A stretch of 54,651 nucleotides of DNA from contig JAFRGQ010000008.1 of assembly GCA_017433725.1 (NCBI GenBank), forward strand, positions 1 through 54,651. The letters run 5' to 3'. The DNA is from Lachnospiraceae bacterium. Lineage in GTDB: Bacteria; Bacillota; Clostridia; Lachnospirales; Lachnospiraceae. The notes under the pieces are model-generated. The model did not search any database and had not been told where the DNA came from. It was given only the letters and a program-made list of their open reading frames with translations. The translations under genes and the position numbers were made by a program. Below are positions 1 through 54,651 of the stretch, piece by piece. The first letter of the stretch is position 1; each line of letters begins with the position of its first letter.

Positions 1-25
1 ATTTATTGTCTTTTTCCATATCATT

Positions 26-54
26 ATTGTACCATATGAATCCCCGGGTGTCAA
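26..54 (-). promoter_or_regulatory. Sigma-A promoter reading off the left edge
   Basis: Read on the minus strand there is a perfect -35 TTGACA (54 to 49), a 17-bp spacer and a -10 TACAAT (31 to 26) preceded by TG in the extended -10 position. Transcription would start near position 19 and leave the window, so the gene served is not visible. A LexA-type box lies just upstream of the -35. Confidence 0.7.
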
Positions 55-62
55 TAAAAATC

Positions 63-76
63 AGAACAAATGTTCT
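63..76. promoter_or_regulatory. LexA (DinR)-type SOS box
   Basis: The sequence AGAACAAATGTTCT fits the Gram-positive SOS box GAACRNRYGTTC at every defined position. It lies 8 bp upstream of the -35 element of the outward minus-strand promoter. The gene it would control is outside the window. A chance match is possible because only one site is seen and it does not overlap the promoter core. Confidence 0.5.
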
Positions 77-299
77 TTCCTGCTGTTATACAGGATCCCG
101 GAAACCAGGTCCGCACCCATCACTAATCAGGACTAAGCACACGAATCAATACCGGCCGTACCAGTATATGCCCTGCCCCGCAGACCGGCAGAATATGAAA
201 AAGGAAGAGGAGATTGCACCCCTTGGACAGACATATGGAAAATCCCTTGGGAACAAAGGATGAAAAAGCAGGCTGAGGAACCAGCCGGCTGACTTATGT

Positions 300-761
300 T
301 TGAAAACACGAGAATGCGCCGGCTATTTTTCAAATATCGCCCAGGGTGCAGCCGCTCTCGGCGTTGCTGCCCGGACGAAGAATCCGGAGACGAAGTCCAA
401 TGCCATTGCCGGAGGTATTTCCGCCATTGTCGCGGGTATTACGGAGCCGGCTTTGTTCGGAGTGAATCTCGTCTACGGAAAACCGATGATTGCCGCATGT
501 ATCGGCGGCGGAATCGGAGGTCTGATCAGCGGTATAGCCGGGGTCAAAGGGTATGTGCTGGGCTCATCTCCATCCATATTTTCGCCGATTACGTTTATCG
601 GCGGCGATTCGTCCGCCAGCTTCGGCGTCATGCATGGCGCGATCTTCGGCGCGATCGGAGGTGCGGTGACGATCGTGGTGACATTTGTGCTGAGTTATAT
701 GATGATGAAAGATATGAAAGACAAAGATGAGAATTCAGCGAAGCCGGCGGAAGGGACGTAA
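300..761 (+). pseudogene. PTS EIIC (beta-glucoside family) C-terminal remnant
   Basis: This frame encodes the last part of a sugar PTS membrane subunit of the glucose/beta-glucoside family. The conserved segment GITEPALFGVN is present, followed by the glycine-rich membrane hairpins typical of the EIIC C-terminus. A complete EIIC is about 350-450 residues; only about 145 remain. The family similarity starts abruptly at YFSNIAQG near position 327, and no EIIC- or EIIB-like sequence is readable in any frame upstream. There is no EIIA domain after it. The nearby 6-phospho-beta-glucosidase gene suggests a former beta-glucoside PTS locus that has decayed. No convincing ribosome binding site precedes the TTG at 300, so expression is unlikely. 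Confidence 0.75.
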
Positions 762-843
762 GGAGTAATCTGTAGAAAGACGGCTTATTACAAAGCGGGA
801 TCGTAATGTAGCCGAGACATTTGGGCTCGGTATGTGACACGGA

Positions 844-900
844 GAAAAAAGCTTCCCTCCGTCCGTTCAGCCTGCATGGCTGTCGGATGAGAGGGAAGCT
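844..900 (-). terminator. Intrinsic terminator below the zinc-ribbon gene
   Basis: A 10-bp stem, AGCTTCCCTC (850-859) with GAGGGAAGCT (891-900), encloses smaller stems (CAGCC/GGCTG and TCCG/CGGA). On the minus strand the stem is followed at once by a run of six T, the classical intrinsic terminator form, and it lies downstream of the minus-strand gene ending at 1013. It could also stop any plus-strand read-through from the PTS remnant. Confidence 0.7.
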
Positions 901-1012
901 CTATTTTCGTTATTATGATTTTCTGCTATATACTGATTGCTGCCTCAATCATTGCTTAATGATAAGACTCACGGACGTTCTTGATTATGATGCTCCGACT
1001 CCTCTTATCGAA

Positions 1013-1411
1013 TTATCCCCAGAAGCCGCCGATCGTCATAATCATCCATGCGATGATCATTATGGCGCTTATAATGCCGAACATCTTCATGAATGTGACC
1101 ATGAAAGTTCTGCTCGTTTCTTCCGATCTCTTGCGCCTGGCAGCTCTTTCCGCGCGGCTTTCTTTCATCTGCTCGGATGCAAAGTTTAAAACAGAATCCA
1201 CAGATCCCTTCATGTCTACGGTCACATTATCAACATGCTCGATATTGGCATGTGCAATATTGTAGTTGTTGATGGCCTTTTCAACAATGAATGCCGTATC
1301 GCAGTACGGGCAGACAGCTGCATCCTGGCTCGGGTCGACATCAAGAGCGGCGCCGCACTTGGTGCAGGTCGCGGGTACAAATCTCATTTTCTGTTCTGTC
1401 TTTATTTCCAT
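1013..1411 (-). CDS. Zinc-ribbon protein with C-terminal membrane anchor
   Basis: The 132-residue product starts with a short basic segment and a zinc ribbon made of two CxxC knuckles, C16-C19 and C34-C37, the second within CPYC. A charged region rich in Arg and Glu follows (about 85-100), then one hydrophobic helix near the C-terminus (about 106-128), so the ribbon probably faces the cytoplasm on a tail-anchored protein. Small proteins of this design are common in clostridia and have no assigned function; metal-dependent binding of a partner is the most that can be inferred. GGGAGAAG sits upstream of the ATG. It is monocistronic, with its own terminator at 844-900. Confidence 0.7.
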   Translation of the reverse strand: MEIKTEQKMRFVPATCTKCGAALDVDPSQDAAVCPYCDTAFIVEKAINNYNIAHANIEHVDNVTVDMKGSVDSVLNFASEQMKESRAERAARRKRSEETSRTFMVTFMKMFGIISAIMIIAWMIMTIGGFWG

Positions 1412-1766
1412 GTTACTTCTCCCTTTTACATTAGAGCTCGATGTGAGCTATTCGACATTTCAGGAACGCTTCGGCGTACCATACACATAAACACTATCGG
1501 AGGTTTCACTACCTCGCATATTTTTGAATTCCTAATTATATACGTTGCTTTGTGCGTCGAGGTCCAATCCTAACTAAAAGAGAGGATGGATTGATAAATT
1601 CAGGTCTCGCTCGCGAGACTTGGCGCGGGATACGGGTCAGCGATAGCTGACATCTTCCAAACCGAATCCCTGCGCATCCTCGCGGAGCGTATAGACACTA
1701 AAATAAACAGAACAGAAAACTCTCGTCACTCAAGAACTCCGAGGCGTTCTTGATAATGACAGAACA
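1412..1766. other. Gene-free spacer with four small hairpins
   Basis: No coding frame is credible here. The right half is a chain of short inverted repeats: CCAATCCT with AGGATGGATTG (about 1562-1592), GTCTCG with CGAGAC (about 1603-1618), GTCAGC with GCTGAC (about 1638-1651), and AAGAAC with GTTCTT (about 1731-1750). The last resembles the first module (TCAAGAACGCC...GGCGTTCTTG) of the 166-bp repeat found at 15531 and 42528. Confidence 0.5.
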
Positions 1767-3137
1767 TCACCTGAAGTATGTCACCAGACCGTAAATTACA
1801 AGGAAGCCGATCAGAAGCGGCAGTATGAACTGGAAATAAAAACGCAGGCCGCGCGGGACTTTGACGCCCTCACCGATGTTGACCTCCTTGAAATAGTTCT
1901 CAAAGCCCCACCCGAACTTCCAGGTGCAGAACAGAGATGTAATCAGGGAGCCGATCGGCAGCACGAGGTTGCTGACGAAGAAATCTTCGAGATCCATGAC
2001 GCAGTTTCCTTCTTTCAGAGGCTGGAATGAACTCCATACGTTGAAACCAAGCGCGCACGGGATCGACAGTATGATCAGGGCGATTCCGTTTATGATAGCT
2101 GACTTTGCACGGCTTGTGCCGAACATATCCATAGAGAAGCCCATGATGTTTTCAAATACACCGATCATTGTCGACAGCGCAGCGAAGAACAGGAAAACGA
2201 AAAACAGCGTTCCCCAGAAGCGGCCCATCGCCATAGTGCTGAATACTCGCGGAAGAGTCAGGAAAATGAGGCTCGGTCCCGCATCCGGTGCTATTCCGTA
2301 GGCAAAGCAGGCCGGGAAGATAATGAGGCCGGCGACAATCGCGACAAATGTGTCGAGTCCCGCGACCACGAGTGCCTCCCCGAGGAGCGAACGCTTCTTA
2401 TCGATGTAACTGCCGAAGATTTCCATGCCGCCCATACCGAGACTGAGTGTGAAGAAGCTCTGGTTCAGCGCGGCATAGAAGACGTTGCCAAGTCCGGCGG
2501 CTTTCATATTTTCAAACGACGGCTTCAGATAAAAGCTGAGTCCCTCGGAAGCGCCCGGCAGCGTAAGACTGCGGATGCCGAGGACGATCATAATGCTGAT
2601 CAGTGCGAGCATCATGATCTTTGTGATTTTTTCCACGCCGTTCTCAAGGCCGATTGCACAGATTATGATGGTCAGAACAAATACGAAGAGCATACAAAGT
2701 ATGAGGGTTTTCGGCGAGGCCATCATTTTTCCGAAAATGTCCGCAATCTCGTCAGTATCTGCACCCTCAAATCGTCCGGAAGCCATCAGGATAAAATAGT
2801 GGAACAGCCACCCGGAGATGACAGAATAAAACATCAGAATACAGTAGTTGCCGGCGACTGCGAAATAGCCCATAAGATGCCATTTGGTGCCTTTCGGCTC
2901 CAGCATCTTGTATGCGGGAAGAATGCTCTTTCGGCTGTGACGGCCTATAGCGTATTCCATGGTCAGGACCGGGACGCCGAGGATGATCAGGAAGAGCAGG
3001 TACACCAGAACGAAAAGACCGCCGCCGTTCTGACCGGTTATGTACGGGAACCTCCAGACGTTGCCGAGGCCGATCGCGCAGCCGGCAGAGAGGAGGATGA
3101 AGCCGAGGCGGGAACCTAAGTTTTCTCTGTTTTGCAT
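1767..3137 (-). CDS. Sodium-dependent transporter, NSS family
   Basis: This is a 456-residue multi-pass membrane protein of the neurotransmitter:sodium symporter family (LeuT, MhsT and TnaT relatives). The N-terminal hallmark is clear: GNVWRFPY in an unwound first helix, preceded by SAGCAIGLG and followed by NGGGLFVLVY. About 11-12 hydrophobic segments are visible, close to the shorter bacterial NSS layout. Bacterial members import amino acids with Na+; the substrate cannot be read from sequence. AAGGGG precedes the ATG. It stands alone, divergent from the beta-glucosidase gene. The V-type ATPase in this window could help maintain the ion gradient it needs. Confidence 0.9.
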   Translation of the reverse strand: MQNRENLGSRLGFILLSAGCAIGLGNVWRFPYITGQNGGGLFVLVYLLFLIILGVPVLTMEYAIGRHSRKSILPAYKMLEPKGTKWHLMGYFAVAGNYCILMFYSVISGWLFHYFILMASGRFEGADTDEIADIFGKMMASPKTLILCMLFVFVLTIIICAIGLENGVEKITKIMMLALISIMIVLGIRSLTLPGASEGLSFYLKPSFENMKAAGLGNVFYAALNQSFFTLSLGMGGMEIFGSYIDKKRSLLGEALVVAGLDTFVAIVAGLIIFPACFAYGIAPDAGPSLIFLTLPRVFSTMAMGRFWGTLFFVFLFFAALSTMIGVFENIMGFSMDMFGTSRAKSAIINGIALIILSIPCALGFNVWSSFQPLKEGNCVMDLEDFFVSNLVLPIGSLITSLFCTWKFGWGFENYFKEVNIGEGVKVPRGLRFYFQFILPLLIGFLVIYGLVTYFR

Positions 3138-3172
3138 ATTGTTTTTCCCCTTTAAACGACAAAAGTAAGTTT

Positions 3173-3201
3173 AGTATAGTGCTTAAAAGGGGATGAGACA
3201 A
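3173..3201 (-). promoter_or_regulatory. Promoter of the NSS transporter gene
   Basis: On the minus strand TTGTCT (3201-3196), a 17-bp spacer and TATACT (3178-3173) form a reasonable sigma-A promoter about 36 bp upstream of the ATG at 3137. Confidence 0.5.
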
Positions 3202-3244
3202 GTGCATAAAACGAAAAATTTGTGCAAAGAAATCTGATTACCTA

Positions 3245-3253
3245 TGGTACAAT
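3245..3253 (+). promoter_or_regulatory. Extended -10 promoter of the beta-glucosidase gene
   Basis: TGGTACAAT gives an extended -10 (TG-n-TACAAT) about 41 bp before the ATG at 3294. A good -35 is not visible, as expected of an extended -10 promoter. A strong ribosome site AAAGGAG follows at 3281-3287. Confidence 0.45.
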
Positions 3254-3278
3254 AATAGCAGCATGTTTATACACCTAA

Positions 3279-4730
<1,452 letters not shown>

Positions 4731-4821
4731 TCAGCCATAGGTATGCAGGGCGAAATCGTTTCGAAATCAGATACGGCACGATGTTTGCTGCATAGCTGAG
4801 TTAAACAGATATAACGTGAAA

Positions 4822-4869
4822 AGGGACGGCTCTTTTACGTGGAAAATCCACGCGAAAGGAGCCGTTCCT
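4822..4869. terminator. Long hairpin after bglA (GGGACGGCTC family)
   Basis: AGGGACGGCTCTTTTACGTGG (4822-4842) pairs with its near-complement at 4848-4869 across a very short loop. It lies about 90 bp after the bglA stop. The T-tract is poor, so it may be a terminator or a copy of a dispersed hairpin; a related arm, GACGGGGACGGYTC, occurs at 17926. Confidence 0.5.
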
Positions 4870-4966
4870 GATTGCTAAGGACTGTCCTATGTGAAAACAC
4901 TCGAACTTCTCTTATATACATGGTAAAATAGTGGCAGGCGAGACTTGAAATTAAGAAGGTGTTACC

Positions 4967-7300
4967 ATGTTAGAACGCATTAAAGGCAAAGCCGTGCTTT
5001 GTCTCATTTTAACCATATTCTGGGTCGGTCTTATCCTGATCCACAATCCACATGTGACAAATAAGTATGCCACCCGATACTTCGGCATAACGCATGCAGG
5101 CGGTATTCCTGTCAACGGAGGTGAGACCGTCGAGCAGGCCTTTACCATAAAAGGCGGCGGTCTCATGCGCCTCAAATGCTTTGTCGGCGGAGTTGATGCG
5201 GAAGGCGAACAGCTGCGTTTTCGCGTCAAGACGGGTGACGGCAAGATCGTGGGTGAGCAGGTCCTCGCTGAGGATTCCTATGAAATCTGGCACATCATAG
5301 ATATTGAGATGAATACAGATCTCAGCGGAGTCAGCGAATACACACTAGAAATCACGAATATCAGTCCTCCGAACGGTCCCGGCTTCGTTGTATACGGCTA
5401 TTTCCCGAATCAGAAGGGTCTGACGAGCCTCCAGCCGGCAGCCAAACTGAACGGTGCCGATTCCGGTATGTCCGTCGTTATGCGTGCCGGCATCTGGGAC
5501 GGAACGATACAGAAGATATATTACGGCCAGTGGCTGATCATGATTCTGCTTTCGTACCTTGTGGTTCTGCTTCTTAGCGACAGTCCTTCGCGCAACTTCC
5601 TGGTCATCTCGGCTGTGATCGGTTTTCTTTTTGCGGTCTACAACCCGTTCTGGAATTATCTTGATGAAAATACGCACTACTTCCGATCCTACGCAATCAG
5701 CGAGGGATACTGGCACGACGGAAAAGACGAGAACGGATCCTATGGCGGAAATCTTCCCGCGAACTTTGATGATTCGCTCATCGTCACGCTGAGTCCGATA
5801 AACTATTATGCAAATTCCGACATACTTAGCGCCCCCTACTCCTCCGAGAAGGAGTGGTACACGACGCCCTACATGTCGTCGGTGCTGCCGTTTGATCACA
5901 TGATAGCGGCAATCGGTATAAAAATCGGTACGCTGCTTCGCCTGCCGATCGTGTGCGTCGTACTGCTTGCGCGTCTGACGGACCTCGCGTTCTACATTGC
6001 CCTGTCCTATGTGGCAATCCGCAGGATGCATTACTACAAGATTGTCTTCTTCACGATGGCTACGATTCCGCTTGCAACATACCTTGCGGGTGCGTGCAGT
6101 CAGGATGCGGTGCACATCTCCGCGACATTCCTGTTCCTTGCGATTCTGCTTTCCTACGTGTTCGAGGACCCGGGTGCACGGGTGAACGCGGTCACGACGG
6201 AGACGGGCTATATCGATGTGAACGCGGTTCGTGCCGCGGCAGGCGAGAACGGCACGTTGAGAGCGGAGGCGAGTGCATTTGCTAATGAAAAACAAGTGGC
6301 AAATGCAACAGAGATGAACTCAGCGGGCAGTGCTGAAGTACGCACAGATAATGAGACAACGGAAGCGGACAAAAGTACAAGTCAGGCTACAGCAGAAACG
6401 GTGGGTAATGAGTTCACTCCAGGTACAGAAAATGAAGTCAGTACATCGGCTGAAACAGGTTCTTCAAGCGGACAGAAAAAGACACACAGTCACGACCAAC
6501 TTTCTGCCGCGCAGCTCGGCGGTTTTGCCAAGGTCGAGCAGGTGTCGAAAATCGGTATTTCGCAGATTGTCGGGCTACTCATTCTCTTTGTATTCGTGGC
6601 GTCCATCAAGTATCTGATATACTCGCTGCTCTTTGTCCTTGTATTCTTCATTCCGAAGGAGAGATTCGCGAAACCCGGAATGAAAAAGTGGTTCATCCTG
6701 TCGGGAGTCCTGCTCGGTGTCCTGCTGATGGTTTACCAGGTGTATATGCTGAAGGCATATCCGTTTGTCGAGATGAGGAACGGAGATGTGGATGTGGCGG
6801 GTCAGATGGCATTTGTCTTCGGAGATTTTTACGGTGCGTTCCGTATACTTGCGCACTACTTTACAGGGCAGTTCCTGCTCCAGCTGTATGGCATTTATAT
6901 GTTCGGGGAGTTCAACGGGATTGCATATCTGCTCAGCGGCGTGATTCTTCTGTCAGGCGTACTTGCCGCAGACAAATATCACTGGGAGAACCCTCGCCGC
7001 CGCGCTGCTTTCCACTGGGTCGCTTTCATAACGATCGTCGTGATGTGCGCGCTTATCATATCCGCACTTTATGTCGGTTACACGCCGGTGGGGAGTACGG
7101 ACGTTGACGGCGTGCAGACGCGTTACCTGATACCGTTCCTTCCTCTGCTTGGTATTGTGATAGCCGATCTGCCGGTCGAGAGTAAGATCAGGCATCTGGA
7201 GGAGAAGATCGCATTCATCATGGTGCTCGGAAATATGTTGTTCCTGGCATATTATACGCTGATAGACAGGCTGTTTTACTGGCCGTCTGTATGGAACTGA
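4967..7300 (+). CDS. DUF2142-type polytopic membrane protein
   Basis: The 777-residue protein has an N-terminal hydrophobic helix (about 8-27), an extracytoplasmic domain of roughly 150 residues rich in beta-strand patterns, then about ten membrane helices. Its layout matches DUF2142 proteins, which resemble GT-C glycosyltransferases and often sit in cell-surface polysaccharide loci; the acidic DENTHYFRSYAISEG stretch after an early membrane helix fits that comparison. Residues about 406-520 form a low-complexity hydrophilic insert rich in Thr, Ser, Glu and Ala between two membrane helices. GAAGGTG precedes the ATG. A role in surface glycan assembly is inferred; the substrate is unknown. It ends at a strong terminator. 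Confidence 0.7.
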   Translation: MLERIKGKAVLCLILTIFWVGLILIHNPHVTNKYATRYFGITHAGGIPVNGGETVEQAFTIKGGGLMRLKCFVGGVDAEGEQLRFRVKTGDGKIVGEQVLAEDSYEIWHIIDIEMNTDLSGVSEYTLEITNISPPNGPGFVVYGYFPNQKGLTSLQPAAKLNGADSGMSVVMRAGIWDGTIQKIYYGQWLIMILLSYLVVLLLSDSPSRNFLVISAVIGFLFAVYNPFWNYLDENTHYFRSYAISEGYWHDGKDENGSYGGNLPANFDDSLIVTLSPINYYANSDILSAPYSSEKEWYTTPYMSSVLPFDHMIAAIGIKIGTLLRLPIVCVVLLARLTDLAFYIALSYVAIRRMHYYKIVFFTMATIPLATYLAGACSQDAVHISATFLFLAILLSYVFEDPGARVNAVTTETGYIDVNAVRAAAGENGTLRAEASAFANEKQVANATEMNSAGSAEVRTDNETTEADKSTSQATAETVGNEFTPGTENEVSTSAETGSSSGQKKTHSHDQLSAAQLGGFAKVEQVSKIGISQIVGLLILFVFVASIKYLIYSLLFVLVFFIPKERFAKPGMKKWFILSGVLLGVLLMVYQVYMLKAYPFVEMRNGDVDVAGQMAFVFGDFYGAFRILAHYFTGQFLLQLYGIYMFGEFNGIAYLLSGVILLSGVLAADKYHWENPRRRAAFHWVAFITIVVMCALIISALYVGYTPVGSTDVDGVQTRYLIPFLPLLGIVIADLPVESKIRHLEEKIAFIMVLGNMLFLAYYTLIDRLFYWPSVWN

Positions 7301-7372
7301 GCGGATAAGCATGGAGATTCGGTGTGTAGATGATGAGAATCGAAGAATAATACATAATACTTATGCCAGAAG

Positions 7373-7412
7373 ATGGCCGGTGGAAATTGATTTTTCCGCC
7401 GGCCATTTTATG
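7373..7412 (+). terminator. Intrinsic terminator of the DUF2142 gene
   Basis: ATGGCCGGTGGAAA (7373-7386) pairs with TTTCCGCCGGCCAT (7393-7406) across a six-base loop, and the stem runs straight into TTTTATG. Position and form are those of a rho-independent terminator. Confidence 0.85.
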
Positions 7413-7504
7413 TCATAAGAAACTTCGTTCCCTATGACACAAAAACGTTTTGATACATGATTTATGAAAAATATATAAAAAACTTTTGCTTTCAGGTGTT
7501 AGTG

Positions 7505-7534
7505 TTGACTAGTATTACTAAAAAGATCAATAAT
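7505..7534 (+). promoter_or_regulatory. Promoter of the oxidoreductase operon
   Basis: TTGACT (7505-7510), an 18-bp spacer and AATAAT (7529-7534) form a plausible sigma-A promoter with a start near 7541. An 11-bp palindrome TAGTATTACTA (7510-7520) occupies the spacer, and a larger palindrome lies just after the predicted start. Confidence 0.5.
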
Positions 7535-7544
7535 AACCTTATAA

Positions 7545-7560
7545 AGTATACACGTATACT
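7545..7560. promoter_or_regulatory. Palindromic operator candidate for the TetR regulator
   Basis: AGTATACACGTATACT has perfect 7-bp arms around a 2-bp centre. It covers about +5 to +20 relative to the predicted start, a typical repressor site. A TetR-family gene ends the same cluster, so it is the likely binder; this link is inference. The related palindrome at 7510-7520 may be a second half of the operator. Confidence 0.5.
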
Positions 7561-7573
7561 ATACGGTAGATAA

Positions 7574-7636
7574 CCTCAGATTCCGGGACGCCGGATCAGA
7601 GGAAAAACGGCTGCCGCAACCGGAAATACGGCAGCC
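7574..7636 (+). other. Structured 5' leader with two hairpins
   Basis: Two stems follow each other in the predicted leader: one of about 12 bp with a bulge between CCTCAGATTCCGG (7574-7586) and CCGGATCAGAGG (7591-7602), then GGCTGCCG (7609-7616) with CGGCAGCC (7629-7636). The second ends 14 bp before the ribosome binding site AGGAGG. No T-tract follows, so transcript stabilisation or a translational switch is more likely than termination. I could not match it to a known riboswitch. Confidence 0.45.
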
Positions 7637-7664
7637 ATTGTATGAAAACAGGAGGAATTTATAT

Positions 7665-9353
7665 ATGGGCACAATCAAGATCAATCAGGAAGGAGCCCCG
7701 GAGTACTCACTTGAGCGCGGCAGTGTTGCAGCCATTAATACATCCAAGTGTGTCAACTGTGGCGTTTGCCGGGAGAGTTGTCCTGTCGACGCGATTTCTG
7801 AAGCACAGCGCTGGATCTGCCGTGTATGTCCGGAATGTACGGATCAGCCGGTCATGCGCCTTGCCGATATCGATGCGTTCGTCACAAAACAGTCCTGCAC
7901 GACGGCATGCCCGCTGGGAATCAGCCCGCAGGGTTATATCGGACTGGCCCGCAACGGAAAAGAAGAAGATGCATATCGCATAATATGGGAGAAAAATCCG
8001 CTTCCGTCGGTGTGCGCACACATCTGCCACCATCCGTGCGAACAGGTCTGCAAGCGCGGCGTTCTGGTAGATGACCCGATGGCCATCCGCGGTATCAAAC
8101 GTTATCTGGATGAAAATATTCCCTACTCCCGCCCGAAATACCCGCATCTCCACGATGAGAGAGTAGCTGTGATCGGTGCAGGTCCTGCAGGTCTTTCCGC
8201 AGGACATTTCCTGTCCACTCTCGGCTATGATGTGACGATTTTTGAAGCAAATGTAGAACCGGGCGGCATGCTCGTCCGCGCTATTCCAGAATTCCGCCTC
8301 GACAGAGCTGCAGTTAAGCGCGACATTGAGAAACTACAGGAAGCAGGACTTAAGATTCAGTGCAATTCTCCGCTCGGCAAGAAGCAGATCAAAGAACTGC
8401 AGGAAGAGTACGATGCAGTGATTGTTGCAGCGGGTACCCCGCACGGCAAGGAGATTACATGGGTACCGAAGTGGAACTATGATGCCGTCTATACAGCGAT
8501 CCAGTTCATGGATTTTGCAAATAATGATCAGAATACCGTGCGTATGCCGCATCAGAATTTCGAAATTATTGGCAAAGAGGGCGTTGTGATTGGCGGCGGT
8601 TCCGTAGCTATGGACACAGCCCGCACAGCTCTCCGTCTCGGAGCAAAGAAGGTGACTGTGGTATGTCTGGAAGAGGGTGAATATGTTCCGGCTCACAAGT
8701 GGGAGAAAGACGAAGCCGCTGAGGAAGGTATCGAATTCATGGAAGGCTACAGCCCGAAAGCCTATACGGGACGCGTAAATACACTTGAAGGAATCGATCT
8801 TGTCAAGGTTACACATTTTGAAAAAGACGAAAACGGAAAGATCAGTTTCACGGTAGACGAGGAAAATCCGGTTCATCTTCCGATCCAGTTCCTGATCGTA
8901 GCGATCGGTCAGTATGCCGATCCGCTCTATCCGGAAGCAGACGGAGAGACAGTTTTCTATGCAGGAGATATTGCAGGCGGCGCATGCTCTGTGATCGACG
9001 CGCTTGCGAGCGGCAGAAAAGCAGCATTTGATGCTGACGCTACAATTCAGGGCCGTGTTCTTCGCAATGCCGAGATTGGTCATACTCTGGTGGCAGCTCC
9101 GATTGAGGAGAAGATTTATCCGTGCAACCGCAGAAAGACTCTTCGCCATGAACGTCCTATGGAGGATGTGGCTACGAGACTGAAGAACTTTGACGATGTT
9201 GAGAAGACATATACAGCGAAACAGGTTTATCAGGAAGAACTGCGCTGCCTTGGCTGCGGTTATTCTCTGATTGATCAAACGAAGTGCATCGGTTGCGGCC
9301 TCTGCCAGAAGCTCTGCCCGCAGGGTGATGTTATTTCCATGGTCAAGAGATGA
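7665..9353 (+). CDS. GltD-like NAD(P)/FAD oxidoreductase with N- and C-terminal Fe-S clusters
   Basis: The 562-residue protein begins with a ferredoxin motif C29xxC32xxC35xxxC39P, a second cysteine set C52, C55, C58, then the Fe-S helical domain of glutamate-synthase small subunits (C78, C82, C117, C121, C125, C129). The FAD site GAGPAG is at 171-176 and the NAD(P) site VVIGGGSVAMDTA near 310. The C-terminus adds another ferredoxin-like domain (CLGCG and CIGCGLCQKLCP). Such enzymes pass electrons between NAD(P)H and ferredoxin-type centres; no glutamate synthase large subunit is nearby. The ATG at 7665 is chosen because AGGAGGA lies 8 bases before it; a TTG 27 bases upstream lacks a site. The stop lies 17 bp before the next ATG, so it probably supplies electrons to that flavoprotein. 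Confidence 0.8.
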   Translation: MGTIKINQEGAPEYSLERGSVAAINTSKCVNCGVCRESCPVDAISEAQRWICRVCPECTDQPVMRLADIDAFVTKQSCTTACPLGISPQGYIGLARNGKEEDAYRIIWEKNPLPSVCAHICHHPCEQVCKRGVLVDDPMAIRGIKRYLDENIPYSRPKYPHLHDERVAVIGAGPAGLSAGHFLSTLGYDVTIFEANVEPGGMLVRAIPEFRLDRAAVKRDIEKLQEAGLKIQCNSPLGKKQIKELQEEYDAVIVAAGTPHGKEITWVPKWNYDAVYTAIQFMDFANNDQNTVRMPHQNFEIIGKEGVVIGGGSVAMDTARTALRLGAKKVTVVCLEEGEYVPAHKWEKDEAAEEGIEFMEGYSPKAYTGRVNTLEGIDLVKVTHFEKDENGKISFTVDEENPVHLPIQFLIVAIGQYADPLYPEADGETVFYAGDIAGGACSVIDALASGRKAAFDADATIQGRVLRNAEIGHTLVAAPIEEKIYPCNRRKTLRHERPMEDVATRLKNFDDVEKTYTAKQVYQEELRCLGCGYSLIDQTKCIGCGLCQKLCPQGDVISMVKR

Positions 9354-9370
9354 GAAAGGAGGACTGCAAG

Positions 9371-10594
9371 ATGAGTAAAATAAGAAGAACCGCACTTGTT
9401 GTTGGTGCCGGCCCGGGAGGCAGCACAGCGGCATTTTATTTAGCAAAACTTGGCGTTGACGTTCTGTTCGTCGATAAGGAGACCTGGCCGCGCGATAAGA
9501 TCTGCGGCGGCGTATACGTCCCGGCCCTTTATCCCATGCTGAAGGAAATGGGCGCTTTCGATAACATGATGAAATATCAGGCGTGCAGTATAACGGAATT
9601 CCGTCTTATCGACAGAAATGAAGACTATATAGATATGAAGACAGAACCTGCCATGATTGCCACACGCCGATTCACAGATGACTGGATCCGGCGTGCGGCA
9701 ATCAAAGAGGGCGCCGATTTCATGGAAAACTATGAGGCGACCAGCCTGATTATGAGAAAAGGCGTTGTCAAGGGCGTTCACGGACTGTATCACAATATGC
9801 CGATGGACATTGAGGCGGATGTTGTAGTTATTGCGAACGGCTCCCACAGCGAACTGACTCGGCAGATCGGTCTGTTCCCGGATGATCCGGATCTCACAAT
9901 GTATGCTTTCCGCGCTTATCTGGACGGCGTAGAAGGTCTTGCTCCTCATATGGCTGAGGAATACTATGTACCGATGGGCCTCAACGGATGGAGTCCGATC
10001 TGTACTACATGGTTGAATCCGCATTACGGCGGAAAGCAGGCGGTACTTGGCCTCACGATCACGGAGAAAGCTCTCCGCGATACCGGACTGTCCTCCATGG
10101 AATTCTATGAGTACTGGAGAGATAATACGAAATTCGGTCAGGCAAGACTGAAGAATGCTACCATCATTGATAAGTTCCGCGGCTGGAGACTTCCGGGTTC
10201 CCGTAAGCTCGGTAAGAGCGTTGTTCCGGGCGCCATTGCGATCGGCGATTCGATTGGAGCGGCGGAGTGTGCATTTGAATACGGTATTCCGTCTGCTATG
10301 ACCGGCGGTATGATTGCCGCAAATGTCATCGCTCAGTGCGATGCTAAGGATGATTTCTCCTATGAAGCTTTGAATACGTATCAGAAGCTCGCTGAGGACG
10401 CGCTTAATCCGAGTCTCGGGTTCAATGCGATGTTCCGTGATGAGCTTCTCAATAAGGAAGATGTCATGAAAGACTTCTTCAAATATGTAAAGGCACAGCC
10501 GGGATATCCGGATATTATGTTCGGCGATACGGCAGCCAAGTACATGATGGAAGTGCTTCATCTGGATCTGGGCGGAAATCAAAGTAATCAGTAA
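9371..10594 (+). CDS. Geranylgeranyl-reductase-like FAD oxidoreductase
   Basis: The 407-residue protein has an N-terminal FAD site VVGAGPGGSTAA, the PRDKICGG segment typical of the geranylgeranyl reductase/FixC group, and a C-terminal flavin-contact motif GDSIGAAECAFEYGIPSA. Relatives hydrogenate isolated double bonds of isoprenoid chains using reduced ferredoxin or NAD(P)H; others act on quinones or halogenate. The aromatic substrate motif of archaeal enzymes is changed here (GWSPICTTWLNP), so the substrate may differ. AAAGGAGG is 8 bases before the ATG at 9371. It forms a two-gene operon with the upstream Fe-S oxidoreductase. The reaction is unknown; reduction of a lipid, polyprenoid or exogenous unsaturated compound is inferred. 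Confidence 0.75.
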   Translation: MSKIRRTALVVGAGPGGSTAAFYLAKLGVDVLFVDKETWPRDKICGGVYVPALYPMLKEMGAFDNMMKYQACSITEFRLIDRNEDYIDMKTEPAMIATRRFTDDWIRRAAIKEGADFMENYEATSLIMRKGVVKGVHGLYHNMPMDIEADVVVIANGSHSELTRQIGLFPDDPDLTMYAFRAYLDGVEGLAPHMAEEYYVPMGLNGWSPICTTWLNPHYGGKQAVLGLTITEKALRDTGLSSMEFYEYWRDNTKFGQARLKNATIIDKFRGWRLPGSRKLGKSVVPGAIAIGDSIGAAECAFEYGIPSAMTGGMIAANVIAQCDAKDDFSYEALNTYQKLAEDALNPSLGFNAMFRDELLNKEDVMKDFFKYVKAQPGYPDIMFGDTAAKYMMEVLHLDLGGNQSNQ

Positions 10595-10684
10595 GAAAAA
10601 TGTATTTCGCGCATTATACATGCTGTCATATCTATGCGGCAGCCTGCCTGCTTGCATGATTTGCAAGACGGGAGTACCGATGTT

Positions 10685-10713
10685 TTGACCGCTTATGAGC
10701 TATATGTTATAAT
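10685..10713 (+). promoter_or_regulatory. Promoter of the TetR-family gene
   Basis: TTGACC (10685-10690), a 17-bp spacer and a perfect TATAAT (10708-10713) lie about 70 bp before the regulator ATG. The regulator therefore probably has its own transcript in addition to any read-through from the two oxidoreductase genes. Confidence 0.7.
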
Positions 10714-10784
10714 CCACTCCGTGGCATAACATCATGTCTGCATATGAAATGCACACTATAAAGGATAAAAGAGCGGAGAGACGT

Positions 10785-11480
10785 ATGGCCCCGAGAAATG
10801 AAGAACGCAGGAGAGAAATTCTTGCATCCACATATAGCCTTCTTGATGAGGCCTCATATGATAGAGTATCGCTTAACGATATTGCACGTGGTGCAGGGAT
10901 TAAAAAATCTCTCCTGCAGAGATATTTTCCGCAGAAGATAGACATCATTAAGGAAATGCTCACCACACTGCTCGACGTTTCCTACAACTATATGGGAACA
11001 CTGGCGCAGGACGAGGAACCGGAGAAGGATTTATTTCAGAGAATTTCTAATTTTAATATGCTCTTTTTTGCCGCAGTGGCAGAAGATTATCGAATGTATC
11101 AGTTCATATTGGCTACGGTGGCTTCACCGGATATTCTGGACGTCTGGATTGATACGATTTGCAACTGGCTACGCAGGTATATTCAGAGCAGACAGTTCAA
11201 TATGCTCGATTTGCGCTGTGCACTTTGCTTTGCGATGGGGGGATCCATGCATTTGTTCCAGCATCAGGAGGAGCTTGGAATTGATTACACGTTTTTCTGC
11301 GAGAAGCATATACGGGCGATTCTTGAGTTCCTGAATTACAGTGCGGAGGAGATCGATGCGATCTGCAATGAGACGGAAGAGTGGATTGAACGCACGGATG
11401 TGGGAAGTTTTCTTGAGTACTGCAGGAATGAAATTGATTGGATTGAGGAGAGGGATGAAAAGATTCCTGCTTCTTTCTGA
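10785..11480 (+). CDS. TetR/AcrR-family transcriptional regulator
   Basis: The 231-residue protein has an N-terminal helix-turn-helix of the TetR type: REILASTYSLLDEASYDRVS followed by LNDIARGAGIKKSLLQRYF at about residues 28-47. The rest is alpha-helical, the usual ligand-binding and dimer domain. The ATG at 10785 is preferred because CGGAGAG precedes it and the family normally begins about 10 residues before the first helix; an in-frame ATG at 10734 has no ribosome site. The gene follows the oxidoreductase pair in the same direction and has a perfect TATAAT promoter. It probably represses that pair through the palindromes at 7510-7560 and responds to a small hydrophobic ligand. Confidence 0.85.
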   Translation: MAPRNEERRREILASTYSLLDEASYDRVSLNDIARGAGIKKSLLQRYFPQKIDIIKEMLTTLLDVSYNYMGTLAQDEEPEKDLFQRISNFNMLFFAAVAEDYRMYQFILATVASPDILDVWIDTICNWLRRYIQSRQFNMLDLRCALCFAMGGSMHLFQHQEELGIDYTFFCEKHIRAILEFLNYSAEEIDAICNETEEWIERTDVGSFLEYCRNEIDWIEERDEKIPASF

Positions 11481-11579
11481 ACCTTTCTTGAGTCTGCAGT
11501 CGAGCAATAGTACGGAAAAATGATTGGTAGTATGAATAAAATGATCTGAGTTCTGTGGATAACAAACAGCTTTACAAAC

Positions 11580-11689
11580 AACGAGGCTGTCGTATTTGAC
11601 GGTATCACCACTATATATGGCAGATATTATTTGAAAATGTCTGCCATATATATAGTCGAGGGGATACCATCTAATGCGACAGCCTCGTT
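11580..11689. repeat. Long hairpin, MITE-like element 1
   Basis: A 110-nt hairpin has a perfect 13-bp outer stem, AACGAGGCTGTCG (11580-11592) with CGACAGCCTCGTT (11677-11689), then GGTATC/GATACC, then a 15-bp inner stem around TATTATTTGAAAATG. The same plan and loop (GCAGAnnTTATTTGnAAA) recur at 31821-31925, and the right arm ATCTAATGCGACAGCCTCGTT recurs at 42858. It lies between the convergent TetR and threonine aldolase genes and could act as a two-way terminator, but the repetition suggests a mobile or dispersed element. Confidence 0.6.
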
Positions 11690-11844
11690 TAGTATCATAA
11701 ATGTGTAATTGATAGTGAGTAGTTAACTCTGTCAGTTACACTTATTTTTTATTCTTCATCGCGCAATACTCGTGATTTCAATCGCGAGATACGAGCGCAC
11801 GTCGCGGCAAGAACGACGAGGTGCTCTTTGATTATGGTGAGTTA
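11690..11844. other. Spacer with no gene
   Basis: No coding sequence is visible. A perfect DnaA nonamer TGTGGATAA occurs singly a little upstream (11554-11562), and short imperfect inverted repeats with CGCGAG/CTCGYG cores lie around 11770-11800. Neither can be tied to a function. Confidence 0.3.
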
Positions 11845-12903
11845 TTATTTCATGCCGGACAGGATTTCAAGCAGCTCGTCTACGTCTTCGCGGGTCGTTG
11901 ACCAGCTTGTCGCGATGCGCATAACGACTCTGCTTTCGTCAAGCTGCTCCCAGAAGCTCATATCGACTTCGCTCTCCAGATATCTTCTCTGCTCGTTATT
12001 CAAGACAACAAAGAGTTGGTTCGTCGGGGATTCGAAATACAGCGGGAGTTCCGCGCTCTTTATTGCAGCCTGAATCTCGGAGGCATAGCCGAGCGCAGTG
12101 CTTCCGACATTTTCATACAAGCCATCGGTAAAGAGGACATCAAACTGAAGCCCGAGAAGCCAGCCTTTTGCGAGCAGAGCCCCGTGCTGCTTCATGATGG
12201 TGAAGAAGTGAGGGATGTAATTTGGTCTAGGTATAACGAGTGCTTCGCCGAAGAGCGCACCGCATTTTGTGCCGCCGATGTAAAAAGCGTCGCAGAGGCG
12301 GGCGAGGTCTTCGAGTGAAACGTCATTTGCCGGGGATGCGAGAGCGTATGCGAGCCGGGCACCGTCGACATAGAGGGAGAGGGCGTTTGCATGGCAGATA
12401 TTGCTCAGTTCAGTAAGCTCATCGAGTGTGTACAGAGTCCCGTACTCGGTTGGCTGGGAGATATAGACCATGCCCGGCATAACCATGTGGCCGTGGTTGG
12501 CATCTTTTGCATATGTTTCCACGTAACGGGCTACATCCGCGGGATGAAGTTTGCCGGGAGCGGTGTGTGCCGAATGAGGAATCGTGAGCACCTTGTGACC
12601 GCCAAACTCGATTGCCCCGGCTTCATGGGTGCTTATGTGACCTGTGTCCGCGGCGATAACGCCCTGATATGAGCGGAGGATGGAGTCTATGACGGTAGCG
12701 TTCATCTGTGTACCGCCGGTAAGGAAGAAGACTTCGGCATCCGGGCAATTGCATGCGGCGCGTATCTTGTTTTTGGCGGATTCGCAGATCGGATCTGTGC
12801 CGTAGCTCGGCATGGAGAGTCCTGCAGTTTCGGCCAGGCGGCTGAGGATGGCCGGGTGGGCGGCGCGGGTGTAGTCGGAGGAGAAGTTGAGTTTGGTATC
12901 CAT
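11845..12903 (-). CDS. ltaE: Low-specificity threonine aldolase (PLP lyase)
   Basis: The 352-residue cytoplasmic enzyme is a fold-type I PLP protein of the beta-eliminating lyase/threonine aldolase family, which splits L-threonine or L-allo-threonine into glycine and acetaldehyde. The PLP lysine is K213 in YIGGTKCGALFGE, and the aspartate contacting the cofactor is D180 in LYVDGARLAYAL. The family pattern GGTQMNATVI (63-72) and DTGHISTHEAGAIE are also present. The ATG at 12903 is chosen because AAAGGAGC lies just before it; a start 54 bases upstream has no site. It is monocistronic, convergent with the TetR gene. Stereospecificity cannot be read. Confidence 0.88.
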   Translation of the reverse strand: MDTKLNFSSDYTRAAHPAILSRLAETAGLSMPSYGTDPICESAKNKIRAACNCPDAEVFFLTGGTQMNATVIDSILRSYQGVIAADTGHISTHEAGAIEFGGHKVLTIPHSAHTAPGKLHPADVARYVETYAKDANHGHMVMPGMVYISQPTEYGTLYTLDELTELSNICHANALSLYVDGARLAYALASPANDVSLEDLARLCDAFYIGGTKCGALFGEALVIPRPNYIPHFFTIMKQHGALLAKGWLLGLQFDVLFTDGLYENVGSTALGYASEIQAAIKSAELPLYFESPTNQLFVVLNNEQRRYLESEVDMSFWEQLDESRVVMRIATSWSTTREDVDELLEILSGMK

Positions 12904-13077
12904 AAAAGCTCCTTTTAGAGAATTTTTTGTTGTATTCGATAGGGATAAGTATAGCATGCATCTTCGTGAATTGTGACATGAATTGTTTTCTTAAGTGATT
13001 TGTGAATTATTGTTGCGATGATGAGAATAAATTCGTAAGATGCTATGTAAATGAGGAATGTGATAGAAGGAGTGCTT

Positions 13078-14157
13078 ATGGAGCAGAAACATAAACGCCG
13101 CCCGCACTACAGCGGAAAATATCCGCGGCGATTTGAAGAAAAATACAAGGAGCAGAATCCGGTGAAGTACGGAGATACGATTGAGCATGTTATCTCGAAG
13201 GGCAGCACCCCCGCGGGAATGCACATCCCGATCATGGTGGATGAGATTCTCGGTTTTCTGGAAATCAAGCCGGGAGAAATCGGGCTCGACTGTACGCTCG
13301 GATACGGAGGACACAGTCTCAGGATGCTTCAGGCTCTGAGCAGTCAGACCCAGAAGGCTGAAATGTCTGCAGGACACCTCTATGCTCTTGACGTAGACCC
13401 GATTGAAATCGTCAAGACACGGGAACGACTGAAGGAGAAGGGGTACGGCGAGGAAATCTTTACTGCAATCTGCACGAACTTCCGCAATATCGATGAGGTG
13501 GCGGAGAAGTACGGTCCGTTCGACTTCGTGCTTGCGGATCTCGGAGTCTCGTCGATGCAGATCGATAATCCCGAGCGCGGCTTTTCCTACAAGACCGACG
13601 GTCCTCTGGACATGCGGCTCGATCCCTCGAGAGGGGAATCTGCAGCGCAGCGGCTCGCAACGCTGTCTGAAGCGGAAATTGCTTCCATGCTGTATGAGAA
13701 TTCGGATGAACCTTACGCAGCGGAGATCGCAAAGGCAGTGGCAGAAGTATATCGCCGCGGAGGTAAAATTGAAACCACAGGTGAACTTCGCGAAGTAGTG
13801 AAAAAAGCTGTTGTAAGGATACCGGCTAAGAAGCTGGTGGAGGAGAGCAGGGAGGACGCGATAAAGAAGGCTTACGCGCGAACATTTCAGGCTCTCAGAA
13901 TCGATGTGAACAGCGAGATGGAGGTTCTCTATGAGTTTCTGGAGAAGCTTCCCGCAGCGGTGAGAGAGGGAGGACGTATATGCATACTGACCTTCCACTC
14001 GGGTGAGGATAGACTTGTAAAGAAGGCCTTCAAGGCAGGGCTTCGCGACGGCTTGTATAGTTATGCTTCGAAAGATGTGATCAGACCCTCGAAGGAGGAA
14101 TGTTTCCGAAATCCGAGGGCGAGGTCGACGAAGCTGCGGTGCGCGATGAAGGCTTGA
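13078..14157 (+). CDS. rsmH: RsmH-type 16S rRNA C1402 methyltransferase
   Basis: The 359-residue protein matches the MraW/RsmH family that N4-methylates cytidine 1402 of 16S rRNA. HIPIMVDEIL, the SAM loop LDCTLGYGGHSLRML, DFVLADLGVSSMQID and the late ILTFHSGEDRLVKKAF are all present. It carries about 45 extra residues at the N-terminus, basic and aromatic, before the usual start of the family. It is outside the cell-division cluster where rsmH normally follows mraZ, so it may be a second paralogue with its own target. GAAGGAG precedes the ATG at 13078. The stop lies 5 bp from that of the convergent HAD gene. Confidence 0.85.
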   Translation: MEQKHKRRPHYSGKYPRRFEEKYKEQNPVKYGDTIEHVISKGSTPAGMHIPIMVDEILGFLEIKPGEIGLDCTLGYGGHSLRMLQALSSQTQKAEMSAGHLYALDVDPIEIVKTRERLKEKGYGEEIFTAICTNFRNIDEVAEKYGPFDFVLADLGVSSMQIDNPERGFSYKTDGPLDMRLDPSRGESAAQRLATLSEAEIASMLYENSDEPYAAEIAKAVAEVYRRGGKIETTGELREVVKKAVVRIPAKKLVEESREDAIKKAYARTFQALRIDVNSEMEVLYEFLEKLPAAVREGGRICILTFHSGEDRLVKKAFKAGLRDGLYSYASKDVIRPSKEECFRNPRARSTKLRCAMKA

Positions 14158-14162
14158 TTTGC

Positions 14163-14819
14163 TTAAAAGTATCTGTCTGCCCCGCGGAGATCCTCCACAA
14201 TATCAATGATCTGAGGGAACTTCGGGTAGTGCGGTTCCATGGTTTCTTTGTGGATAGCGACGATGGATGCGCCGATTTCCGCGGCGCATGTTATACCGGA
14301 GAGAGAGTCCTCGAAGATGAGGATATTTTCATGTGTGCCGATCCGGTCACATGCATCTCGGAACATCATGATCTTATTCTTGTAAGTGTTGTTGTCGTAG
14401 ACGATGTGGTCCATGTCGAACCATTTGTCCAGATGAAATGTCTCGACAAAGAACTCGATGTTCTGAATGATGGAAGCCGTGGCGATGGCGCAGGGGATTT
14501 CGTGCTCTTTCAGGTAGTCGAAGAGCTCGTTGGCACCCGGAACAAGTTTCGCCCCACCCGGAACATTACGGACGGTTTCGCGGTAGAGTTCCTCCTTGCG
14601 GAGAGAGTAGTATTCGAGCCTGTCCGGGGTGAGGGTGCCTCCGGAGAGGCGGCGAAGAATCTCGATATTGGGGAAGCCTGCGTATTCGGTGTCCATCTGC
14701 TCGGCGGTGAGGTGCTTGCCGGCGACTTCCATGGCGATGCGGTCCCAGGCGACGACATGATATGCGTCGTCGAAGAGAAGAGTGCCGTTGAAATCAAAAA
14801 TAACGCCGTTATAGTGCAT
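14163..14819 (-). CDS. HAD-family hydrolase with a DxN nucleophile motif
   Basis: The 218-residue protein is a HAD phosphatase of the beta-phosphoglucomutase-like group with an inserted helical cap. Motif I is D9-F-N11-G-T: the nucleophile Asp is kept but the +2 Asp that acts as acid/base is Asn. Motif II is ATAS near residue 114 and motif IV is FEDSLSG near 172-178. Related sequences with DFNGTL occur in Firmicutes, so this is probably a real subfamily rather than an error, but activity may be altered. GGAGGAAG precedes the ATG. It is convergent with rsmH with almost no spacer. Substrate unknown. Confidence 0.8.
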   Translation of the reverse strand: MHYNGVIFDFNGTLLFDDAYHVVAWDRIAMEVAGKHLTAEQMDTEYAGFPNIEILRRLSGGTLTPDRLEYYSLRKEELYRETVRNVPGGAKLVPGANELFDYLKEHEIPCAIATASIIQNIEFFVETFHLDKWFDMDHIVYDNNTYKNKIMMFRDACDRIGTHENILIFEDSLSGITCAAEIGASIVAIHKETMEPHYPKFPQIIDIVEDLRGADRYF

Positions 14820-14988
14820 AGTGCTTCCTCCATCTGGATTTAAAAACTACTGATAAAGTAATTGTGAAGGATGAGGGGGAGAGTGTCAAGGCAAAATAAA
14901 TGCAGGAAACAACGAGATGATTACAGGATTGTGGGAGTGCGTAAGCACGGAATAATCCGTAATCGACTTTTGGAGTCTTAATAATTAC

Positions 14989-15510
14989 ATGGAATACTTA
15001 GATATATATGATGAAAATCGCAAATGGCTCGGCTACTCCCGCCCCCGCGGCGCTTCCTACATGCCCGGCGAGTATCATCTGATTGTGCATGTGTGCCTTA
15101 TGAATGAGAGGGGAGAGATGCTGATCCAGCAGCGGTCCGATAGCGTTGCAAAGTGGCCGGGGATGTGGGACCTGACAATCGGCGGGCATGTGCTCGCAGG
15201 CGAGACGCCTGAGCAGGCGGCAGAACGCGAGGTACAGGAAGAGCTGGGACTGCAGATTATACTTTCCGAGGCAGGGACCGTTGAGATGACGATTCAGAAT
15301 CGGCTTGATACGATATTTGTCGTGCCGGTCAAATGTGTAAGGGAATATGACGGGGATGCGGAGCATCTGCTTAAGAATCTTGTGCTTCAGGAGGAAGAGG
15401 TAAAAGCGGTAAGGTGGGCTTCTATAGAAGAAATAAGGAGTATGATTGTGGATGGACGATTTCTCGGCTATCCTATGGATATAATTGAGAAAATATCCCT
15501 TCTGATGTGA
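14989..15510 (+). CDS. NUDIX hydrolase
   Basis: The 173-residue protein contains a complete NUDIX box at 66-88, GHVLAGETPEQAAEREVQEELGL, with the metal-binding REVQEE core. The N-terminal part (EYLDIYDENRKWLG, HLIVHVCLMNERGEMLIQQR) matches the YfcD/isopentenyl-diphosphate-isomerase-like branch. Members hydrolyse nucleoside or isoprenoid diphosphates; the substrate here is not known. The ribosome site is weak (TTGGAG, about 13 bases away), so the start is less certain than for most genes here. It stands alone before a 166-bp intergenic repeat. Confidence 0.85.
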   Translation: MEYLDIYDENRKWLGYSRPRGASYMPGEYHLIVHVCLMNERGEMLIQQRSDSVAKWPGMWDLTIGGHVLAGETPEQAAEREVQEELGLQIILSEAGTVEMTIQNRLDTIFVVPVKCVREYDGDAEHLLKNLVLQEEEVKAVRWASIEEIRSMIVDGRFLGYPMDIIEKISLLM

Positions 15511-15530
15511 TTTATCGTCATGACATGAAA

Positions 15531-15696
15531 TCAAGAACGCCTCGGCGTTCTTGCCGCGCCGCGCATGGTGCGAAGCACCTTCCTTAATGCGCGGCTGCGA
15601 TCCGCCGTGCCTAAGCATGCGTAACAATGCTCCAGTGGAGCATTGTGCAGCTGAGGCTTTTAATCTCTGACGCGGGTTTGTATCCCATGTCAGAGA
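15531..15696. repeat. 166-bp four-hairpin repeat, copy A
   Basis: The segment is matched base for base in length by 42528-42693, with about seven substitutions. It is a string of four stems: AAGAACGCC/GGCGTTCTT, CCGCGCAT/ATGCGCGG, CAATGCTCCA/TGGAGCATTG, and TCTCTGAC...GTCAGAGA. Conservation of all stems in both copies suggests a structured RNA or a non-autonomous mobile element. No open frame is convincing. It lies between the NUDIX and dpaL genes. Confidence 0.8.
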
Positions 15697-15782
15697 CAAG
15701 TATCATTTTGCGCATTCATCTCACGACTTAAGTCACGAGAATTCTGCGTCAGAGATTAAAAACAGAAAGGGGAGACGGGACT

Positions 15783-16985
15783 ATGAACGAATCAGTAAAA
15801 TTGGTACATGCTGACCACACGGGCATGGAAAAAACCAGATGGGATCAGACGTTTTCCCGCGAAGAGGCGGAAAAAGTAAGGGCATTCCATCGCAGTTTTC
15901 CGGATTACAGGAAAACTCCGCTGGTAAAACTTACAGGGCTTGCGGAAGTACTTGGAGTCAGGGAAGTCGTGGTTAAAGACGAGAGCTATCGATTTGGACT
16001 GAATGCATTTAAAGGTCTGGGGGGTAGCTATTGTATCGCTAATTATATTGTGGAAAAACTGCAGGTTCCGATGGAAGAAATGGATTATCAGCGGTTGACG
16101 TCCGCAGAAGTAAAGGAAAAGCTGGGAGATGTCACTTTTGTAACTGCTACAGACGGAAACCATGGCAGAGGAATTGCATGGACGGCAAATCGGCTCGGAG
16201 TGAAAAGCAAGGTTTTCATGCCAAAGGGAAGCTCCGAAGAGCGGCTGGAGAATATCCGTGCTTTCGGTTCTGATGCTTCGATCACGGATATGAACTATGA
16301 TGACACAGTCCGATATGCAAAACGGGTTGCGGAGGAGAACGGATGGCCGTTGGTGCAGGATACCGCATGGGAAGGCTATGAGAAGATTCCTGTCTGGATC
16401 ATGAAGGGATATATGACAATGGCCCTGGAAGCGGCAGAAGAATACGGAACAGTACCGACACATATCTTTCTGCAGGCAGGTGTGGGAGCTATGTCAGGGG
16501 CGCTGACGGGATTTTTTGCAGATTACTATGGAAAGCAAAAGCCGATCATCACAATCGTGGAACCCAATAAAGCGGACTGCATCTTCCGCACAGCTGAAGC
16601 CGGTGATGGGAGATTACATAATGTAGAGGGGAGTCTGTCAACGATTATGGCGGGACTTGCCTGCGGGGAACCGTGTATGATAGGATGGGAGGAGTTGGAT
16701 GCATATGCGGACAATTTTATGTCTGTGCCTGATTACGTTGCGGCTAAAGGTATGCGGATCCTCGGCAACCCTACAGGGAATGATGGCAGAGTGATCTCCG
16801 GAGAGAGTGGGGCCGCTGCACTTGGATGTGCTGCTGAGATTCTGCAGAATGAGAGTCTGGAGTATATTCGCAGAATACTGAAACTGGATCAGAATTCAAG
16901 GATACTGTGCTTCTCGACTGAGGGAGATACGGACAAAGATAATTACAGAAGAATTGTGTGGGATGGCCTGTATCCCAGCTATTAA
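15783..16985 (+). CDS. dpaL: Diaminopropionate ammonia-lyase
   Basis: The 400-residue protein is a fold-type II PLP enzyme that converts 2,3-diaminopropionate to pyruvate and two ammonia. The PLP lysine is K77 in GLNAFKGLGGSY, and the glycine-rich cofactor loop appears as TDGNHGRGIAW. The family ending, an acidic STEGDTDKDNYR stretch, is present. Length is normal. AAAGGGGAG precedes the ATG. It is a single gene closed by a strong terminator at 17003-17045. It would let the cell use diaminopropionate, or D-serine in some homologues, as a nitrogen source. Confidence 0.93.
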   Translation: MNESVKLVHADHTGMEKTRWDQTFSREEAEKVRAFHRSFPDYRKTPLVKLTGLAEVLGVREVVVKDESYRFGLNAFKGLGGSYCIANYIVEKLQVPMEEMDYQRLTSAEVKEKLGDVTFVTATDGNHGRGIAWTANRLGVKSKVFMPKGSSEERLENIRAFGSDASITDMNYDDTVRYAKRVAEENGWPLVQDTAWEGYEKIPVWIMKGYMTMALEAAEEYGTVPTHIFLQAGVGAMSGALTGFFADYYGKQKPIITIVEPNKADCIFRTAEAGDGRLHNVEGSLSTIMAGLACGEPCMIGWEELDAYADNFMSVPDYVAAKGMRILGNPTGNDGRVISGESGAAALGCAAEILQNESLEYIRRILKLDQNSRILCFSTEGDTDKDNYRRIVWDGLYPSY

Positions 16986-17002
16986 TGAGAGTCAGAAAAA
17001 AT

Positions 17003-17045
17003 AACGCTGAAAGTCTCGTAAATCAGGCTTTCAGCGTTTCTTTTT
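17003..17045. terminator. Bidirectional terminator between dpaL and the DeoR gene
   Basis: AACGCTGAAAG (17003-17013) pairs perfectly with CTTTCAGCGTT (17028-17038). TTTCTTTTT follows on the plus strand and ATTTTTTC on the minus strand, so it can end both convergent genes. Confidence 0.9.
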
Positions 17046-17094
17046 GTGCTCGTACTTCCGTAGCCGGCCAGAGAATTCTTCCTGTGGTTTTATG

Positions 17095-17814
17095 TCAGCT
17101 CTCTTCCGTAATCAGTGTGACATCCCGAACATTGAAGAGCTTTTGGAAAGCGAACTTATTTTTCTTGGATGTATCCACCAGCAGGTAGTTCTTGTCGGAG
17201 TGCTCTCTGACGAGGACCTTTTTGCGGGCTTCACGCTCGGAGTGCGTAAATACACCGCCGTCGGGGATGTAACCGTTGGCTCCGATGAAGGCTTTGTTAA
17301 AATGCATGTCTGCTATGCACTTCTCGGTCAGAGGACCGTTGATGGAGTGCAGGTCGTCGCTGATCTCACCGCCCAACAGAATGACGGAAGCTTTCTGCAT
17401 CGGCATGTAGTCAAGAATCTCATAGTTGCTGGTGACGATGATGATGTCCTTGGATGAGAGGTAGCTGAACATGCATGAACAGGTCGTGCCGGAATCGACG
17501 TAGATGACGTCGCCGGGTTCGACCATCTCGGCAGCTTTCGCGGCGATAATGTCCTTCTCGGAGCTTTTTATCAGACGCTTCTTTACGACCGGGGCTTCAT
17601 CTACAGTAGCCTCAGGTACGTTTTCTATCCGGATGGCAGGTTTGACCGCGCCGCCCCGCATCGAGATGACCTTTCCGGCCTCTTCGAGAACAGCGATATC
17701 CCTTCGAATGGTGGAGAGGGAAATATCCAGTTCTTCGGCAAGTTCCTTAATATATGAAATGTCTCGTGATTTGACGCTTTCCAGTATTCTTTCCTGTCTG
17801 AGTTCGGGTATCAT
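17095..17814 (-). CDS. DeoR-family sugar-operon regulator
   Basis: The 239-residue protein starts with the DeoR helix-turn-helix: ERILESVKSRDISYIKELAE followed by LDISLSTIRRDIAVLEEAG at about residues 26-45. The C-terminal domain is the sugar-phosphate sensor, with VYVDSGTTCSCM and GANGYIPDGGVFTHSE resembling the ribose-5-phosphate-isomerase-like fold. GGAGGAA precedes the ATG. It lies downstream of the kinase, permease, ATPase and binding-protein genes in the same direction and probably represses that operon until a phosphorylated sugar binds. A long hairpin at 17926-18004 separates it from the kinase, so it may also be made separately. Confidence 0.88.
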   Translation of the reverse strand: MIPELRQERILESVKSRDISYIKELAEELDISLSTIRRDIAVLEEAGKVISMRGGAVKPAIRIENVPEATVDEAPVVKKRLIKSSEKDIIAAKAAEMVEPGDVIYVDSGTTCSCMFSYLSSKDIIIVTSNYEILDYMPMQKASVILLGGEISDDLHSINGPLTEKCIADMHFNKAFIGANGYIPDGGVFTHSEREARKKVLVREHSDKNYLLVDTSKKNKFAFQKLFNVRDVTLITEES

Positions 17815-17925
17815 AACAATTCCTCCAAATTCTCTCAGTTTATTGCATTATATCATAAATTTTCAGTGAAAACGGGGGGAATTTGAAAATTCGTGACATT
17901 TATTTATATTTTGTGTAGAGCAAAA

Positions 17926-18004
17926 GACGGGGACGGCTCTTAACGGTTACGCACGGTTCTTAAACGCTAAGAACCATCCGCAGCTGTAAGGAACCGTCCC
18001 CGTC
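17926..18004. repeat. Hairpin with GACGGGGACGG arms
   Basis: GACGGGGACGGCTC (17926-17939) pairs with GAACCGTCCCCGTC (17991-18004) with one mismatch, enclosing a smaller stem GGTTCTTA/TAAGAACC. It lies between the kinase stop and the DeoR start. It may limit read-through into the regulator gene. A relative with the GGGACGGCTC arm sits at 4822-4869. Confidence 0.55.
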
Positions 18005-18021
18005 CGTGAAAGATCGTGAAA

Positions 18022-18939
18022 TCAGAGCGAAGCCCGGAAGGCCTTCACCTGTTCAAGTGTCGGCATAGATTGTTGTGCCCCGATACCGCATACGGTAATC
18101 GCACTGCAGCAGGTCGAGAAGCGGCCGCCGTCGAAGGCGTCCATGCCTTCGCAGAGAGCGTAGCCGAGTGCCCCGATGTAGGAATCGCCGGCGCCGGTGG
18201 TCTCAATCGCCTTGACATGGTGGGAAGGGATGAACTCGCAGCGCTCGCCGCTTGCGACGAGAGAGCCCTGGGAACCAAGGGTGAACACCCATGTGTTGCC
18301 GAGCTCACGGCTGATCGTGATCGCATCCATGGCGGAATTCATGTCCTTGATTTCGCGTCCGCAGTAGAAGGATGCCTCGACCTCGTTGACAACGACGATG
18401 TCGCACATTGCGAGATGTTCCTGGTCAAGCTCCTCGGCGGGAGCCGCATTCAGAATGACCTTGCAATCAAGATCTCTGGCGATCTCCATAACGTATTTAT
18501 TTGTTTCAGGGAGGATTTCGTTCTGGAGAATGATAACGCCGGAGCTCTCAAGGAGGTCCATATTTTTATCGATGTCCTCTTTCGTGAGCTGATAGTTCGC
18601 GCCGCGGACGATCGTAGCATGGACGCTGCCGTCCTCAAGGGCGTTCACTATGCCGAGTCCGGAGGAACCCTCTACAACTTTGATGCGGTCGGTGATTATG
18701 CCGTACTTTTTAGCTTCCGCAATCAGGAACTCGCCCATTGAGTCATTGCCGACCGCGCCGATCAGGTAGGTTGGGATGCCGAGTTTGGCAGCCTGGGCGG
18801 CCTGATTGGAACCCTTGCCGCCGGCAGCCATGGAAACTCCCTCGGCAGCCATGGTCTCCCCCTCATAGGGGAGACGCTTGACTTTGAGGATCATATCGTA
18901 ATTCAAACTGCCTATTACAGTGATCTGTTTTTTGATCAT
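18022..18939 (-). CDS. rbsK: PfkB-family sugar kinase, ribokinase-like
   Basis: The 305-residue cytoplasmic enzyme is a PfkB kinase closest in pattern to ribokinase: GGKGSNQAAQAAKLG near residue 40 for substrate binding, and TTGAGDSYIGAL with the catalytic Asp in the C-terminal signature. It would phosphorylate the pentose or related sugar imported by the adjacent CUT2 transporter. The sugar cannot be fixed, because the operon also encodes a TIM-barrel isomerase that a plain ribose operon would not need. A weak AGCAGGG site precedes the ATG. The spacer upstream holds degenerate copies of the permease gene end. Confidence 0.85.
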   Translation of the reverse strand: MIKKQITVIGSLNYDMILKVKRLPYEGETMAAEGVSMAAGGKGSNQAAQAAKLGIPTYLIGAVGNDSMGEFLIAEAKKYGIITDRIKVVEGSSGLGIVNALEDGSVHATIVRGANYQLTKEDIDKNMDLLESSGVIILQNEILPETNKYVMEIARDLDCKVILNAAPAEELDQEHLAMCDIVVVNEVEASFYCGREIKDMNSAMDAITISRELGNTWVFTLGSQGSLVASGERCEFIPSHHVKAIETTGAGDSYIGALGYALCEGMDAFDGGRFSTCCSAITVCGIGAQQSMPTLEQVKAFRASL

Positions 18940-18964
18940 TGGATTTTACCCTGCTTTCTTGATG

Positions 18965-19125
18965 CCGGAAATCCTGCTCACAGGATTTCCCTGCTGTCAC
19001 TTTGCAATGAATACCTGTGCATCACAGGATTTTCAGAATTCTCAATGCGAGGAATGCCTGTGCATCGAGAGAATTACCCCTGCTTTCTCCTTGCGAGGAA
19101 TGCCTGGACATCCTGCTGGATGAAT
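18965..19125. repeat. Degenerate tandem copies of the permease gene 3' end
   Basis: On the minus strand CCAGGCATTCCTCGC near the permease stop is followed by CACAGGCATTCCTCGC and CACAGGTATTCATTGC at intervals of about 40-50 bases, with repeated AGCAGGG and AAATCCTGTG pieces in between. The array fills the spacer between permease and kinase. It resembles the cleaner 3'-end duplications at 26451 and 41893. Confidence 0.5.
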
Positions 19126-20042
19126 TCGAAGTAGGAAGCCACGATGATGATGATACCTGTTACAACATACTGCCAGAAGGAGTCGACGTTGATGACGACC
19201 ATACCGACCTTAAGAACTGCGAGCATCAGACCGCCGATGAATGTTCCGAACGGTGTTCCGCGTCCGCCTGCCATTCTTGTTCCGCCGATTGCGGCAGCGG
19301 CGATGGCGTTGGTCTCATAACCTGTACCGGCTGTGGACTCAGCGGAGCCGAGGGATGCGAGCATGACCAGACCTGCGATGGAGGCGCATACGCCGCAGAT
19401 GATGTAGGCGATATATTTTGTCTTGACTGTGTTAACACCGGAAAGCTTTGCTGCTTCTTCGTTTCCGCCGACGGCGTAGAGGTAAGCTCCGGTACGGGTC
19501 TTCTGGAGAATGATGTAGGCAATCACGAAGACGATGATCATGACGATGATGTAGTAGCGGATGCCTGCGAACATTTTACCATTAAATATGTTTCTGTAGG
19601 AGTCCGGAACGTTGGTGACCGGCTGACCGCCCGTTACGACGTACGCAATACCACGATATAAACTCATCGTGCCGAGCGTTGCGATGAACGGCTGAAGCTT
19701 GAGGTTGTTTACAAGGAATCCGTTGAATGCACCGAGGAGCGCGCCTACGATGAGGCCTGCCAGGATAGCGATGAACGGGTTTCCGCCACCGACTGTGATG
19801 GAAGCTACAACGATGCCGGTGATGGCAAATGTACATCCGATCGAAAGATCGATACCGCCCGTGATGATGGCGAACATCATACCTACGGCGAGGATGGAAT
19901 TAAGAACCATCTGCTGAAGAATTGTCAGGAAGTTGCTCCATCTCAGGAAGTTGGCGTTCATGATAGTGAAGATGGCGCACATTGCGATCGTAGCGAGAAG
20001 TACGATGAATTCTCTCTTATATTTATCAAATAACTGTTTCAC
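19074..20042 (-). CDS. rbsC: CUT2 sugar ABC transporter permease, RbsC-type
   Basis: The 322-residue membrane protein has about eight to ten hydrophobic segments and the CUT2 permease motif around GTNTVKTKYIAYIICGVCASIAGL-like sequence (Asn, Lys and small residues before a long helix) plus AIAAAAIGGTRMAGGRGTPFGT near residue 250, the contact region for the ATPase. It would pair with itself to form the channel for the imported sugar. The start is a GTG, 1 base beyond the ATPase stop, with AGGAGGA inside the end of the preceding gene, so the two are translationally coupled. Downstream lie degenerate copies of its own 3' end. Confidence 0.9.
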   Translation of the reverse strand: MKQLFDKYKREFIVLLATIAMCAIFTIMNANFLRWSNFLTILQQMVLNSILAVGMMFAIITGGIDLSIGCTFAITGIVVASITVGGGNPFIAILAGLIVGALLGAFNGFLVNNLKLQPFIATLGTMSLYRGIAYVVTGGQPVTNVPDSYRNIFNGKMFAGIRYYIIVMIIVFVIAYIILQKTRTGAYLYAVGGNEEAAKLSGVNTVKTKYIAYIICGVCASIAGLVMLASLGSAESTAGTGYETNAIAAAAIGGTRMAGGRGTPFGTFIGGLMLAVLKVGMVVINVDSFWQYVVTGIIIIVASYFEFIQQDVQAFLARRKQG

Positions 20043-20043
20043 G

Positions 20044-21540
20044 TTAATTTCCTCCTATTGCATAGTCAAGCATTTCGTCGCTGCTCTTGAATTCGTCGCG
20101 ATTGAATTCCTTGTTGATGTGACCCTCGCACATAATGATGATTCTGTCGGAAAGACCCATGACCTCAGGGAGTTCCGAGGAGATGACGATGAGGGATTTG
20201 CCTTCCTCTACCATGTCCTCCATGAGCCTGTAGATTTCTGCCTTTGCCGCGACGTCGACACCCTTGGTCGGTTCGTCGAATACGATGATATCAGCATCCG
20301 TCGACATCCATCTTGAGAGGATGACCTTCTGCTGGTTACCGCCGGAAAGGTTTTTGGTCAGGTAGTCGGGATCGTTCGGGTGAATATCCATTTCCTTGAA
20401 GTAACGCTCTGCGTTGGCGCGGGTCTTCTTCGGATCCACAAATGCGCCCTTCATATACTTTTCAAGGGAGGAAATTGCGATGTTGTCAATGTTCGATGAG
20501 AGAGTAAGGAAGCCCTGCGTCTTTCTGTCTTCCGGGATCAGGCCGATACCGGCGCGCAGTGCCTTGGTGCTGTTCCAGGAACCTGTGATCTCCTTGCCGT
20601 GGATGTAAACTTTTCCACCGAGCCGCTTGTCCGCACCGAAGATGGCGCGCATGGTCTCTGTTCGTCCGGCACCTACCAGACCGAAGAAACCGAGGATCTC
20701 GCCCTTGTGAAGTTCGAAGGAAACATCGTGGAAGGCGTCGCCTGTGAGATGCTCTGCACGGAGAACGACTTCGTCCTGCTTGCGACATGGTTTCAGTCTT
20801 GAGGCGACGGCTGCAACGGAACGACCAACCATGGCGTGGATGAGTTCGTCACGGGTCGTCTTCGCGACATCGAGTGTGCAAATGAATTCTCCGTCTCTCA
20901 TGATGGTTGCTCTGTCGCAGATCTGGAAGATTTCTTCCAATCTGTGGCTTACATACATGATCGTGACGCCGTCTTTCTTGAGTTTTTTAACGACTTTGAA
21001 AAGGGCTTCGGTTTCTTTCTGGGAGAGGGAAGCGGTCGGCTCATCTAGGGAGATGATTGTTGACTTATGGTAGAGCGCTCTTGCGATGGCAAGCATCTGC
21101 ATCTGTCCGGATGTGAGCGTTGCTGCTATGTCTTCTGCCTTGAAGTTGCAATCGAGATCTTTCAGGATCTCATTGACGTCCTTATTCATCTTGGCGTAAT
21201 CTACCAGACCGCCTTTCAAGGGTTCATAACCGAGAGTGATGTTCTGACCTACGGTCAGGTCCTTTACGACAAGTGTTTCCTGATGCACTTTGGATATTTT
21301 GCCTTCCACGATCGCCTGGTTCGGATTTCGGAAATGAACCTTTGTGCCGTGGAGCTTTACTTCACCTTCGTATTCCGGATAGACGCCGTGAAGAATATTC
21401 AGAAGAGTAGATTTACCGGCTCCGTTTTCGCCAAGCAGGGCATGTACTTCGCCTTCTTCTACAGAAAATGAGATATCTTTCAGAACGTGAACTCCGGGGA
21501 AGTATTTATTGATTTTGGTAAATTCAACTGCTTTGCCCAC
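20044..21540 (-). CDS. rbsA: CUT2 sugar ABC transporter ATPase, two-domain
   Basis: The 498-residue protein contains two fused ABC cassettes. The first has Walker A GENGAGKSTLL, signature LTSGQMQML and Walker B IISLDEPTASL; the second has the degenerate Walker A GLVGAGRTE typical of RbsA/MglA, signature LSGGNQQKV and VFDEPTKGVD. The start is taken as GTG at 21540 because AAGGAG lies 7 bases upstream and the protein then begins like the family (VGKAVEFTKINKYFPG); upstream residues in the same frame are not family-like. It energises sugar import with the permease and binding protein next to it. A hairpin at 21646-21681 separates it from the binding-protein gene. Confidence 0.92.
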   Translation of the reverse strand: MGKAVEFTKINKYFPGVHVLKDISFSVEEGEVHALLGENGAGKSTLLNILHGVYPEYEGEVKLHGTKVHFRNPNQAIVEGKISKVHQETLVVKDLTVGQNITLGYEPLKGGLVDYAKMNKDVNEILKDLDCNFKAEDIAATLTSGQMQMLAIARALYHKSTIISLDEPTASLSQKETEALFKVVKKLKKDGVTIMYVSHRLEEIFQICDRATIMRDGEFICTLDVAKTTRDELIHAMVGRSVAAVASRLKPCRKQDEVVLRAEHLTGDAFHDVSFELHKGEILGFFGLVGAGRTETMRAIFGADKRLGGKVYIHGKEITGSWNSTKALRAGIGLIPEDRKTQGFLTLSSNIDNIAISSLEKYMKGAFVDPKKTRANAERYFKEMDIHPNDPDYLTKNLSGGNQQKVILSRWMSTDADIIVFDEPTKGVDVAAKAEIYRLMEDMVEEGKSLIVISSELPEVMGLSDRIIIMCEGHINKEFNRDEFKSSDEMLDYAIGGN

Positions 21541-21645
21541 TTTTGTTCTCCTTAGTCTGATTTGGTGACGCGCCGGGCGCAGCCACCGCGTCATTTGAAA
21601 CGATTTGATAAATAAGAATTATGTCTCGTATGTTAGTTTTATTTA

Positions 21646-21681
21646 GGGCATCCCCCCGTCCGGAGGGAGTGAGGGATGCCC
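21646..21681 (-). terminator. Attenuator-like hairpin after the binding-protein gene
   Basis: GGGCATCCC (21646-21654) pairs with GGGATGCCC (21673-21681). It lies in the 260-bp gap between the binding-protein stop and the ATPase start. Such hairpins often leave more binding-protein mRNA than permease mRNA, by partial termination or by protecting the 3' end. The T-tract is weak, which favours protection. Confidence 0.6.
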
Positions 21682-21800
21682 CGATAATCGTAAGCTTTGC
21701 TTTGTCCGTAAAACATGCCTCCTAAGTGTCCCGGTACTTATGCCTTCGACATGTATCTGTATGCCTCGATTTAGGAGAGCTTACTGCTATCTGCGTGTTC

Positions 21801-22934
21801 TTACTGAGCTGCTGTGTAAACCGTATCTGTCCAGCCGATGATCTCAGCAGCGTCTTTGTCAACGTTCTCAGAGTCGATCAGAGCCTGCGGTGTAGCTGTT
21901 ACGTGCGGTACTTCCTGGCCTGCGAGTGCGCGAAGTGTAACTTCTGTAGCGACCTGTGCCATGTAGTACGGGAAGGAGTCAACTGTTGCATCAAGCTTGC
22001 CTGCTCTGATGGAGTCATATGCTTCGCCGATGCCGTCAACGCCGACTACGAGGATGTCAGCTTCAGCTTCTTCAACTGCTTCTACTACGCCGAGAGCCAT
22101 GTCATCGTTGTTGCAGAAGATTGCCTTCATATCCGGGTTCTGGATGATCCATGTTGCTGCAAGCTCTTTGGCCTTCTGGCGATCCCAGTCAGCGTTCTGC
22201 TCAGCTACTACTTCAAGGCCGGAGTTATTGTCAGCGATCCAGTCTTTGAAGCCCTGTGTACGCTCACGAGCTGCAAATGCCTTTGCCATACCTACGACGA
22301 TACCGACCTGACCCTTGTCACCGAGCTTTTTGGAGACCCATTCAGCTGCGAGGTAGCCGTTCTGATATGCGTTCGGTCCGCAGTAGTAATCTGCGATTGC
22401 GATGAGACCGTCATTTACGTTGACGACCGGGATGTTTGCATCCTGTGCATTCTCAACCGCTGTTGTAAGGTTAGCATCGGAGATCGGGCTTGCCATGATT
22501 GCATCTACGCCCTGGTTGACAGCGTTCTCGACCATTGTCTGCTGGCCTGTCTCGTCGCCTTCGTCTGTTGTGGCTTCTACGTCGATGGTGATGTCAGCGA
22601 CTTTGTCTACGTTCTCTTCTGCTTTCTCATAACCTTCCTGAAGGCTTCTCCAGAACTCGTTGGAGATCGACTTCTCTACTGCACTGAGATTGAGGCCGGC
22701 TTTGACCGGAACTTCTGCGCCGAGGCTTTCGCGGATCTGCTCGATTGTCTGGCTGGACGGGTCTGTATCCGGATTGAACTCGCCGGATGCTGCCGTGGCG
22801 TCTTCTTTTGTGCTCTCTGTTGCTGTGCTGTCAGCAGTTGTGCTTGATGAAGCGGAGCTCTGGCTGCCGCCGCATGCTGCAAGGCCGAATACCATAGCGG
22901 ATGCGAGAAGAGTTGCTAAGATTTTCTTTTTCAT
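21801..22934 (-). CDS. CUT2 sugar-binding lipoprotein
   Basis: The 377-residue protein begins with a lipoprotein signal, MKKKILATLLASAMVFGLAA-C-GGSQ, the cysteine being residue 21. A Ser/Thr/Ala linker follows (24-48), then a periplasmic-binding-protein type 1 domain with VKAGLNLSAVEKSISNEFWR, AIMASPISDANL, VVNVNDG and FCNNDDMALGVVEA. This is the extracytoplasmic receptor that hands sugar to the permease. The ligand is not deducible; VVNVNDG and WDRQKAKEL occur in several pentose and galactofuranose binders. AGGAGG precedes the ATG. It is the second gene of the operon after the isomerase. Confidence 0.9.
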   Translation of the reverse strand: MKKKILATLLASAMVFGLAACGGSQSSASSSTTADSTATESTKEDATAASGEFNPDTDPSSQTIEQIRESLGAEVPVKAGLNLSAVEKSISNEFWRSLQEGYEKAEENVDKVADITIDVEATTDEGDETGQQTMVENAVNQGVDAIMASPISDANLTTAVENAQDANIPVVNVNDGLIAIADYYCGPNAYQNGYLAAEWVSKKLGDKGQVGIVVGMAKAFAARERTQGFKDWIADNNSGLEVVAEQNADWDRQKAKELAATWIIQNPDMKAIFCNNDDMALGVVEAVEEAEADILVVGVDGIGEAYDSIRAGKLDATVDSFPYYMAQVATEVTLRALAGQEVPHVTATPQALIDSENVDKDAAEIIGWTDTVYTAAQ

Positions 22935-23086
22935 GTTGGTCCTCCTTTTTTTACGCTTTTGCGTGTAACTCTATATTTGACCGGCTTTGCCGGTAAATAT
23001 TCTAAAGAAATGTGCTGTGTAAAAATGCTGTTTTGAACTGTGACTTCGTTTTTCTGTAAATGTGAAATATGCTGAAAACTTCTGAT

Positions 23087-24019
23087 TCAGTTCGCGGCTG
23101 CGATCAGGTCGATCATGAGGTTTGCTGCGGCTGTTCCGTCCTGTTTTTCGATGGCGGAAGCGATATTGTCGAGTCCGTAATTGTCGATCATTTTCTCGAT
23201 GAGGCGGCACATCCTTACATTTGCCTCGCACTCCTCGACCGCTTTCTCGCGCTTCGGGAATGTGTCGAAGTAGACCGCTCCGTCAAAACCGTATTTCTTG
23301 AGGTAGTACATGACCTCGATCGTCTTCCACAAGTTTACTGTTCCGACCATCAGTCCGTCGTCCGTGGAGCCTTCGCCGTCGTTCAGATGAAGGTTGAAAA
23401 GTTTTCCTCTTTTGGCGAGGTAGGCAGTAGCCAGCGCCGGGTTTTCTTTTTTCATCAGCATGTGGCAGAAGTCGAGGGTGACGCCCAGGTTGTCGGCATT
23501 CACTTCGTTAAGGATTGTCATGGTCGTTCCGAAGCTGTCGATGAATGCGTGGACCCTCTCTTCATAAGGCTTGTACTCAATGCTGACCGGCATCTTTGAG
23601 TAGGCGCAGATGCTTTTGAAAGCATGGATGATTCTGTCCCAGTACTCGTTGTAGTCGATCTGGAAGGAGTAGTCGAAGCCGTCGAAGCCGAGCCAGATGA
23701 TTACCTGTGATCCGCCGAGCTGCCGGCAGACATCTGTACCTTCTTTGCTGAGTGTGATGGCATCTTCGGCAATCCGGCGATCGATGTTGCCGAATTCACC
23801 GTGGAGATACTTGCCTCGGAAACGAAGGTTGATCGCGTTGCATCTCAGGCTGTTGGCAGAGAGCATATCCTTTACTTCTTTGACGCTGTAGTCCGAGAAG
23901 TGTTCAGGATAGTTCAGATCCACAAAATCGACGCCGTCGATCTTGCCGATTGCTTCCAATGCGTGTTTCAGGTCGCTGTCAACTCTCAGGAAGGAGTTGA
24001 TTCTGGTTGCGTATTTCAT
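23087..24019 (-). CDS. Sugar isomerase/epimerase, xylose-isomerase-like TIM barrel
   Basis: The 310-residue protein belongs to the AP-endonuclease-2/xylose-isomerase-like barrels. Likely metal ligands are the Glu in SIEYKP, the Asp and His in LDFCHM, the His in FNLHLND and the Asp in YFDTF; most relatives have Glu at the last position. Members isomerise or epimerise free sugars or sugar phosphates (tagatose, allulose, apiose, inosose and others). It leads the operon with the CUT2 transporter and PfkB kinase, so it probably converts the imported sugar to the ketose the kinase accepts. AAAGGATAT precedes the ATG, and a good promoter lies 105-134 bp upstream. Specificity unknown. Confidence 0.8.
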   Translation of the reverse strand: MKYATRINSFLRVDSDLKHALEAIGKIDGVDFVDLNYPEHFSDYSVKEVKDMLSANSLRCNAINLRFRGKYLHGEFGNIDRRIAEDAITLSKEGTDVCRQLGGSQVIIWLGFDGFDYSFQIDYNEYWDRIIHAFKSICAYSKMPVSIEYKPYEERVHAFIDSFGTTMTILNEVNADNLGVTLDFCHMLMKKENPALATAYLAKRGKLFNLHLNDGEGSTDDGLMVGTVNLWKTIEVMYYLKKYGFDGAVYFDTFPKREKAVEECEANVRMCRLIEKMIDNYGLDNIASAIEKQDGTAAANLMIDLIAAAN

Positions 24020-24123
24020 TTTGATATCCTTTCGATGAGAAGCTCTTTGAAGAGTCCGATGAGTTATCTTTGAGAGGTTTATGGTTTCCGGTGATTTGTT
24101 TCAGGTTTTTTCTTGTTGATGCA

Positions 24124-24153
24124 ATAATACCATAATATTCCAAATAGTGTCAA
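24124..24153 (-). promoter_or_regulatory. Promoter of the sugar operon
   Basis: On the minus strand a perfect TTGACA (24153-24148), an 18-bp spacer and TATTAT (24129-24124) precede the isomerase gene. The motif ATTCCAAAT appears twice close by, once inside the spacer and once around 24181-24189, and may be the operator read by the DeoR protein. Confidence 0.75.
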
Positions 24154-24326
24154 GAAAATTCACTTCCAATAGTCCACAAAATTCCAAATTAAATCTTGTG
24201 AAAGTTGCATAATTAGTCATCAATAACCACAAATATTACAATTTAACAAGCTTCCTCGCAGGAAAAGGACAAAAATCGAGACATATAATGAAATCACATG
24301 AAATAATCAAAACAAAATATGGAATA

Positions 24327-24341
24327 ATGTGAAAATCACAT
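24327..24341. promoter_or_regulatory. CRP/FNR-like palindrome upstream of the dehydrogenase gene
   Basis: ATGTGAAAATCACAT is a perfect inverted repeat with 6-bp arms and a 3-bp centre. It ends 8 bp before the -35 of the plus-strand promoter, centred near -51, a place used by activators. A further TCACAT half site lies about 35 bp upstream. The protein that binds it is not in the window. Confidence 0.5.
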
Positions 24342-24349
24342 GTCCGCGG

Positions 24350-24378
24350 TTGAAACAAATTAGATGAAATGATATAAT
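24350..24378 (+). promoter_or_regulatory. Promoter of the Gfo/Idh dehydrogenase gene
   Basis: TTGAAA (24350-24355), a 17-bp spacer and a perfect TATAAT (24373-24378) lie about 48 bp before the ATG at 24426. The divergent sugar-operon promoter is about 200 bp away, and the AT-rich region between them (24154-24326) has no coding sequence. Confidence 0.8.
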
Positions 24379-24425
24379 CCAAAATGAAATTATTTCAGCC
24401 GATTCAATATAAGGAGGAAAGAATC

Positions 24426-25442
24426 ATGATCACAGTGGCATATATCGGCTTTGGCGTGAGCGTCAGGGAATATCACATCCCCTATGCGGAGAAGATGGAG
24501 AATGTACGAATTAAATATGTAATGCGGCGGGAGGAAGATATTCCGCAGTTCGCAGAATACGAACCTTATTATAAGGATATCATTTTCACAACAAGTCTTG
24601 AGGAAGTTCTGGACGACCCGGAGGTGGATCTGGTCGTAGTCAACACGCCCGACCGATTCCATGTTCCGTATGCGAAGCAGATCCTGAACGCAGGGAAACA
24701 CTGCCTGGTCGAGAAACCGTTCGCGCCGACGGCACAGGAGGCGAGGGAGGTATTTGCCCTGGCCGAAGAAAAGGGTCTTATCTGCATGCCGAATCAGAAC
24801 CGCAGATTTGACGCCGATTTCCTTGCGCTGAAGGATGTAATAGCGAGCGGCAAGATCGGGGACGTGGTCCGGCTGGAAGGCCATTTCGATTATTTCAGAC
24901 CGAACGGCTGGTATGATCATCTGGGAACGCTGTACAATCTCGGCGTGCATACGACGGATCAGATCATAAGCCTCTTCGGAATGCCGGACGATGTGAAGTG
25001 CGACGTGCGCAGCATTGCGCATCCTGGCGTCGGAGACGATTATTTCGACATTGATTTTTATTACGGGAACAGCAAGGTCACGATTTCTACATCGATGTGC
25101 GTGCTGATCGACTATCCGAGATTCACTCTGCATGGGACGAACGGAAGCATGACGCTGCCGCCGGTCATTCACAATTCAGGCAAAAAGAAAGTTGTCGGAC
25201 GCCACGTCGTTAATCAGGAACCCGCACCGGAAGAGAGATGGGGAACGCTCGTCTATAAGGATGCAGACGGGAATAACGTGACGGAGAAGGTTCCGGTCGA
25301 CTGCGCACATTATGAGAGAATCTATGAGAATCTGGTCTCTGCTATTGAGAACGGTGCTGAGAAGGTCGTGAAGGACGAAGAGGTCGTTCGCGTACTTGAG
25401 ATTCTGGAGATGGCTACAGAGGTGGCAAAGTCGCATGCATGA
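24426..25442 (+). CDS. Gfo/Idh/MocA-family NAD(P)-dependent dehydrogenase
   Basis: The 338-residue cytoplasmic protein has an N-terminal Rossmann fold (VAYIGFGVSVREYHIP), the family dinucleotide contact VVNTPDRFHVPYAKQIL and the catalytic-lysine motif LVEKPFAP at about residues 96-103. The C-terminal half is the usual beta-sheet substrate domain with NLGVHTTDQIISLFG. Members oxidise or reduce sugars, inositols and related polyols. It is transcribed divergently from the CUT2/isomerase/kinase operon and may add an oxidoreductive step to that pathway. The ATG at 24426 is chosen for AAGGAGG 6 bases upstream; an ATG 42 bases earlier lacks a site. Substrate unknown. Confidence 0.87.
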   Translation: MITVAYIGFGVSVREYHIPYAEKMENVRIKYVMRREEDIPQFAEYEPYYKDIIFTTSLEEVLDDPEVDLVVVNTPDRFHVPYAKQILNAGKHCLVEKPFAPTAQEAREVFALAEEKGLICMPNQNRRFDADFLALKDVIASGKIGDVVRLEGHFDYFRPNGWYDHLGTLYNLGVHTTDQIISLFGMPDDVKCDVRSIAHPGVGDDYFDIDFYYGNSKVTISTSMCVLIDYPRFTLHGTNGSMTLPPVIHNSGKKKVVGRHVVNQEPAPEERWGTLVYKDADGNNVTEKVPVDCAHYERIYENLVSAIENGAEKVVKDEEVVRVLEILEMATEVAKSHA

Positions 25443-25558
25443 ATGTATAGCGAGAGCTGTCGCGAAGGTGCGGCAGCTCTTTTTTGCTTGAAAAGGATAT
25501 ACACAAATGCTATATTTTCTTAATGTAGATTTCGCACAGCACCCGGAAAGTGAATGAT

Positions 25559-26470
25559 ATGTTATCTGTAGTCATACCCTCATATAATGAAGAAAAGATG
25601 ATCGCCCGAACGGCCGAGTCCATAACGAGTCTTCTGGACAACAACGGTATCGACCATGAGCTTCTCTTCGTCAACGACGGCTCTTCTGACGCCACCTGGC
25701 GCTGTATAGAGGAATCCCACGAGGCCGATCCCCGAATCCGCGGGATCGCTTTCTCGAGAAACTTCGGGAAAGAGGCGGCGGTATTTGCAGGGCTTACCGA
25801 GTGCAAGGGCGATTGTGCGGTCGTGATCGACTGTGATCTGCAGCATCCGCCCGAAAAAATAATAGAGATGTACCGTCTCTGGGAACAGGGATACGAGATC
25901 GTAGAGGGAGTGAAGGCTGATCGCGGGAAAGAGAGCGCGGCGCATGCATTTGCAGCGAAATGCTTCTACCGGATCATCAGCGATGCGACCGATATAGATA
26001 TGTCCAACGCATCCGACTTCAAGCTCCTCGACCGCAAGGCAATCCACGCGCTGATCAATATGACGGAGCGCGACGCATTTTTCCGTGCGCTCTCATCCTG
26101 GGTGGGTTTTCGGACCACACAGGTCAGCTACGACGTGCGCGAGCGTGAGGCCGGGGAATCCAACTGGTCGACCGGTGCGCTTATCCGCTATGCGATTTCC
26201 AACATAACGTCCTATACATCGCTGCCTCTGCAGGTCGTCACGATTCTCGGAATGGTGATGCTCGTCCTCGGAGTCGTGATCAGTGTGCAGTCCCTGTACA
26301 AATGGTTCACCGGCTCTGCTCTCGAGGGCTTCACAACGGTCATTATCTTGCAGTGCTTTTCGAGCAGTTTTATCATGATAAGTCTGGGTATCATCGGATA
26401 CTATATTTCCAAGATTTACGAGGGGATTCAGAACCGTCCGCGGTATATAATCTCCGAAAAGATAGAGTGA
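25559..26470 (+). CDS. GtrB/DPM1-like polyprenyl-phosphate glycosyltransferase
   Basis: The 303-residue protein is a family 2 glycosyltransferase: VVIPSYNEEKMI at the start, FVNDGSSDATW, and the DCDLQHPPE metal motif near residue 94. Two C-terminal membrane helices (about 225-250 and 263-285) match enzymes that transfer glucose or a related sugar from a nucleotide donor to undecaprenyl phosphate on the inner face of the membrane. The ATG at 25559 follows GGAAAG by eight bases; a GTG nine bases earlier is less likely. Its last codons and stop form the first unit of a 66-69 bp tandem array that fills the spacer before mfd. Confidence 0.87.
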   Translation: MLSVVIPSYNEEKMIARTAESITSLLDNNGIDHELLFVNDGSSDATWRCIEESHEADPRIRGIAFSRNFGKEAAVFAGLTECKGDCAVVIDCDLQHPPEKIIEMYRLWEQGYEIVEGVKADRGKESAAHAFAAKCFYRIISDATDIDMSNASDFKLLDRKAIHALINMTERDAFFRALSSWVGFRTTQVSYDVREREAGESNWSTGALIRYAISNITSYTSLPLQVVTILGMVMLVLGVVISVQSLYKWFTGSALEGFTTVIILQCFSSSFIMISLGIIGYYISKIYEGIQNRPRYIISEKIE

Positions 26471-26674
26471 CTGTCTGCTCTTACAGAAGAAGAACCGCTT
26501 TCTTGACCGCGGCACATACTCTCCGAAAAGATAGAGTGACTGTCTGCTCTTACAGAAGAACCGCTTTCTTGACCGCGGCACATACTCTCCGAAAAGATAG
26601 AGTGACTGTCTGCTCTTACAGAAGAACCGCTTTCCCGACCGCGGCACATAGTCTCCGGAAAGACAAAGTGACCG
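26451..26674. repeat. Tandem repeat containing the end of the glycosyltransferase gene
   Basis: Three full units begin at 26451, 26520 and 26586 (69, 66 and 66 bp), and a diverged partial unit begins at 26652. Unit 1 includes the last codons and TGA of the glycosyltransferase gene; the later units repeat that stop and the following sequence, differing by an extra GAA in unit 1 and a few substitutions. The array runs almost to the mfd start. Confidence 0.9.
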
Positions 26675-26698
26675 CTCAAAAATACAAAGAGGTATTGT

Positions 26699-29600
26699 AT
26701 GCAAATGTTCCTCAAGCCGCTCACCGAGCTGGCCGAATATGATGAAATCAGATCCCGGCTGAAAAAACGCACCGGGATCATCTCTCTGTCGGGCTGCGCC
26801 CGCGCCCAGAAAGCCCACATGATATATGGGCTTTCTTTTGATGCGCAGATCACTCTGGTCATTGCTGAAAATGATCTGGCTGCCAGATCTTTACATGAAG
26901 ATCTGTTGCTTTATGAACCGGGTGCCCTGCTGTATCCCGCGAAAGATCTGCTGTTCTATCAGGCGGATATCACGAGCAACCTGCTGGATATGCAGCGCAT
27001 GCGGGTCTTTCGCGCGCTAATCGAGGACAAGCACGTGGTCGTCGTGCTGCCTGTCGCCGCGCTGATGGATTTCGTGAGTGTGAGAGAAGATCTGTCGGAT
27101 GCGAGGGTCGTGTTCGAGCAGGATGAAGAAATCGATCTCGAATGGGTCAAGGAGTCTTTAGTGCGCGGAGGATATGAGCGCTGCGCGGAAGTGGACCTGC
27201 CCGGGCAGTTCGCCGTGAGAGGCTCTATCATAGATGTGTGGTCGTTGACGGAAGAGCGTCCTTTCCGCATCGAGCTTTTCGGAGATGAGATTGATTCGAT
27301 GAGATCCTTCGACCCGGAGTCGCAGCGGTCCATCGAAAACATGCAGAAGGTGATGATCTACCCGGCCGTCGATAATATAGGAAGAAAAGGAAGCCTGCTT
27401 TCCTGGTTCCTGTCGGAAAAAGGGCAGGATGCGGGCTGCTCGATCTTCATTGATGAGCCGAATCATATCCTTGATGCGGCAGGATCTGTTGAGCAGGAGT
27501 TCAGAGAGAGCGTAAAGAATCGGATTGCGCAGGGAGATTTTCACAAAGGTGACAAAATCCCGGATATACTTAGTGCGAATCAGATTGTTCAGACTTTAAA
27601 TAAATGCCGCTGCGTCGCGCTTTCCGCCTTGGATATGCGAAAAGGGGAGTGGAATATCACGGCCAGCTTCGGACAGACGGTACAGGCGGTAAGTTCATAT
27701 AACGGCAGTTTCGAATATCTGGTCGGCGATATTAAAAAGTATCGCAAGCGCGGCTATCGCATAATTGTTATGTCAGCCTCCCACACGAGGGCACGGCGTC
27801 TGGCGCAGGATCTTGAGAAATCGGAGGTCCCTGCATTTTACACCGAAGACCCGGATCTTGAGCTCGCATCGGGGCAGATCGCGGTCATCTACGGAAGAGC
27901 AAGCCGCGGCTTTGAATATCCGATGATCAAGCTCGCCGTCATCACCGAGACGGACATTCTCGGCTCCAAGCCGAAGAAGCGAAAGAAGCGCACACGCTAT
28001 ACGGGCGAGAAGATCGCAAGCTTTAACGAGCTGCATGTCGGCGATGTTGTCGTGCATGAAAACCGCGGCGTCGCTATTTACCGCGGTATCGAGCAGGTCA
28101 AAGTCGACGATGTCCTGAAAGACTACATCAAACTGGAATATAAGGACGGCAACCTCTACGTGCTGGCCACACAGCTTGATGTTCTGCAGAAATATACCGG
28201 CGGAGGGGAAAACAGCACGCCGAGGCTCAACCGTCTGAACGGTTCGGAGTGGGAAAAGACCCGCGCGAGGGTCAGGAGCTCCGTCAAGAACATCGCCAAA
28301 GAGCTCATCGCACTGTATGCGGTGCGTGAGAATTCTGAGGGATTTGCATTCAGTGAGGATACTGAATGGCAGAAGGAATTCGAGGAACTGTTCCCGTTCG
28401 AGGAGACGGAAGATCAGCTCATCGCCATCGATGATACTAAACGTGATATGCAGAGCCGCAAGATCATGGACCGCCTGATATGCGGAGACGTCGGTTACGG
28501 CAAGACGGAAATTGCTCTCCGGGCTGCATTTAAGGCAGTACAGGACGGCAAACAGGTGGCTTACCTCGTGCCGACGACGATCCTGGCTCAGCAGCATTAC
28601 AATACATTTGTCCAGAGAATGAAAGAGTTCCCTGTGAATATAGCCCTGCTTTGCCGATTCTGCTCGGCTGCTCAGATCAAACAGACCATCAAAGATCTGA
28701 AAAAGGGGCTTGTGGACATCGTGATCGGTACGCACCGTCTGCTCTCGAAAGACGTTGAGTTCAAAGATCTCGGACTGCTCATCATCGACGAGGAGCAGAG
28801 ATTCGGTGTGACGCATAAGGAGAAGATTAAAAATCTCCGCAAAAATGTAGACGCGCTGACGCTCACGGCTACTCCGATCCCTCGGACCCTGCACATGAGT
28901 CTTGTAGGTATCCGCGACATGACGGTTCTCGAAGAGCCGCCTCAGGACCGGGTCCCGATTCAGACTTACGTCATGGAATTCAATCAGGAAATGGTCCGTG
29001 AAGCCATCTGCAGAGAGATGGCCCGCGGCGGGCAGGTCTATTATGTATATAACCGGGTCCGCGACATTGCCGATATGTCCTCACGCATTCAGAATTTGGT
29101 TCCTGAGGCAAATGTTGCATTTGCCGACGGCCAGATGAACAAGCGCCAGCTCGAGGACATTATGTTTGACTTTATCAACGGTGAGATCGATGTCCTGGTG
29201 ACCACGACAATCATCGAGACGGGACTGGATATCTCAAATGCCAACACCATTATCATCCACGACGCCGACCGCATGGGTCTCTCCCAGCTGTACCAGCTCC
29301 GTGGCAGAGTCGGCCGCTCCAACAGAACAGCCTACGCTTTCCTGATGTACCGCAGGGACAAGCAGCTGAAAGAAGTTGCGGAAAAACGTCTGGCAGCAAT
29401 CCGCGAATTTACGGAGCTCGGTTCCGGATTCAAGATCGCAATGCGGGACCTCGAGATTCGCGGCGCCGGCGATTTGCTCGGAAAGGAGCAGTCGGGCCAC
29501 ATGGATCTTGTCGGGTATGATCTTTACTGCAAGATGCTTGCGCTGGCCGTCAAGGAGGAAAAAGGGTTAGTGCAGGAAGAGTCGACATTTGAGACAGTCG

Positions 29601-30046
29601 TCGATATCAATGTTGACGCTTATATTCCGGATACTTATATCACGGACGAGTTCCAGAAGCTCGACTTCTACAAGAAGATAGCGGCGATCGAGAACGAGAG
29701 GGACAACGACGAGATCTCCGATGAGCTGATGGATCGCTTCGGCGAGCTGCCGAGGACGGTGCGGAATCTGCTTCTCATCGCGGAGCTGAAAGCCTCGGCT
29801 CACGCTGCTTCCATAGTGGAGATCAAACAGCGGTCACGGGAGGTGAGGCTTACGGTGAGATCTGAGCCGACATTTGACACGATGCAGCTCGGGCGGATCG
29901 TGGGTTCATTTGCAGGTATGTTCACTGTACATCCGAGTCCTACGGGCGCTTATTTCCTCTATAACGGTCCTACCGGTAATGTTGAAATGATAGAGAATCT
30001 CAAAAGATTTACAACAGAACTTGCTTCGACGGTAAAAAGCGTATAG
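26699..30046 (+). CDS. mfd: Transcription-repair coupling factor Mfd
   Basis: The 1115-residue protein is a full-length Mfd. The N-terminal UvrB-like module lacks a working ATPase, as usual. The RNA-polymerase-interacting domain is at about 440-510 ([16 protein letters not shown]). The RecG-like translocase follows with Walker [10 protein letters not shown] near 600, the DEEQ box, TATPIPRTL, and the TRG-type ending [13 protein letters not shown]. The C-terminal domain (about 990-1115) is complete. Mfd releases RNA polymerase stalled at DNA damage and recruits UvrA. AGAGG precedes the ATG. It follows the tandem array described above, with no clear promoter of its own visible. Confidence 0.97.
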
Positions 30047-30329
30047 AATAGGGATTCGATGGTTTGTAACTTACTAAAACTTCCCACATGCAGTTCATAG
30101 ACAGTCTCATCATCAAAAAATGCATCGTCGGGACGCTTTCGCTCGGTCTCGCTGGCAGCGGTACTAATAAATTTTCGGCGCTGGCGCTTGAAAATTTAAA
30201 GTACCGGCCGCTCGACGACGCCCGTCCGATTGCATTTTTAATGATTCGACTGAATTGTAGATAAGAAGCGGGAAGTTTGAGTAACTTTGAATAGGTAGAT
30301 AAGTATCATAAGAAAGAACGGAGATTATT
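30047..30329. other. Spacer between mfd and the foldase gene
   Basis: No gene, convincing terminator or -10/-35 pair stands out in these 283 bases. The left half is GC-rich and the right half AT-rich, so a promoter near 30240-30310 is likely, but I cannot place it. Confidence 0.3.
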
Positions 30330-31808
30330 ATGAAAAGTCTATGGAAAAAATTCGCGGCAGCCGGTCTCACCGCAGCGATGGGTGTTTCCATGCTCGCAGG
30401 CTGCGGAAATAAGGATGCAAAGATCGATGGCACAAAGACAGCCGTCACGATCAACGATGAGGCTGTTAGCCTCGGTGCAGTAAGCTTTCAGGCCAGATTT
30501 CAGCAGGCTTATATGTATCAGATGTACAGTCAGTATTTCGGAACGACTCAGATCTTTGATCAGGTCATGGATGAGTCCACCGAGAAGACTTACGGCGATC
30601 AGATCAAGGAGAGTGTTCTTGAGAACATCGAGGAGCTTGTGCTGATTAAGCAGCATGCAGCCGACTATGATGTGGCACTCGACGATGAGAAGAAGGCTGA
30701 GATTGAAAAGATTGCCCAGGCTTATATCGATGAGAACGATGAGAAAGTCCGCGCTCAGATCGGCGCATCCAAGGAAGATGTTGTGTATCTGCTCGAGCTT
30801 CAGACCATTCAGGATATGATGAGAGAGCCGATGGCCAAGGATGTCGACACGGAAGTTTCCGACGATGAGGCGCAGCAGACGACTGTCACATACCTCTCCC
30901 TTGCCAAGAAGACGGAGGAAGATTTGGCAGCAGATGAATCAGTAACCGATGAGTCTGTAGCTGACGAGTCCGTAACCGACGAGTCTGTATCGGATGAGTC
31001 TGTATCTGACGAGTCTGTATCGGATGAGTCTGTAGCAGATGAGTCTGTATCGGATGAGTCTGTAGCAGATGAGTCTGTATCCGATGAGTCCACTTCCGAC
31101 GAGTCTGTATCGGATGAGTCCGTAACCGACGAGTCTGTATCTGATGAGTCAGTATCTGAGGAAGCGAAGAATGAAAAGCTTGAGGCAGCCAATAAAAAGG
31201 TCAAAGAAAATGCCGAAAAGATCCTCGCTGACCTCAAAGCATCTGACAATGCCGCAGAAGCTGACATGACAGCGATTGCCGCAAAATACGATGGCACTCT
31301 GACGGCAACTTCCGGCCAGTTCACGACAAATGATCCGACAGACACGACTCTCGACGCCGGCGTGGTCGAGGCCGCAGCCGAGCTGAAAGACGGTGAGGTC
31401 TGTGATAAGGTCATTGAGTCGGACACACATTACTACGTGTTCCGCGTTGATAAGACGTTTGCGAAGGATGAGACGGAAGCCAAGAAGGAACAGATTGTCA
31501 AAGACCGTAAGACAGAAGCTTACAATAATCTGATCGATAAGTGGAAAAAAGAAGCTGATATCAAGGTCGATGATAAAGTCATGGCGACACTGCTGATCAC
31601 GGACAAAGCTCCGTTCACACTCGGACAGGATGAGTCTGTGGCGGATGAATCGACAGCTGATGAGTCTCTTACAGATGAGACAACTGCAGATTCCGCAGCG
31701 GCGGAGGTCGCAGATTCGTCTGTGACAGATGAGTCTGTAGCTGACGAGTCTGTGGCAGATGAGTCTGCAGCGGATGAGTCTACAGCTGATTCATCAACAG
31801 AGAAATAA
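30330..31808 (+). CDS. PrsA/SurA-like foldase lipoprotein with acidic repeat insert
   Basis: The 492-residue protein has a lipoprotein signal ending in SMLAGCGN (lipid Cys at 25). Residues about 30-190 form a helical domain of SurA_N type. Residues about 201-277 are a nearly pure run of five-residue units DESVx, where x is S, A or T followed by the next D. A parvulin-like segment then follows (about 300-370), including ELKDGEVCDKVIESDTHYYVFRVDKTF. The C-terminus (about 434-492) returns to the same DESV/DEST repeats. The family assists folding of exported proteins outside the membrane. The repeat inside the fold is unusual and very acidic. CGGAG precedes the ATG. Confidence 0.75.
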   Translation: MKSLWKKFAAAGLTAAMGVSMLAGCGNKDAKIDGTKTAVTINDEAVSLGAVSFQARFQQAYMYQMYSQYFGTTQIFDQVMDESTEKTYGDQIKESVLENIEELVLIKQHAADYDVALDDEKKAEIEKIAQAYIDENDEKVRAQIGASKEDVVYLLELQTIQDMMREPMAKDVDTEVSDDEAQQTTVTYLSLAKKTEEDLAADESVTDESVADESVTDESVSDESVSDESVSDESVADESVSDESVADESVSDESTSDESVSDESVTDESVSDESVSEEAKNEKLEAANKKVKENAEKILADLKASDNAAEADMTAIAAKYDGTLTATSGQFTTNDPTDTTLDAGVVEAAAELKDGEVCDKVIESDTHYYVFRVDKTFAKDETEAKKEQIVKDRKTEAYNNLIDKWKKEADIKVDDKVMATLLITDKAPFTLGQDESVADESTADESLTDETTADSAAAEVADSSVTDESVADESVADESAADESTADSSTEK

Positions 31809-31820
31809 TAAGAACATATA

Positions 31821-31930
31821 CAGGGCTGCCGCATTAAGGGGTGAAGCGACAATGTATTGCAGACGTTATTTGCAAAAGTCAGCAATATATTGCGGGATCA
31901 CTGCCGATGTGGCAGCTTCTCTCTTTTTTA
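31821..31930 (+). terminator. Terminator hairpin, MITE-like element 2
   Basis: GCTGCC (about 31825) pairs with GGCAGC (about 31911), enclosing CAATGTATTGCAGAC/GTCAGCAATATATTG around the loop GTTATTTGCAAAA. TTCTCTCTTTTTT follows, so it should terminate the foldase transcript. Its plan and loop match the hairpin at 11580-11689, so the two are probably copies of one element. Confidence 0.7.
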
Positions 31931-31972
31931 CAAGTATCGAAGCATTTGAATGAGTTACTGATCAGGTCGCCA

Positions 31973-32005
31973 AAAGCCCGGTGTCTGAATGATCTTTTGG
32001 CACTG
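31973..32005. other. Small hairpin before the V-ATPase operon
   Basis: GCCAAAAG and CTTTTGGC form an 8-bp stem about 75 bp before the first V-ATPase gene. TTTACT and TAAAAT spaced by 16 bp just after it (about 32012-32039) are a weak promoter candidate for the operon. Confidence 0.35.
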
Positions 32006-32078
32006 TAATCATTTACTTTTTATAAAGTGAGAGTAAAATAGAGCTTAGTTGGACATTTTATGGAGAGGAGGAATCGAT

Positions 32079-32396
32079 TTGGACAGTACCGTCATAAAGA
32101 AACTTGCTGACATTGATCTCGCTGCCCGCTCCATCCTTGCCGATGCCGGAAAAGAGCAGGAAAAACTTGCTGAAGAGTACCGGGCGAAGACGCAAGCATA
32201 TGACCGGGAGCTCGATGAGCAATCTGAGCGCGAGCTCAAGGAAATCCGGAACAAACTCGAGAAAGAGAACGCAGAAGCGATTGCGAGACTTGAGGCTGAT
32301 ATGGAGACATCGCTCGCATTCATAGAGAAGAATTATGCAGAACAGGCCGATATACGTGCAGATGAGATCGTCGGCCGTATCCTGGAGGCAAAATAA
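32079..32396 (+). CDS. V/A-type ATPase subunit H (peripheral stalk)
   Basis: The 105-residue protein is almost entirely a charged coiled coil, with heptad-like patterns through about residues 20-100 (KLAEEYRAKTQAYDRELDEQ). That is the form of AtpH/NtpF, which pairs with subunit E to build the peripheral stalk linking the catalytic head to subunit I. The start is TTG at 32079, because GAGGAGG ends 7 bases before it; an upstream TTG in frame would encode the ribosome site itself. Its TAA overlaps the next ATG by one base (TAATG), so the two genes are coupled. It opens the operon. Confidence 0.75.
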   Translation: MDSTVIKKLADIDLAARSILADAGKEQEKLAEEYRAKTQAYDRELDEQSERELKEIRNKLEKENAEAIARLEADMETSLAFIEKNYAEQADIRADEIVGRILEAK

Positions 32397-33451
32397 TGAT
32401 GAACGGTTTACTTGCATTCAGCGGAGTGAATACCAAGATTCGTGCGATGCAGAAAAACTTCATAACGGAGGAAGGATATCGGGAGATCGTCTCGTTGCCT
32501 GATGTGCCGTCAGTCATTAACTATCTTCGGAAATACCCGTGCTACAGAGCGGAGTTTGAGCGCATGAGTGAGACAGAACTTCATCGCGGAAATGTTGAGT
32601 TCCTGCTCGGCAACTCGGTCTACGAGGATTATGCCAAGATCTACCATTTCTGCAACGAAGATCAGAAGAAATTTCTGAGAGAATATGCGAGAAGGTACGC
32701 AATCAAGTATCTCAAGAAGTGCCTGAGTTATGCATTCATCGGGAAGACGCCGAATCCGAACGTCTATCTGTATAGGTGGTTCTATGACAAATACACGCCT
32801 ATAGACATGGACGCCCTCTTCCACGCGACCACGGTCGAGGCAACGCTGGAAGCTCTGAAGGGTACCGAATATTACCCGGTTCTTTCAAAGGTGCATGAAA
32901 ATCCGGATGCCCAGCTGTTCGACTATGAGACCGCTCTCGACATGTATCACTTCAGGACTATGTGGAACAACCGGAAGAAGCTGTTCTCTAAGGAGGGCTG
33001 TGAAGTGATCGCCAGCGGCTTTGGGACCAAGTTCGACCTTCTGAACATCTGGTACATCCATCGGGCACGGCAGAATTTTCGCATGTCCGAAGCCGATACG
33101 TACGCTTTGACGATCCCGATTCTATACAAGCTCAGTAGTCAGAACATCCGGGAAATGGTGGAGGCTGAAACGGAGGAAGCCTTCCGGACAGCCCTTGAAA
33201 AGACGTTCTACGGCAGGCGCTATACGGAGTTCGGTCCTCAGAATCTCGGTGACCTGTACGAATATGTCGGGCGGCATGTCCTTGAAGTGGAAGCAAGGAA
33301 ATATCCGAATTCCATCGCGGTCATGTACCGTTATCTCTATGTCAAGGAGGTACAGGATGCGGCGCTGACAGCGGCAATCGAGTGCGTGAGGTACGGGCTT
33401 TCACCCGATGAGGCGATGGAGAATCTGTCGGCGATGGTACGGGGAATATAG
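32396..33451 (+). CDS. ntpC: V/A-type ATPase subunit C
   Basis: The 351-residue protein is the funnel-shaped subunit C (d in eukaryotes) that seats the central stalk on the membrane rotor. It starts NGLLAFSGVNTKIRAMQKNF and has the all-helical three-part repeat of the family, with EGCEVIASGFGTKFDLLNIWYIHRAR in the middle, typical of AtpC/NtpC. Length is standard. The ATG at 32396 overlaps the stop of subunit H; an ATG one codon later would also serve. A 185-bp spacer, long for this operon, separates it from subunit I. Confidence 0.92.
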   Translation: MMNGLLAFSGVNTKIRAMQKNFITEEGYREIVSLPDVPSVINYLRKYPCYRAEFERMSETELHRGNVEFLLGNSVYEDYAKIYHFCNEDQKKFLREYARRYAIKYLKKCLSYAFIGKTPNPNVYLYRWFYDKYTPIDMDALFHATTVEATLEALKGTEYYPVLSKVHENPDAQLFDYETALDMYHFRTMWNNRKKLFSKEGCEVIASGFGTKFDLLNIWYIHRARQNFRMSEADTYALTIPILYKLSSQNIREMVEAETEEAFRTALEKTFYGRRYTEFGPQNLGDLYEYVGRHVLEVEARKYPNSIAVMYRYLYVKEVQDAALTAAIECVRYGLSPDEAMENLSAMVRGI

Positions 33452-33636
33452 ACTGTGTACCTTCCTGATACTGATATACATGGAGAGCGTGTGTGTCGTT
33501 TCTCTGCAGCCGTCTTGGACGGAGACGCCCGATCCGATACAGAGTAATAGAAAGCGGGCGCATGAATGAGCGTCCGTAATCGAATTTTGGCGACTTTATC
33601 ATAGCATATGCAACTAGTTAACACCGGAGGATAAGT

Positions 33637-35658
33637 ATGATTGTAAAAATGAAATTCGTAACCCTCACGGGTCCGCGGGACGATATCGACCGCATGGTCG
33701 ACAAGTATTTGTCCAGATATGATATCCATCTGGAAAATGCGATGAGCGAACTCTCGCAGGTCCATGATCTGAGGCCTTACGTACAGGCAAATCCTTATCG
33801 GCAAATGCTGGCCAAAGCCAACACTTACTGTTCCATGGTGGACAAGGTCACGCCGGTTCCTGCCGACCAGCTCCCGCTCGAGGAAGCGGTCGAGCTGGTT
33901 CGCAGTCTGGATGAGAACCTGACCGTGCTCGCTGAACATAAGGCGGAGTTGGAAGAAGAACAAGCCAAGTGCGATGCGCAGATGGCCAGTGTAAAGCCCT
34001 ATGTTGATATCATGGATGAAATCGATGATATTCTCGGATTCGAGTTCATCGGCTTCCGTTTCGGCAGGTTCCCGAAGATGTACCTGTACCGGTTCAAGGA
34101 GTACATGTACGATAACTTTGACACGATCCTTCAGGAGTGCGGGGAGGACGATGAGTACGTTTATTGCGTATATTTCGCTCCGCATGCAGAGCTGCACCGA
34201 ATCGAAGCAGTCTACTCTTCCATGCATTTTGAGAGACTTTTCATCCCGGATGAGTACAGAAGCGACCCGGGAGAAGCTTTCAGAAAACTTTCCGAGAAGA
34301 AGGCCGATATCGATGAGGAAATCGCTGATATCGATGGTGAAATGAAAAAGATCCTGATCCAGCGAGCACCGACTCTGCTCGGCGCGCAGACGAAGCTGGA
34401 AGCACTCGCGCGGAATTTTGATGTTCGCAAGATGGCGGCCGTCACGGAGAACGCCCATGAGCAGTTCTATATTCTGTGCGGCTGGATGTCCGAGGAGGAT
34501 CTGGCAGCCCTGCGGCGCGACATCGCGCAGGATGAGAAGGTCGTTCTCGTGGTTCAGGATAATGATGCGGAAATTAAGACACAGCCGCCGACAAAGCTCA
34601 AAAATCCGGGGCTTTTCAAGCCTTACGAGATGTACGTGAAGATGTACGGTCTGCCGAATTACCGGGAGATGGATCCGACCATCCTTGTTGCGGTGACCTA
34701 CTCCTTCATATTCGGAATCATGTACGGAGATGTGGGACAGGGACTTTGCCTGATGATCGGCGGTTTTCTTCTTTACAAATTAAAACACTCCGATCTTGCG
34801 GGAATCATTTCCCTGGCGGGTGTGTTCTCGACAATATTCGGATTCATGTTCGGCTCCGTCTTCGGATTTAAGGATGTCATAAAGCCTCTGTGGCTGGATC
34901 CGAGGCACGATATGGTTACGCTGCCGGGTGTCGGAAACATTAATACGATTCTCGTTTGCGCCATCGTGTTCGGTATGTTCCTTACGATACTGACGATGAT
35001 CCTTCACATCAGAAATTATGCGAAGGAGAGGAATACTGAGGAGACATTTTTCAGTACGAATTCCGTGGCCGGTCTGTTCTTCTACGCAACGGTGGTTTTT
35101 GAGATTATCATGATATTCTCCGGACACACGGTTCCTGCTGCGAGAGTCTTCGAGGTAATCATCACGCTGTCAGTCCTTGTCATGTTCTTCAAGGAGCCAC
35201 TCACGAAGATCGTTGACAACAGAAAGGCGGCTAAGGCCGGAAGCGGTCAGGATCCGAAGAAAGCTCGTGAGAAAGACAAGGCAGCGAAGCAAGGCGGAAA
35301 AGAAGCTCCTGAAACAGAGAATGAAATTTTTGAAGGCGGATTCCCCATGTTCCTGGTACAGGGATTTTTCGAACTCTTTGAGGTCATGCTTTCATACTTC
35401 TCGAATACGCTTTCCTTTGTGCGTGTGGGCGCATTCGCGGTCAGCCACGCGGCTATGATGAGTGTCGTTCTGATGCTTGCCGGGGCAGAAAACGGCGGGC
35501 CGACGAACTGGATGATAGTCATACTCGGAAACCTGTTCGTCATGGGTATCGAGGGTCTGATCGTAGGTATTCAGGTTCTTCGTCTTGAGTTCTATGAGCT
35601 GTTCTCCCGCTACTATAAGGGAGACGGAAAGGAATTTGTTTCGTCGTTCGAGAAATAA
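33637..35658 (+). CDS. ntpI: V/A-type ATPase subunit I (a-type)
   Basis: The 673-residue protein has a long cytoplasmic N-terminal half with coiled-coil stretches and a C-terminal membrane half of about seven helices. FIFGIMYGDVGQGL and SYFSNTLSFVRVGAFAVSHAAM are the signatures of the ion-channel half, the Arg in FVRVGA being the one that works with the rotor carboxylate. A charged, Lys/Ala/Gly-rich loop near 530-565 separates two membrane helices and is longer than in many homologues. CGGAGGA precedes the ATG. It provides the stator half-channels for H+ or Na+. Confidence 0.93.
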   Translation: MIVKMKFVTLTGPRDDIDRMVDKYLSRYDIHLENAMSELSQVHDLRPYVQANPYRQMLAKANTYCSMVDKVTPVPADQLPLEEAVELVRSLDENLTVLAEHKAELEEEQAKCDAQMASVKPYVDIMDEIDDILGFEFIGFRFGRFPKMYLYRFKEYMYDNFDTILQECGEDDEYVYCVYFAPHAELHRIEAVYSSMHFERLFIPDEYRSDPGEAFRKLSEKKADIDEEIADIDGEMKKILIQRAPTLLGAQTKLEALARNFDVRKMAAVTENAHEQFYILCGWMSEEDLAALRRDIAQDEKVVLVVQDNDAEIKTQPPTKLKNPGLFKPYEMYVKMYGLPNYREMDPTILVAVTYSFIFGIMYGDVGQGLCLMIGGFLLYKLKHSDLAGIISLAGVFSTIFGFMFGSVFGFKDVIKPLWLDPRHDMVTLPGVGNINTILVCAIVFGMFLTILTMILHIRNYAKERNTEETFFSTNSVAGLFFYATVVFEIIMIFSGHTVPAARVFEVIITLSVLVMFFKEPLTKIVDNRKAAKAGSGQDPKKAREKDKAAKQGGKEAPETENEIFEGGFPMFLVQGFFELFEVMLSYFSNTLSFVRVGAFAVSHAAMMSVVLMLAGAENGGPTNWMIVILGNLFVMGIEGLIVGIQVLRLEFYELFSRYYKGDGKEFVSSFEK

Positions 35659-35683
35659 AACTGATAGGTTGAGTGTAATCTCT

Positions 35684-35705
35684 GACATGGGATACAAACA
35701 TATAT
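35684..35705. repeat. Fragment of the 166-bp repeat in reverse orientation
   Basis: TCTCTGACATGGGATACAAA is the reverse complement of the last module of the repeats at 15531 and 42528. It lies directly before the ribosome site of the rotor-subunit gene. Confidence 0.6.
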
Positions 35706-35719
35706 AGGAGGTCATTATC

Positions 35720-36163
35720 ATGACATTGGCAACAGAAATTTTGGTAGTCGTCGCACTCGTTCTCAGCATCATCCTTCCGGGGCTCGTATTTCTTCTCGGT
35801 GAGAGAAGCCGCGGCCGCTTTAAGGGTGCGCTCGCAGTCAACTGTTTCCTTTTCTTCGGAATTATGCTGATCACATCCATAGTTCTTTTGACGGGATCCT
35901 TATCTGTTTTTGCGGCGGAGGAAGCCGCTGCTACAGGTTCAGGACTTAAGGAAGGACTCGGTTACATCGCAGCTGCGCTCTCCACAGGCATCTCCTGCCT
36001 CGGCGGCGGTATCGCAGTAGCATCCGCGGCATCCGCAGCGCTCGGTGCCATCAGTGAGGATCAGACGATCCTCGGTAAGTCCCTCATCTTCGTAGGTCTG
36101 GCGGAAGGTGTGTGCCTTTACGGACTGATTATTTCCTTCATGATCATCGGTCAGCTGGGATAA
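35720..36163 (+). CDS. ntpK: V/A-type ATPase rotor subunit K
   Basis: The 147-residue protein has four hydrophobic segments. The second half (about 75-147) is a normal c-type hairpin with a glycine-rich first helix (STGISCLGGGIAVASAASAAL) and the ion carboxylate in GLAEGVCLYGL. The first half (about 5-62) has two helices without the glycine pattern or a carboxylate, so each protomer seems to carry one site for four helices. The short linker FAAEEAAATG resembles a processed signal. AGGAGGT precedes the ATG. Whether it binds H+ or Na+ cannot be decided safely. Confidence 0.88.
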   Translation: MTLATEILVVVALVLSIILPGLVFLLGERSRGRFKGALAVNCFLFFGIMLITSIVLLTGSLSVFAAEEAAATGSGLKEGLGYIAAALSTGISCLGGGIAVASAASAALGAISEDQTILGKSLIFVGLAEGVCLYGLIISFMIIGQLG

Positions 36164-36180
36164 TAAAGTGGGAGAAGATT

Positions 36181-36489
36181 ATGAAAATGTATCTCATCAG
36201 CGACAACAGCGACACCCTGACAGGCATGCGTCTGGCAGGCGTCCCCGGCGTCATCGTACATGAAAAAGATGAGCTGAAAAGAGCGCTGGAGTCTGCATTT
36301 GAAGACCCTGACATCGGAATCATCCTGCTGACTGAGAAATTCAGCCGGGAGTTTCCCGAATACATAAACTCCGTGAAGCTCCGCAGGGGAATGCCGCTCA
36401 TCATCGATATTCCCGACCGTCACGGTTCCGGCAGAAGACCGGATTTCATAACCGCATACGTCAATGAAGCGATAGGATTGAAATTATGA
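36181..36489 (+). CDS. ntpG: V/A-type ATPase subunit F
   Basis: The 102-residue protein is the small central-stalk subunit F. It opens MYLISDNSDTLTGMRLAGVPG, matching the family signature in which a short beta strand leads to TxxGFRLAG, and has IGIILLTEKF and PLIIDIPDRHG in the Rossmann-like core. The ATG at 36181 is chosen because GGGAGAAG lies just upstream and the family begins here; in-frame codons further upstream lie within subunit K. Its stop overlaps the start of subunit E (ATGA), so translation is coupled. Confidence 0.88.
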   Translation: MKMYLISDNSDTLTGMRLAGVPGVIVHEKDELKRALESAFEDPDIGIILLTEKFSREFPEYINSVKLRRGMPLIIDIPDRHGSGRRPDFITAYVNEAIGLKL

Positions 36490-37073
36490 CACAGGAAGAT
36501 AAATTACGCAATTTTTATGATCTCTCGATTGAGAGTGCAAGCAGGCAGAGAGATCAGATGCTCGCTGACTGTCGGGCTACTCTCGAAGCAGACTTCGAAG
36601 CGCACAGGAGCGAGAAGGAGAAGATCGTCTCGGACCGCATGAAATCTGAGACGACCGCGCTCAGCCGCGAGCTGAAGCGCGATCTCTCGGACCGTCAGAA
36701 CCGGATTCGTCAGAATCTGGCGAAGAGGCAGCGGGAGGTGAAGGAGGAGATATTTGCAAATGTAGCCGATAAGCTCTCCGCCTTCCGCAAGACTCCGGAG
36801 TACCATACCTGGCTGTTCCGCAGTGTCAGGACTGCCCTGGCTTTTGCGGGTGAGGAGGAAGTCACGATCTATGTGGATCCGGCCGACGAAACATACACGG
36901 ATGAGATCCATGCAGTGTGCGGCGTGCAGCCGGTCATCTCGAACGTGAAATTCGGGGGCGGTATTCGCGCGGTCATTCGATCGAGAAATATATTGATTGA
37001 TAATTCCTTTGATACGCTTATGGCGGAGGCAAAGGAAGACTTTACGTTTGACGGAGGTATTCTGAATGGCTGA
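36486..37073 (+). CDS. ntpE: V/A-type ATPase subunit E (peripheral stalk)
   Basis: The 195-residue protein has a long N-terminal helix rich in Arg, Glu and Gln (about 15-100), then a small globular domain with VTIYVDPAD and GGIRAVIRSRNILIDNSFDTLM, the typical E-subunit ending. It forms the peripheral stalk with subunit H. Its start overlaps the stop of subunit F and its end overlaps the start of subunit A by 8 bases, so F, E and A are a coupled block. Confidence 0.9.
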   Translation: MTQEDKLRNFYDLSIESASRQRDQMLADCRATLEADFEAHRSEKEKIVSDRMKSETTALSRELKRDLSDRQNRIRQNLAKRQREVKEEIFANVADKLSAFRKTPEYHTWLFRSVRTALAFAGEEEVTIYVDPADETYTDEIHAVCGVQPVISNVKFGGGIRAVIRSRNILIDNSFDTLMAEAKEDFTFDGGILNG

Positions 37074-38838
37074 AAAGACAGGCGTTATTTACGGCATCAA
37101 CGGCCCCGTCATCTATCTGAAAAATGCTGTCGGGTTCAAGATGGCTGAGATGGTTTACGTCGGTGAGCAGAATCTGGTCGGCGAAGTTATTTCACTCTCC
37201 GGTGATATGACCACGATTCAGGTCTACGAGGAGACCGGCGGTATGAAGCCGGGTGAAATCGTTCGCGGAACGGGAGACGCGCTCTCTATTACGCTGGGTC
37301 CCGGCATCCTGAATAATATTTTCGACGGTATCGAGAGACCGCTGTCCGAGATCGCGAAGGAATCGGGCAAATATATTGCCCGCGGCGTATCCGTCAGTTC
37401 TCTTGACGAGCAGAAGCTTTGGAGGGTCACGATGAAGGTCAAGCCCGGCGATGAGATTACGGGAGGTACCGTCATTGCGGAGTGTCAGGAAACAGAGTCT
37501 ATTGTTCACCGTTCCATGATGACGCCGCTCATCGAGAAGGCTGTCGTCAAGGAAGTAGCACCGGAAGGGAACTACACGGTCAATGAGACGATCGTGACGG
37601 TCACGTTGCCGGACGGTACGGACAGGGAGCTTACGCTCGCTCAGAAGTGGCCGATCCGCGTGCCGCGTCCGACGGCCAGACGTATGCCTGCGTCTATGCC
37701 GCTTGTCACCGGACAGAGAATTCTGGACACTATTTTCCCGATTGCGCGCGGCGGTACAGCCGCCATACCGGGCGGTTTCGGAACCGGCAAGACCATGACT
37801 CAGCACGCCATTGCGAAGTTCTCCGATGCAAATGTCATTATTTACATCGGCTGCGGTGAGCGCGGCAACGAGATGACGGAGGTTCTGGAGGATTTCTCCA
37901 AGCTGGAAGATCCGAAGACGGGCAACAAGCTGATGGCCCGTACGACACTGATCGCAAATACTTCTAATATGCCGGTCGCTGCTCGCGAAGCTTCCATTTA
38001 CACGGGTATCACGCTGGCTGAGTACTACAGGGATATGGGCTATGACGTTGCGATCATGGCCGACTCGACATCCCGCTGGGCAGAGGCTCTGCGCGAGCTC
38101 TCCGGCCGTATGGAGGAGATGCCCGCAGAGGAGGGCTTCCCGGCTTATCTGGCTTCCCGTCTTGCTGCATTCTATGAGAGGGCAGGACAAATGAAGACTT
38201 TGGGTGGAGATGTCGGCTCTGTATCGGTCATCGGTGCGGTATCACCGCAGGGCGGTGATTTTTCGGAGCCGGTCACAATGAATACAAAGCGTTTTGTGCG
38301 TTGCTTCTGGGGGCTGGATAAGGCTTTGGCTTACGCGCGGCATTATCCGGCTATCAACTGGATGCAGAGTTATAGTGAGTATGAGAGGGATCTGTCTTCG
38401 TGGTATGCGAAGAATGTCGATCAGAAGTTCATTGAGGACCGGACAAGGATCGTTGCTCTTCTGAATGCGGAGGATAAGCTGATGGAGACGGTCAAGTTGA
38501 TCGGTTCCGATGTGCTTCCGGATGATCAGAAGCTGACGCTGGAGATCGCCCGCGTGATCCGGCTGGGGTTTCTGCAGCAGAATGCGTTTCATAAAGAGGA
38601 TCAGAATGTGCCGCTGAATAAGCAGTTTTTGATGATGGAAACGATTCTGTATCTGTATAAGAAGTCGAAGGAGCTGGTGTCGCAGGGGCATCCGATGTCG
38701 ATTCTTAAGCAGGATCCGATTTTTGAGAAGGTGATCGCGATTAAGTATGATGTGCCGAATGATAAGCCGGAGATGTTTGAGGAGTATCGTGAGATGATAG
38801 AGCGGTATTATGAGAATGTGTTGGCGAGGAACGGATAA
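37066..38838 (+). CDS. ntpA: V/A-type ATPase catalytic subunit A
   Basis: The 590-residue protein is the catalytic subunit. Walker [17 protein letters not shown] is near residue 235, followed by [16 protein letters not shown] with the catalytic Glu and by [14 protein letters not shown]. The extra bulge domain between the N-terminal barrel and the nucleotide domain, specific to A-type subunits, is present. It binds and hydrolyses or makes ATP at the A-B interface. Length is normal. The B gene normally follows directly; here 907 bases of repeats and hairpins intervene. The base composition of the last 400 bases is less GC-rich at third positions than the rest. Confidence 0.97.
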
Positions 38839-38928
38839 GAGGTGCGGTGTTCTACGGCACATATGTGTTCTGTTTCCGCAACACTTTACGGCACATGTGA
38901 GATCAGTTTTGGTTCTGCATAGTTTTAC

Positions 38929-39110
38929 GGCACATGTGTGATACTATTCATCGGAAAACTCTCGTCCTTACCTGCGAAATGAATAAATATATCTGCCCTT
39001 TGTGTTCCCGCGTGTCGCTGACGCATACACTTGGTCACACAAAGCGCAATATTTATCCATTTCTCGGCAGGACATCGAATGTTTTCCAATCGAATAGTAT
39101 ACAATGTGCC
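38929..39110. repeat. 182-nt hairpin, copy 1
   Basis: The arms match over nearly their whole length: GGCACATGTGTGATACTATTC pairs with GAATAGTATACAATGTGCC, then GGAAAAC with GTTTTCC, then CCTGCGAAATGAATAAATAT with ATATTTATCCATTTCTCGG and CAGG, then CTTTGTGT with ACACAAAG, and a terminal GCGT/ACGC stem. The result is an extended rod-like RNA or an inverted-repeat element. Confidence 0.75.
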
Positions 39111-39278
39111 TCGAAACCGGCGGAAGCAGATGGATAAGTGCGTGCTGTGCCTTGAAACCGGCGGGGGCAGATGGATAATGGGTGCTGTGCCTTGAAACCG
39201 GCGGGAGTAGATGGATAAGAAGGTGCTGCGGTTTTTTACGGCACATGTGAGATCAGTTTTGGTTCTGCATAGTTTTAC

Positions 39279-39461
39279 GGCACATGTGTGATACTATTCA
39301 TCGGAAAACTCTCGTCCTTGCCTGCGAAATGAATAAATATATCTGCCCTTTGTGTTCCCGCGTGTCGCTGACGCATACACTTGGTCACACAAAGCGCAAT
39401 ATTTATCCATTTCTCGGCAGGACATCGAATGTTTTCCCGATTGAATAGTATACAATGTGCC
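39279..39461. repeat. 183-nt hairpin, copy 2
   Basis: Second copy of the long inverted repeat. Its right arm keeps CCCGATTGAATAGTATAC, which pairs slightly better with the left arm than that of copy 1. The 350-bp offset between copies equals one hairpin plus the first minisatellite block, so the pair arose by tandem duplication. Confidence 0.75.
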
Positions 39462-39745
39462 TCATAACTGGCAGAGACGGAAGCAAAATAAGTGGCGGTT
39501 GTGCTGCGGAACGGGCAGAGACGACAGCTGAATAAGTGTGTGCTGTGCCTTGAAACCGGCGGAAGCAGATAGATAAATGGATGCTGTGCCTTGAAACCGG
39601 CGGAAGCAGATAGATAAATGGATGCTGTGCCTTGAAACCGGCGGAAGCAGATGGAAAAGTACGTGCTGTGTCTCGAAACCGGTGGAAGCGGAAGCAGAAT
39701 AGTGAGTGTAACGGATTTATAAGTATCAGTTGGTGGAGATAAAAT

Positions 39746-41128
39746 ATGTCTATAGAATATTTAGGCCTCAGTGAAATAAACGGTCCCCTGGTCGTTCTGG
39801 AAGGCGTCAAAGGCGCAGCCTACGACGAGATCGTCGAGTTCAAGATCGACGGGACACAGAAGAAGCTCGGCAGGATCATTGAGGATTATGAGGATAAGGC
39901 CGTCATCCAGGTCTTCGAGGGGACGGATGGCATGTCCCTGAAGAATACGCATACAAAACTGACGGGGCACCCGATGGAGCTGGCTCTCTCCGAAGAAATT
40001 CTGGGCAGGACGTTTGACGGCATCGGCAGACCGATCGACGGGCTGGGACCGATCGTTTCGGACGTACGGGTCAACGTGAACGGTATGCCGCTCAATCCGT
40101 GCCGGCGCGAGTATCCGCGCAATTATATCAATACGGGTATTTCTGCCATTGATGGTCTGACCACTCTTATTCGCGGACAGAAGCTGCCTATTTTCTCCGG
40201 CAACGGTCTGCCGCACGATGAGCTGGCAGCCCAGCTGGTCACGCAGTCGTCGCTGGGTTCGGGGACGGATGAGAGGTTCTGTGTTGTATTTGCCGCGATG
40301 GGCGTCAAGTATGATGTCGCGGAGTTTTTCAGAAGAACATTTGAGGAGAGCGGTGTTTCCGATCATGTCACAATGTTCCTCAATCTTGCAAATGATCCTG
40401 TCGTCGAGAGGCTCATCACCCCTAAAGTGGCGCTGACTGCGGCGGAGTATCTTGCATTTGAAAGAGATATGCATGTTCTGGTCATCATGACGGACATCAC
40501 CTCTTACTGCGAAGCGATGCGCGAGGTCTCCTCATCGAAGGGAGAGATTCCTTCGAGAAAGGGCTATCCGGGTTACATGTATTCGGATCTGGCTTCGCTC
40601 TATGAGCGTGCGGGTATCGTCGCCGGGCAGAAGGGTTCGGTCACACAGATCCCGATTCTGACCATGCCGAATGATGATATCACGCATCCTATTCCGGATC
40701 TTACGGGTTATATCACAGAGGGTCAGATTGTTCTGGACAGGAACCTGCATGGTCAGGGAATATATCCGCCGATCTCGGTACTGCCGTCGCTATCGCGTCT
40801 GATGAAGGACGGTATCGGTGAGGGTTACACGCGCGAGGATCATCAGGCAGTTGCGAATCAGTTGTTCTCTTCTTATGCGAAGGTTTCGGATGCCAGGTCT
40901 TTGGCGTCGGTCATCGGTGAGGATGAGCTTTCGGAAACCGATAAGATGTACCTGAAGTTTGGCGCTGCCTTCGAAGAACGGTTCGTAGGCCAGGGTCATG
41001 AGGAGAATCGACCGGTTCAGGAGACGCTCGATATCGGGTGGGAGCTGCTCGGTATCCTGCCGAAGTCGGAGCTGGACCGTGTAGATTCGAAGATGCTGGA
41101 GAAGTATTATAAGCCGGCAGAAGGCTGA
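39746..41128 (+). CDS. ntpB: V/A-type ATPase regulatory subunit B
   Basis: The 460-residue protein is the non-catalytic nucleotide-domain subunit. It starts [20 protein letters not shown], has [14 protein letters not shown] where catalytic subunits carry a P-loop, and contains [35 protein letters not shown]-type sequence, the classical B signature, in shorter parts. Length is normal. GGTGGAG precedes the ATG. It alternates with subunit A in the A3B3 head. The large upstream insertion means it depends on read-through across long hairpins or on a promoter inside them. Confidence 0.96.
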
Positions 41129-41329
41129 AGGGCAGCTGCGCTATACGTGTAAGTGCAAGGATGTCGTTCCACGAAATGTAAAGTGGAATACGAATTGTAG
41201 GTGCAAGTGCATGAATACATGCCGCGAAAAGCGAAGAAGTATCGGAATTGCCGTGTAAGTGCAAAAACACAATGCTGAATTCTGCAGAACGGCAATTTAC
41301 AAAGAAAAGCGGAAGGAGGTGGTGAGGCC
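41129..41329. other. Spacer between ntpB and ntpD with short direct repeats
   Basis: CGTGTAAGTGCAA occurs near 41146 and 41261, with a related GTAGGTGCAAGTGCA near 41199. No gene is visible. The repeats resemble worn tandem duplications like those elsewhere in this operon. Confidence 0.4.
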
Positions 41330-41959
41330 TTGGATCCAAATGAGGTCCCGACAAAAGGTAACTTGATAAGAGCCAGGAACTCCCTTGCTCTCTCTCGTCA
41401 GGGCTATGAGCTGATGGATAAGAAGAGAAATATCCTGATCCGCGAGCTTACCCAGTACATCGAGCAGGCCAAGGATATTCAGGATAACATTGACAGGACC
41501 TTCAGGGAGGCCTACGCCGCGCTGCAGGAGGCCAATGTCCAGATGGGTATTGAGACCGTCAGCAATATAGCGGAGTCTTTGCCTGTGGATGATGGGATTG
41601 AGGTCGTTATCCGATCCGTCATGGGTACGGAGATTCCGGTCGTGCGCCACGACGAGAGCCAGAATGCGAGACCATCTTATGCATTTTACAGGACCCGCGA
41701 TTCTCTGGATAAGGCGCAGACAGCGTTCCTGCGAGTCAAGGAGCTCACGCTCAGACTCTCGCAGGTCGAGAGCGCAGCCCACAGGCTGGCGACCAATATT
41801 CAGAAAACGCAGAAGAGAGCAAATGCGCTCCGCAACATCACGATTCCCCACTATGAGGAGCTGGTGAAGAATATTTCGAACTCTCTTGAGGAGAAGGAAC
41901 GTGAGGAGTTCACGCGCCAGAAGGTTATTAAGAGGATGAAGGAGTCGATTCCTCGGTAA
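41330..41959 (+). CDS. ntpD: V/A-type ATPase subunit D (central stalk)
   Basis: The 209-residue protein is the central rotor shaft, analogous to gamma. It begins PNEVPTKGNLIRARNSLALSRQGYELMDKKRNIL, given here in family order, and ends with a long helix rich in Lys and Arg; both ends form the coiled shaft inside the A3B3 head. The start is TTG at 41330, preceded by GGAAGGAGGT at nine bases. Its last 22 codons and stop are copied downstream in a 67-bp tandem array. Confidence 0.93.
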   Translation: MDPNEVPTKGNLIRARNSLALSRQGYELMDKKRNILIRELTQYIEQAKDIQDNIDRTFREAYAALQEANVQMGIETVSNIAESLPVDDGIEVVIRSVMGTEIPVVRHDESQNARPSYAFYRTRDSLDKAQTAFLRVKELTLRLSQVESAAHRLATNIQKTQKRANALRNITIPHYEELVKNISNSLEEKEREEFTRQKVIKRMKESIPR

Positions 41960-42082
41960 GAAGGAACGTGAGGAGTTCACGCGCCAAAAAGTTATTAAAA
42001 GGATGAAGGAGTCGATTCCTCGGTAAGAAGGAACGTGAGGGATTTACTCGCCGGAAAGGCATTAAGAGGATAAGCAATAGAT
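41893..42082. repeat. Tandem repeat of the ntpD 3' end
   Basis: Unit 1 (41893-41959) is the end of ntpD including TAA. Unit 2 (41960-42026) repeats all 67 bases with three or four changes, and unit 3 (from 42027) is a diverged partial copy. A period of 67 is not a multiple of three, and each unit carries the stop, so the extra units are not translated as part of ntpD. Confidence 0.9.
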
Positions 42083-42084
42083 AA

Positions 42085-42135
42085 GGAAGCCGCGGCGCGT
42101 GGAGTTGCCGCGGCTTCTGCTTTGAGGATTTTTGC
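42085..42135 (+). terminator. Terminator of the V-ATPase operon
   Basis: GAAGCCGCGGC and GCCGCGGCTTC form an 11-bp GC-rich stem (about 42088-42118) followed by TGCTTTGAGGATTTTTG. The T-tract is split, but the stem is strong and the position is right. Confidence 0.65.
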
Positions 42136-42182
42136 GTTAACATAATTGAAAGATTATCATGTAATAATTTTGTAATTTGTTA

Positions 42183-42340
42183 AAATCCACAAAACAATTG
42201 TTCTTTTACGGATTTGTGGTTTACGTAAGTTTTACCCCTGTTTTCCGTGGATAATGTGGATAAATCCGTGTATAAGTGAGAAAAAGCCTCTTTTAGGGTG
42301 GTGTTTATGTGGATAGGAAATGTGGATAAAATGTGGATGT
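42183..42340. other. Cluster of DnaA-box-like nonamers in AT-rich DNA
   Basis: Six nonamers in one orientation resemble the box TGTGGATAA: 42246 (CGTGGATAA), 42255 (perfect), 42267 (CGTGTATAA), 42308 (TGTGGATAG), 42321 (perfect) and 42332 (TGTGGATGT). A weaker one in the opposite orientation is AAATCCACA at 42183. An AT-rich stretch lies to the left (about 42130-42185). No dnaA, dnaN or rpmH is nearby, so this may be a DnaA-titrating or regulatory cluster, or part of an origin. Confidence 0.6.
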
Positions 42341-42527
42341 TACAAAACTATTACAAAAAGATTTCGTGAAAATTCGGCGAAATGCTGAAATGACGGTTTT
42401 ACAAAATTGGTAGTTGCATTCTAGTTATGTAAATCATAATGAAGGAGTATGTGAATAAATCTCTGTAAATAGGATTTCCTGTGATAAGATTTATGTCGAG
42501 TTTAAAGAGCAGTTCGGAAGACCCTCA

Positions 42528-42693
42528 TCAAGAACGCCCCGGCGTTCTTGCCGCGCCGCGCATGGTGCGAAGCATTTTCCTTAATGCGCGGCTGCGATCC
42601 GCCGTGCCTAAGCATGCGTAACAATGCTCCAGTGGAGCATTGTGTAGCCGAGGCTTTTAATCTCTGACGTGGGTTTGTATCCCATGTCAGAGA
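42528..42693. repeat. 166-bp four-hairpin repeat, copy B
   Basis: Same length and orientation as 15531-15696, with about seven substitutions. The stems are kept or become perfect: CGCCCCGGCG replaces CGCCTCGGCG in the loop of the first. It lies between the DnaA-box cluster and trxB. Confidence 0.8.
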
Positions 42694-42790
42694 TAAAAAA
42701 ATAAGAATGGGCGGATCGCTCATTCTTACTTCTCATCATAATTTTTTATTCGCAACTGTCTTCATTGGATACTGTATATATCATATAAAA

Positions 42791-42832
42791 GAAAAGGAGC
42801 ATATCAAAACGTTAATTTGATATGCTCCTTTC
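42791..42832 (-). terminator. Terminator downstream of trxB
   Basis: AAAGGAGCATATCAAA (42793-42808) pairs perfectly with TTTGATATGCTCCTTT (42816-42831). On the minus strand the stem is followed by TTTTCTTTTAT, so it fits the end of the trxB transcript, about 165 bases past its stop. A weak AGGCTGT/ACAGCCT stem (about 42844-42873) lies before it, carrying the ATCTAATGCGACAGCCTCGTT arm shared with the hairpin at 11580. Confidence 0.8.
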
Positions 42833-42995
42833 ACTATGTAGAAGGCTGTAGTAAGAATCTAATGCGACAGCCTCGTTAAGGTAAACTTCGTGTGGTCTAA
42901 GTCACAGGAATGCGGCGCTTCACTCTCAGTTCGAGCTCAGCCGCCATGCCATAAATCTTATGTGACCTAAGTCGCAGGATTGAGTCGGTTACTAC

Positions 42996-43910
42996 TCAAT
43001 GTGTCAGCAGATATTCCTGAACGGAAGTTACTGCATTTGCGCCGTCTGCGCACGCCGTTATGATCTGGCGAAGCTGCTTTGTGCGGAGATCGCCGGCAGC
43101 GAATACGCCCGGGAGGTTTGTCTTTCCGTCCTCACCTGCTACTATGTAGCCGCCCTTGTCTGTTTCGAGCTGCTCTGTGAAAAGCTCGTTGGTCGGCTGA
43201 ATTCCTACAGCCATGAATACGCCTGAGACACTCAGGGTCTTTTCGGAGCCGTTTTTTGCGCTCATGATGTTGAGCTTGGTGACCATGCCGCCTTCGCCCT
43301 CGATGGATTTAGCATGGTAGCTCCAGCACATCTCGACATTCGGTAGGGAGAGCAGACGGTCCTGGAGGATTTTGGCTGCACGCAGCTCGTCGCGTCTGTG
43401 AATGACGTAGACTTTATTGCAGAGGCGGGCAAGGAAGATTGCGTCCTCGACGGCAACGTCTCCGCCTCCGACTACCGCAACGTCCTTACCGCGGAAAAAT
43501 GCACCGTCGCATGTTGCGCAGTAGGAAACACCCATTCCGGCAAGTTCGAGCTCTCCCGGGATACCGAGCTTTCTGTGTTCCGCGCCGGTAGCAAGAATGA
43601 CGGTTTTAGCTTCATATTCATTATCCATGGTCACGACTTTTTTGACGTCGCCGGTCAGGTCCACGGAGGTGACGGCTTCTGTGACAAATACAGCGCCGAG
43701 ACCTTCTGCGTGTTCGCGCATTTTCATGGAAAGGTCCATTCCGTTGATTCCCGGAGTTGCGGGATAGTTGTCAACTTCGTATGTGTTGACGACCTGGCCG
43801 CCGCTCATAAAGTTCTGTTCAATGATGATGAAATCGAGCTTGGCCCGGGTAGCATAGATAGCGGCGGTAAGACCGGCAGGGCCGGAGCCGATGATAATTA
43901 AATCGTACAT
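42996..43910 (-). CDS. trxB: Thioredoxin-disulfide reductase
   Basis: The 304-residue flavoprotein is a low-molecular-weight thioredoxin reductase. The FAD site GSGPAGLTAAIYATRA is at 8-23, the redox-active pair C131-A-T-C134 is followed by D135, the NADPH site VVGGGDVAVEDAIF follows, and the FAD-closing GVFAAGDLRTKQLRQ is near the C-terminus. It passes electrons from NADPH to thioredoxin; a trxA gene lies at 49372 in this window. An extended -10 (TGGTACTAT, minus strand, around 43970) is a likely promoter. The downstream region holds an imperfect direct repeat (CTAAGTCRCAGGA at about 42898 and 42967). Confidence 0.95.
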   Translation of the reverse strand: MYDLIIIGSGPAGLTAAIYATRAKLDFIIIEQNFMSGGQVVNTYEVDNYPATPGINGMDLSMKMREHAEGLGAVFVTEAVTSVDLTGDVKKVVTMDNEYEAKTVILATGAEHRKLGIPGELELAGMGVSYCATCDGAFFRGKDVAVVGGGDVAVEDAIFLARLCNKVYVIHRRDELRAAKILQDRLLSLPNVEMCWSYHAKSIEGEGGMVTKLNIMSAKNGSEKTLSVSGVFMAVGIQPTNELFTEQLETDKGGYIVAGEDGKTNLPGVFAAGDLRTKQLRQIITACADGANAVTSVQEYLLTH

Positions 43911-44123
43911 GTATCCTCCTTCTTAATCATTTCAGATGTTATGATCTTTATGTCAGTTATTCTTGTATGATAGTACCACAAAAATATATTTTATACAATA
44001 TATTTTACGCGATGGTTTCGCACAGAAGCTCCCGTATGTGCATCGAAGTTTTGCGAAACTAAGTTCAGTCGGAAGCTTTCTCAAACTCAACAGGCGCTGC
44101 AGAAGTCCGCGATTTTCTAAAAT

Positions 44124-44149
44124 AAAAAAAGGGCCGATGGCCCTTTTTG
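44124..44149. terminator. Terminator downstream of galE
   Basis: AAAAAGGGCC and GGCCCTTTTT form a perfect short stem with a three-base loop and T-runs on both strands. It ends the minus-strand galE transcript before the trxB promoter region. Confidence 0.85.
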
Positions 44150-44200
44150 CTGATAAAGAACTGCATGTGGGAAGTTTTGGTCAGTTATCTGAACTGCCTT

Positions 44201-45217
44201 TTATTCAACATATCCATCCGGATTATTGCTCTGCCATCTCCATGCGTCGCGGCACATATCCTCAATGGAGTTCTCGGCTACCCAGCCAAGCACCTCACGG
44301 GCCTTTGTCGGATCGGAATAGCAGGTCGCGACATCGCCCGGTCTGCGCGGATCGATGACGTAAGGAATGTCATGACCGCAGGCCTTGGAGAACGCCTTGA
44401 TGATATCCAGAACACTGTAGCCGTTGCCGGTTCCGAGGTTAAAGATCTGAACGCCCGGGAGAGTCTCCATTCCCTTAATCGCGCTTACATGACCCTTTGC
44501 AAGGTCGACGACGTGGATGTAATCACGTACGCCCGTGCCGTCCGGTGTATCATAGTCGTTACCGAAGACGTGAACGATCTCGCGTTTGCCCGATGCGACC
44601 TGAGCTACATACGGAAGAAGGTTGTTCGGGATACCCTTCGGATATTCACCGATGAGACCGCTGACGTGAGCGCCGATCGGGTTGAAATAACGGAGCAGCA
44701 TGACCTGCCACTCATTGTCGCTTCTCCAGAGGTCGGTCAGGATGCGTTCCTGCATAGCCTTGGTCTCACCGTATGGATTGGTCGTCGTTCCCATCGGGCA
44801 TTCTTCTGTGATCGGGATGAAAGCCGGGTCTCCGTAGACTGTTGCGGAGGAGGAGAAGACGATCTTCTTGCAGCCGTGATTTCTCATGACGTCGCAGAGG
44901 ACGAGGGTCGATCCAAGGTTATTGTGGTAGTATTCAAGCGGCTTTTGTGTGGATTCACCGACAGCTTTATAGCCAGCAAAGTGAATGACGGCGTCGATTT
45001 TTTCTGCGTCGAAGAGGGCATTCATGCCATCGCGGTCGCATACATCCACTTCGTAGAATTTCGGGCGTGTGCCGCTGATTGTTTCGATGCGGTCTACGAC
45101 CATAGCCTTGGAGTTGTAAAGATTGTCGGCGATGACAACGTCATAGCCTGCGTTTATGAGCTCTACGCATGTATGGCTTCCGATAAAGCCGGTTCCGCCT
45201 GTCACAAGAATTGTCAT
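44201..45217 (-). CDS. galE: UDP-glucose 4-epimerase
   Basis: The 338-residue cytoplasmic enzyme interconverts UDP-galactose and UDP-glucose. The NAD site TGGTGFIGSHTCVEL is at the start, the Ser/Tyr/Lys catalytic set is visible as SSSATVYG and YGETKAMQE, and the family ending WGWVAE-like sequence is replaced by LGWVAENSIEDMCRDAWRWQ. The ATG at 45217 is chosen for AGAAGGAG just upstream; an earlier ATG 42 bases away lacks a site. It is the last of three minus-strand Leloir genes, separated from galT by a spacer holding two 44-bp direct repeats. Confidence 0.96.
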   Translation of the reverse strand: MTILVTGGTGFIGSHTCVELINAGYDVVIADNLYNSKAMVVDRIETISGTRPKFYEVDVCDRDGMNALFDAEKIDAVIHFAGYKAVGESTQKPLEYYHNNLGSTLVLCDVMRNHGCKKIVFSSSATVYGDPAFIPITEECPMGTTTNPYGETKAMQERILTDLWRSDNEWQVMLLRYFNPIGAHVSGLIGEYPKGIPNNLLPYVAQVASGKREIVHVFGNDYDTPDGTGVRDYIHVVDLAKGHVSAIKGMETLPGVQIFNLGTGNGYSVLDIIKAFSKACGHDIPYVIDPRRPGDVATCYSDPTKAREVLGWVAENSIEDMCRDAWRWQSNNPDGYVE

Positions 45218-45269
45218 GATACTTTTCTCCTTCTGTTTAAAAACTATAGTAAACGACATTCCGGCGTTT

Positions 45270-45360
45270 ACCCAAAATGAAATGCTTCTTTAGCATAAAT
45301 CAGATACCGCTTTAGCTAAAATGAAATGCTTCTTTAGCAAGAGCAGATATTGATTCAGCT
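45270..45360. repeat. Two tandem units in the galT-galE spacer
   Basis: AAAATGAAATGCTTCTTTAGC occurs at about 45274 and 45318, inside units of about 44 bases that also share CAGATA and a TTAGC/TCAGC element. They fill most of the 158-bp spacer. Confidence 0.6.
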
Positions 45361-45375
45361 GAAATGTGTTACTTC

Positions 45376-46902
45376 TCACAGAGTTCTCAGGAATCTCAGG
45401 AACGCCTCGTGTCCCTCCTCGGTCCACTTGTACACGCCTGCATCCTCCAGAACGCCGGTGAAGACGTTACCGATCTCCGTCTCAAGGATGGATGATGCGT
45501 TCTCAGCGGTGATTTCGGGATATTTCGCAAGGATATCTGTGCGGACCCAGTCGGCGTGCTTCGTGAGAACGTCATCAGCCTGCACACGAGCTGTAATCTC
45601 TTCATCGGAAAGTCCTGCTGCGCGGCAGTCGACGAGGAGGCTCTCAAGGTCGTTCATCTCAACCTTCAGGCGGGACGGCAGGACCGCGAGTCCCATGACC
45701 TCGATCAGGCCGATATTTTCTTTCTTAATGTGATGGTATTCCGGGCGCGGATGATAAACGCCGAGCGGTCTTTCCTCCGTCGTGATGTTGTTGCGGAGTG
45801 TGAGGTCAAGCTCGTATTTTCCGTCTGCGATCCGGGCAATAGGAGTAATTGTATTGTGAGGCACTCCGTCTGTCTCAGCCAGGACAAATGCTGCTTCATC
45901 CGTGTAACCTCTCCAATTTTCAAGCACATGGTCTGCGAGCGCTATGAGGCGATCCGGATCTGTGCTGCGGATGCGGAATACGGAAAGCGGCCATTTGACG
46001 ATTCCGCTTTCGACGTCCTCGAAACCGGGAACGGTGAACGGGATCTCGATGGCAGCCTTTGCCATTGCAAATGTATAATGACCGCCCTGGAAATGGTCAT
46101 GGGATAGTATAGATCCGCCGACGATCGGCAGGTCCGCATTGGAACCCAGGAAGTAATGCGGGAATTGCCGCACAAAGTCAAACAGCTTGCAGAAGGCCGC
46201 ATGGTTGATCGCCATCGGGGTATGCTCAAAATTGAATGCGATGCAGTGCTCGTTGTAGTAGCCGTACGGGCTGTACTGAAGTCCCCATTTGGAGCCGTTG
46301 ATCACGATCGGAATAATTCTGTGATTCTCTCTTGCCGGGTGAGTCAGAGATCCTGCGTAGCCTTCGTTCTCGCGGCAGAGCAGGCATGCGGGATACTTCG
46401 TGGACTTTGCCTTGCCGGCAGCGGCGATGGCCTTGGGATCCTTTTCCGGCTTCGCGAGGTTGATCGTGATATCGATATCACCGTAGTCGGTCGCGACCTT
46501 CCAGCGGAGATCTTTTTTCGCGCGATAACGGCGGATATAATCCGTGTCCTGACTGAATTTATAGAACCAGTCGGTCGCCTTGCGCGGGGAATCGGCGTAG
46601 AGGTCCCGGAAAGTCTTCTGGACCTGTGCAGGACGCGGCACGAGGCAGTTCATGATGCGGGTGTCGAAGAGGTCGCGGTAACCGATACTGTCTTCAATCA
46701 GACCGCGTGCGACGGCCTCGTCCAGAAGTTCGGCGAGGGTTGACTCAAGATCAACATTTGAAAATGTTTCCTTCGGCTCCTCGTAGTACTCTTCATGGAA
46801 GAGATCCAGTATGAGATTGGTAGCGTAGCTTGTTTCGCATTCCGGAAGAAGTCCGGTTTCGAGACCGTATGTTACGAGCTTTTTTATGGATGTGCTGAGC
46901 AT
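45376..46902 (-). CDS. galT: Galactose-1-phosphate uridylyltransferase, class II
   Basis: The 508-residue protein is the Gram-positive (class II) GalT, unrelated in detail to the 350-residue E. coli type. Typical segments are YPACLLCRENEGYAGSLTHP, NHRIIPI, WGLQYSPYGYYNEHCIAF and ADLPIVGGSILSHDHFQGG. It exchanges UMP between UDP-glucose and galactose-1-phosphate. GAGGAGA precedes the ATG. The 207 bp upstream contain two palindromes with 9-base centres and the galK terminator, so it starts a separate transcript from galK. Confidence 0.95.
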   Translation of the reverse strand: MLSTSIKKLVTYGLETGLLPECETSYATNLILDLFHEEYYEEPKETFSNVDLESTLAELLDEAVARGLIEDSIGYRDLFDTRIMNCLVPRPAQVQKTFRDLYADSPRKATDWFYKFSQDTDYIRRYRAKKDLRWKVATDYGDIDITINLAKPEKDPKAIAAAGKAKSTKYPACLLCRENEGYAGSLTHPARENHRIIPIVINGSKWGLQYSPYGYYNEHCIAFNFEHTPMAINHAAFCKLFDFVRQFPHYFLGSNADLPIVGGSILSHDHFQGGHYTFAMAKAAIEIPFTVPGFEDVESGIVKWPLSVFRIRSTDPDRLIALADHVLENWRGYTDEAAFVLAETDGVPHNTITPIARIADGKYELDLTLRNNITTEERPLGVYHPRPEYHHIKKENIGLIEVMGLAVLPSRLKVEMNDLESLLVDCRAAGLSDEEITARVQADDVLTKHADWVRTDILAKYPEITAENASSILETEIGNVFTGVLEDAGVYKWTEEGHEAFLRFLRTL

Positions 46903-46954
46903 GATGCGTGTCTCCTCATAAGAATTGATCGTTGAGCAGGTATTATGTTATTCA

Positions 46955-47015
46955 TGACATAATTATAATTCAAAATTATGTCAATTAACATGCAAAATGT
47001 ATTCTATATTTTGCA
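46955..47015 (-). promoter_or_regulatory. Paired palindromes upstream of galT
   Basis: TGACATAATT (46955-46964) and AATTATGTCA (46974-46983) are perfect arms around nine bases; TGCAAAAT (46991-46998) and ATTTTGCA (47008-47015) are perfect arms around another nine. A minus-strand TTGACA (46984-46979) overlaps the first palindrome. This looks like a repressed promoter for galT-galE, though a good -10 is not clear. Confidence 0.5.
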
Positions 47016-47063
47016 AAAATGAGGATTGTTAATTGGCGTAGCTGTTGTGCCGGAGCGTCAGTA

Positions 47064-47101
47064 CTAAAAAACCGAAGTGCGGGAGGTACCCGTCACTTCG
47101 G
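47064..47101 (-). terminator. Terminator of galK
   Basis: On the minus strand CCGAAGTG (47101-47094) and CACTTCGG (47079-47072) form a stem with an inner GGG/CCC, followed by TTTTTT. It lies just after the galK stop and separates galK from galT transcription. Confidence 0.9.
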
Positions 47102-47109
47102 CCATGCAT

Positions 47110-48294
47110 TCAGTCCGGCAGGATATTTAACATTCTCGCTCCGTCACCTACCTCGACGATATAGAATTCCGCTTTGTTGCGGGTCCGTTCTCTGTACTTG
47201 CAGTAGAGAGTTCGCTTGAATTCCGAAATTGCATCTTTCTTTACGATACTGACTGTACATCCGCCGAATCCGGCGCCCGTGATACGGGAGCCCAGGACTC
47301 CCGGAATCTGCAGTGCGAGATCGACCAGAAGATTGATCTCGTCACAGGAAATTTCGTAGTCATCGCGCAGGGATTCGTGCGAAGCAGTCATGAGTGCTCC
47401 GAACCGGGCCAGGTTGTTGGCGCGCAGTGCGGACACAGCCTGAATCGTGCGCTGGCTCTCATACACCGCATGACGGGCACGCCTCGTGAGGGTCTCATCC
47501 ATGATGACGTCCTTCACACTGTTGAACTGGTCGACGGACAGAGCGCAGAGACTGTCGACGTTCATGACAGTCTGGATCTTTTTCAGTGCAGCCTGGCATT
47601 CTCGGTAGCGGGTCTCAATCGTCGGTCTGACGAGGGTATGCTTGACCATACTGTTCGTTATGACAATGCTGTAGTCACCGAGCTTCAGCGGCGTGTACTG
47701 GCAGGTGTGACGCTTGGTGTCGAGCAGGATAGCATTTTCTGCTCGTCCCATGGCACAGGCGAACTGGTCCGTGATACTGCTTTTGGTTCCCGTATAGTTG
47801 CACTCGGCGTAATTTGCGTAGAGAGCTATGTCCTCATTTGCAAGCTCGTAGAATCCGTAGACTTCGCGGAGCATAAATCCTGTGAGTACTTCAAGGGATC
47901 CGGAAGAGGAGAGTCCGGAGAGAGGCGGTATATCGCCTCCGATGACGATATCGCAGCCCACAGGCATTTTGTAACCGTTCTGTTCGAAGGCCCACATGAC
48001 GCCTTTCATGTAGTTGGCCCAGCCGCGGTCTACGAGCGGCTGAAAGTTGTCGAGGGAGTCCTCGCGGACGCCGGCGCCTTCGAAGTTTATGGAATAAAAG
48101 CGGAGCTTTCGGTCGGTGCGCTTTCGGATGACTCCGTACGTGCCGAAAGAAACGGCGCATGAGAAGTTATAGCCCCGATTATAGTCTGTGTGGTCACCCA
48201 TCAGATTGACACGACCCGGTGAAAAGAATGTGTAGATTTCGCCTTCTGTGCCGAATAATTCATAAAATTTGGTCAATACTTCCTTAATAGTCAA
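47110..48294 (-). CDS. galK: Galactokinase
   Basis: The 394-residue GHMP kinase phosphorylates galactose. The sugar signature GRVNLMGDHTDYNRGYNF has Asp in place of the usual Glu of GEHTDY; the ATP loop PLSGLSSSGSLEVLTG and the C-terminal GAGFGGCTVSIVKK are normal. The start is TTG at 48294, preceded by GGGGAGGTG at about six bases; the first ATG codons downstream lie well inside the conserved region. It is transcribed before galT and galE but ends at its own terminator. Confidence 0.95.
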   Translation of the reverse strand: MTIKEVLTKFYELFGTEGEIYTFFSPGRVNLMGDHTDYNRGYNFSCAVSFGTYGVIRKRTDRKLRFYSINFEGAGVREDSLDNFQPLVDRGWANYMKGVMWAFEQNGYKMPVGCDIVIGGDIPPLSGLSSSGSLEVLTGFMLREVYGFYELANEDIALYANYAECNYTGTKSSITDQFACAMGRAENAILLDTKRHTCQYTPLKLGDYSIVITNSMVKHTLVRPTIETRYRECQAALKKIQTVMNVDSLCALSVDQFNSVKDVIMDETLTRRARHAVYESQRTIQAVSALRANNLARFGALMTASHESLRDDYEISCDEINLLVDLALQIPGVLGSRITGAGFGGCTVSIVKKDAISEFKRTLYCKYRERTRNKAEFYIVEVGDGARMLNILPD

Positions 48295-48534
48295 AACGGC
48301 ACCTCCCCTTTTTTCTCACTGTTATTGTAGTTGCGCGTCAAGTCAATTGCAATGTACTAAATCACTAAAGTAAAGTTCAAAATTCGTCATTTTGTACAAA
48401 TGAGTGAGGAAAAATCACAGACTATAATGAAAAACGACGATATTAGCGCGGGGCTGTTCATCAGGGGCGAAGACTCTCCCTGCAAAGCGTCTTCGAACGA
48501 TGAAAGAGTATAGAAAAAGAACTTTTCCGGGTAT
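48295..48534. other. Divergent spacer between galK and trmB
   Basis: No gene is visible. CGAAGAC (about 48469) and GTCTTCG (about 48489) form a hairpin. A TATAAT occurs near 48423 on the plus strand without a well-spaced -35. A galK promoter on the minus strand is expected but not clear. Confidence 0.3.
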
Positions 48535-48563
48535 TCGACATTTCGCCTTTTATGTTGTACAAT
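48535..48563 (+). promoter_or_regulatory. trmB promoter, predicted leaderless start
   Basis: TCGACA (48535-48540), a 17-bp spacer and TACAAT (48558-48563) form a good sigma-A promoter. The expected start point, seven bases after the -10, is the A of the trmB ATG at 48570. Confidence 0.6.
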
Positions 48564-48569
48564 ATGAAT

Positions 48570-49292
48570 ATGAGACTTAGAAATGTTCCTGAAGCAAAAT
48601 CAATAGTAGAAAACAGCCCATATGTCATCGATGATCCCTATTCGAGAAGAGGACAGTGGAAATCTCTCTCAGCAAAACCGCTCTATGTAGAAATCGGCAT
48701 GGGGAAAGGCCGTTTCATCATAGAAACAGCGAAGCGCAACCCCGATCGAGAATTCATCGGCGTGGAGCGCTATGAAAGTGTTCTGTACAAAGCCTGTGAG
48801 AAGATGGAAGGAAAGCCCGATCGCAACCCGGCTTCGCTGGCAATCGAAGCGGAAGAACGGCAGAATGCGGAGAACTATGTTGAGCTCACGCAAGAGGCGC
48901 CGGACAATCTGCATTTTCTCCGAGTCGATGCGAGAGAGCTCCCGGATATCTTCGCGGAGGGCGAAGTTGACGGCATTTATCTCAACTTCTCTGATCCGTG
49001 GCCTAAGGCCCGGCACTCAAAGAGACGCCTCACATCAGGGGAGTTCCTTGTGAGATACGAGAAGTTCCTGAAAGACGGAGGAATCCTTGAATTTAAGACG
49101 GACAACAGGCAACTTTTCGATTTCTCCGTGGAAGAATTTCAGGAAGCAGAACACTGGGAGCTGCTTAAGGTCACCTATGACCTGCACAGGGATCCGGTGA
49201 TGGGAAAAGGCAATGTTATGACTGAGTATGAGAAAAAATTCTCGGCGCTTGGCAACAAGATAGGCAAGCTGATTGCTGTGTATCACGCATAA
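48570..49292 (+). CDS. trmB: tRNA (guanine-N7)-methyltransferase TrmB
   Basis: The 240-residue enzyme methylates G46 in tRNA. The SAM site LYVEIGMGKGRFI is near residues 38-50 and the family motif YLNFSDPWPKARHSKRRLT near 141-159. Length is normal. The ATG at 48570 is taken because the family begins MRLRNVP; in-frame ATGs at 48552 and 48564 lie in or just past the -10. No Shine-Dalgarno sequence precedes any of them, and the promoter places the transcript start at the ATG, so translation may be leaderless. trxA follows 79 bp later with its own strong ribosome site. Confidence 0.93.
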   Translation: MRLRNVPEAKSIVENSPYVIDDPYSRRGQWKSLSAKPLYVEIGMGKGRFIIETAKRNPDREFIGVERYESVLYKACEKMEGKPDRNPASLAIEAEERQNAENYVELTQEAPDNLHFLRVDARELPDIFAEGEVDGIYLNFSDPWPKARHSKRRLTSGEFLVRYEKFLKDGGILEFKTDNRQLFDFSVEEFQEAEHWELLKVTYDLHRDPVMGKGNVMTEYEKKFSALGNKIGKLIAVYHA

Positions 49293-49371
49293 CGGAGGAT
49301 GTTCGGAAGAAAGGTACAGCATGTGACATCGCATTCACCGTTAAGGTTTAAAAATTTTATAGGAGGACATT

Positions 49372-49692
49372 ATGGTAGTAAAGGTTACTGAGGATACATT
49401 TGAGCAGGAAGTTCTGAAATCGGATCTTCCGGTACTTCTTGATTGCTATGCAGACTGGTGCGGCCCGTGCAAGATGATGAGTCCGGTCGTTGACAAGATG
49501 GCAGAGGTCTTTGCAGGCAAGCTGAAAGTCTGCAAACTCAATGTCGATGAGGACGGCGGCGCTGTCATGGAATACCGCATTATGTCTATTCCGAATTTCC
49601 TGTTCTTCAAGAACGGTGAAGTCGTAAAGAATGTAGTCGGCGGCATGGCTCCGGCAGCATTCCAGAAGACAATTGAGGAAGTATTGGCATAA
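49372..49692 (+). CDS. trxA: Thioredoxin
   Basis: The 106-residue protein is a classical thioredoxin with the active site W29-C-G-P-C33 and the cis-proline segment MSIPNFLFF at about 73-81. It reduces disulfides in cytoplasmic proteins and is recycled by TrxB, encoded about 5.5 kb away on the other strand. AGGAGG lies six bases before the ATG. The glycosyltransferase gene follows after 30 bp. Confidence 0.96.
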   Translation: MVVKVTEDTFEQEVLKSDLPVLLDCYADWCGPCKMMSPVVDKMAEVFAGKLKVCKLNVDEDGGAVMEYRIMSIPNFLFFKNGEVVKNVVGGMAPAAFQKTIEEVLA

Positions 49693-49722
49693 AAAACAGA
49701 CCAGAGATAGGAGACAGAAGTC

Positions 49723-50454
49723 TTGGACAGCTTATACATTGTAGTTCCGGCTTACAATGAATCAGATAATATCGAAAAATTCGTAAATGACTGGTATCCG
49801 GTAGTCGAAACGCATAGCGGAGACGGCAAGTCGCGTCTTGTAATCATAAATGACGGAAGCAAGGATGACACATATGAAAAACTGTTATCGCTTGCCGAGA
49901 CGAGACCGTACCTTGTACCGCTTACAAAACCAAACGGCGGTCATGGTCCGACCTTGATCTACGGCTACCGTTATGCAATCGAGCAGGGAGCAGATTACAT
50001 CTTCCAGACGGATTCCGACGGACAGACCGTGCCCTCGGAATTTGAAAATTTCTGGGAAAAGAGAAACAAATATGACGCCGTTATAGGAAAACGTCCGGTA
50101 CGCGGGGATGGCAAGGATCGAGCATTTGTCGAAGAGACACTGTGCTTTCTGCTCCGGGTCATCTTTCGGGTTGCACTTCCGGATGCAAATGCGCCTTACC
50201 GGCTCATGAAACGCGAACTGCTTGAAAAGTATGTCGGAAGGTTCAAAGATGATTACAATCTTCCGAATGTCATGTTGACCACGTTCTTTGCCTGCTACCA
50301 CGAGAAGATGATTTTTCTTCCGATTACATTTCTTCCTCGTCAGCACGGCACAAATTCCATTAATGTCAGGAATATTGTGAAAATCGGCTGGCACGCGCTC
50401 GGTGATTTCAATCGATTCAGGAGAGAGATTGACAGAGACAGAAGGAACAGGTGA
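49723..50454 (+). CDS. Family 2 glycosyltransferase, DPM1-like without membrane helices
   Basis: The 243-residue protein has YIVVPAYNESDNIEKFV, VIINDGSKDDTYE and the metal motif QTDSDGQTVPSE near 95-106, matching enzymes that load a sugar onto polyprenyl phosphate. Unlike the GtrB-type gene at 25559 it has no C-terminal membrane helices. The start is TTG at 49723 with TAGGAGA upstream. It lies 30 bp after trxA and about 90 bp before a GT-C-like membrane protein in the same direction, which would use the lipid-linked sugar it makes. The donor sugar is unknown. Confidence 0.82.
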   Translation: MDSLYIVVPAYNESDNIEKFVNDWYPVVETHSGDGKSRLVIINDGSKDDTYEKLLSLAETRPYLVPLTKPNGGHGPTLIYGYRYAIEQGADYIFQTDSDGQTVPSEFENFWEKRNKYDAVIGKRPVRGDGKDRAFVEETLCFLLRVIFRVALPDANAPYRLMKRELLEKYVGRFKDDYNLPNVMLTTFFACYHEKMIFLPITFLPRQHGTNSINVRNIVKIGWHALGDFNRFRREIDRDRRNR

Positions 50455-50476
50455 AGTTCTTAATGGCAGTATACAG

Positions 50477-50514
50477 CAGCTTTCGTGTCGCGAAGAGCGA
50501 TCCGAAAGCTGTTC
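50477..50514 (+). other. Hairpin between the two glycosyltransferase genes
   Basis: CAGCTTTCG and CGAAAGCTG form a 9-bp stem in the spacer before the membrane-protein gene. There is no T-tract, so it may be a processing or stabilising element. Confidence 0.4.
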
Positions 50515-50547
50515 TTATGATATGGCATGTGCACCCGGAGAATTGAC

Positions 50548-52746
50548 ATGAAAAAAGCGTCGGATAGTATATTTTTATTGGCAGGATTACTCTTATGCCT
50601 CCTGGTGGCAGGCTGTCTTTTGGTTTCGCCACGTAAGCTTACATTTCTTGAGTACAGGATGGAGACGAATCTGCAGACGACATCACTGGTGCAGCAGGGC
50701 GTGACGGTTGAAGCAATACCCTGTTCTGACAGAGACGGGTCCTATGACATTCTTGAAAGCGTGACGGTTGATATAATAACAGGAAAAGCGCTCCCGGCGA
50801 CCGCGCAGCTTTGTGATAAGTCAGGCAGAGTAATAGCCGAGATGGGTGCAGATATTATTACCGACAATTCCGATGCGCGTGCAGATTCAGGTAATCTTGT
50901 GTCTGAAACATCGAATTCTGAGGCCAATTCCACTATTCGATTTCATATCCCGGTTATTAAACGGCCGGCGCATCTCGAAAACTGCTGTCTCGTACTTCGC
51001 GATACAGAAGGGAATGTCACAGATTATACAGACATTGCATCATACACCTGGTTCGGCGGATCGAGAGAATTCTTCTGGACGGGTATGGGCATATTCGGAA
51101 TTGCATTTTCCGTGGTTTATTTATTCAGAGTCCTTTATCTCATGGCACGAAAAAGAGAGGTACATTCCGACGTATGGGTGGATGTCATGGCGCTCACGGC
51201 GGTGACGTTTGCCGTTATGTGTGTCCTTGCCTCTGAGTGCAACCCGACGATCATGGATGAAAACGACAACATCATCGGCGGGATACTCCAGACCGGGAAT
51301 CATACGGTGCTGTACAGAGACTATGTATCACAGCATATGCCCGCTGTCTACTGGCTCTGCGCGCTTTATGCACTGCTCGGTGCCAGGTCGGTCGGCCAGT
51401 TCCGCCTTCTCTTTATACTGACTGTCAGTATCATCTGGGGGCTGGTCTATCTTCGCCACAGAAAGCGCAGATTTGTGCGTGCCATCATCTTCTTTGCCAT
51501 CTGTCTGGGGCCGTTCGCTTTTTATCTTATCGGCGTGAATGGAGGACAGATTCTGAGTGACAATGTCCAGGCAATCGCCATGACGATCCTGCTGCTCGAA
51601 ATGATGGCTTATTACGAAGATCATAAACTCGGCATTGGGCGGTCTCTGATTGTCAGCGCCTGCGTATTTGCATCTGTGGGCTCAGCGTTCATCAGTATTT
51701 ATGCTGTCTTTGCCTGCATGGTGGCTGTGATAGCTGAGGAGATACGATATCATCTGAGAAATCCGAAAACTCCTTCTTATTTTATCGGCCGATATATGCT
51801 GCTCCTTGTCTGTGTCATTCTGCCCTGGGCGGGGGCTGTCGGCTATCTGATCGCGAACGGTGCACTGAAAGACGCTTTCGATATGGCCTTCCGCTTTAAC
51901 ATTGAGGTCTATCCGAAATACGGTATGCCCGGTGGCAACCCGATAGAGCCGCTGTACAGCGGAGTGATCAATATCGCAAAACTTCTGCGCGAAACTTTTA
52001 TGCCGGTAGCGGGGGAAGAGGTGGTAATGCCGCGCGTCGTTGAGTGCTGTATGATTATCCTGACATGTGTCCTTTTGATTGCGACAATTTTCCGGCGCGG
52101 CATAGTGCCGGCACTGGGACTGTTTTTCTTTATTGAAACGCAGGCGACGCGGACGGCGATCCAGTTCCATTCGATTATGCTCTGGTGTGTGGTTTTTATG
52201 TTCCTGCTTATAGAGCTTCCGGGGATGGATTCGCATTTTACATACGGAGCTGAACGGGATTTAGATAAGTCCGGAGGCTCAGATGCGCTAAGGAGCCCCG
52301 CTCGTTTTTCCGGCATACCGACCCTTGTCATGCCCTGTCTCTATCTTGCTGTTATCATAGCGGTGACAGGTCTTCCATACGCACATAACGTCTGGAATGT
52401 GTTCCGTTATCGGATCGCTCCGGTCCCGACAATTGAGATGCAGGCTGTCAATGATACGAAAGAAGGTGAAAAGCTGTTCGTAGAGTGCGGCATGCTGGAA
52501 ACAGACTATATCTTTTATAAGAAACGGTATCCGGTCACAAGGCTTTGCTGGACACTTCCGTGGTATTATGAGTGGTACGGTCATGAGACGGTTCAGGCTG
52601 TGGATGAAAACAAAACAAGGGTGGTCGTTTACAAGCTGAATCCGTATGTCTGGGAGCTCCAGGATTTCGCAACAGAGATGGATGCGCTGATGCTGAAGGA
52701 TTATGCGCGGGTCGGGTCGCTGGATCTGTTCGAGAGAATGGAGTAG
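50548..52746 (+). CDS. GT-C-like polytopic membrane glycosyltransferase, putative
   Basis: The 732-residue protein has an N-terminal helix (about 7-27), an extracytoplasmic domain of about 130 residues, then about eleven membrane helices and a soluble tail of about 110 residues. After the second helix of the membrane part the segment MDENDNIIGGILQTGNHTVLYRDYVSQHMP matches, in parts, the GT-C pattern of an acidic loop followed by G...hYRDY...H.P seen in PMT/ArnT-type enzymes. These take sugar from a polyprenyl phosphate outside the membrane. CGGAGAA precedes the ATG at 50548. Pairing with the upstream GT2 fits; acceptor and sugar are unknown. Confidence 0.65.
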   Translation: MKKASDSIFLLAGLLLCLLVAGCLLVSPRKLTFLEYRMETNLQTTSLVQQGVTVEAIPCSDRDGSYDILESVTVDIITGKALPATAQLCDKSGRVIAEMGADIITDNSDARADSGNLVSETSNSEANSTIRFHIPVIKRPAHLENCCLVLRDTEGNVTDYTDIASYTWFGGSREFFWTGMGIFGIAFSVVYLFRVLYLMARKREVHSDVWVDVMALTAVTFAVMCVLASECNPTIMDENDNIIGGILQTGNHTVLYRDYVSQHMPAVYWLCALYALLGARSVGQFRLLFILTVSIIWGLVYLRHRKRRFVRAIIFFAICLGPFAFYLIGVNGGQILSDNVQAIAMTILLLEMMAYYEDHKLGIGRSLIVSACVFASVGSAFISIYAVFACMVAVIAEEIRYHLRNPKTPSYFIGRYMLLLVCVILPWAGAVGYLIANGALKDAFDMAFRFNIEVYPKYGMPGGNPIEPLYSGVINIAKLLRETFMPVAGEEVVMPRVVECCMIILTCVLLIATIFRRGIVPALGLFFFIETQATRTAIQFHSIMLWCVVFMFLLIELPGMDSHFTYGAERDLDKSGGSDALRSPARFSGIPTLVMPCLYLAVIIAVTGLPYAHNVWNVFRYRIAPVPTIEMQAVNDTKEGEKLFVECGMLETDYIFYKKRYPVTRLCWTLPWYYEWYGHETVQAVDENKTRVVVYKLNPYVWELQDFATEMDALMLKDYARVGSLDLFERME

Positions 52747-52786
52747 GCAGCGGCGGCAAAAAATTATGAGAAAAATAAAAAAAGGC

Positions 52787-52815
52787 TTGCTTTTTTAAAC
52801 AAAGGTATATATAAT
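52787..52815 (+). promoter_or_regulatory. Promoter of tRNA-Lys
   Basis: TTGCTT (52787-52792), 17 bp and a perfect TATAAT (52810-52815) precede the tRNA. A leader hairpin GTCGCTG/CAGCGAC (52823-52841) lies between promoter and tRNA. Confidence 0.75.
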
Positions 52816-52848
52816 ACAACTTGTCGCTGCGAAACAGCGACAAAAAAC

Positions 52849-52921
52849 GCGCTTCTAGCTCAGCTGGTAGAGCACCTGACTCTTAATCAGGGTGTCCGGG
52901 GTTCGAGTCCCCGGAGGCGCA
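52849..52921 (+). tRNA. tRNA-Lys (anticodon CTT)
   Basis: The 73-base sequence folds as a complete tRNA: acceptor GCGCTTC with GAGGCGC and discriminator A, D-arm around AGCTCAGCTGGTAGAGC, anticodon stem CCTGA/TCAGG with CTT at 52882-52884, and TTCGAGT in the T-loop closed by CGGGG/CCCCG. CCA is not encoded. An integrase gene lies directly downstream in the opposite direction, so its 3' end is the likely attachment site. Confidence 0.97.
52900..52921. other. Probable attachment site at the tRNA-Lys 3' end
   Basis: Tyrosine integrases of this kind usually recombine at the T-arm and acceptor end of a tRNA gene and keep it intact. The direct-repeat partner would be at the far end of the element, beyond the window, so the exact core cannot be set. 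The sequence composition turns AT-rich right after 52921. Confidence 0.5.
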
Positions 52922-53108
52922 GTAATAACCAAATTTAGACGGTAAAGGACAAACAAAGACAAAAGCCGAAATTGCTGATAACTACGCGGTTTTTCGAGTT
53001 TTCCTTGTCCGTCTTTTTTTGTGTTCGTTCGTCCTTGTTTTAAATGTCATGCGCCCCATAATCGCCCCATGAAAATTATGTAAACCAATCATGCAGAACC
53101 CCCTATTA
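52922..53108. other. Element edge with inverted repeats
   Basis: GGACAAACAAAGACAAAA (52947-52964) matches TTTTGTGTTCGTTCGTCC (53017-53034) in inverted orientation at 14 of 18 positions. The pair may be arm-type integrase sites or a terminator stem; a run of seven T lies at 53014-53020 after CCTTGTCCGTC. No gene is seen here. Confidence 0.4.
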
Positions 53109-54236
53109 TTACCCAATGCGGAACGAATCTAACTTTCTGTTCTCACGTTCTCTTAATTCGTGAGTCACATGTAAGTAAACATCCCTTGTCACCTTTGAAT
53201 CAGCGTGTCCGAGTCTGTGTTGAACCTCGTCAATCGTGAACCCCTGCTCAAATAGGAGAGAAGCGTGTGTGTGCCGTGTAGCATGTGGCGTTATCTTTCT
53301 ACCGATAGCCTTTTCCGATGCAATAGCTAACGCTTTACGGAACGCATAATAGGAATAATAATCTCCGTCCTCGTTATGGAATAAGAGTTTCGACCTTTTA
53401 CCCGTCCTTATTTCCATACGCTTAAAGTAAATCTCTATCTGTCGTAGGAGTTCTAACAGTTGTGGTTGTATGTGAATCTCACGAACGCTTGTTATCGTTT
53501 TGGCATGAGATAAAACTTTTTCGTTTGAGTCATACGTCTTGTTTACACGGATGCACATATTTTCTATGTCAACATCATCTTTCGTAAGAGCGATAGCTTC
53601 ACCGCATCTTGCACCCGTCAAGACAAGGAACGTCAGGAACAACTTGTGACCTTCAATAGTGAGAGCATCCCTTACTTTGATGTATTCATAGGTTTCAAGG
53701 TACTTTTCCGAAATAGATTCTTTGTGTGGCGCACATTTGAAGCGTTCCAATCTTTCAAGGAACATCACGTTATCAATGTACCCGTGACGATACCCCCAGA
53801 GTATCAGCGTCTTGAATCTCTTTAGGCGTTCATTCTTTGTTTCGGCACGTTCGCCCGTAGCGTTGAGTTTTGCAAGTATATCGACTTTCGGAAGTTTCGA
53901 GAGAAGAACGTCGCCACCGATTATTTTGCTCATAGTTCCGCAAGCTATTGTGTTACGCTTATATGTTGACTCCGTAATTGAAGTATCATTTTTCATATCA
54001 GCAGAATACGCCTCAATCAGATCATTTAAAGTCATATCTGCATTATCTGTTCGAGTACATGCACTTTTGATTTTTTGAAGTAAGACCTTCTCAGCTTCCG
54101 CTTGTGCCTTCTTTGTGCGCTTTTCGAGTTTCGTTGATACTTTCCTTATCTTTCCCGTAAATTCGTCTTTATAGCGCACACAGAGGCGCAGACCGCCATT
54201 ATATGACTCTACCCACGGTTCATAGCCGTTAATCAT
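53109..54236 (-). CDS. int: Tyrosine-type site-specific integrase
   Basis: The 375-residue recombinase has an N-terminal arm-binding-like domain (YNGGLRLCVRYKDEFTGKIR), a core-binding domain (about 65-160) and the catalytic domain with R210 in TGARCGEA, H318 and R321 in HATRH, H344 in LGHAD and the nucleophile Y354 in DVYLHVT. All catalytic residues are present. It is of the kind found in integrative conjugative elements and phages of Firmicutes. The ATG at 54236 is chosen for GAGGTG six bases upstream; 20 more codons in frame upstream lack a site. It points towards the tRNA-Lys gene, the standard arrangement for an element integrated there. Confidence 0.93.
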   Translation of the reverse strand: MINGYEPWVESYNGGLRLCVRYKDEFTGKIRKVSTKLEKRTKKAQAEAEKVLLQKIKSACTRTDNADMTLNDLIEAYSADMKNDTSITESTYKRNTIACGTMSKIIGGDVLLSKLPKVDILAKLNATGERAETKNERLKRFKTLILWGYRHGYIDNVMFLERLERFKCAPHKESISEKYLETYEYIKVRDALTIEGHKLFLTFLVLTGARCGEAIALTKDDVDIENMCIRVNKTYDSNEKVLSHAKTITSVREIHIQPQLLELLRQIEIYFKRMEIRTGKRSKLLFHNEDGDYYSYYAFRKALAIASEKAIGRKITPHATRHTHASLLFEQGFTIDEVQHRLGHADSKVTRDVYLHVTHELRERENRKLDSFRIG

Positions 54237-54292
54237 AATCAACACCTCACTTTCATTTAGTGACGGGGCAGCCATAGCCACCCCGAAAAGTA

Positions 54293-54427
54293 TCAATGAT
54301 TTTCTGTAATCTGCTTTAATGTGAAGTATATGATTTTCACCGTTCGCAAATCAGAACCTTCTAACAGTTTCAGAATTTCCGAAATAAAATCTTTTTGTCG
54401 TTCATGCGCTTTTCTCCCTTCCTTCAT
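54293..54427 (-). CDS. Small accessory protein of the mobile element, start uncertain
   Basis: The 44-codon frame encodes a helical peptide with ISEILKLLEGSDLRTVKIIY, a pattern common in small proteins next to integrases in Firmicute elements. The ATG at 54427 has no ribosome site. A different ATG at 54405 has AAGGGAG ideally placed and overlaps the previous stop as ATGA, but its frame ends after 11 codons. One extra A in the AAAAA run just after that ATG would join it to this frame and give MNDKKDFISEILKLL. A frameshift, real or a sequencing error, is therefore likely. Function unknown. Confidence 0.4.
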   Translation of the reverse strand: MKEGRKAHERQKDFISEILKLLEGSDLRTVKIIYFTLKQITENH

Positions 54428-54650
54428 AAGTAATCACTTTTGCATTTTCAAGATACGGCTTTAAATCTACCCCATCAAAGAAACCGTAAAAATTATGATT
54501 TTCTGCTTTGTGTGCAATCGCTTCAATTCGATTCACTGAAACACGGCTTTCAAAGTCATTACAAGCAATATTCAAAATTTCAAGTTTGAAACTTGAAAGA
54601 ATTTCATCATCAACATATTCTGCATTAAGCCATACATAAAAGAAATCCGG
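54402..54650 (-). CDS. Partial accessory gene of the mobile element
   Basis: The frame is open from the window edge to a TGA at 54404-54402 and encodes 82 residues (PDFFYVWLNAEYVDDEILSS at the visible start, ending in VITYEGREKSA). The 5' end lies outside. I do not recognise the family. Its stop overlaps an ATG (ATGA) that begins the next small frame, so the two were probably translated together. AT-rich codon use matches the integrase and differs from the genes left of the tRNA. Confidence 0.5.
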   Translation of the reverse strand, partial: PDFFYVWLNAEYVDDEILSSFKLEILNIACNDFESRVSVNRIEAIAHKAENHNFYGFFDGVDLKPYLENAKVITYEGREKSA

Positions 54651-54651
54651 C

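Follow-up and report, generated by a model that had tools for sequence, protein, structure and literature searches.

Several small repeat systems of bacteria resemble the locus described here. A review of bacterial MITEs (PMC10969869) gives as an example QMITE2, whose direct repeats measure 7-9 bp and whose inverted repeats measure 23-29 bp, and reports that Correia elements are processed by RNase III. BrickBuilt, a MITE of Porphyromonas gingivalis, occurs in 19 forms in one strain of that species, according to its description (PMC4596501). We analysed a window of 54,651 nucleotides from a Lachnospiraceae bacterium (contig JAFRGQ010000008.1 of assembly GCA_017433725.1), in which a stretch bearing hairpins and minisatellites lies between ntpA and ntpB. 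This stretch is very probably an old insertion of a short, non-autonomous, MITE-like element, which predated the split from the sister genome G021 and was later duplicated locally.

Results

Layout of the ntpA-ntpB gap

A first-pass annotation of the window had described one 907-bp insertion, made of a hairpin and a minisatellite, that splits ntpA from ntpB. The gap was real, but it held two hairpins of ~180 nt plus short repeats instead of one hairpin (Table 1). The 203-bp direct repeat of that annotation, each copy with most of a hairpin, was recovered. Its two copies were 350 bp apart and, in a base-by-base check, identical at 202 of 203 positions, with the single difference at offset 85. 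The 41-bp minisatellite was found as well, in the form of two arrays. The right flanks of the two hairpin copies were divergent, and the window copy showed neither clear terminal inverted repeats nor a recognisable target duplication.

Table 1. Positions of the features of the ntpA-ntpB gap, in window coordinates, and of a tandem repeat found beside other hairpins, in locus coordinates.
Feature	Position	Strand	Remarks
ntpA, V/A-type ATPase subunit A gene, upstream neighbour	37066..38838	+	590 aa ORF; Pfam ATP-synt_ab, ATP-synt_ab_Xtn, ATP-synt_VA_C
ntpB, V/A-type ATPase subunit B gene, downstream neighbour	39746..41128	+	460 aa ORF; Pfam
ntpA-ntpB inserted stretch, 907 bp	38839..39745	.	ntpA stop codon to ntpB start
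203-bp direct repeat, copy 1	38885..39087	.	hairpin 1 for the most part, left end included
203-bp direct repeat, copy 2	39235..39437	.	most of hairpin 2
Hairpin copy 1	38929..39110	-	covariance model match 38952-39087 (-), 143.8 bits; high score expected, the copy being among the model's 27
Hairpin copy 2	39279..39461	-	covariance model match 39302-39437 (-), 143.2 bits; high score expected, the copy being among the model's 27; outer limits derived from copy 1 by adding 350 and allowing for a 1-bp indel
Left-end short repeats around TACGGCACATGTG (repeat family D4)	38843..38948; again 39227-39298	.	starts 34 and 39 bp apart
41-bp minisatellite, array 1	39105..39219	.	2.8 copies; right end of hairpin 1
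41-bp minisatellite, array 2	39541..39689	.	3.6 copies; right of hairpin 2; G021 equivalent 2.9 copies
Possible decayed right terminal inverted repeat	39523..39539	-	GACAGCTGAATAAGTGT against family end GGCAGCTGAATAGTAAC; by eye, 11/17 bases, weak
73-74 bp tandem repeat	L098:990-1498, L099:1758-2248, L002:1086-1319, L003:331-518, L077:4714-5109		

The segment from 38915 to 39125 was predicted to fold at -83.8 kcal/mol on the + strand and, more stably, at -99.4 kcal/mol on the - strand; none of 200 dinucleotide-preserving shuffles was as stable on either strand (z -8.9 for + and -11.3 for -). The - strand, being the better-folding one, was taken as the sense strand of the hairpin. No intrinsic terminator was found in 38780-39800.

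Other tandem repeats were seen elsewhere in the window. At 41892-42071, a 67-bp unit from the 3' end of the D subunit gene was present in 2.7 copies, and the end of ntpD appears to have been tandemly duplicated downstream. Repeats of the GATGAGTCTGTATCC type, with units of 15, 30 and 45 bp, were located at 30933-31156 and 31718-31790.

The gap in related genomes

An ntpB orthologue was matched in 39 of 42 genomes of the genus, and the best 18 of these 39, own genome included, were taken. The distance from the ntpA stop codon to the ntpB start could be measured in 15 of the 18, with no ntpA end found in the other three. It was only 11-16 bp in 10 of the 15 genomes when the window is counted, i.e. 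in 10 of 14 relatives. The five long gaps measured 907 bp (window), 516 bp (G021), 277 bp (G033), 104 bp (G005) and 321 bp (G004). G021 carried the same insertion with one hairpin, and the insertion therefore predates the split between the own genome and G021. Judged from these two assemblies, insertion would have come first and duplication of the hairpin later, unless one assembly is wrong; the second hairpin of the window is either a later duplication or an assembly error. None of the 104-321 bp gaps of G033, G005 and G004 (L113, L115 and L124) was among the listed matches of the hairpin model. Elsewhere in the own genome, at G000:C49:25555-26910, there was another gene for a V-type ATPase B subunit, with 56% identity.

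A dispersed family of hairpins

The hairpin was not unique to this site, since further copies were present both in its own genome and in relatives. Searched as DNA against its own genome, the hairpin was matched 15 times, at 80-89% identity apart from the window itself, and the core TGTTCCCGCGTGTCGC occurred there 14 times exactly and never with one or two mismatches. With a covariance model built from 27 long copies, 18 matches were obtained in the same genome. Fourteen of these were hairpins, spread over 11 places; of the other four, three were echoes on the opposite strand and one was partial. The model had matches in 9 of the 42 genus genomes, own included. In a shallow family-level scan of 397 genomes, which scored eight candidates per genome and may let weak relatives escape, the own genome was the sole match and none was found in the 396 others. 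The exact core pattern was found in 13 stretches of a species-level genome collection, 12 of them in one Lachnospiraceae assembly, RUG12161, and one in another, UBA3638. The family was far more abundant in G025, G018 and G003; in G025, the end repeat was matched 231 times at three or fewer mismatches, compared with once for a reversed control pattern.

A phage or plasmid origin was rejected on the finding that the window DNA had no match in phages or plasmids, as was a viral-contig origin, the exact core and end patterns having no match in viral contigs. In Rfam, the best overlap of the window hairpin was with SOX2OT_exon2, at 15.9 bits against a gathering score of 45 bits, and the best result for the copies at L010, L099, L104 and L105 was MIR2670 at L104, at 21.8 against 117 bits. 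With best scores this far under the gathering cut-offs, a known Rfam RNA family was ruled out.

Ends, target duplications and an empty site

The better preserved copies were ~200-260 bp in length and had terminal inverted repeats. The long form, found in the own genome, G021 and UBA3638, was ~256 bp with ends like GTTACTATTCAGCTGCC, and two short versions of it measured 118 bp; the GTTACTATTCAGCTGCC-type end pair was present in 19 of 28 loci given from the own genome and its sisters. The short form, found in G025, G018 and G003, was ~200 bp with a shorter stem and GTAACAGTTCAGACAGGCTG-type ends. Elements were 65-333 bp long, thus too short for a transposase gene, and no gene was seen inside.

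Some copies were composite. Hairpins at L106 (G000:C28) and L102 (G021:C7) stood head to tail, cut off on the right side and with their own left ends, the last element being complete. At L194, L195 and L210 (G025), short-form elements of 295, 333 and ~297 bp had a related extra insert at the hairpin tip, itself a nested repeat.

Direct repeats of 8 bp were found around a part of the copies. Six of 19 long-form rows (4 distinct sites) had at most one mismatch between their flanking 8 bp, with an exact TTGCACGA at L103; this count is without shuffle control, and the other 13 rows had 3-8 mismatches. Of 81 short-form elements, a set that includes orthologous pairs and some longer spans possibly pairing wrong ends, 10 had 8-bp flanks at one mismatch or less, where 300 shuffles gave 0.18 on average and never more than 2, and 71 had two or more mismatches. 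When flank lengths were compared in the short form, 7 bp gave seven elements versus 0.33 shuffled, and 9 bp gave one. The 8-bp target duplication is kept by a minority of copies and lost or decayed in the rest. Moreover, an empty site was found: G018 had a single CTCTGCCC within otherwise matching flanks, where G025 had CTCTGCCC-element-CTCTGCCC.

The family thus has the features by which a MITE is recognised, namely dispersed similar copies, terminal inverted repeats, an 8-bp target duplication with an empty site, and a length too short for a transposase. The first-pass proposal of an inserted element was borne out by the copies elsewhere, by the short gap in most relatives, and by the duplications and the empty site at other copies. 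Its proposal of spread by tandem duplication applied to the local array, with one hairpin in G021 and two here, but not to the genome-wide spread, which fits transposition. When 14 loci of the own genome were compared with loci taken from the sister, 10 had the insertion site in common, and the other four had no counterpart among the loci taken. Recent movement in the own lineage was therefore without support.

Search for a mobilising transposase

Transposases of IS66, IS256 and IS1595 were searched genome-wide in 9, 8 and 8 carriers respectively, several of these genomes being incomplete, and none was found with a matching end pair. An IS66 transposase was matched in 4 of 9 carriers, and G025, the richest carrier, had none; IS256 was matched in 6 of 8, and IS1595 gave one sub-threshold match among 8. 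The ends were examined at all twelve IS66/IS256 loci and one IS1595 locus, and no pair was seen. One IS256 locus of G018 had a lone exact end ~1.4 kb ahead of the gene, and no second end to match it turned up within 12 kb. IS66 generates 8-bp repeats and has GTAA ends. Derivation of the family from IS66 was rejected, with no IS66 in G025 and no matching end pair at the IS66 loci.

In stretches of G025, a lone end was kept in 5 of 20, and one of ten adjacent ORFs scanned encoded an IS1634-type transposase. This gene (L215:1689-4057, G025:C20) lay between two identical repeats of 99 bp, not 8 bp, each of which contained the right end of the element and was preceded by a run of N. Its plasmid relatives, annotated IS1634, were at most 46% identical. 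By eye, the left inner end of the locus had GACAGTTCAGA in common with the inverted repeat of the element. IS1634 makes long, variable repeats. Given this habit and the right ends of the element within the 99-bp repeats, the gene looks like an insertion beside the element and not its mobiliser, while the shared GACAGTTCAGA keeps IS1634 as a lead. In 40 further stretches, there was no second IS1634-type copy apart from an overlapping one, and no convincing long end pair; among 60 stretches from G025 and G018, any ends 0.7-4 kb from each other were only weak or already paired. By definition, REP repeats mobilised by RAYT lack a target duplication and have a Y1 transposase, and a repeat of this kind was rejected because target duplications were present.

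Fold, covariation and strand preference

Covariation was counted on structures predicted from the same alignments of related copies, and the counts are therefore not independent events: standard pairs made up 98.4% of cells in the 27 long copies, with 17 of 48 pairs changed on both sides, and 97.4% in 65 short copies, with 24 of 49 pairs changed on both sides. For the long copies, no shuffle out of 500 equalled the observed value on four of the five measures of covariation, five shuffles did so on the remaining measure (further pair types), and slid structures fell far short. For the short copies, none of 500 shuffles reached the observed value on any of the five measures. The fold was kept across the two kinds of inverted-repeat ends and across long and short versions.

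The sense strand (window -) folded better in 27 of 28 long copies, four truncated copies being excluded, and in 51 of 65 short copies, which were oriented by homology. When pairs predicted from both strands were counted, G-U exceeded A-C on the sense strand by 41 to 19 and by 8 to 2, in copies that are related and in numbers that are small; pairs predicted from one strand only leaned to that strand, as they must. This suggests that selection may act on one single strand of the hairpin, but arm-to-arm correction could explain a part of this.

In the loops, several residues (GA/GA, GA and GCA, AT) did not vary among the 27 long copies. Taken as a whole, loops were not more conserved than stems, neither in the long copies (18 of 39 unpaired versus 48 of 96 paired columns invariant) nor in the short copies (4 of 106 versus 19 of 98). 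The end repeats within one copy differed by a mean of 2.94 mismatches, compared with 4.16 for shuffled partners (the lowest of 2000 shuffles was 3.80).

Tandem arrays beside the elements

Tandem arrays within 150 bp of a long hairpin were found at 6 of 8 loci in the own genome (nine were given, and one was dropped as the search motif was absent), 5 of 7 in G021 and 5 of 12 elsewhere, versus 1 of 51 control windows; these controls were unmatched for intergenic position, and the excess may reflect the element or that position. Within this survey, the element limits at L097 and L105 were too wide, and some arrays were not element sequence (L009, 73-74 bp repeat). For the short forms in G025 (16 given), arrays were present at 1 of 11 loci versus 4 of 22 controls. 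Unit length varied by site from 28 to 67 bp, and by eye the units at L001, L002, L007, L008, L010, L101 and L151 carried pieces of the element's own ends. Arrays also differed between orthologous sites, with 4.1 copies at L007 versus none called at L103 (two units visible), and 3.0 copies at L008 versus none at L086. Among short forms, repeated ends or whole elements were seen at L201/L320, L298 and L326. The 41-bp arrays of the window would fit repeated tandem duplication at the end of the element.

At L201/L320 (G025:C2), the right inverted repeat with flanking DNA recurred every 62 bp, and at L298 (G025:C5) three whole elements followed in succession, ~210-220 bp apart. A separate tandem repeat of 73-74 bp, with TTACCGAAGTA / TACTTCGGTAA motifs, was present beside several hairpins in the own genome and G021 (Table 1).

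Orientation relative to neighbouring genes

Sixty-five placements were scored, in an ORF-based count that includes orthologous near-duplicates and misassigns the window row via a spurious ORF: in 21 both genes ran along the sense strand, in 20 both ran against it, and the remaining placements were convergent (15) or divergent (9). No orientation bias relative to genes was seen in these 65. Since selected control of an mRNA should bias orientation, a conserved role in controlling the neighbours was unsupported for the family; a local effect on ntpB, such as RNase III cleavage of the kind reported for Correia elements, would be a separate possibility. The earlier suggestion of a structured RNA affecting downstream genes therefore stands for the structure, which is real and conserved, but not for conserved control of neighbours.

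Discussion

The history that we favour would begin with an insertion close behind the stop codon of ntpA, before the own genome and G021 separated. The element is a near-palindrome. Terminal inverted repeats bound it, its subterminal part varies, and its long internal stem bears several internal loops that are constant. A putative transposase acting in trans would probably have made cuts at the inverted repeats and then linked the DNA to its target, where 8 bp were duplicated. The window copy itself, whose own ends have decayed, would have entered in this way. Later slippage at the hairpin and its ends, or unequal exchange there, may have given the 350-bp duplication seen here and the 41-bp arrays.

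The second hairpin and the arrays could instead be artefacts of an assembly that consists of 98 contigs and is 76.8% complete, a concern sharpened by the single hairpin of G021 at the same site and by the near identity of the two window copies. We consider this improbable, as the right flanks of the two copies diverge, the insertion itself is present in two separate assemblies, and arrays of varied unit length lie beside other copies. It is very unlikely that the hairpin is a cis-acting regulatory RNA, selected to set the expression of ntpB versus ntpA. The strong, conserved fold with its covariation and the location within an operon would suit such an RNA, as would two promoter-like + strand sites in the gap (39152-39179 and 39716-39745), which are no excess (3 in all versus 1.7 expected). 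However, the family occupies many unrelated loci in both orientations, 10 of the 14 measured relatives have no room for the hairpin, the better-folding strand is antisense to the ntp mRNA, and 38780-39800 has no terminator-like site.

A separate question is why the fold is conserved. Quasi-palindrome template switching, by which the arms correct each other, would produce matching changes in the absence of selection, and the fold would then only look conserved. This explanation is possible, if on the unlikely side. The arms of the inverted repeat match better within a copy than between shuffled partners, and unpaired columns overall are no more conserved than paired ones, both as template switching would have it; the matching of arms may also reflect subfamilies, and alone it decides nothing. 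But template switching should erase internal loops, several residues of which are constant in the 27 long copies, and the excess of G-U over A-C on one strand speaks against it too. A bolder but doubtful proposal is that a folded single strand, either RNA or single-stranded DNA, is needed for the element's own spread and is recognised by a mobility or host factor, with the hairpin also seeding the adjacent tandem arrays. If the fold is needed for spread, the element would not be merely what a deletion has left of an insertion sequence.

Under the reading of an old MITE-like insertion, the apparent oddity in a core operon is explained by an ordinary process, and the main interest lies in the hairpin, whose sequence has changed without loss of the folded shape. 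If this fold is under selection, the family offers a simple system in which to ask what, apart from its ends, a mobile element without genes requires. Moreover, the birth of minisatellites could be seen in the flanking arrays, which at a given site are not alike in sister genomes.

The hairpin family is of the MITE type with an unusually conserved interior. It is absent from Rfam, and among the matches listed in the literature searched, which took in few subscription journals, it was not named. In common with the bacterial MITEs covered in the review (PMC10969869), it is short, gene-less and intergenic, with inverted ends, a short target duplication and stable folding. Unlike them, as far as the review describes them, its interior fold covaries across two kinds of ends, and its parent insertion sequence was not found. 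Correia and ERIC elements, as presented in the same text, are likewise hairpin-forming inserts in transcripts. According to the description of BOX, RUP and SPRITE of Streptococcus pneumoniae (PMC3049150), these too are small interspersed elements with extensive secondary structure and a narrow distribution, apparently parasitic and slow-moving, a likeness that is one of description and not of sequence. The BrickBuilt MITE of P. gingivalis is also minisatellite-associated and intergenic (PMC4596501). Its 23-nt repeat lies inside the element, between leader and tail, whereas in the present family the unit length varies by site and the units take in the ends of the element and, in places, flanking DNA.
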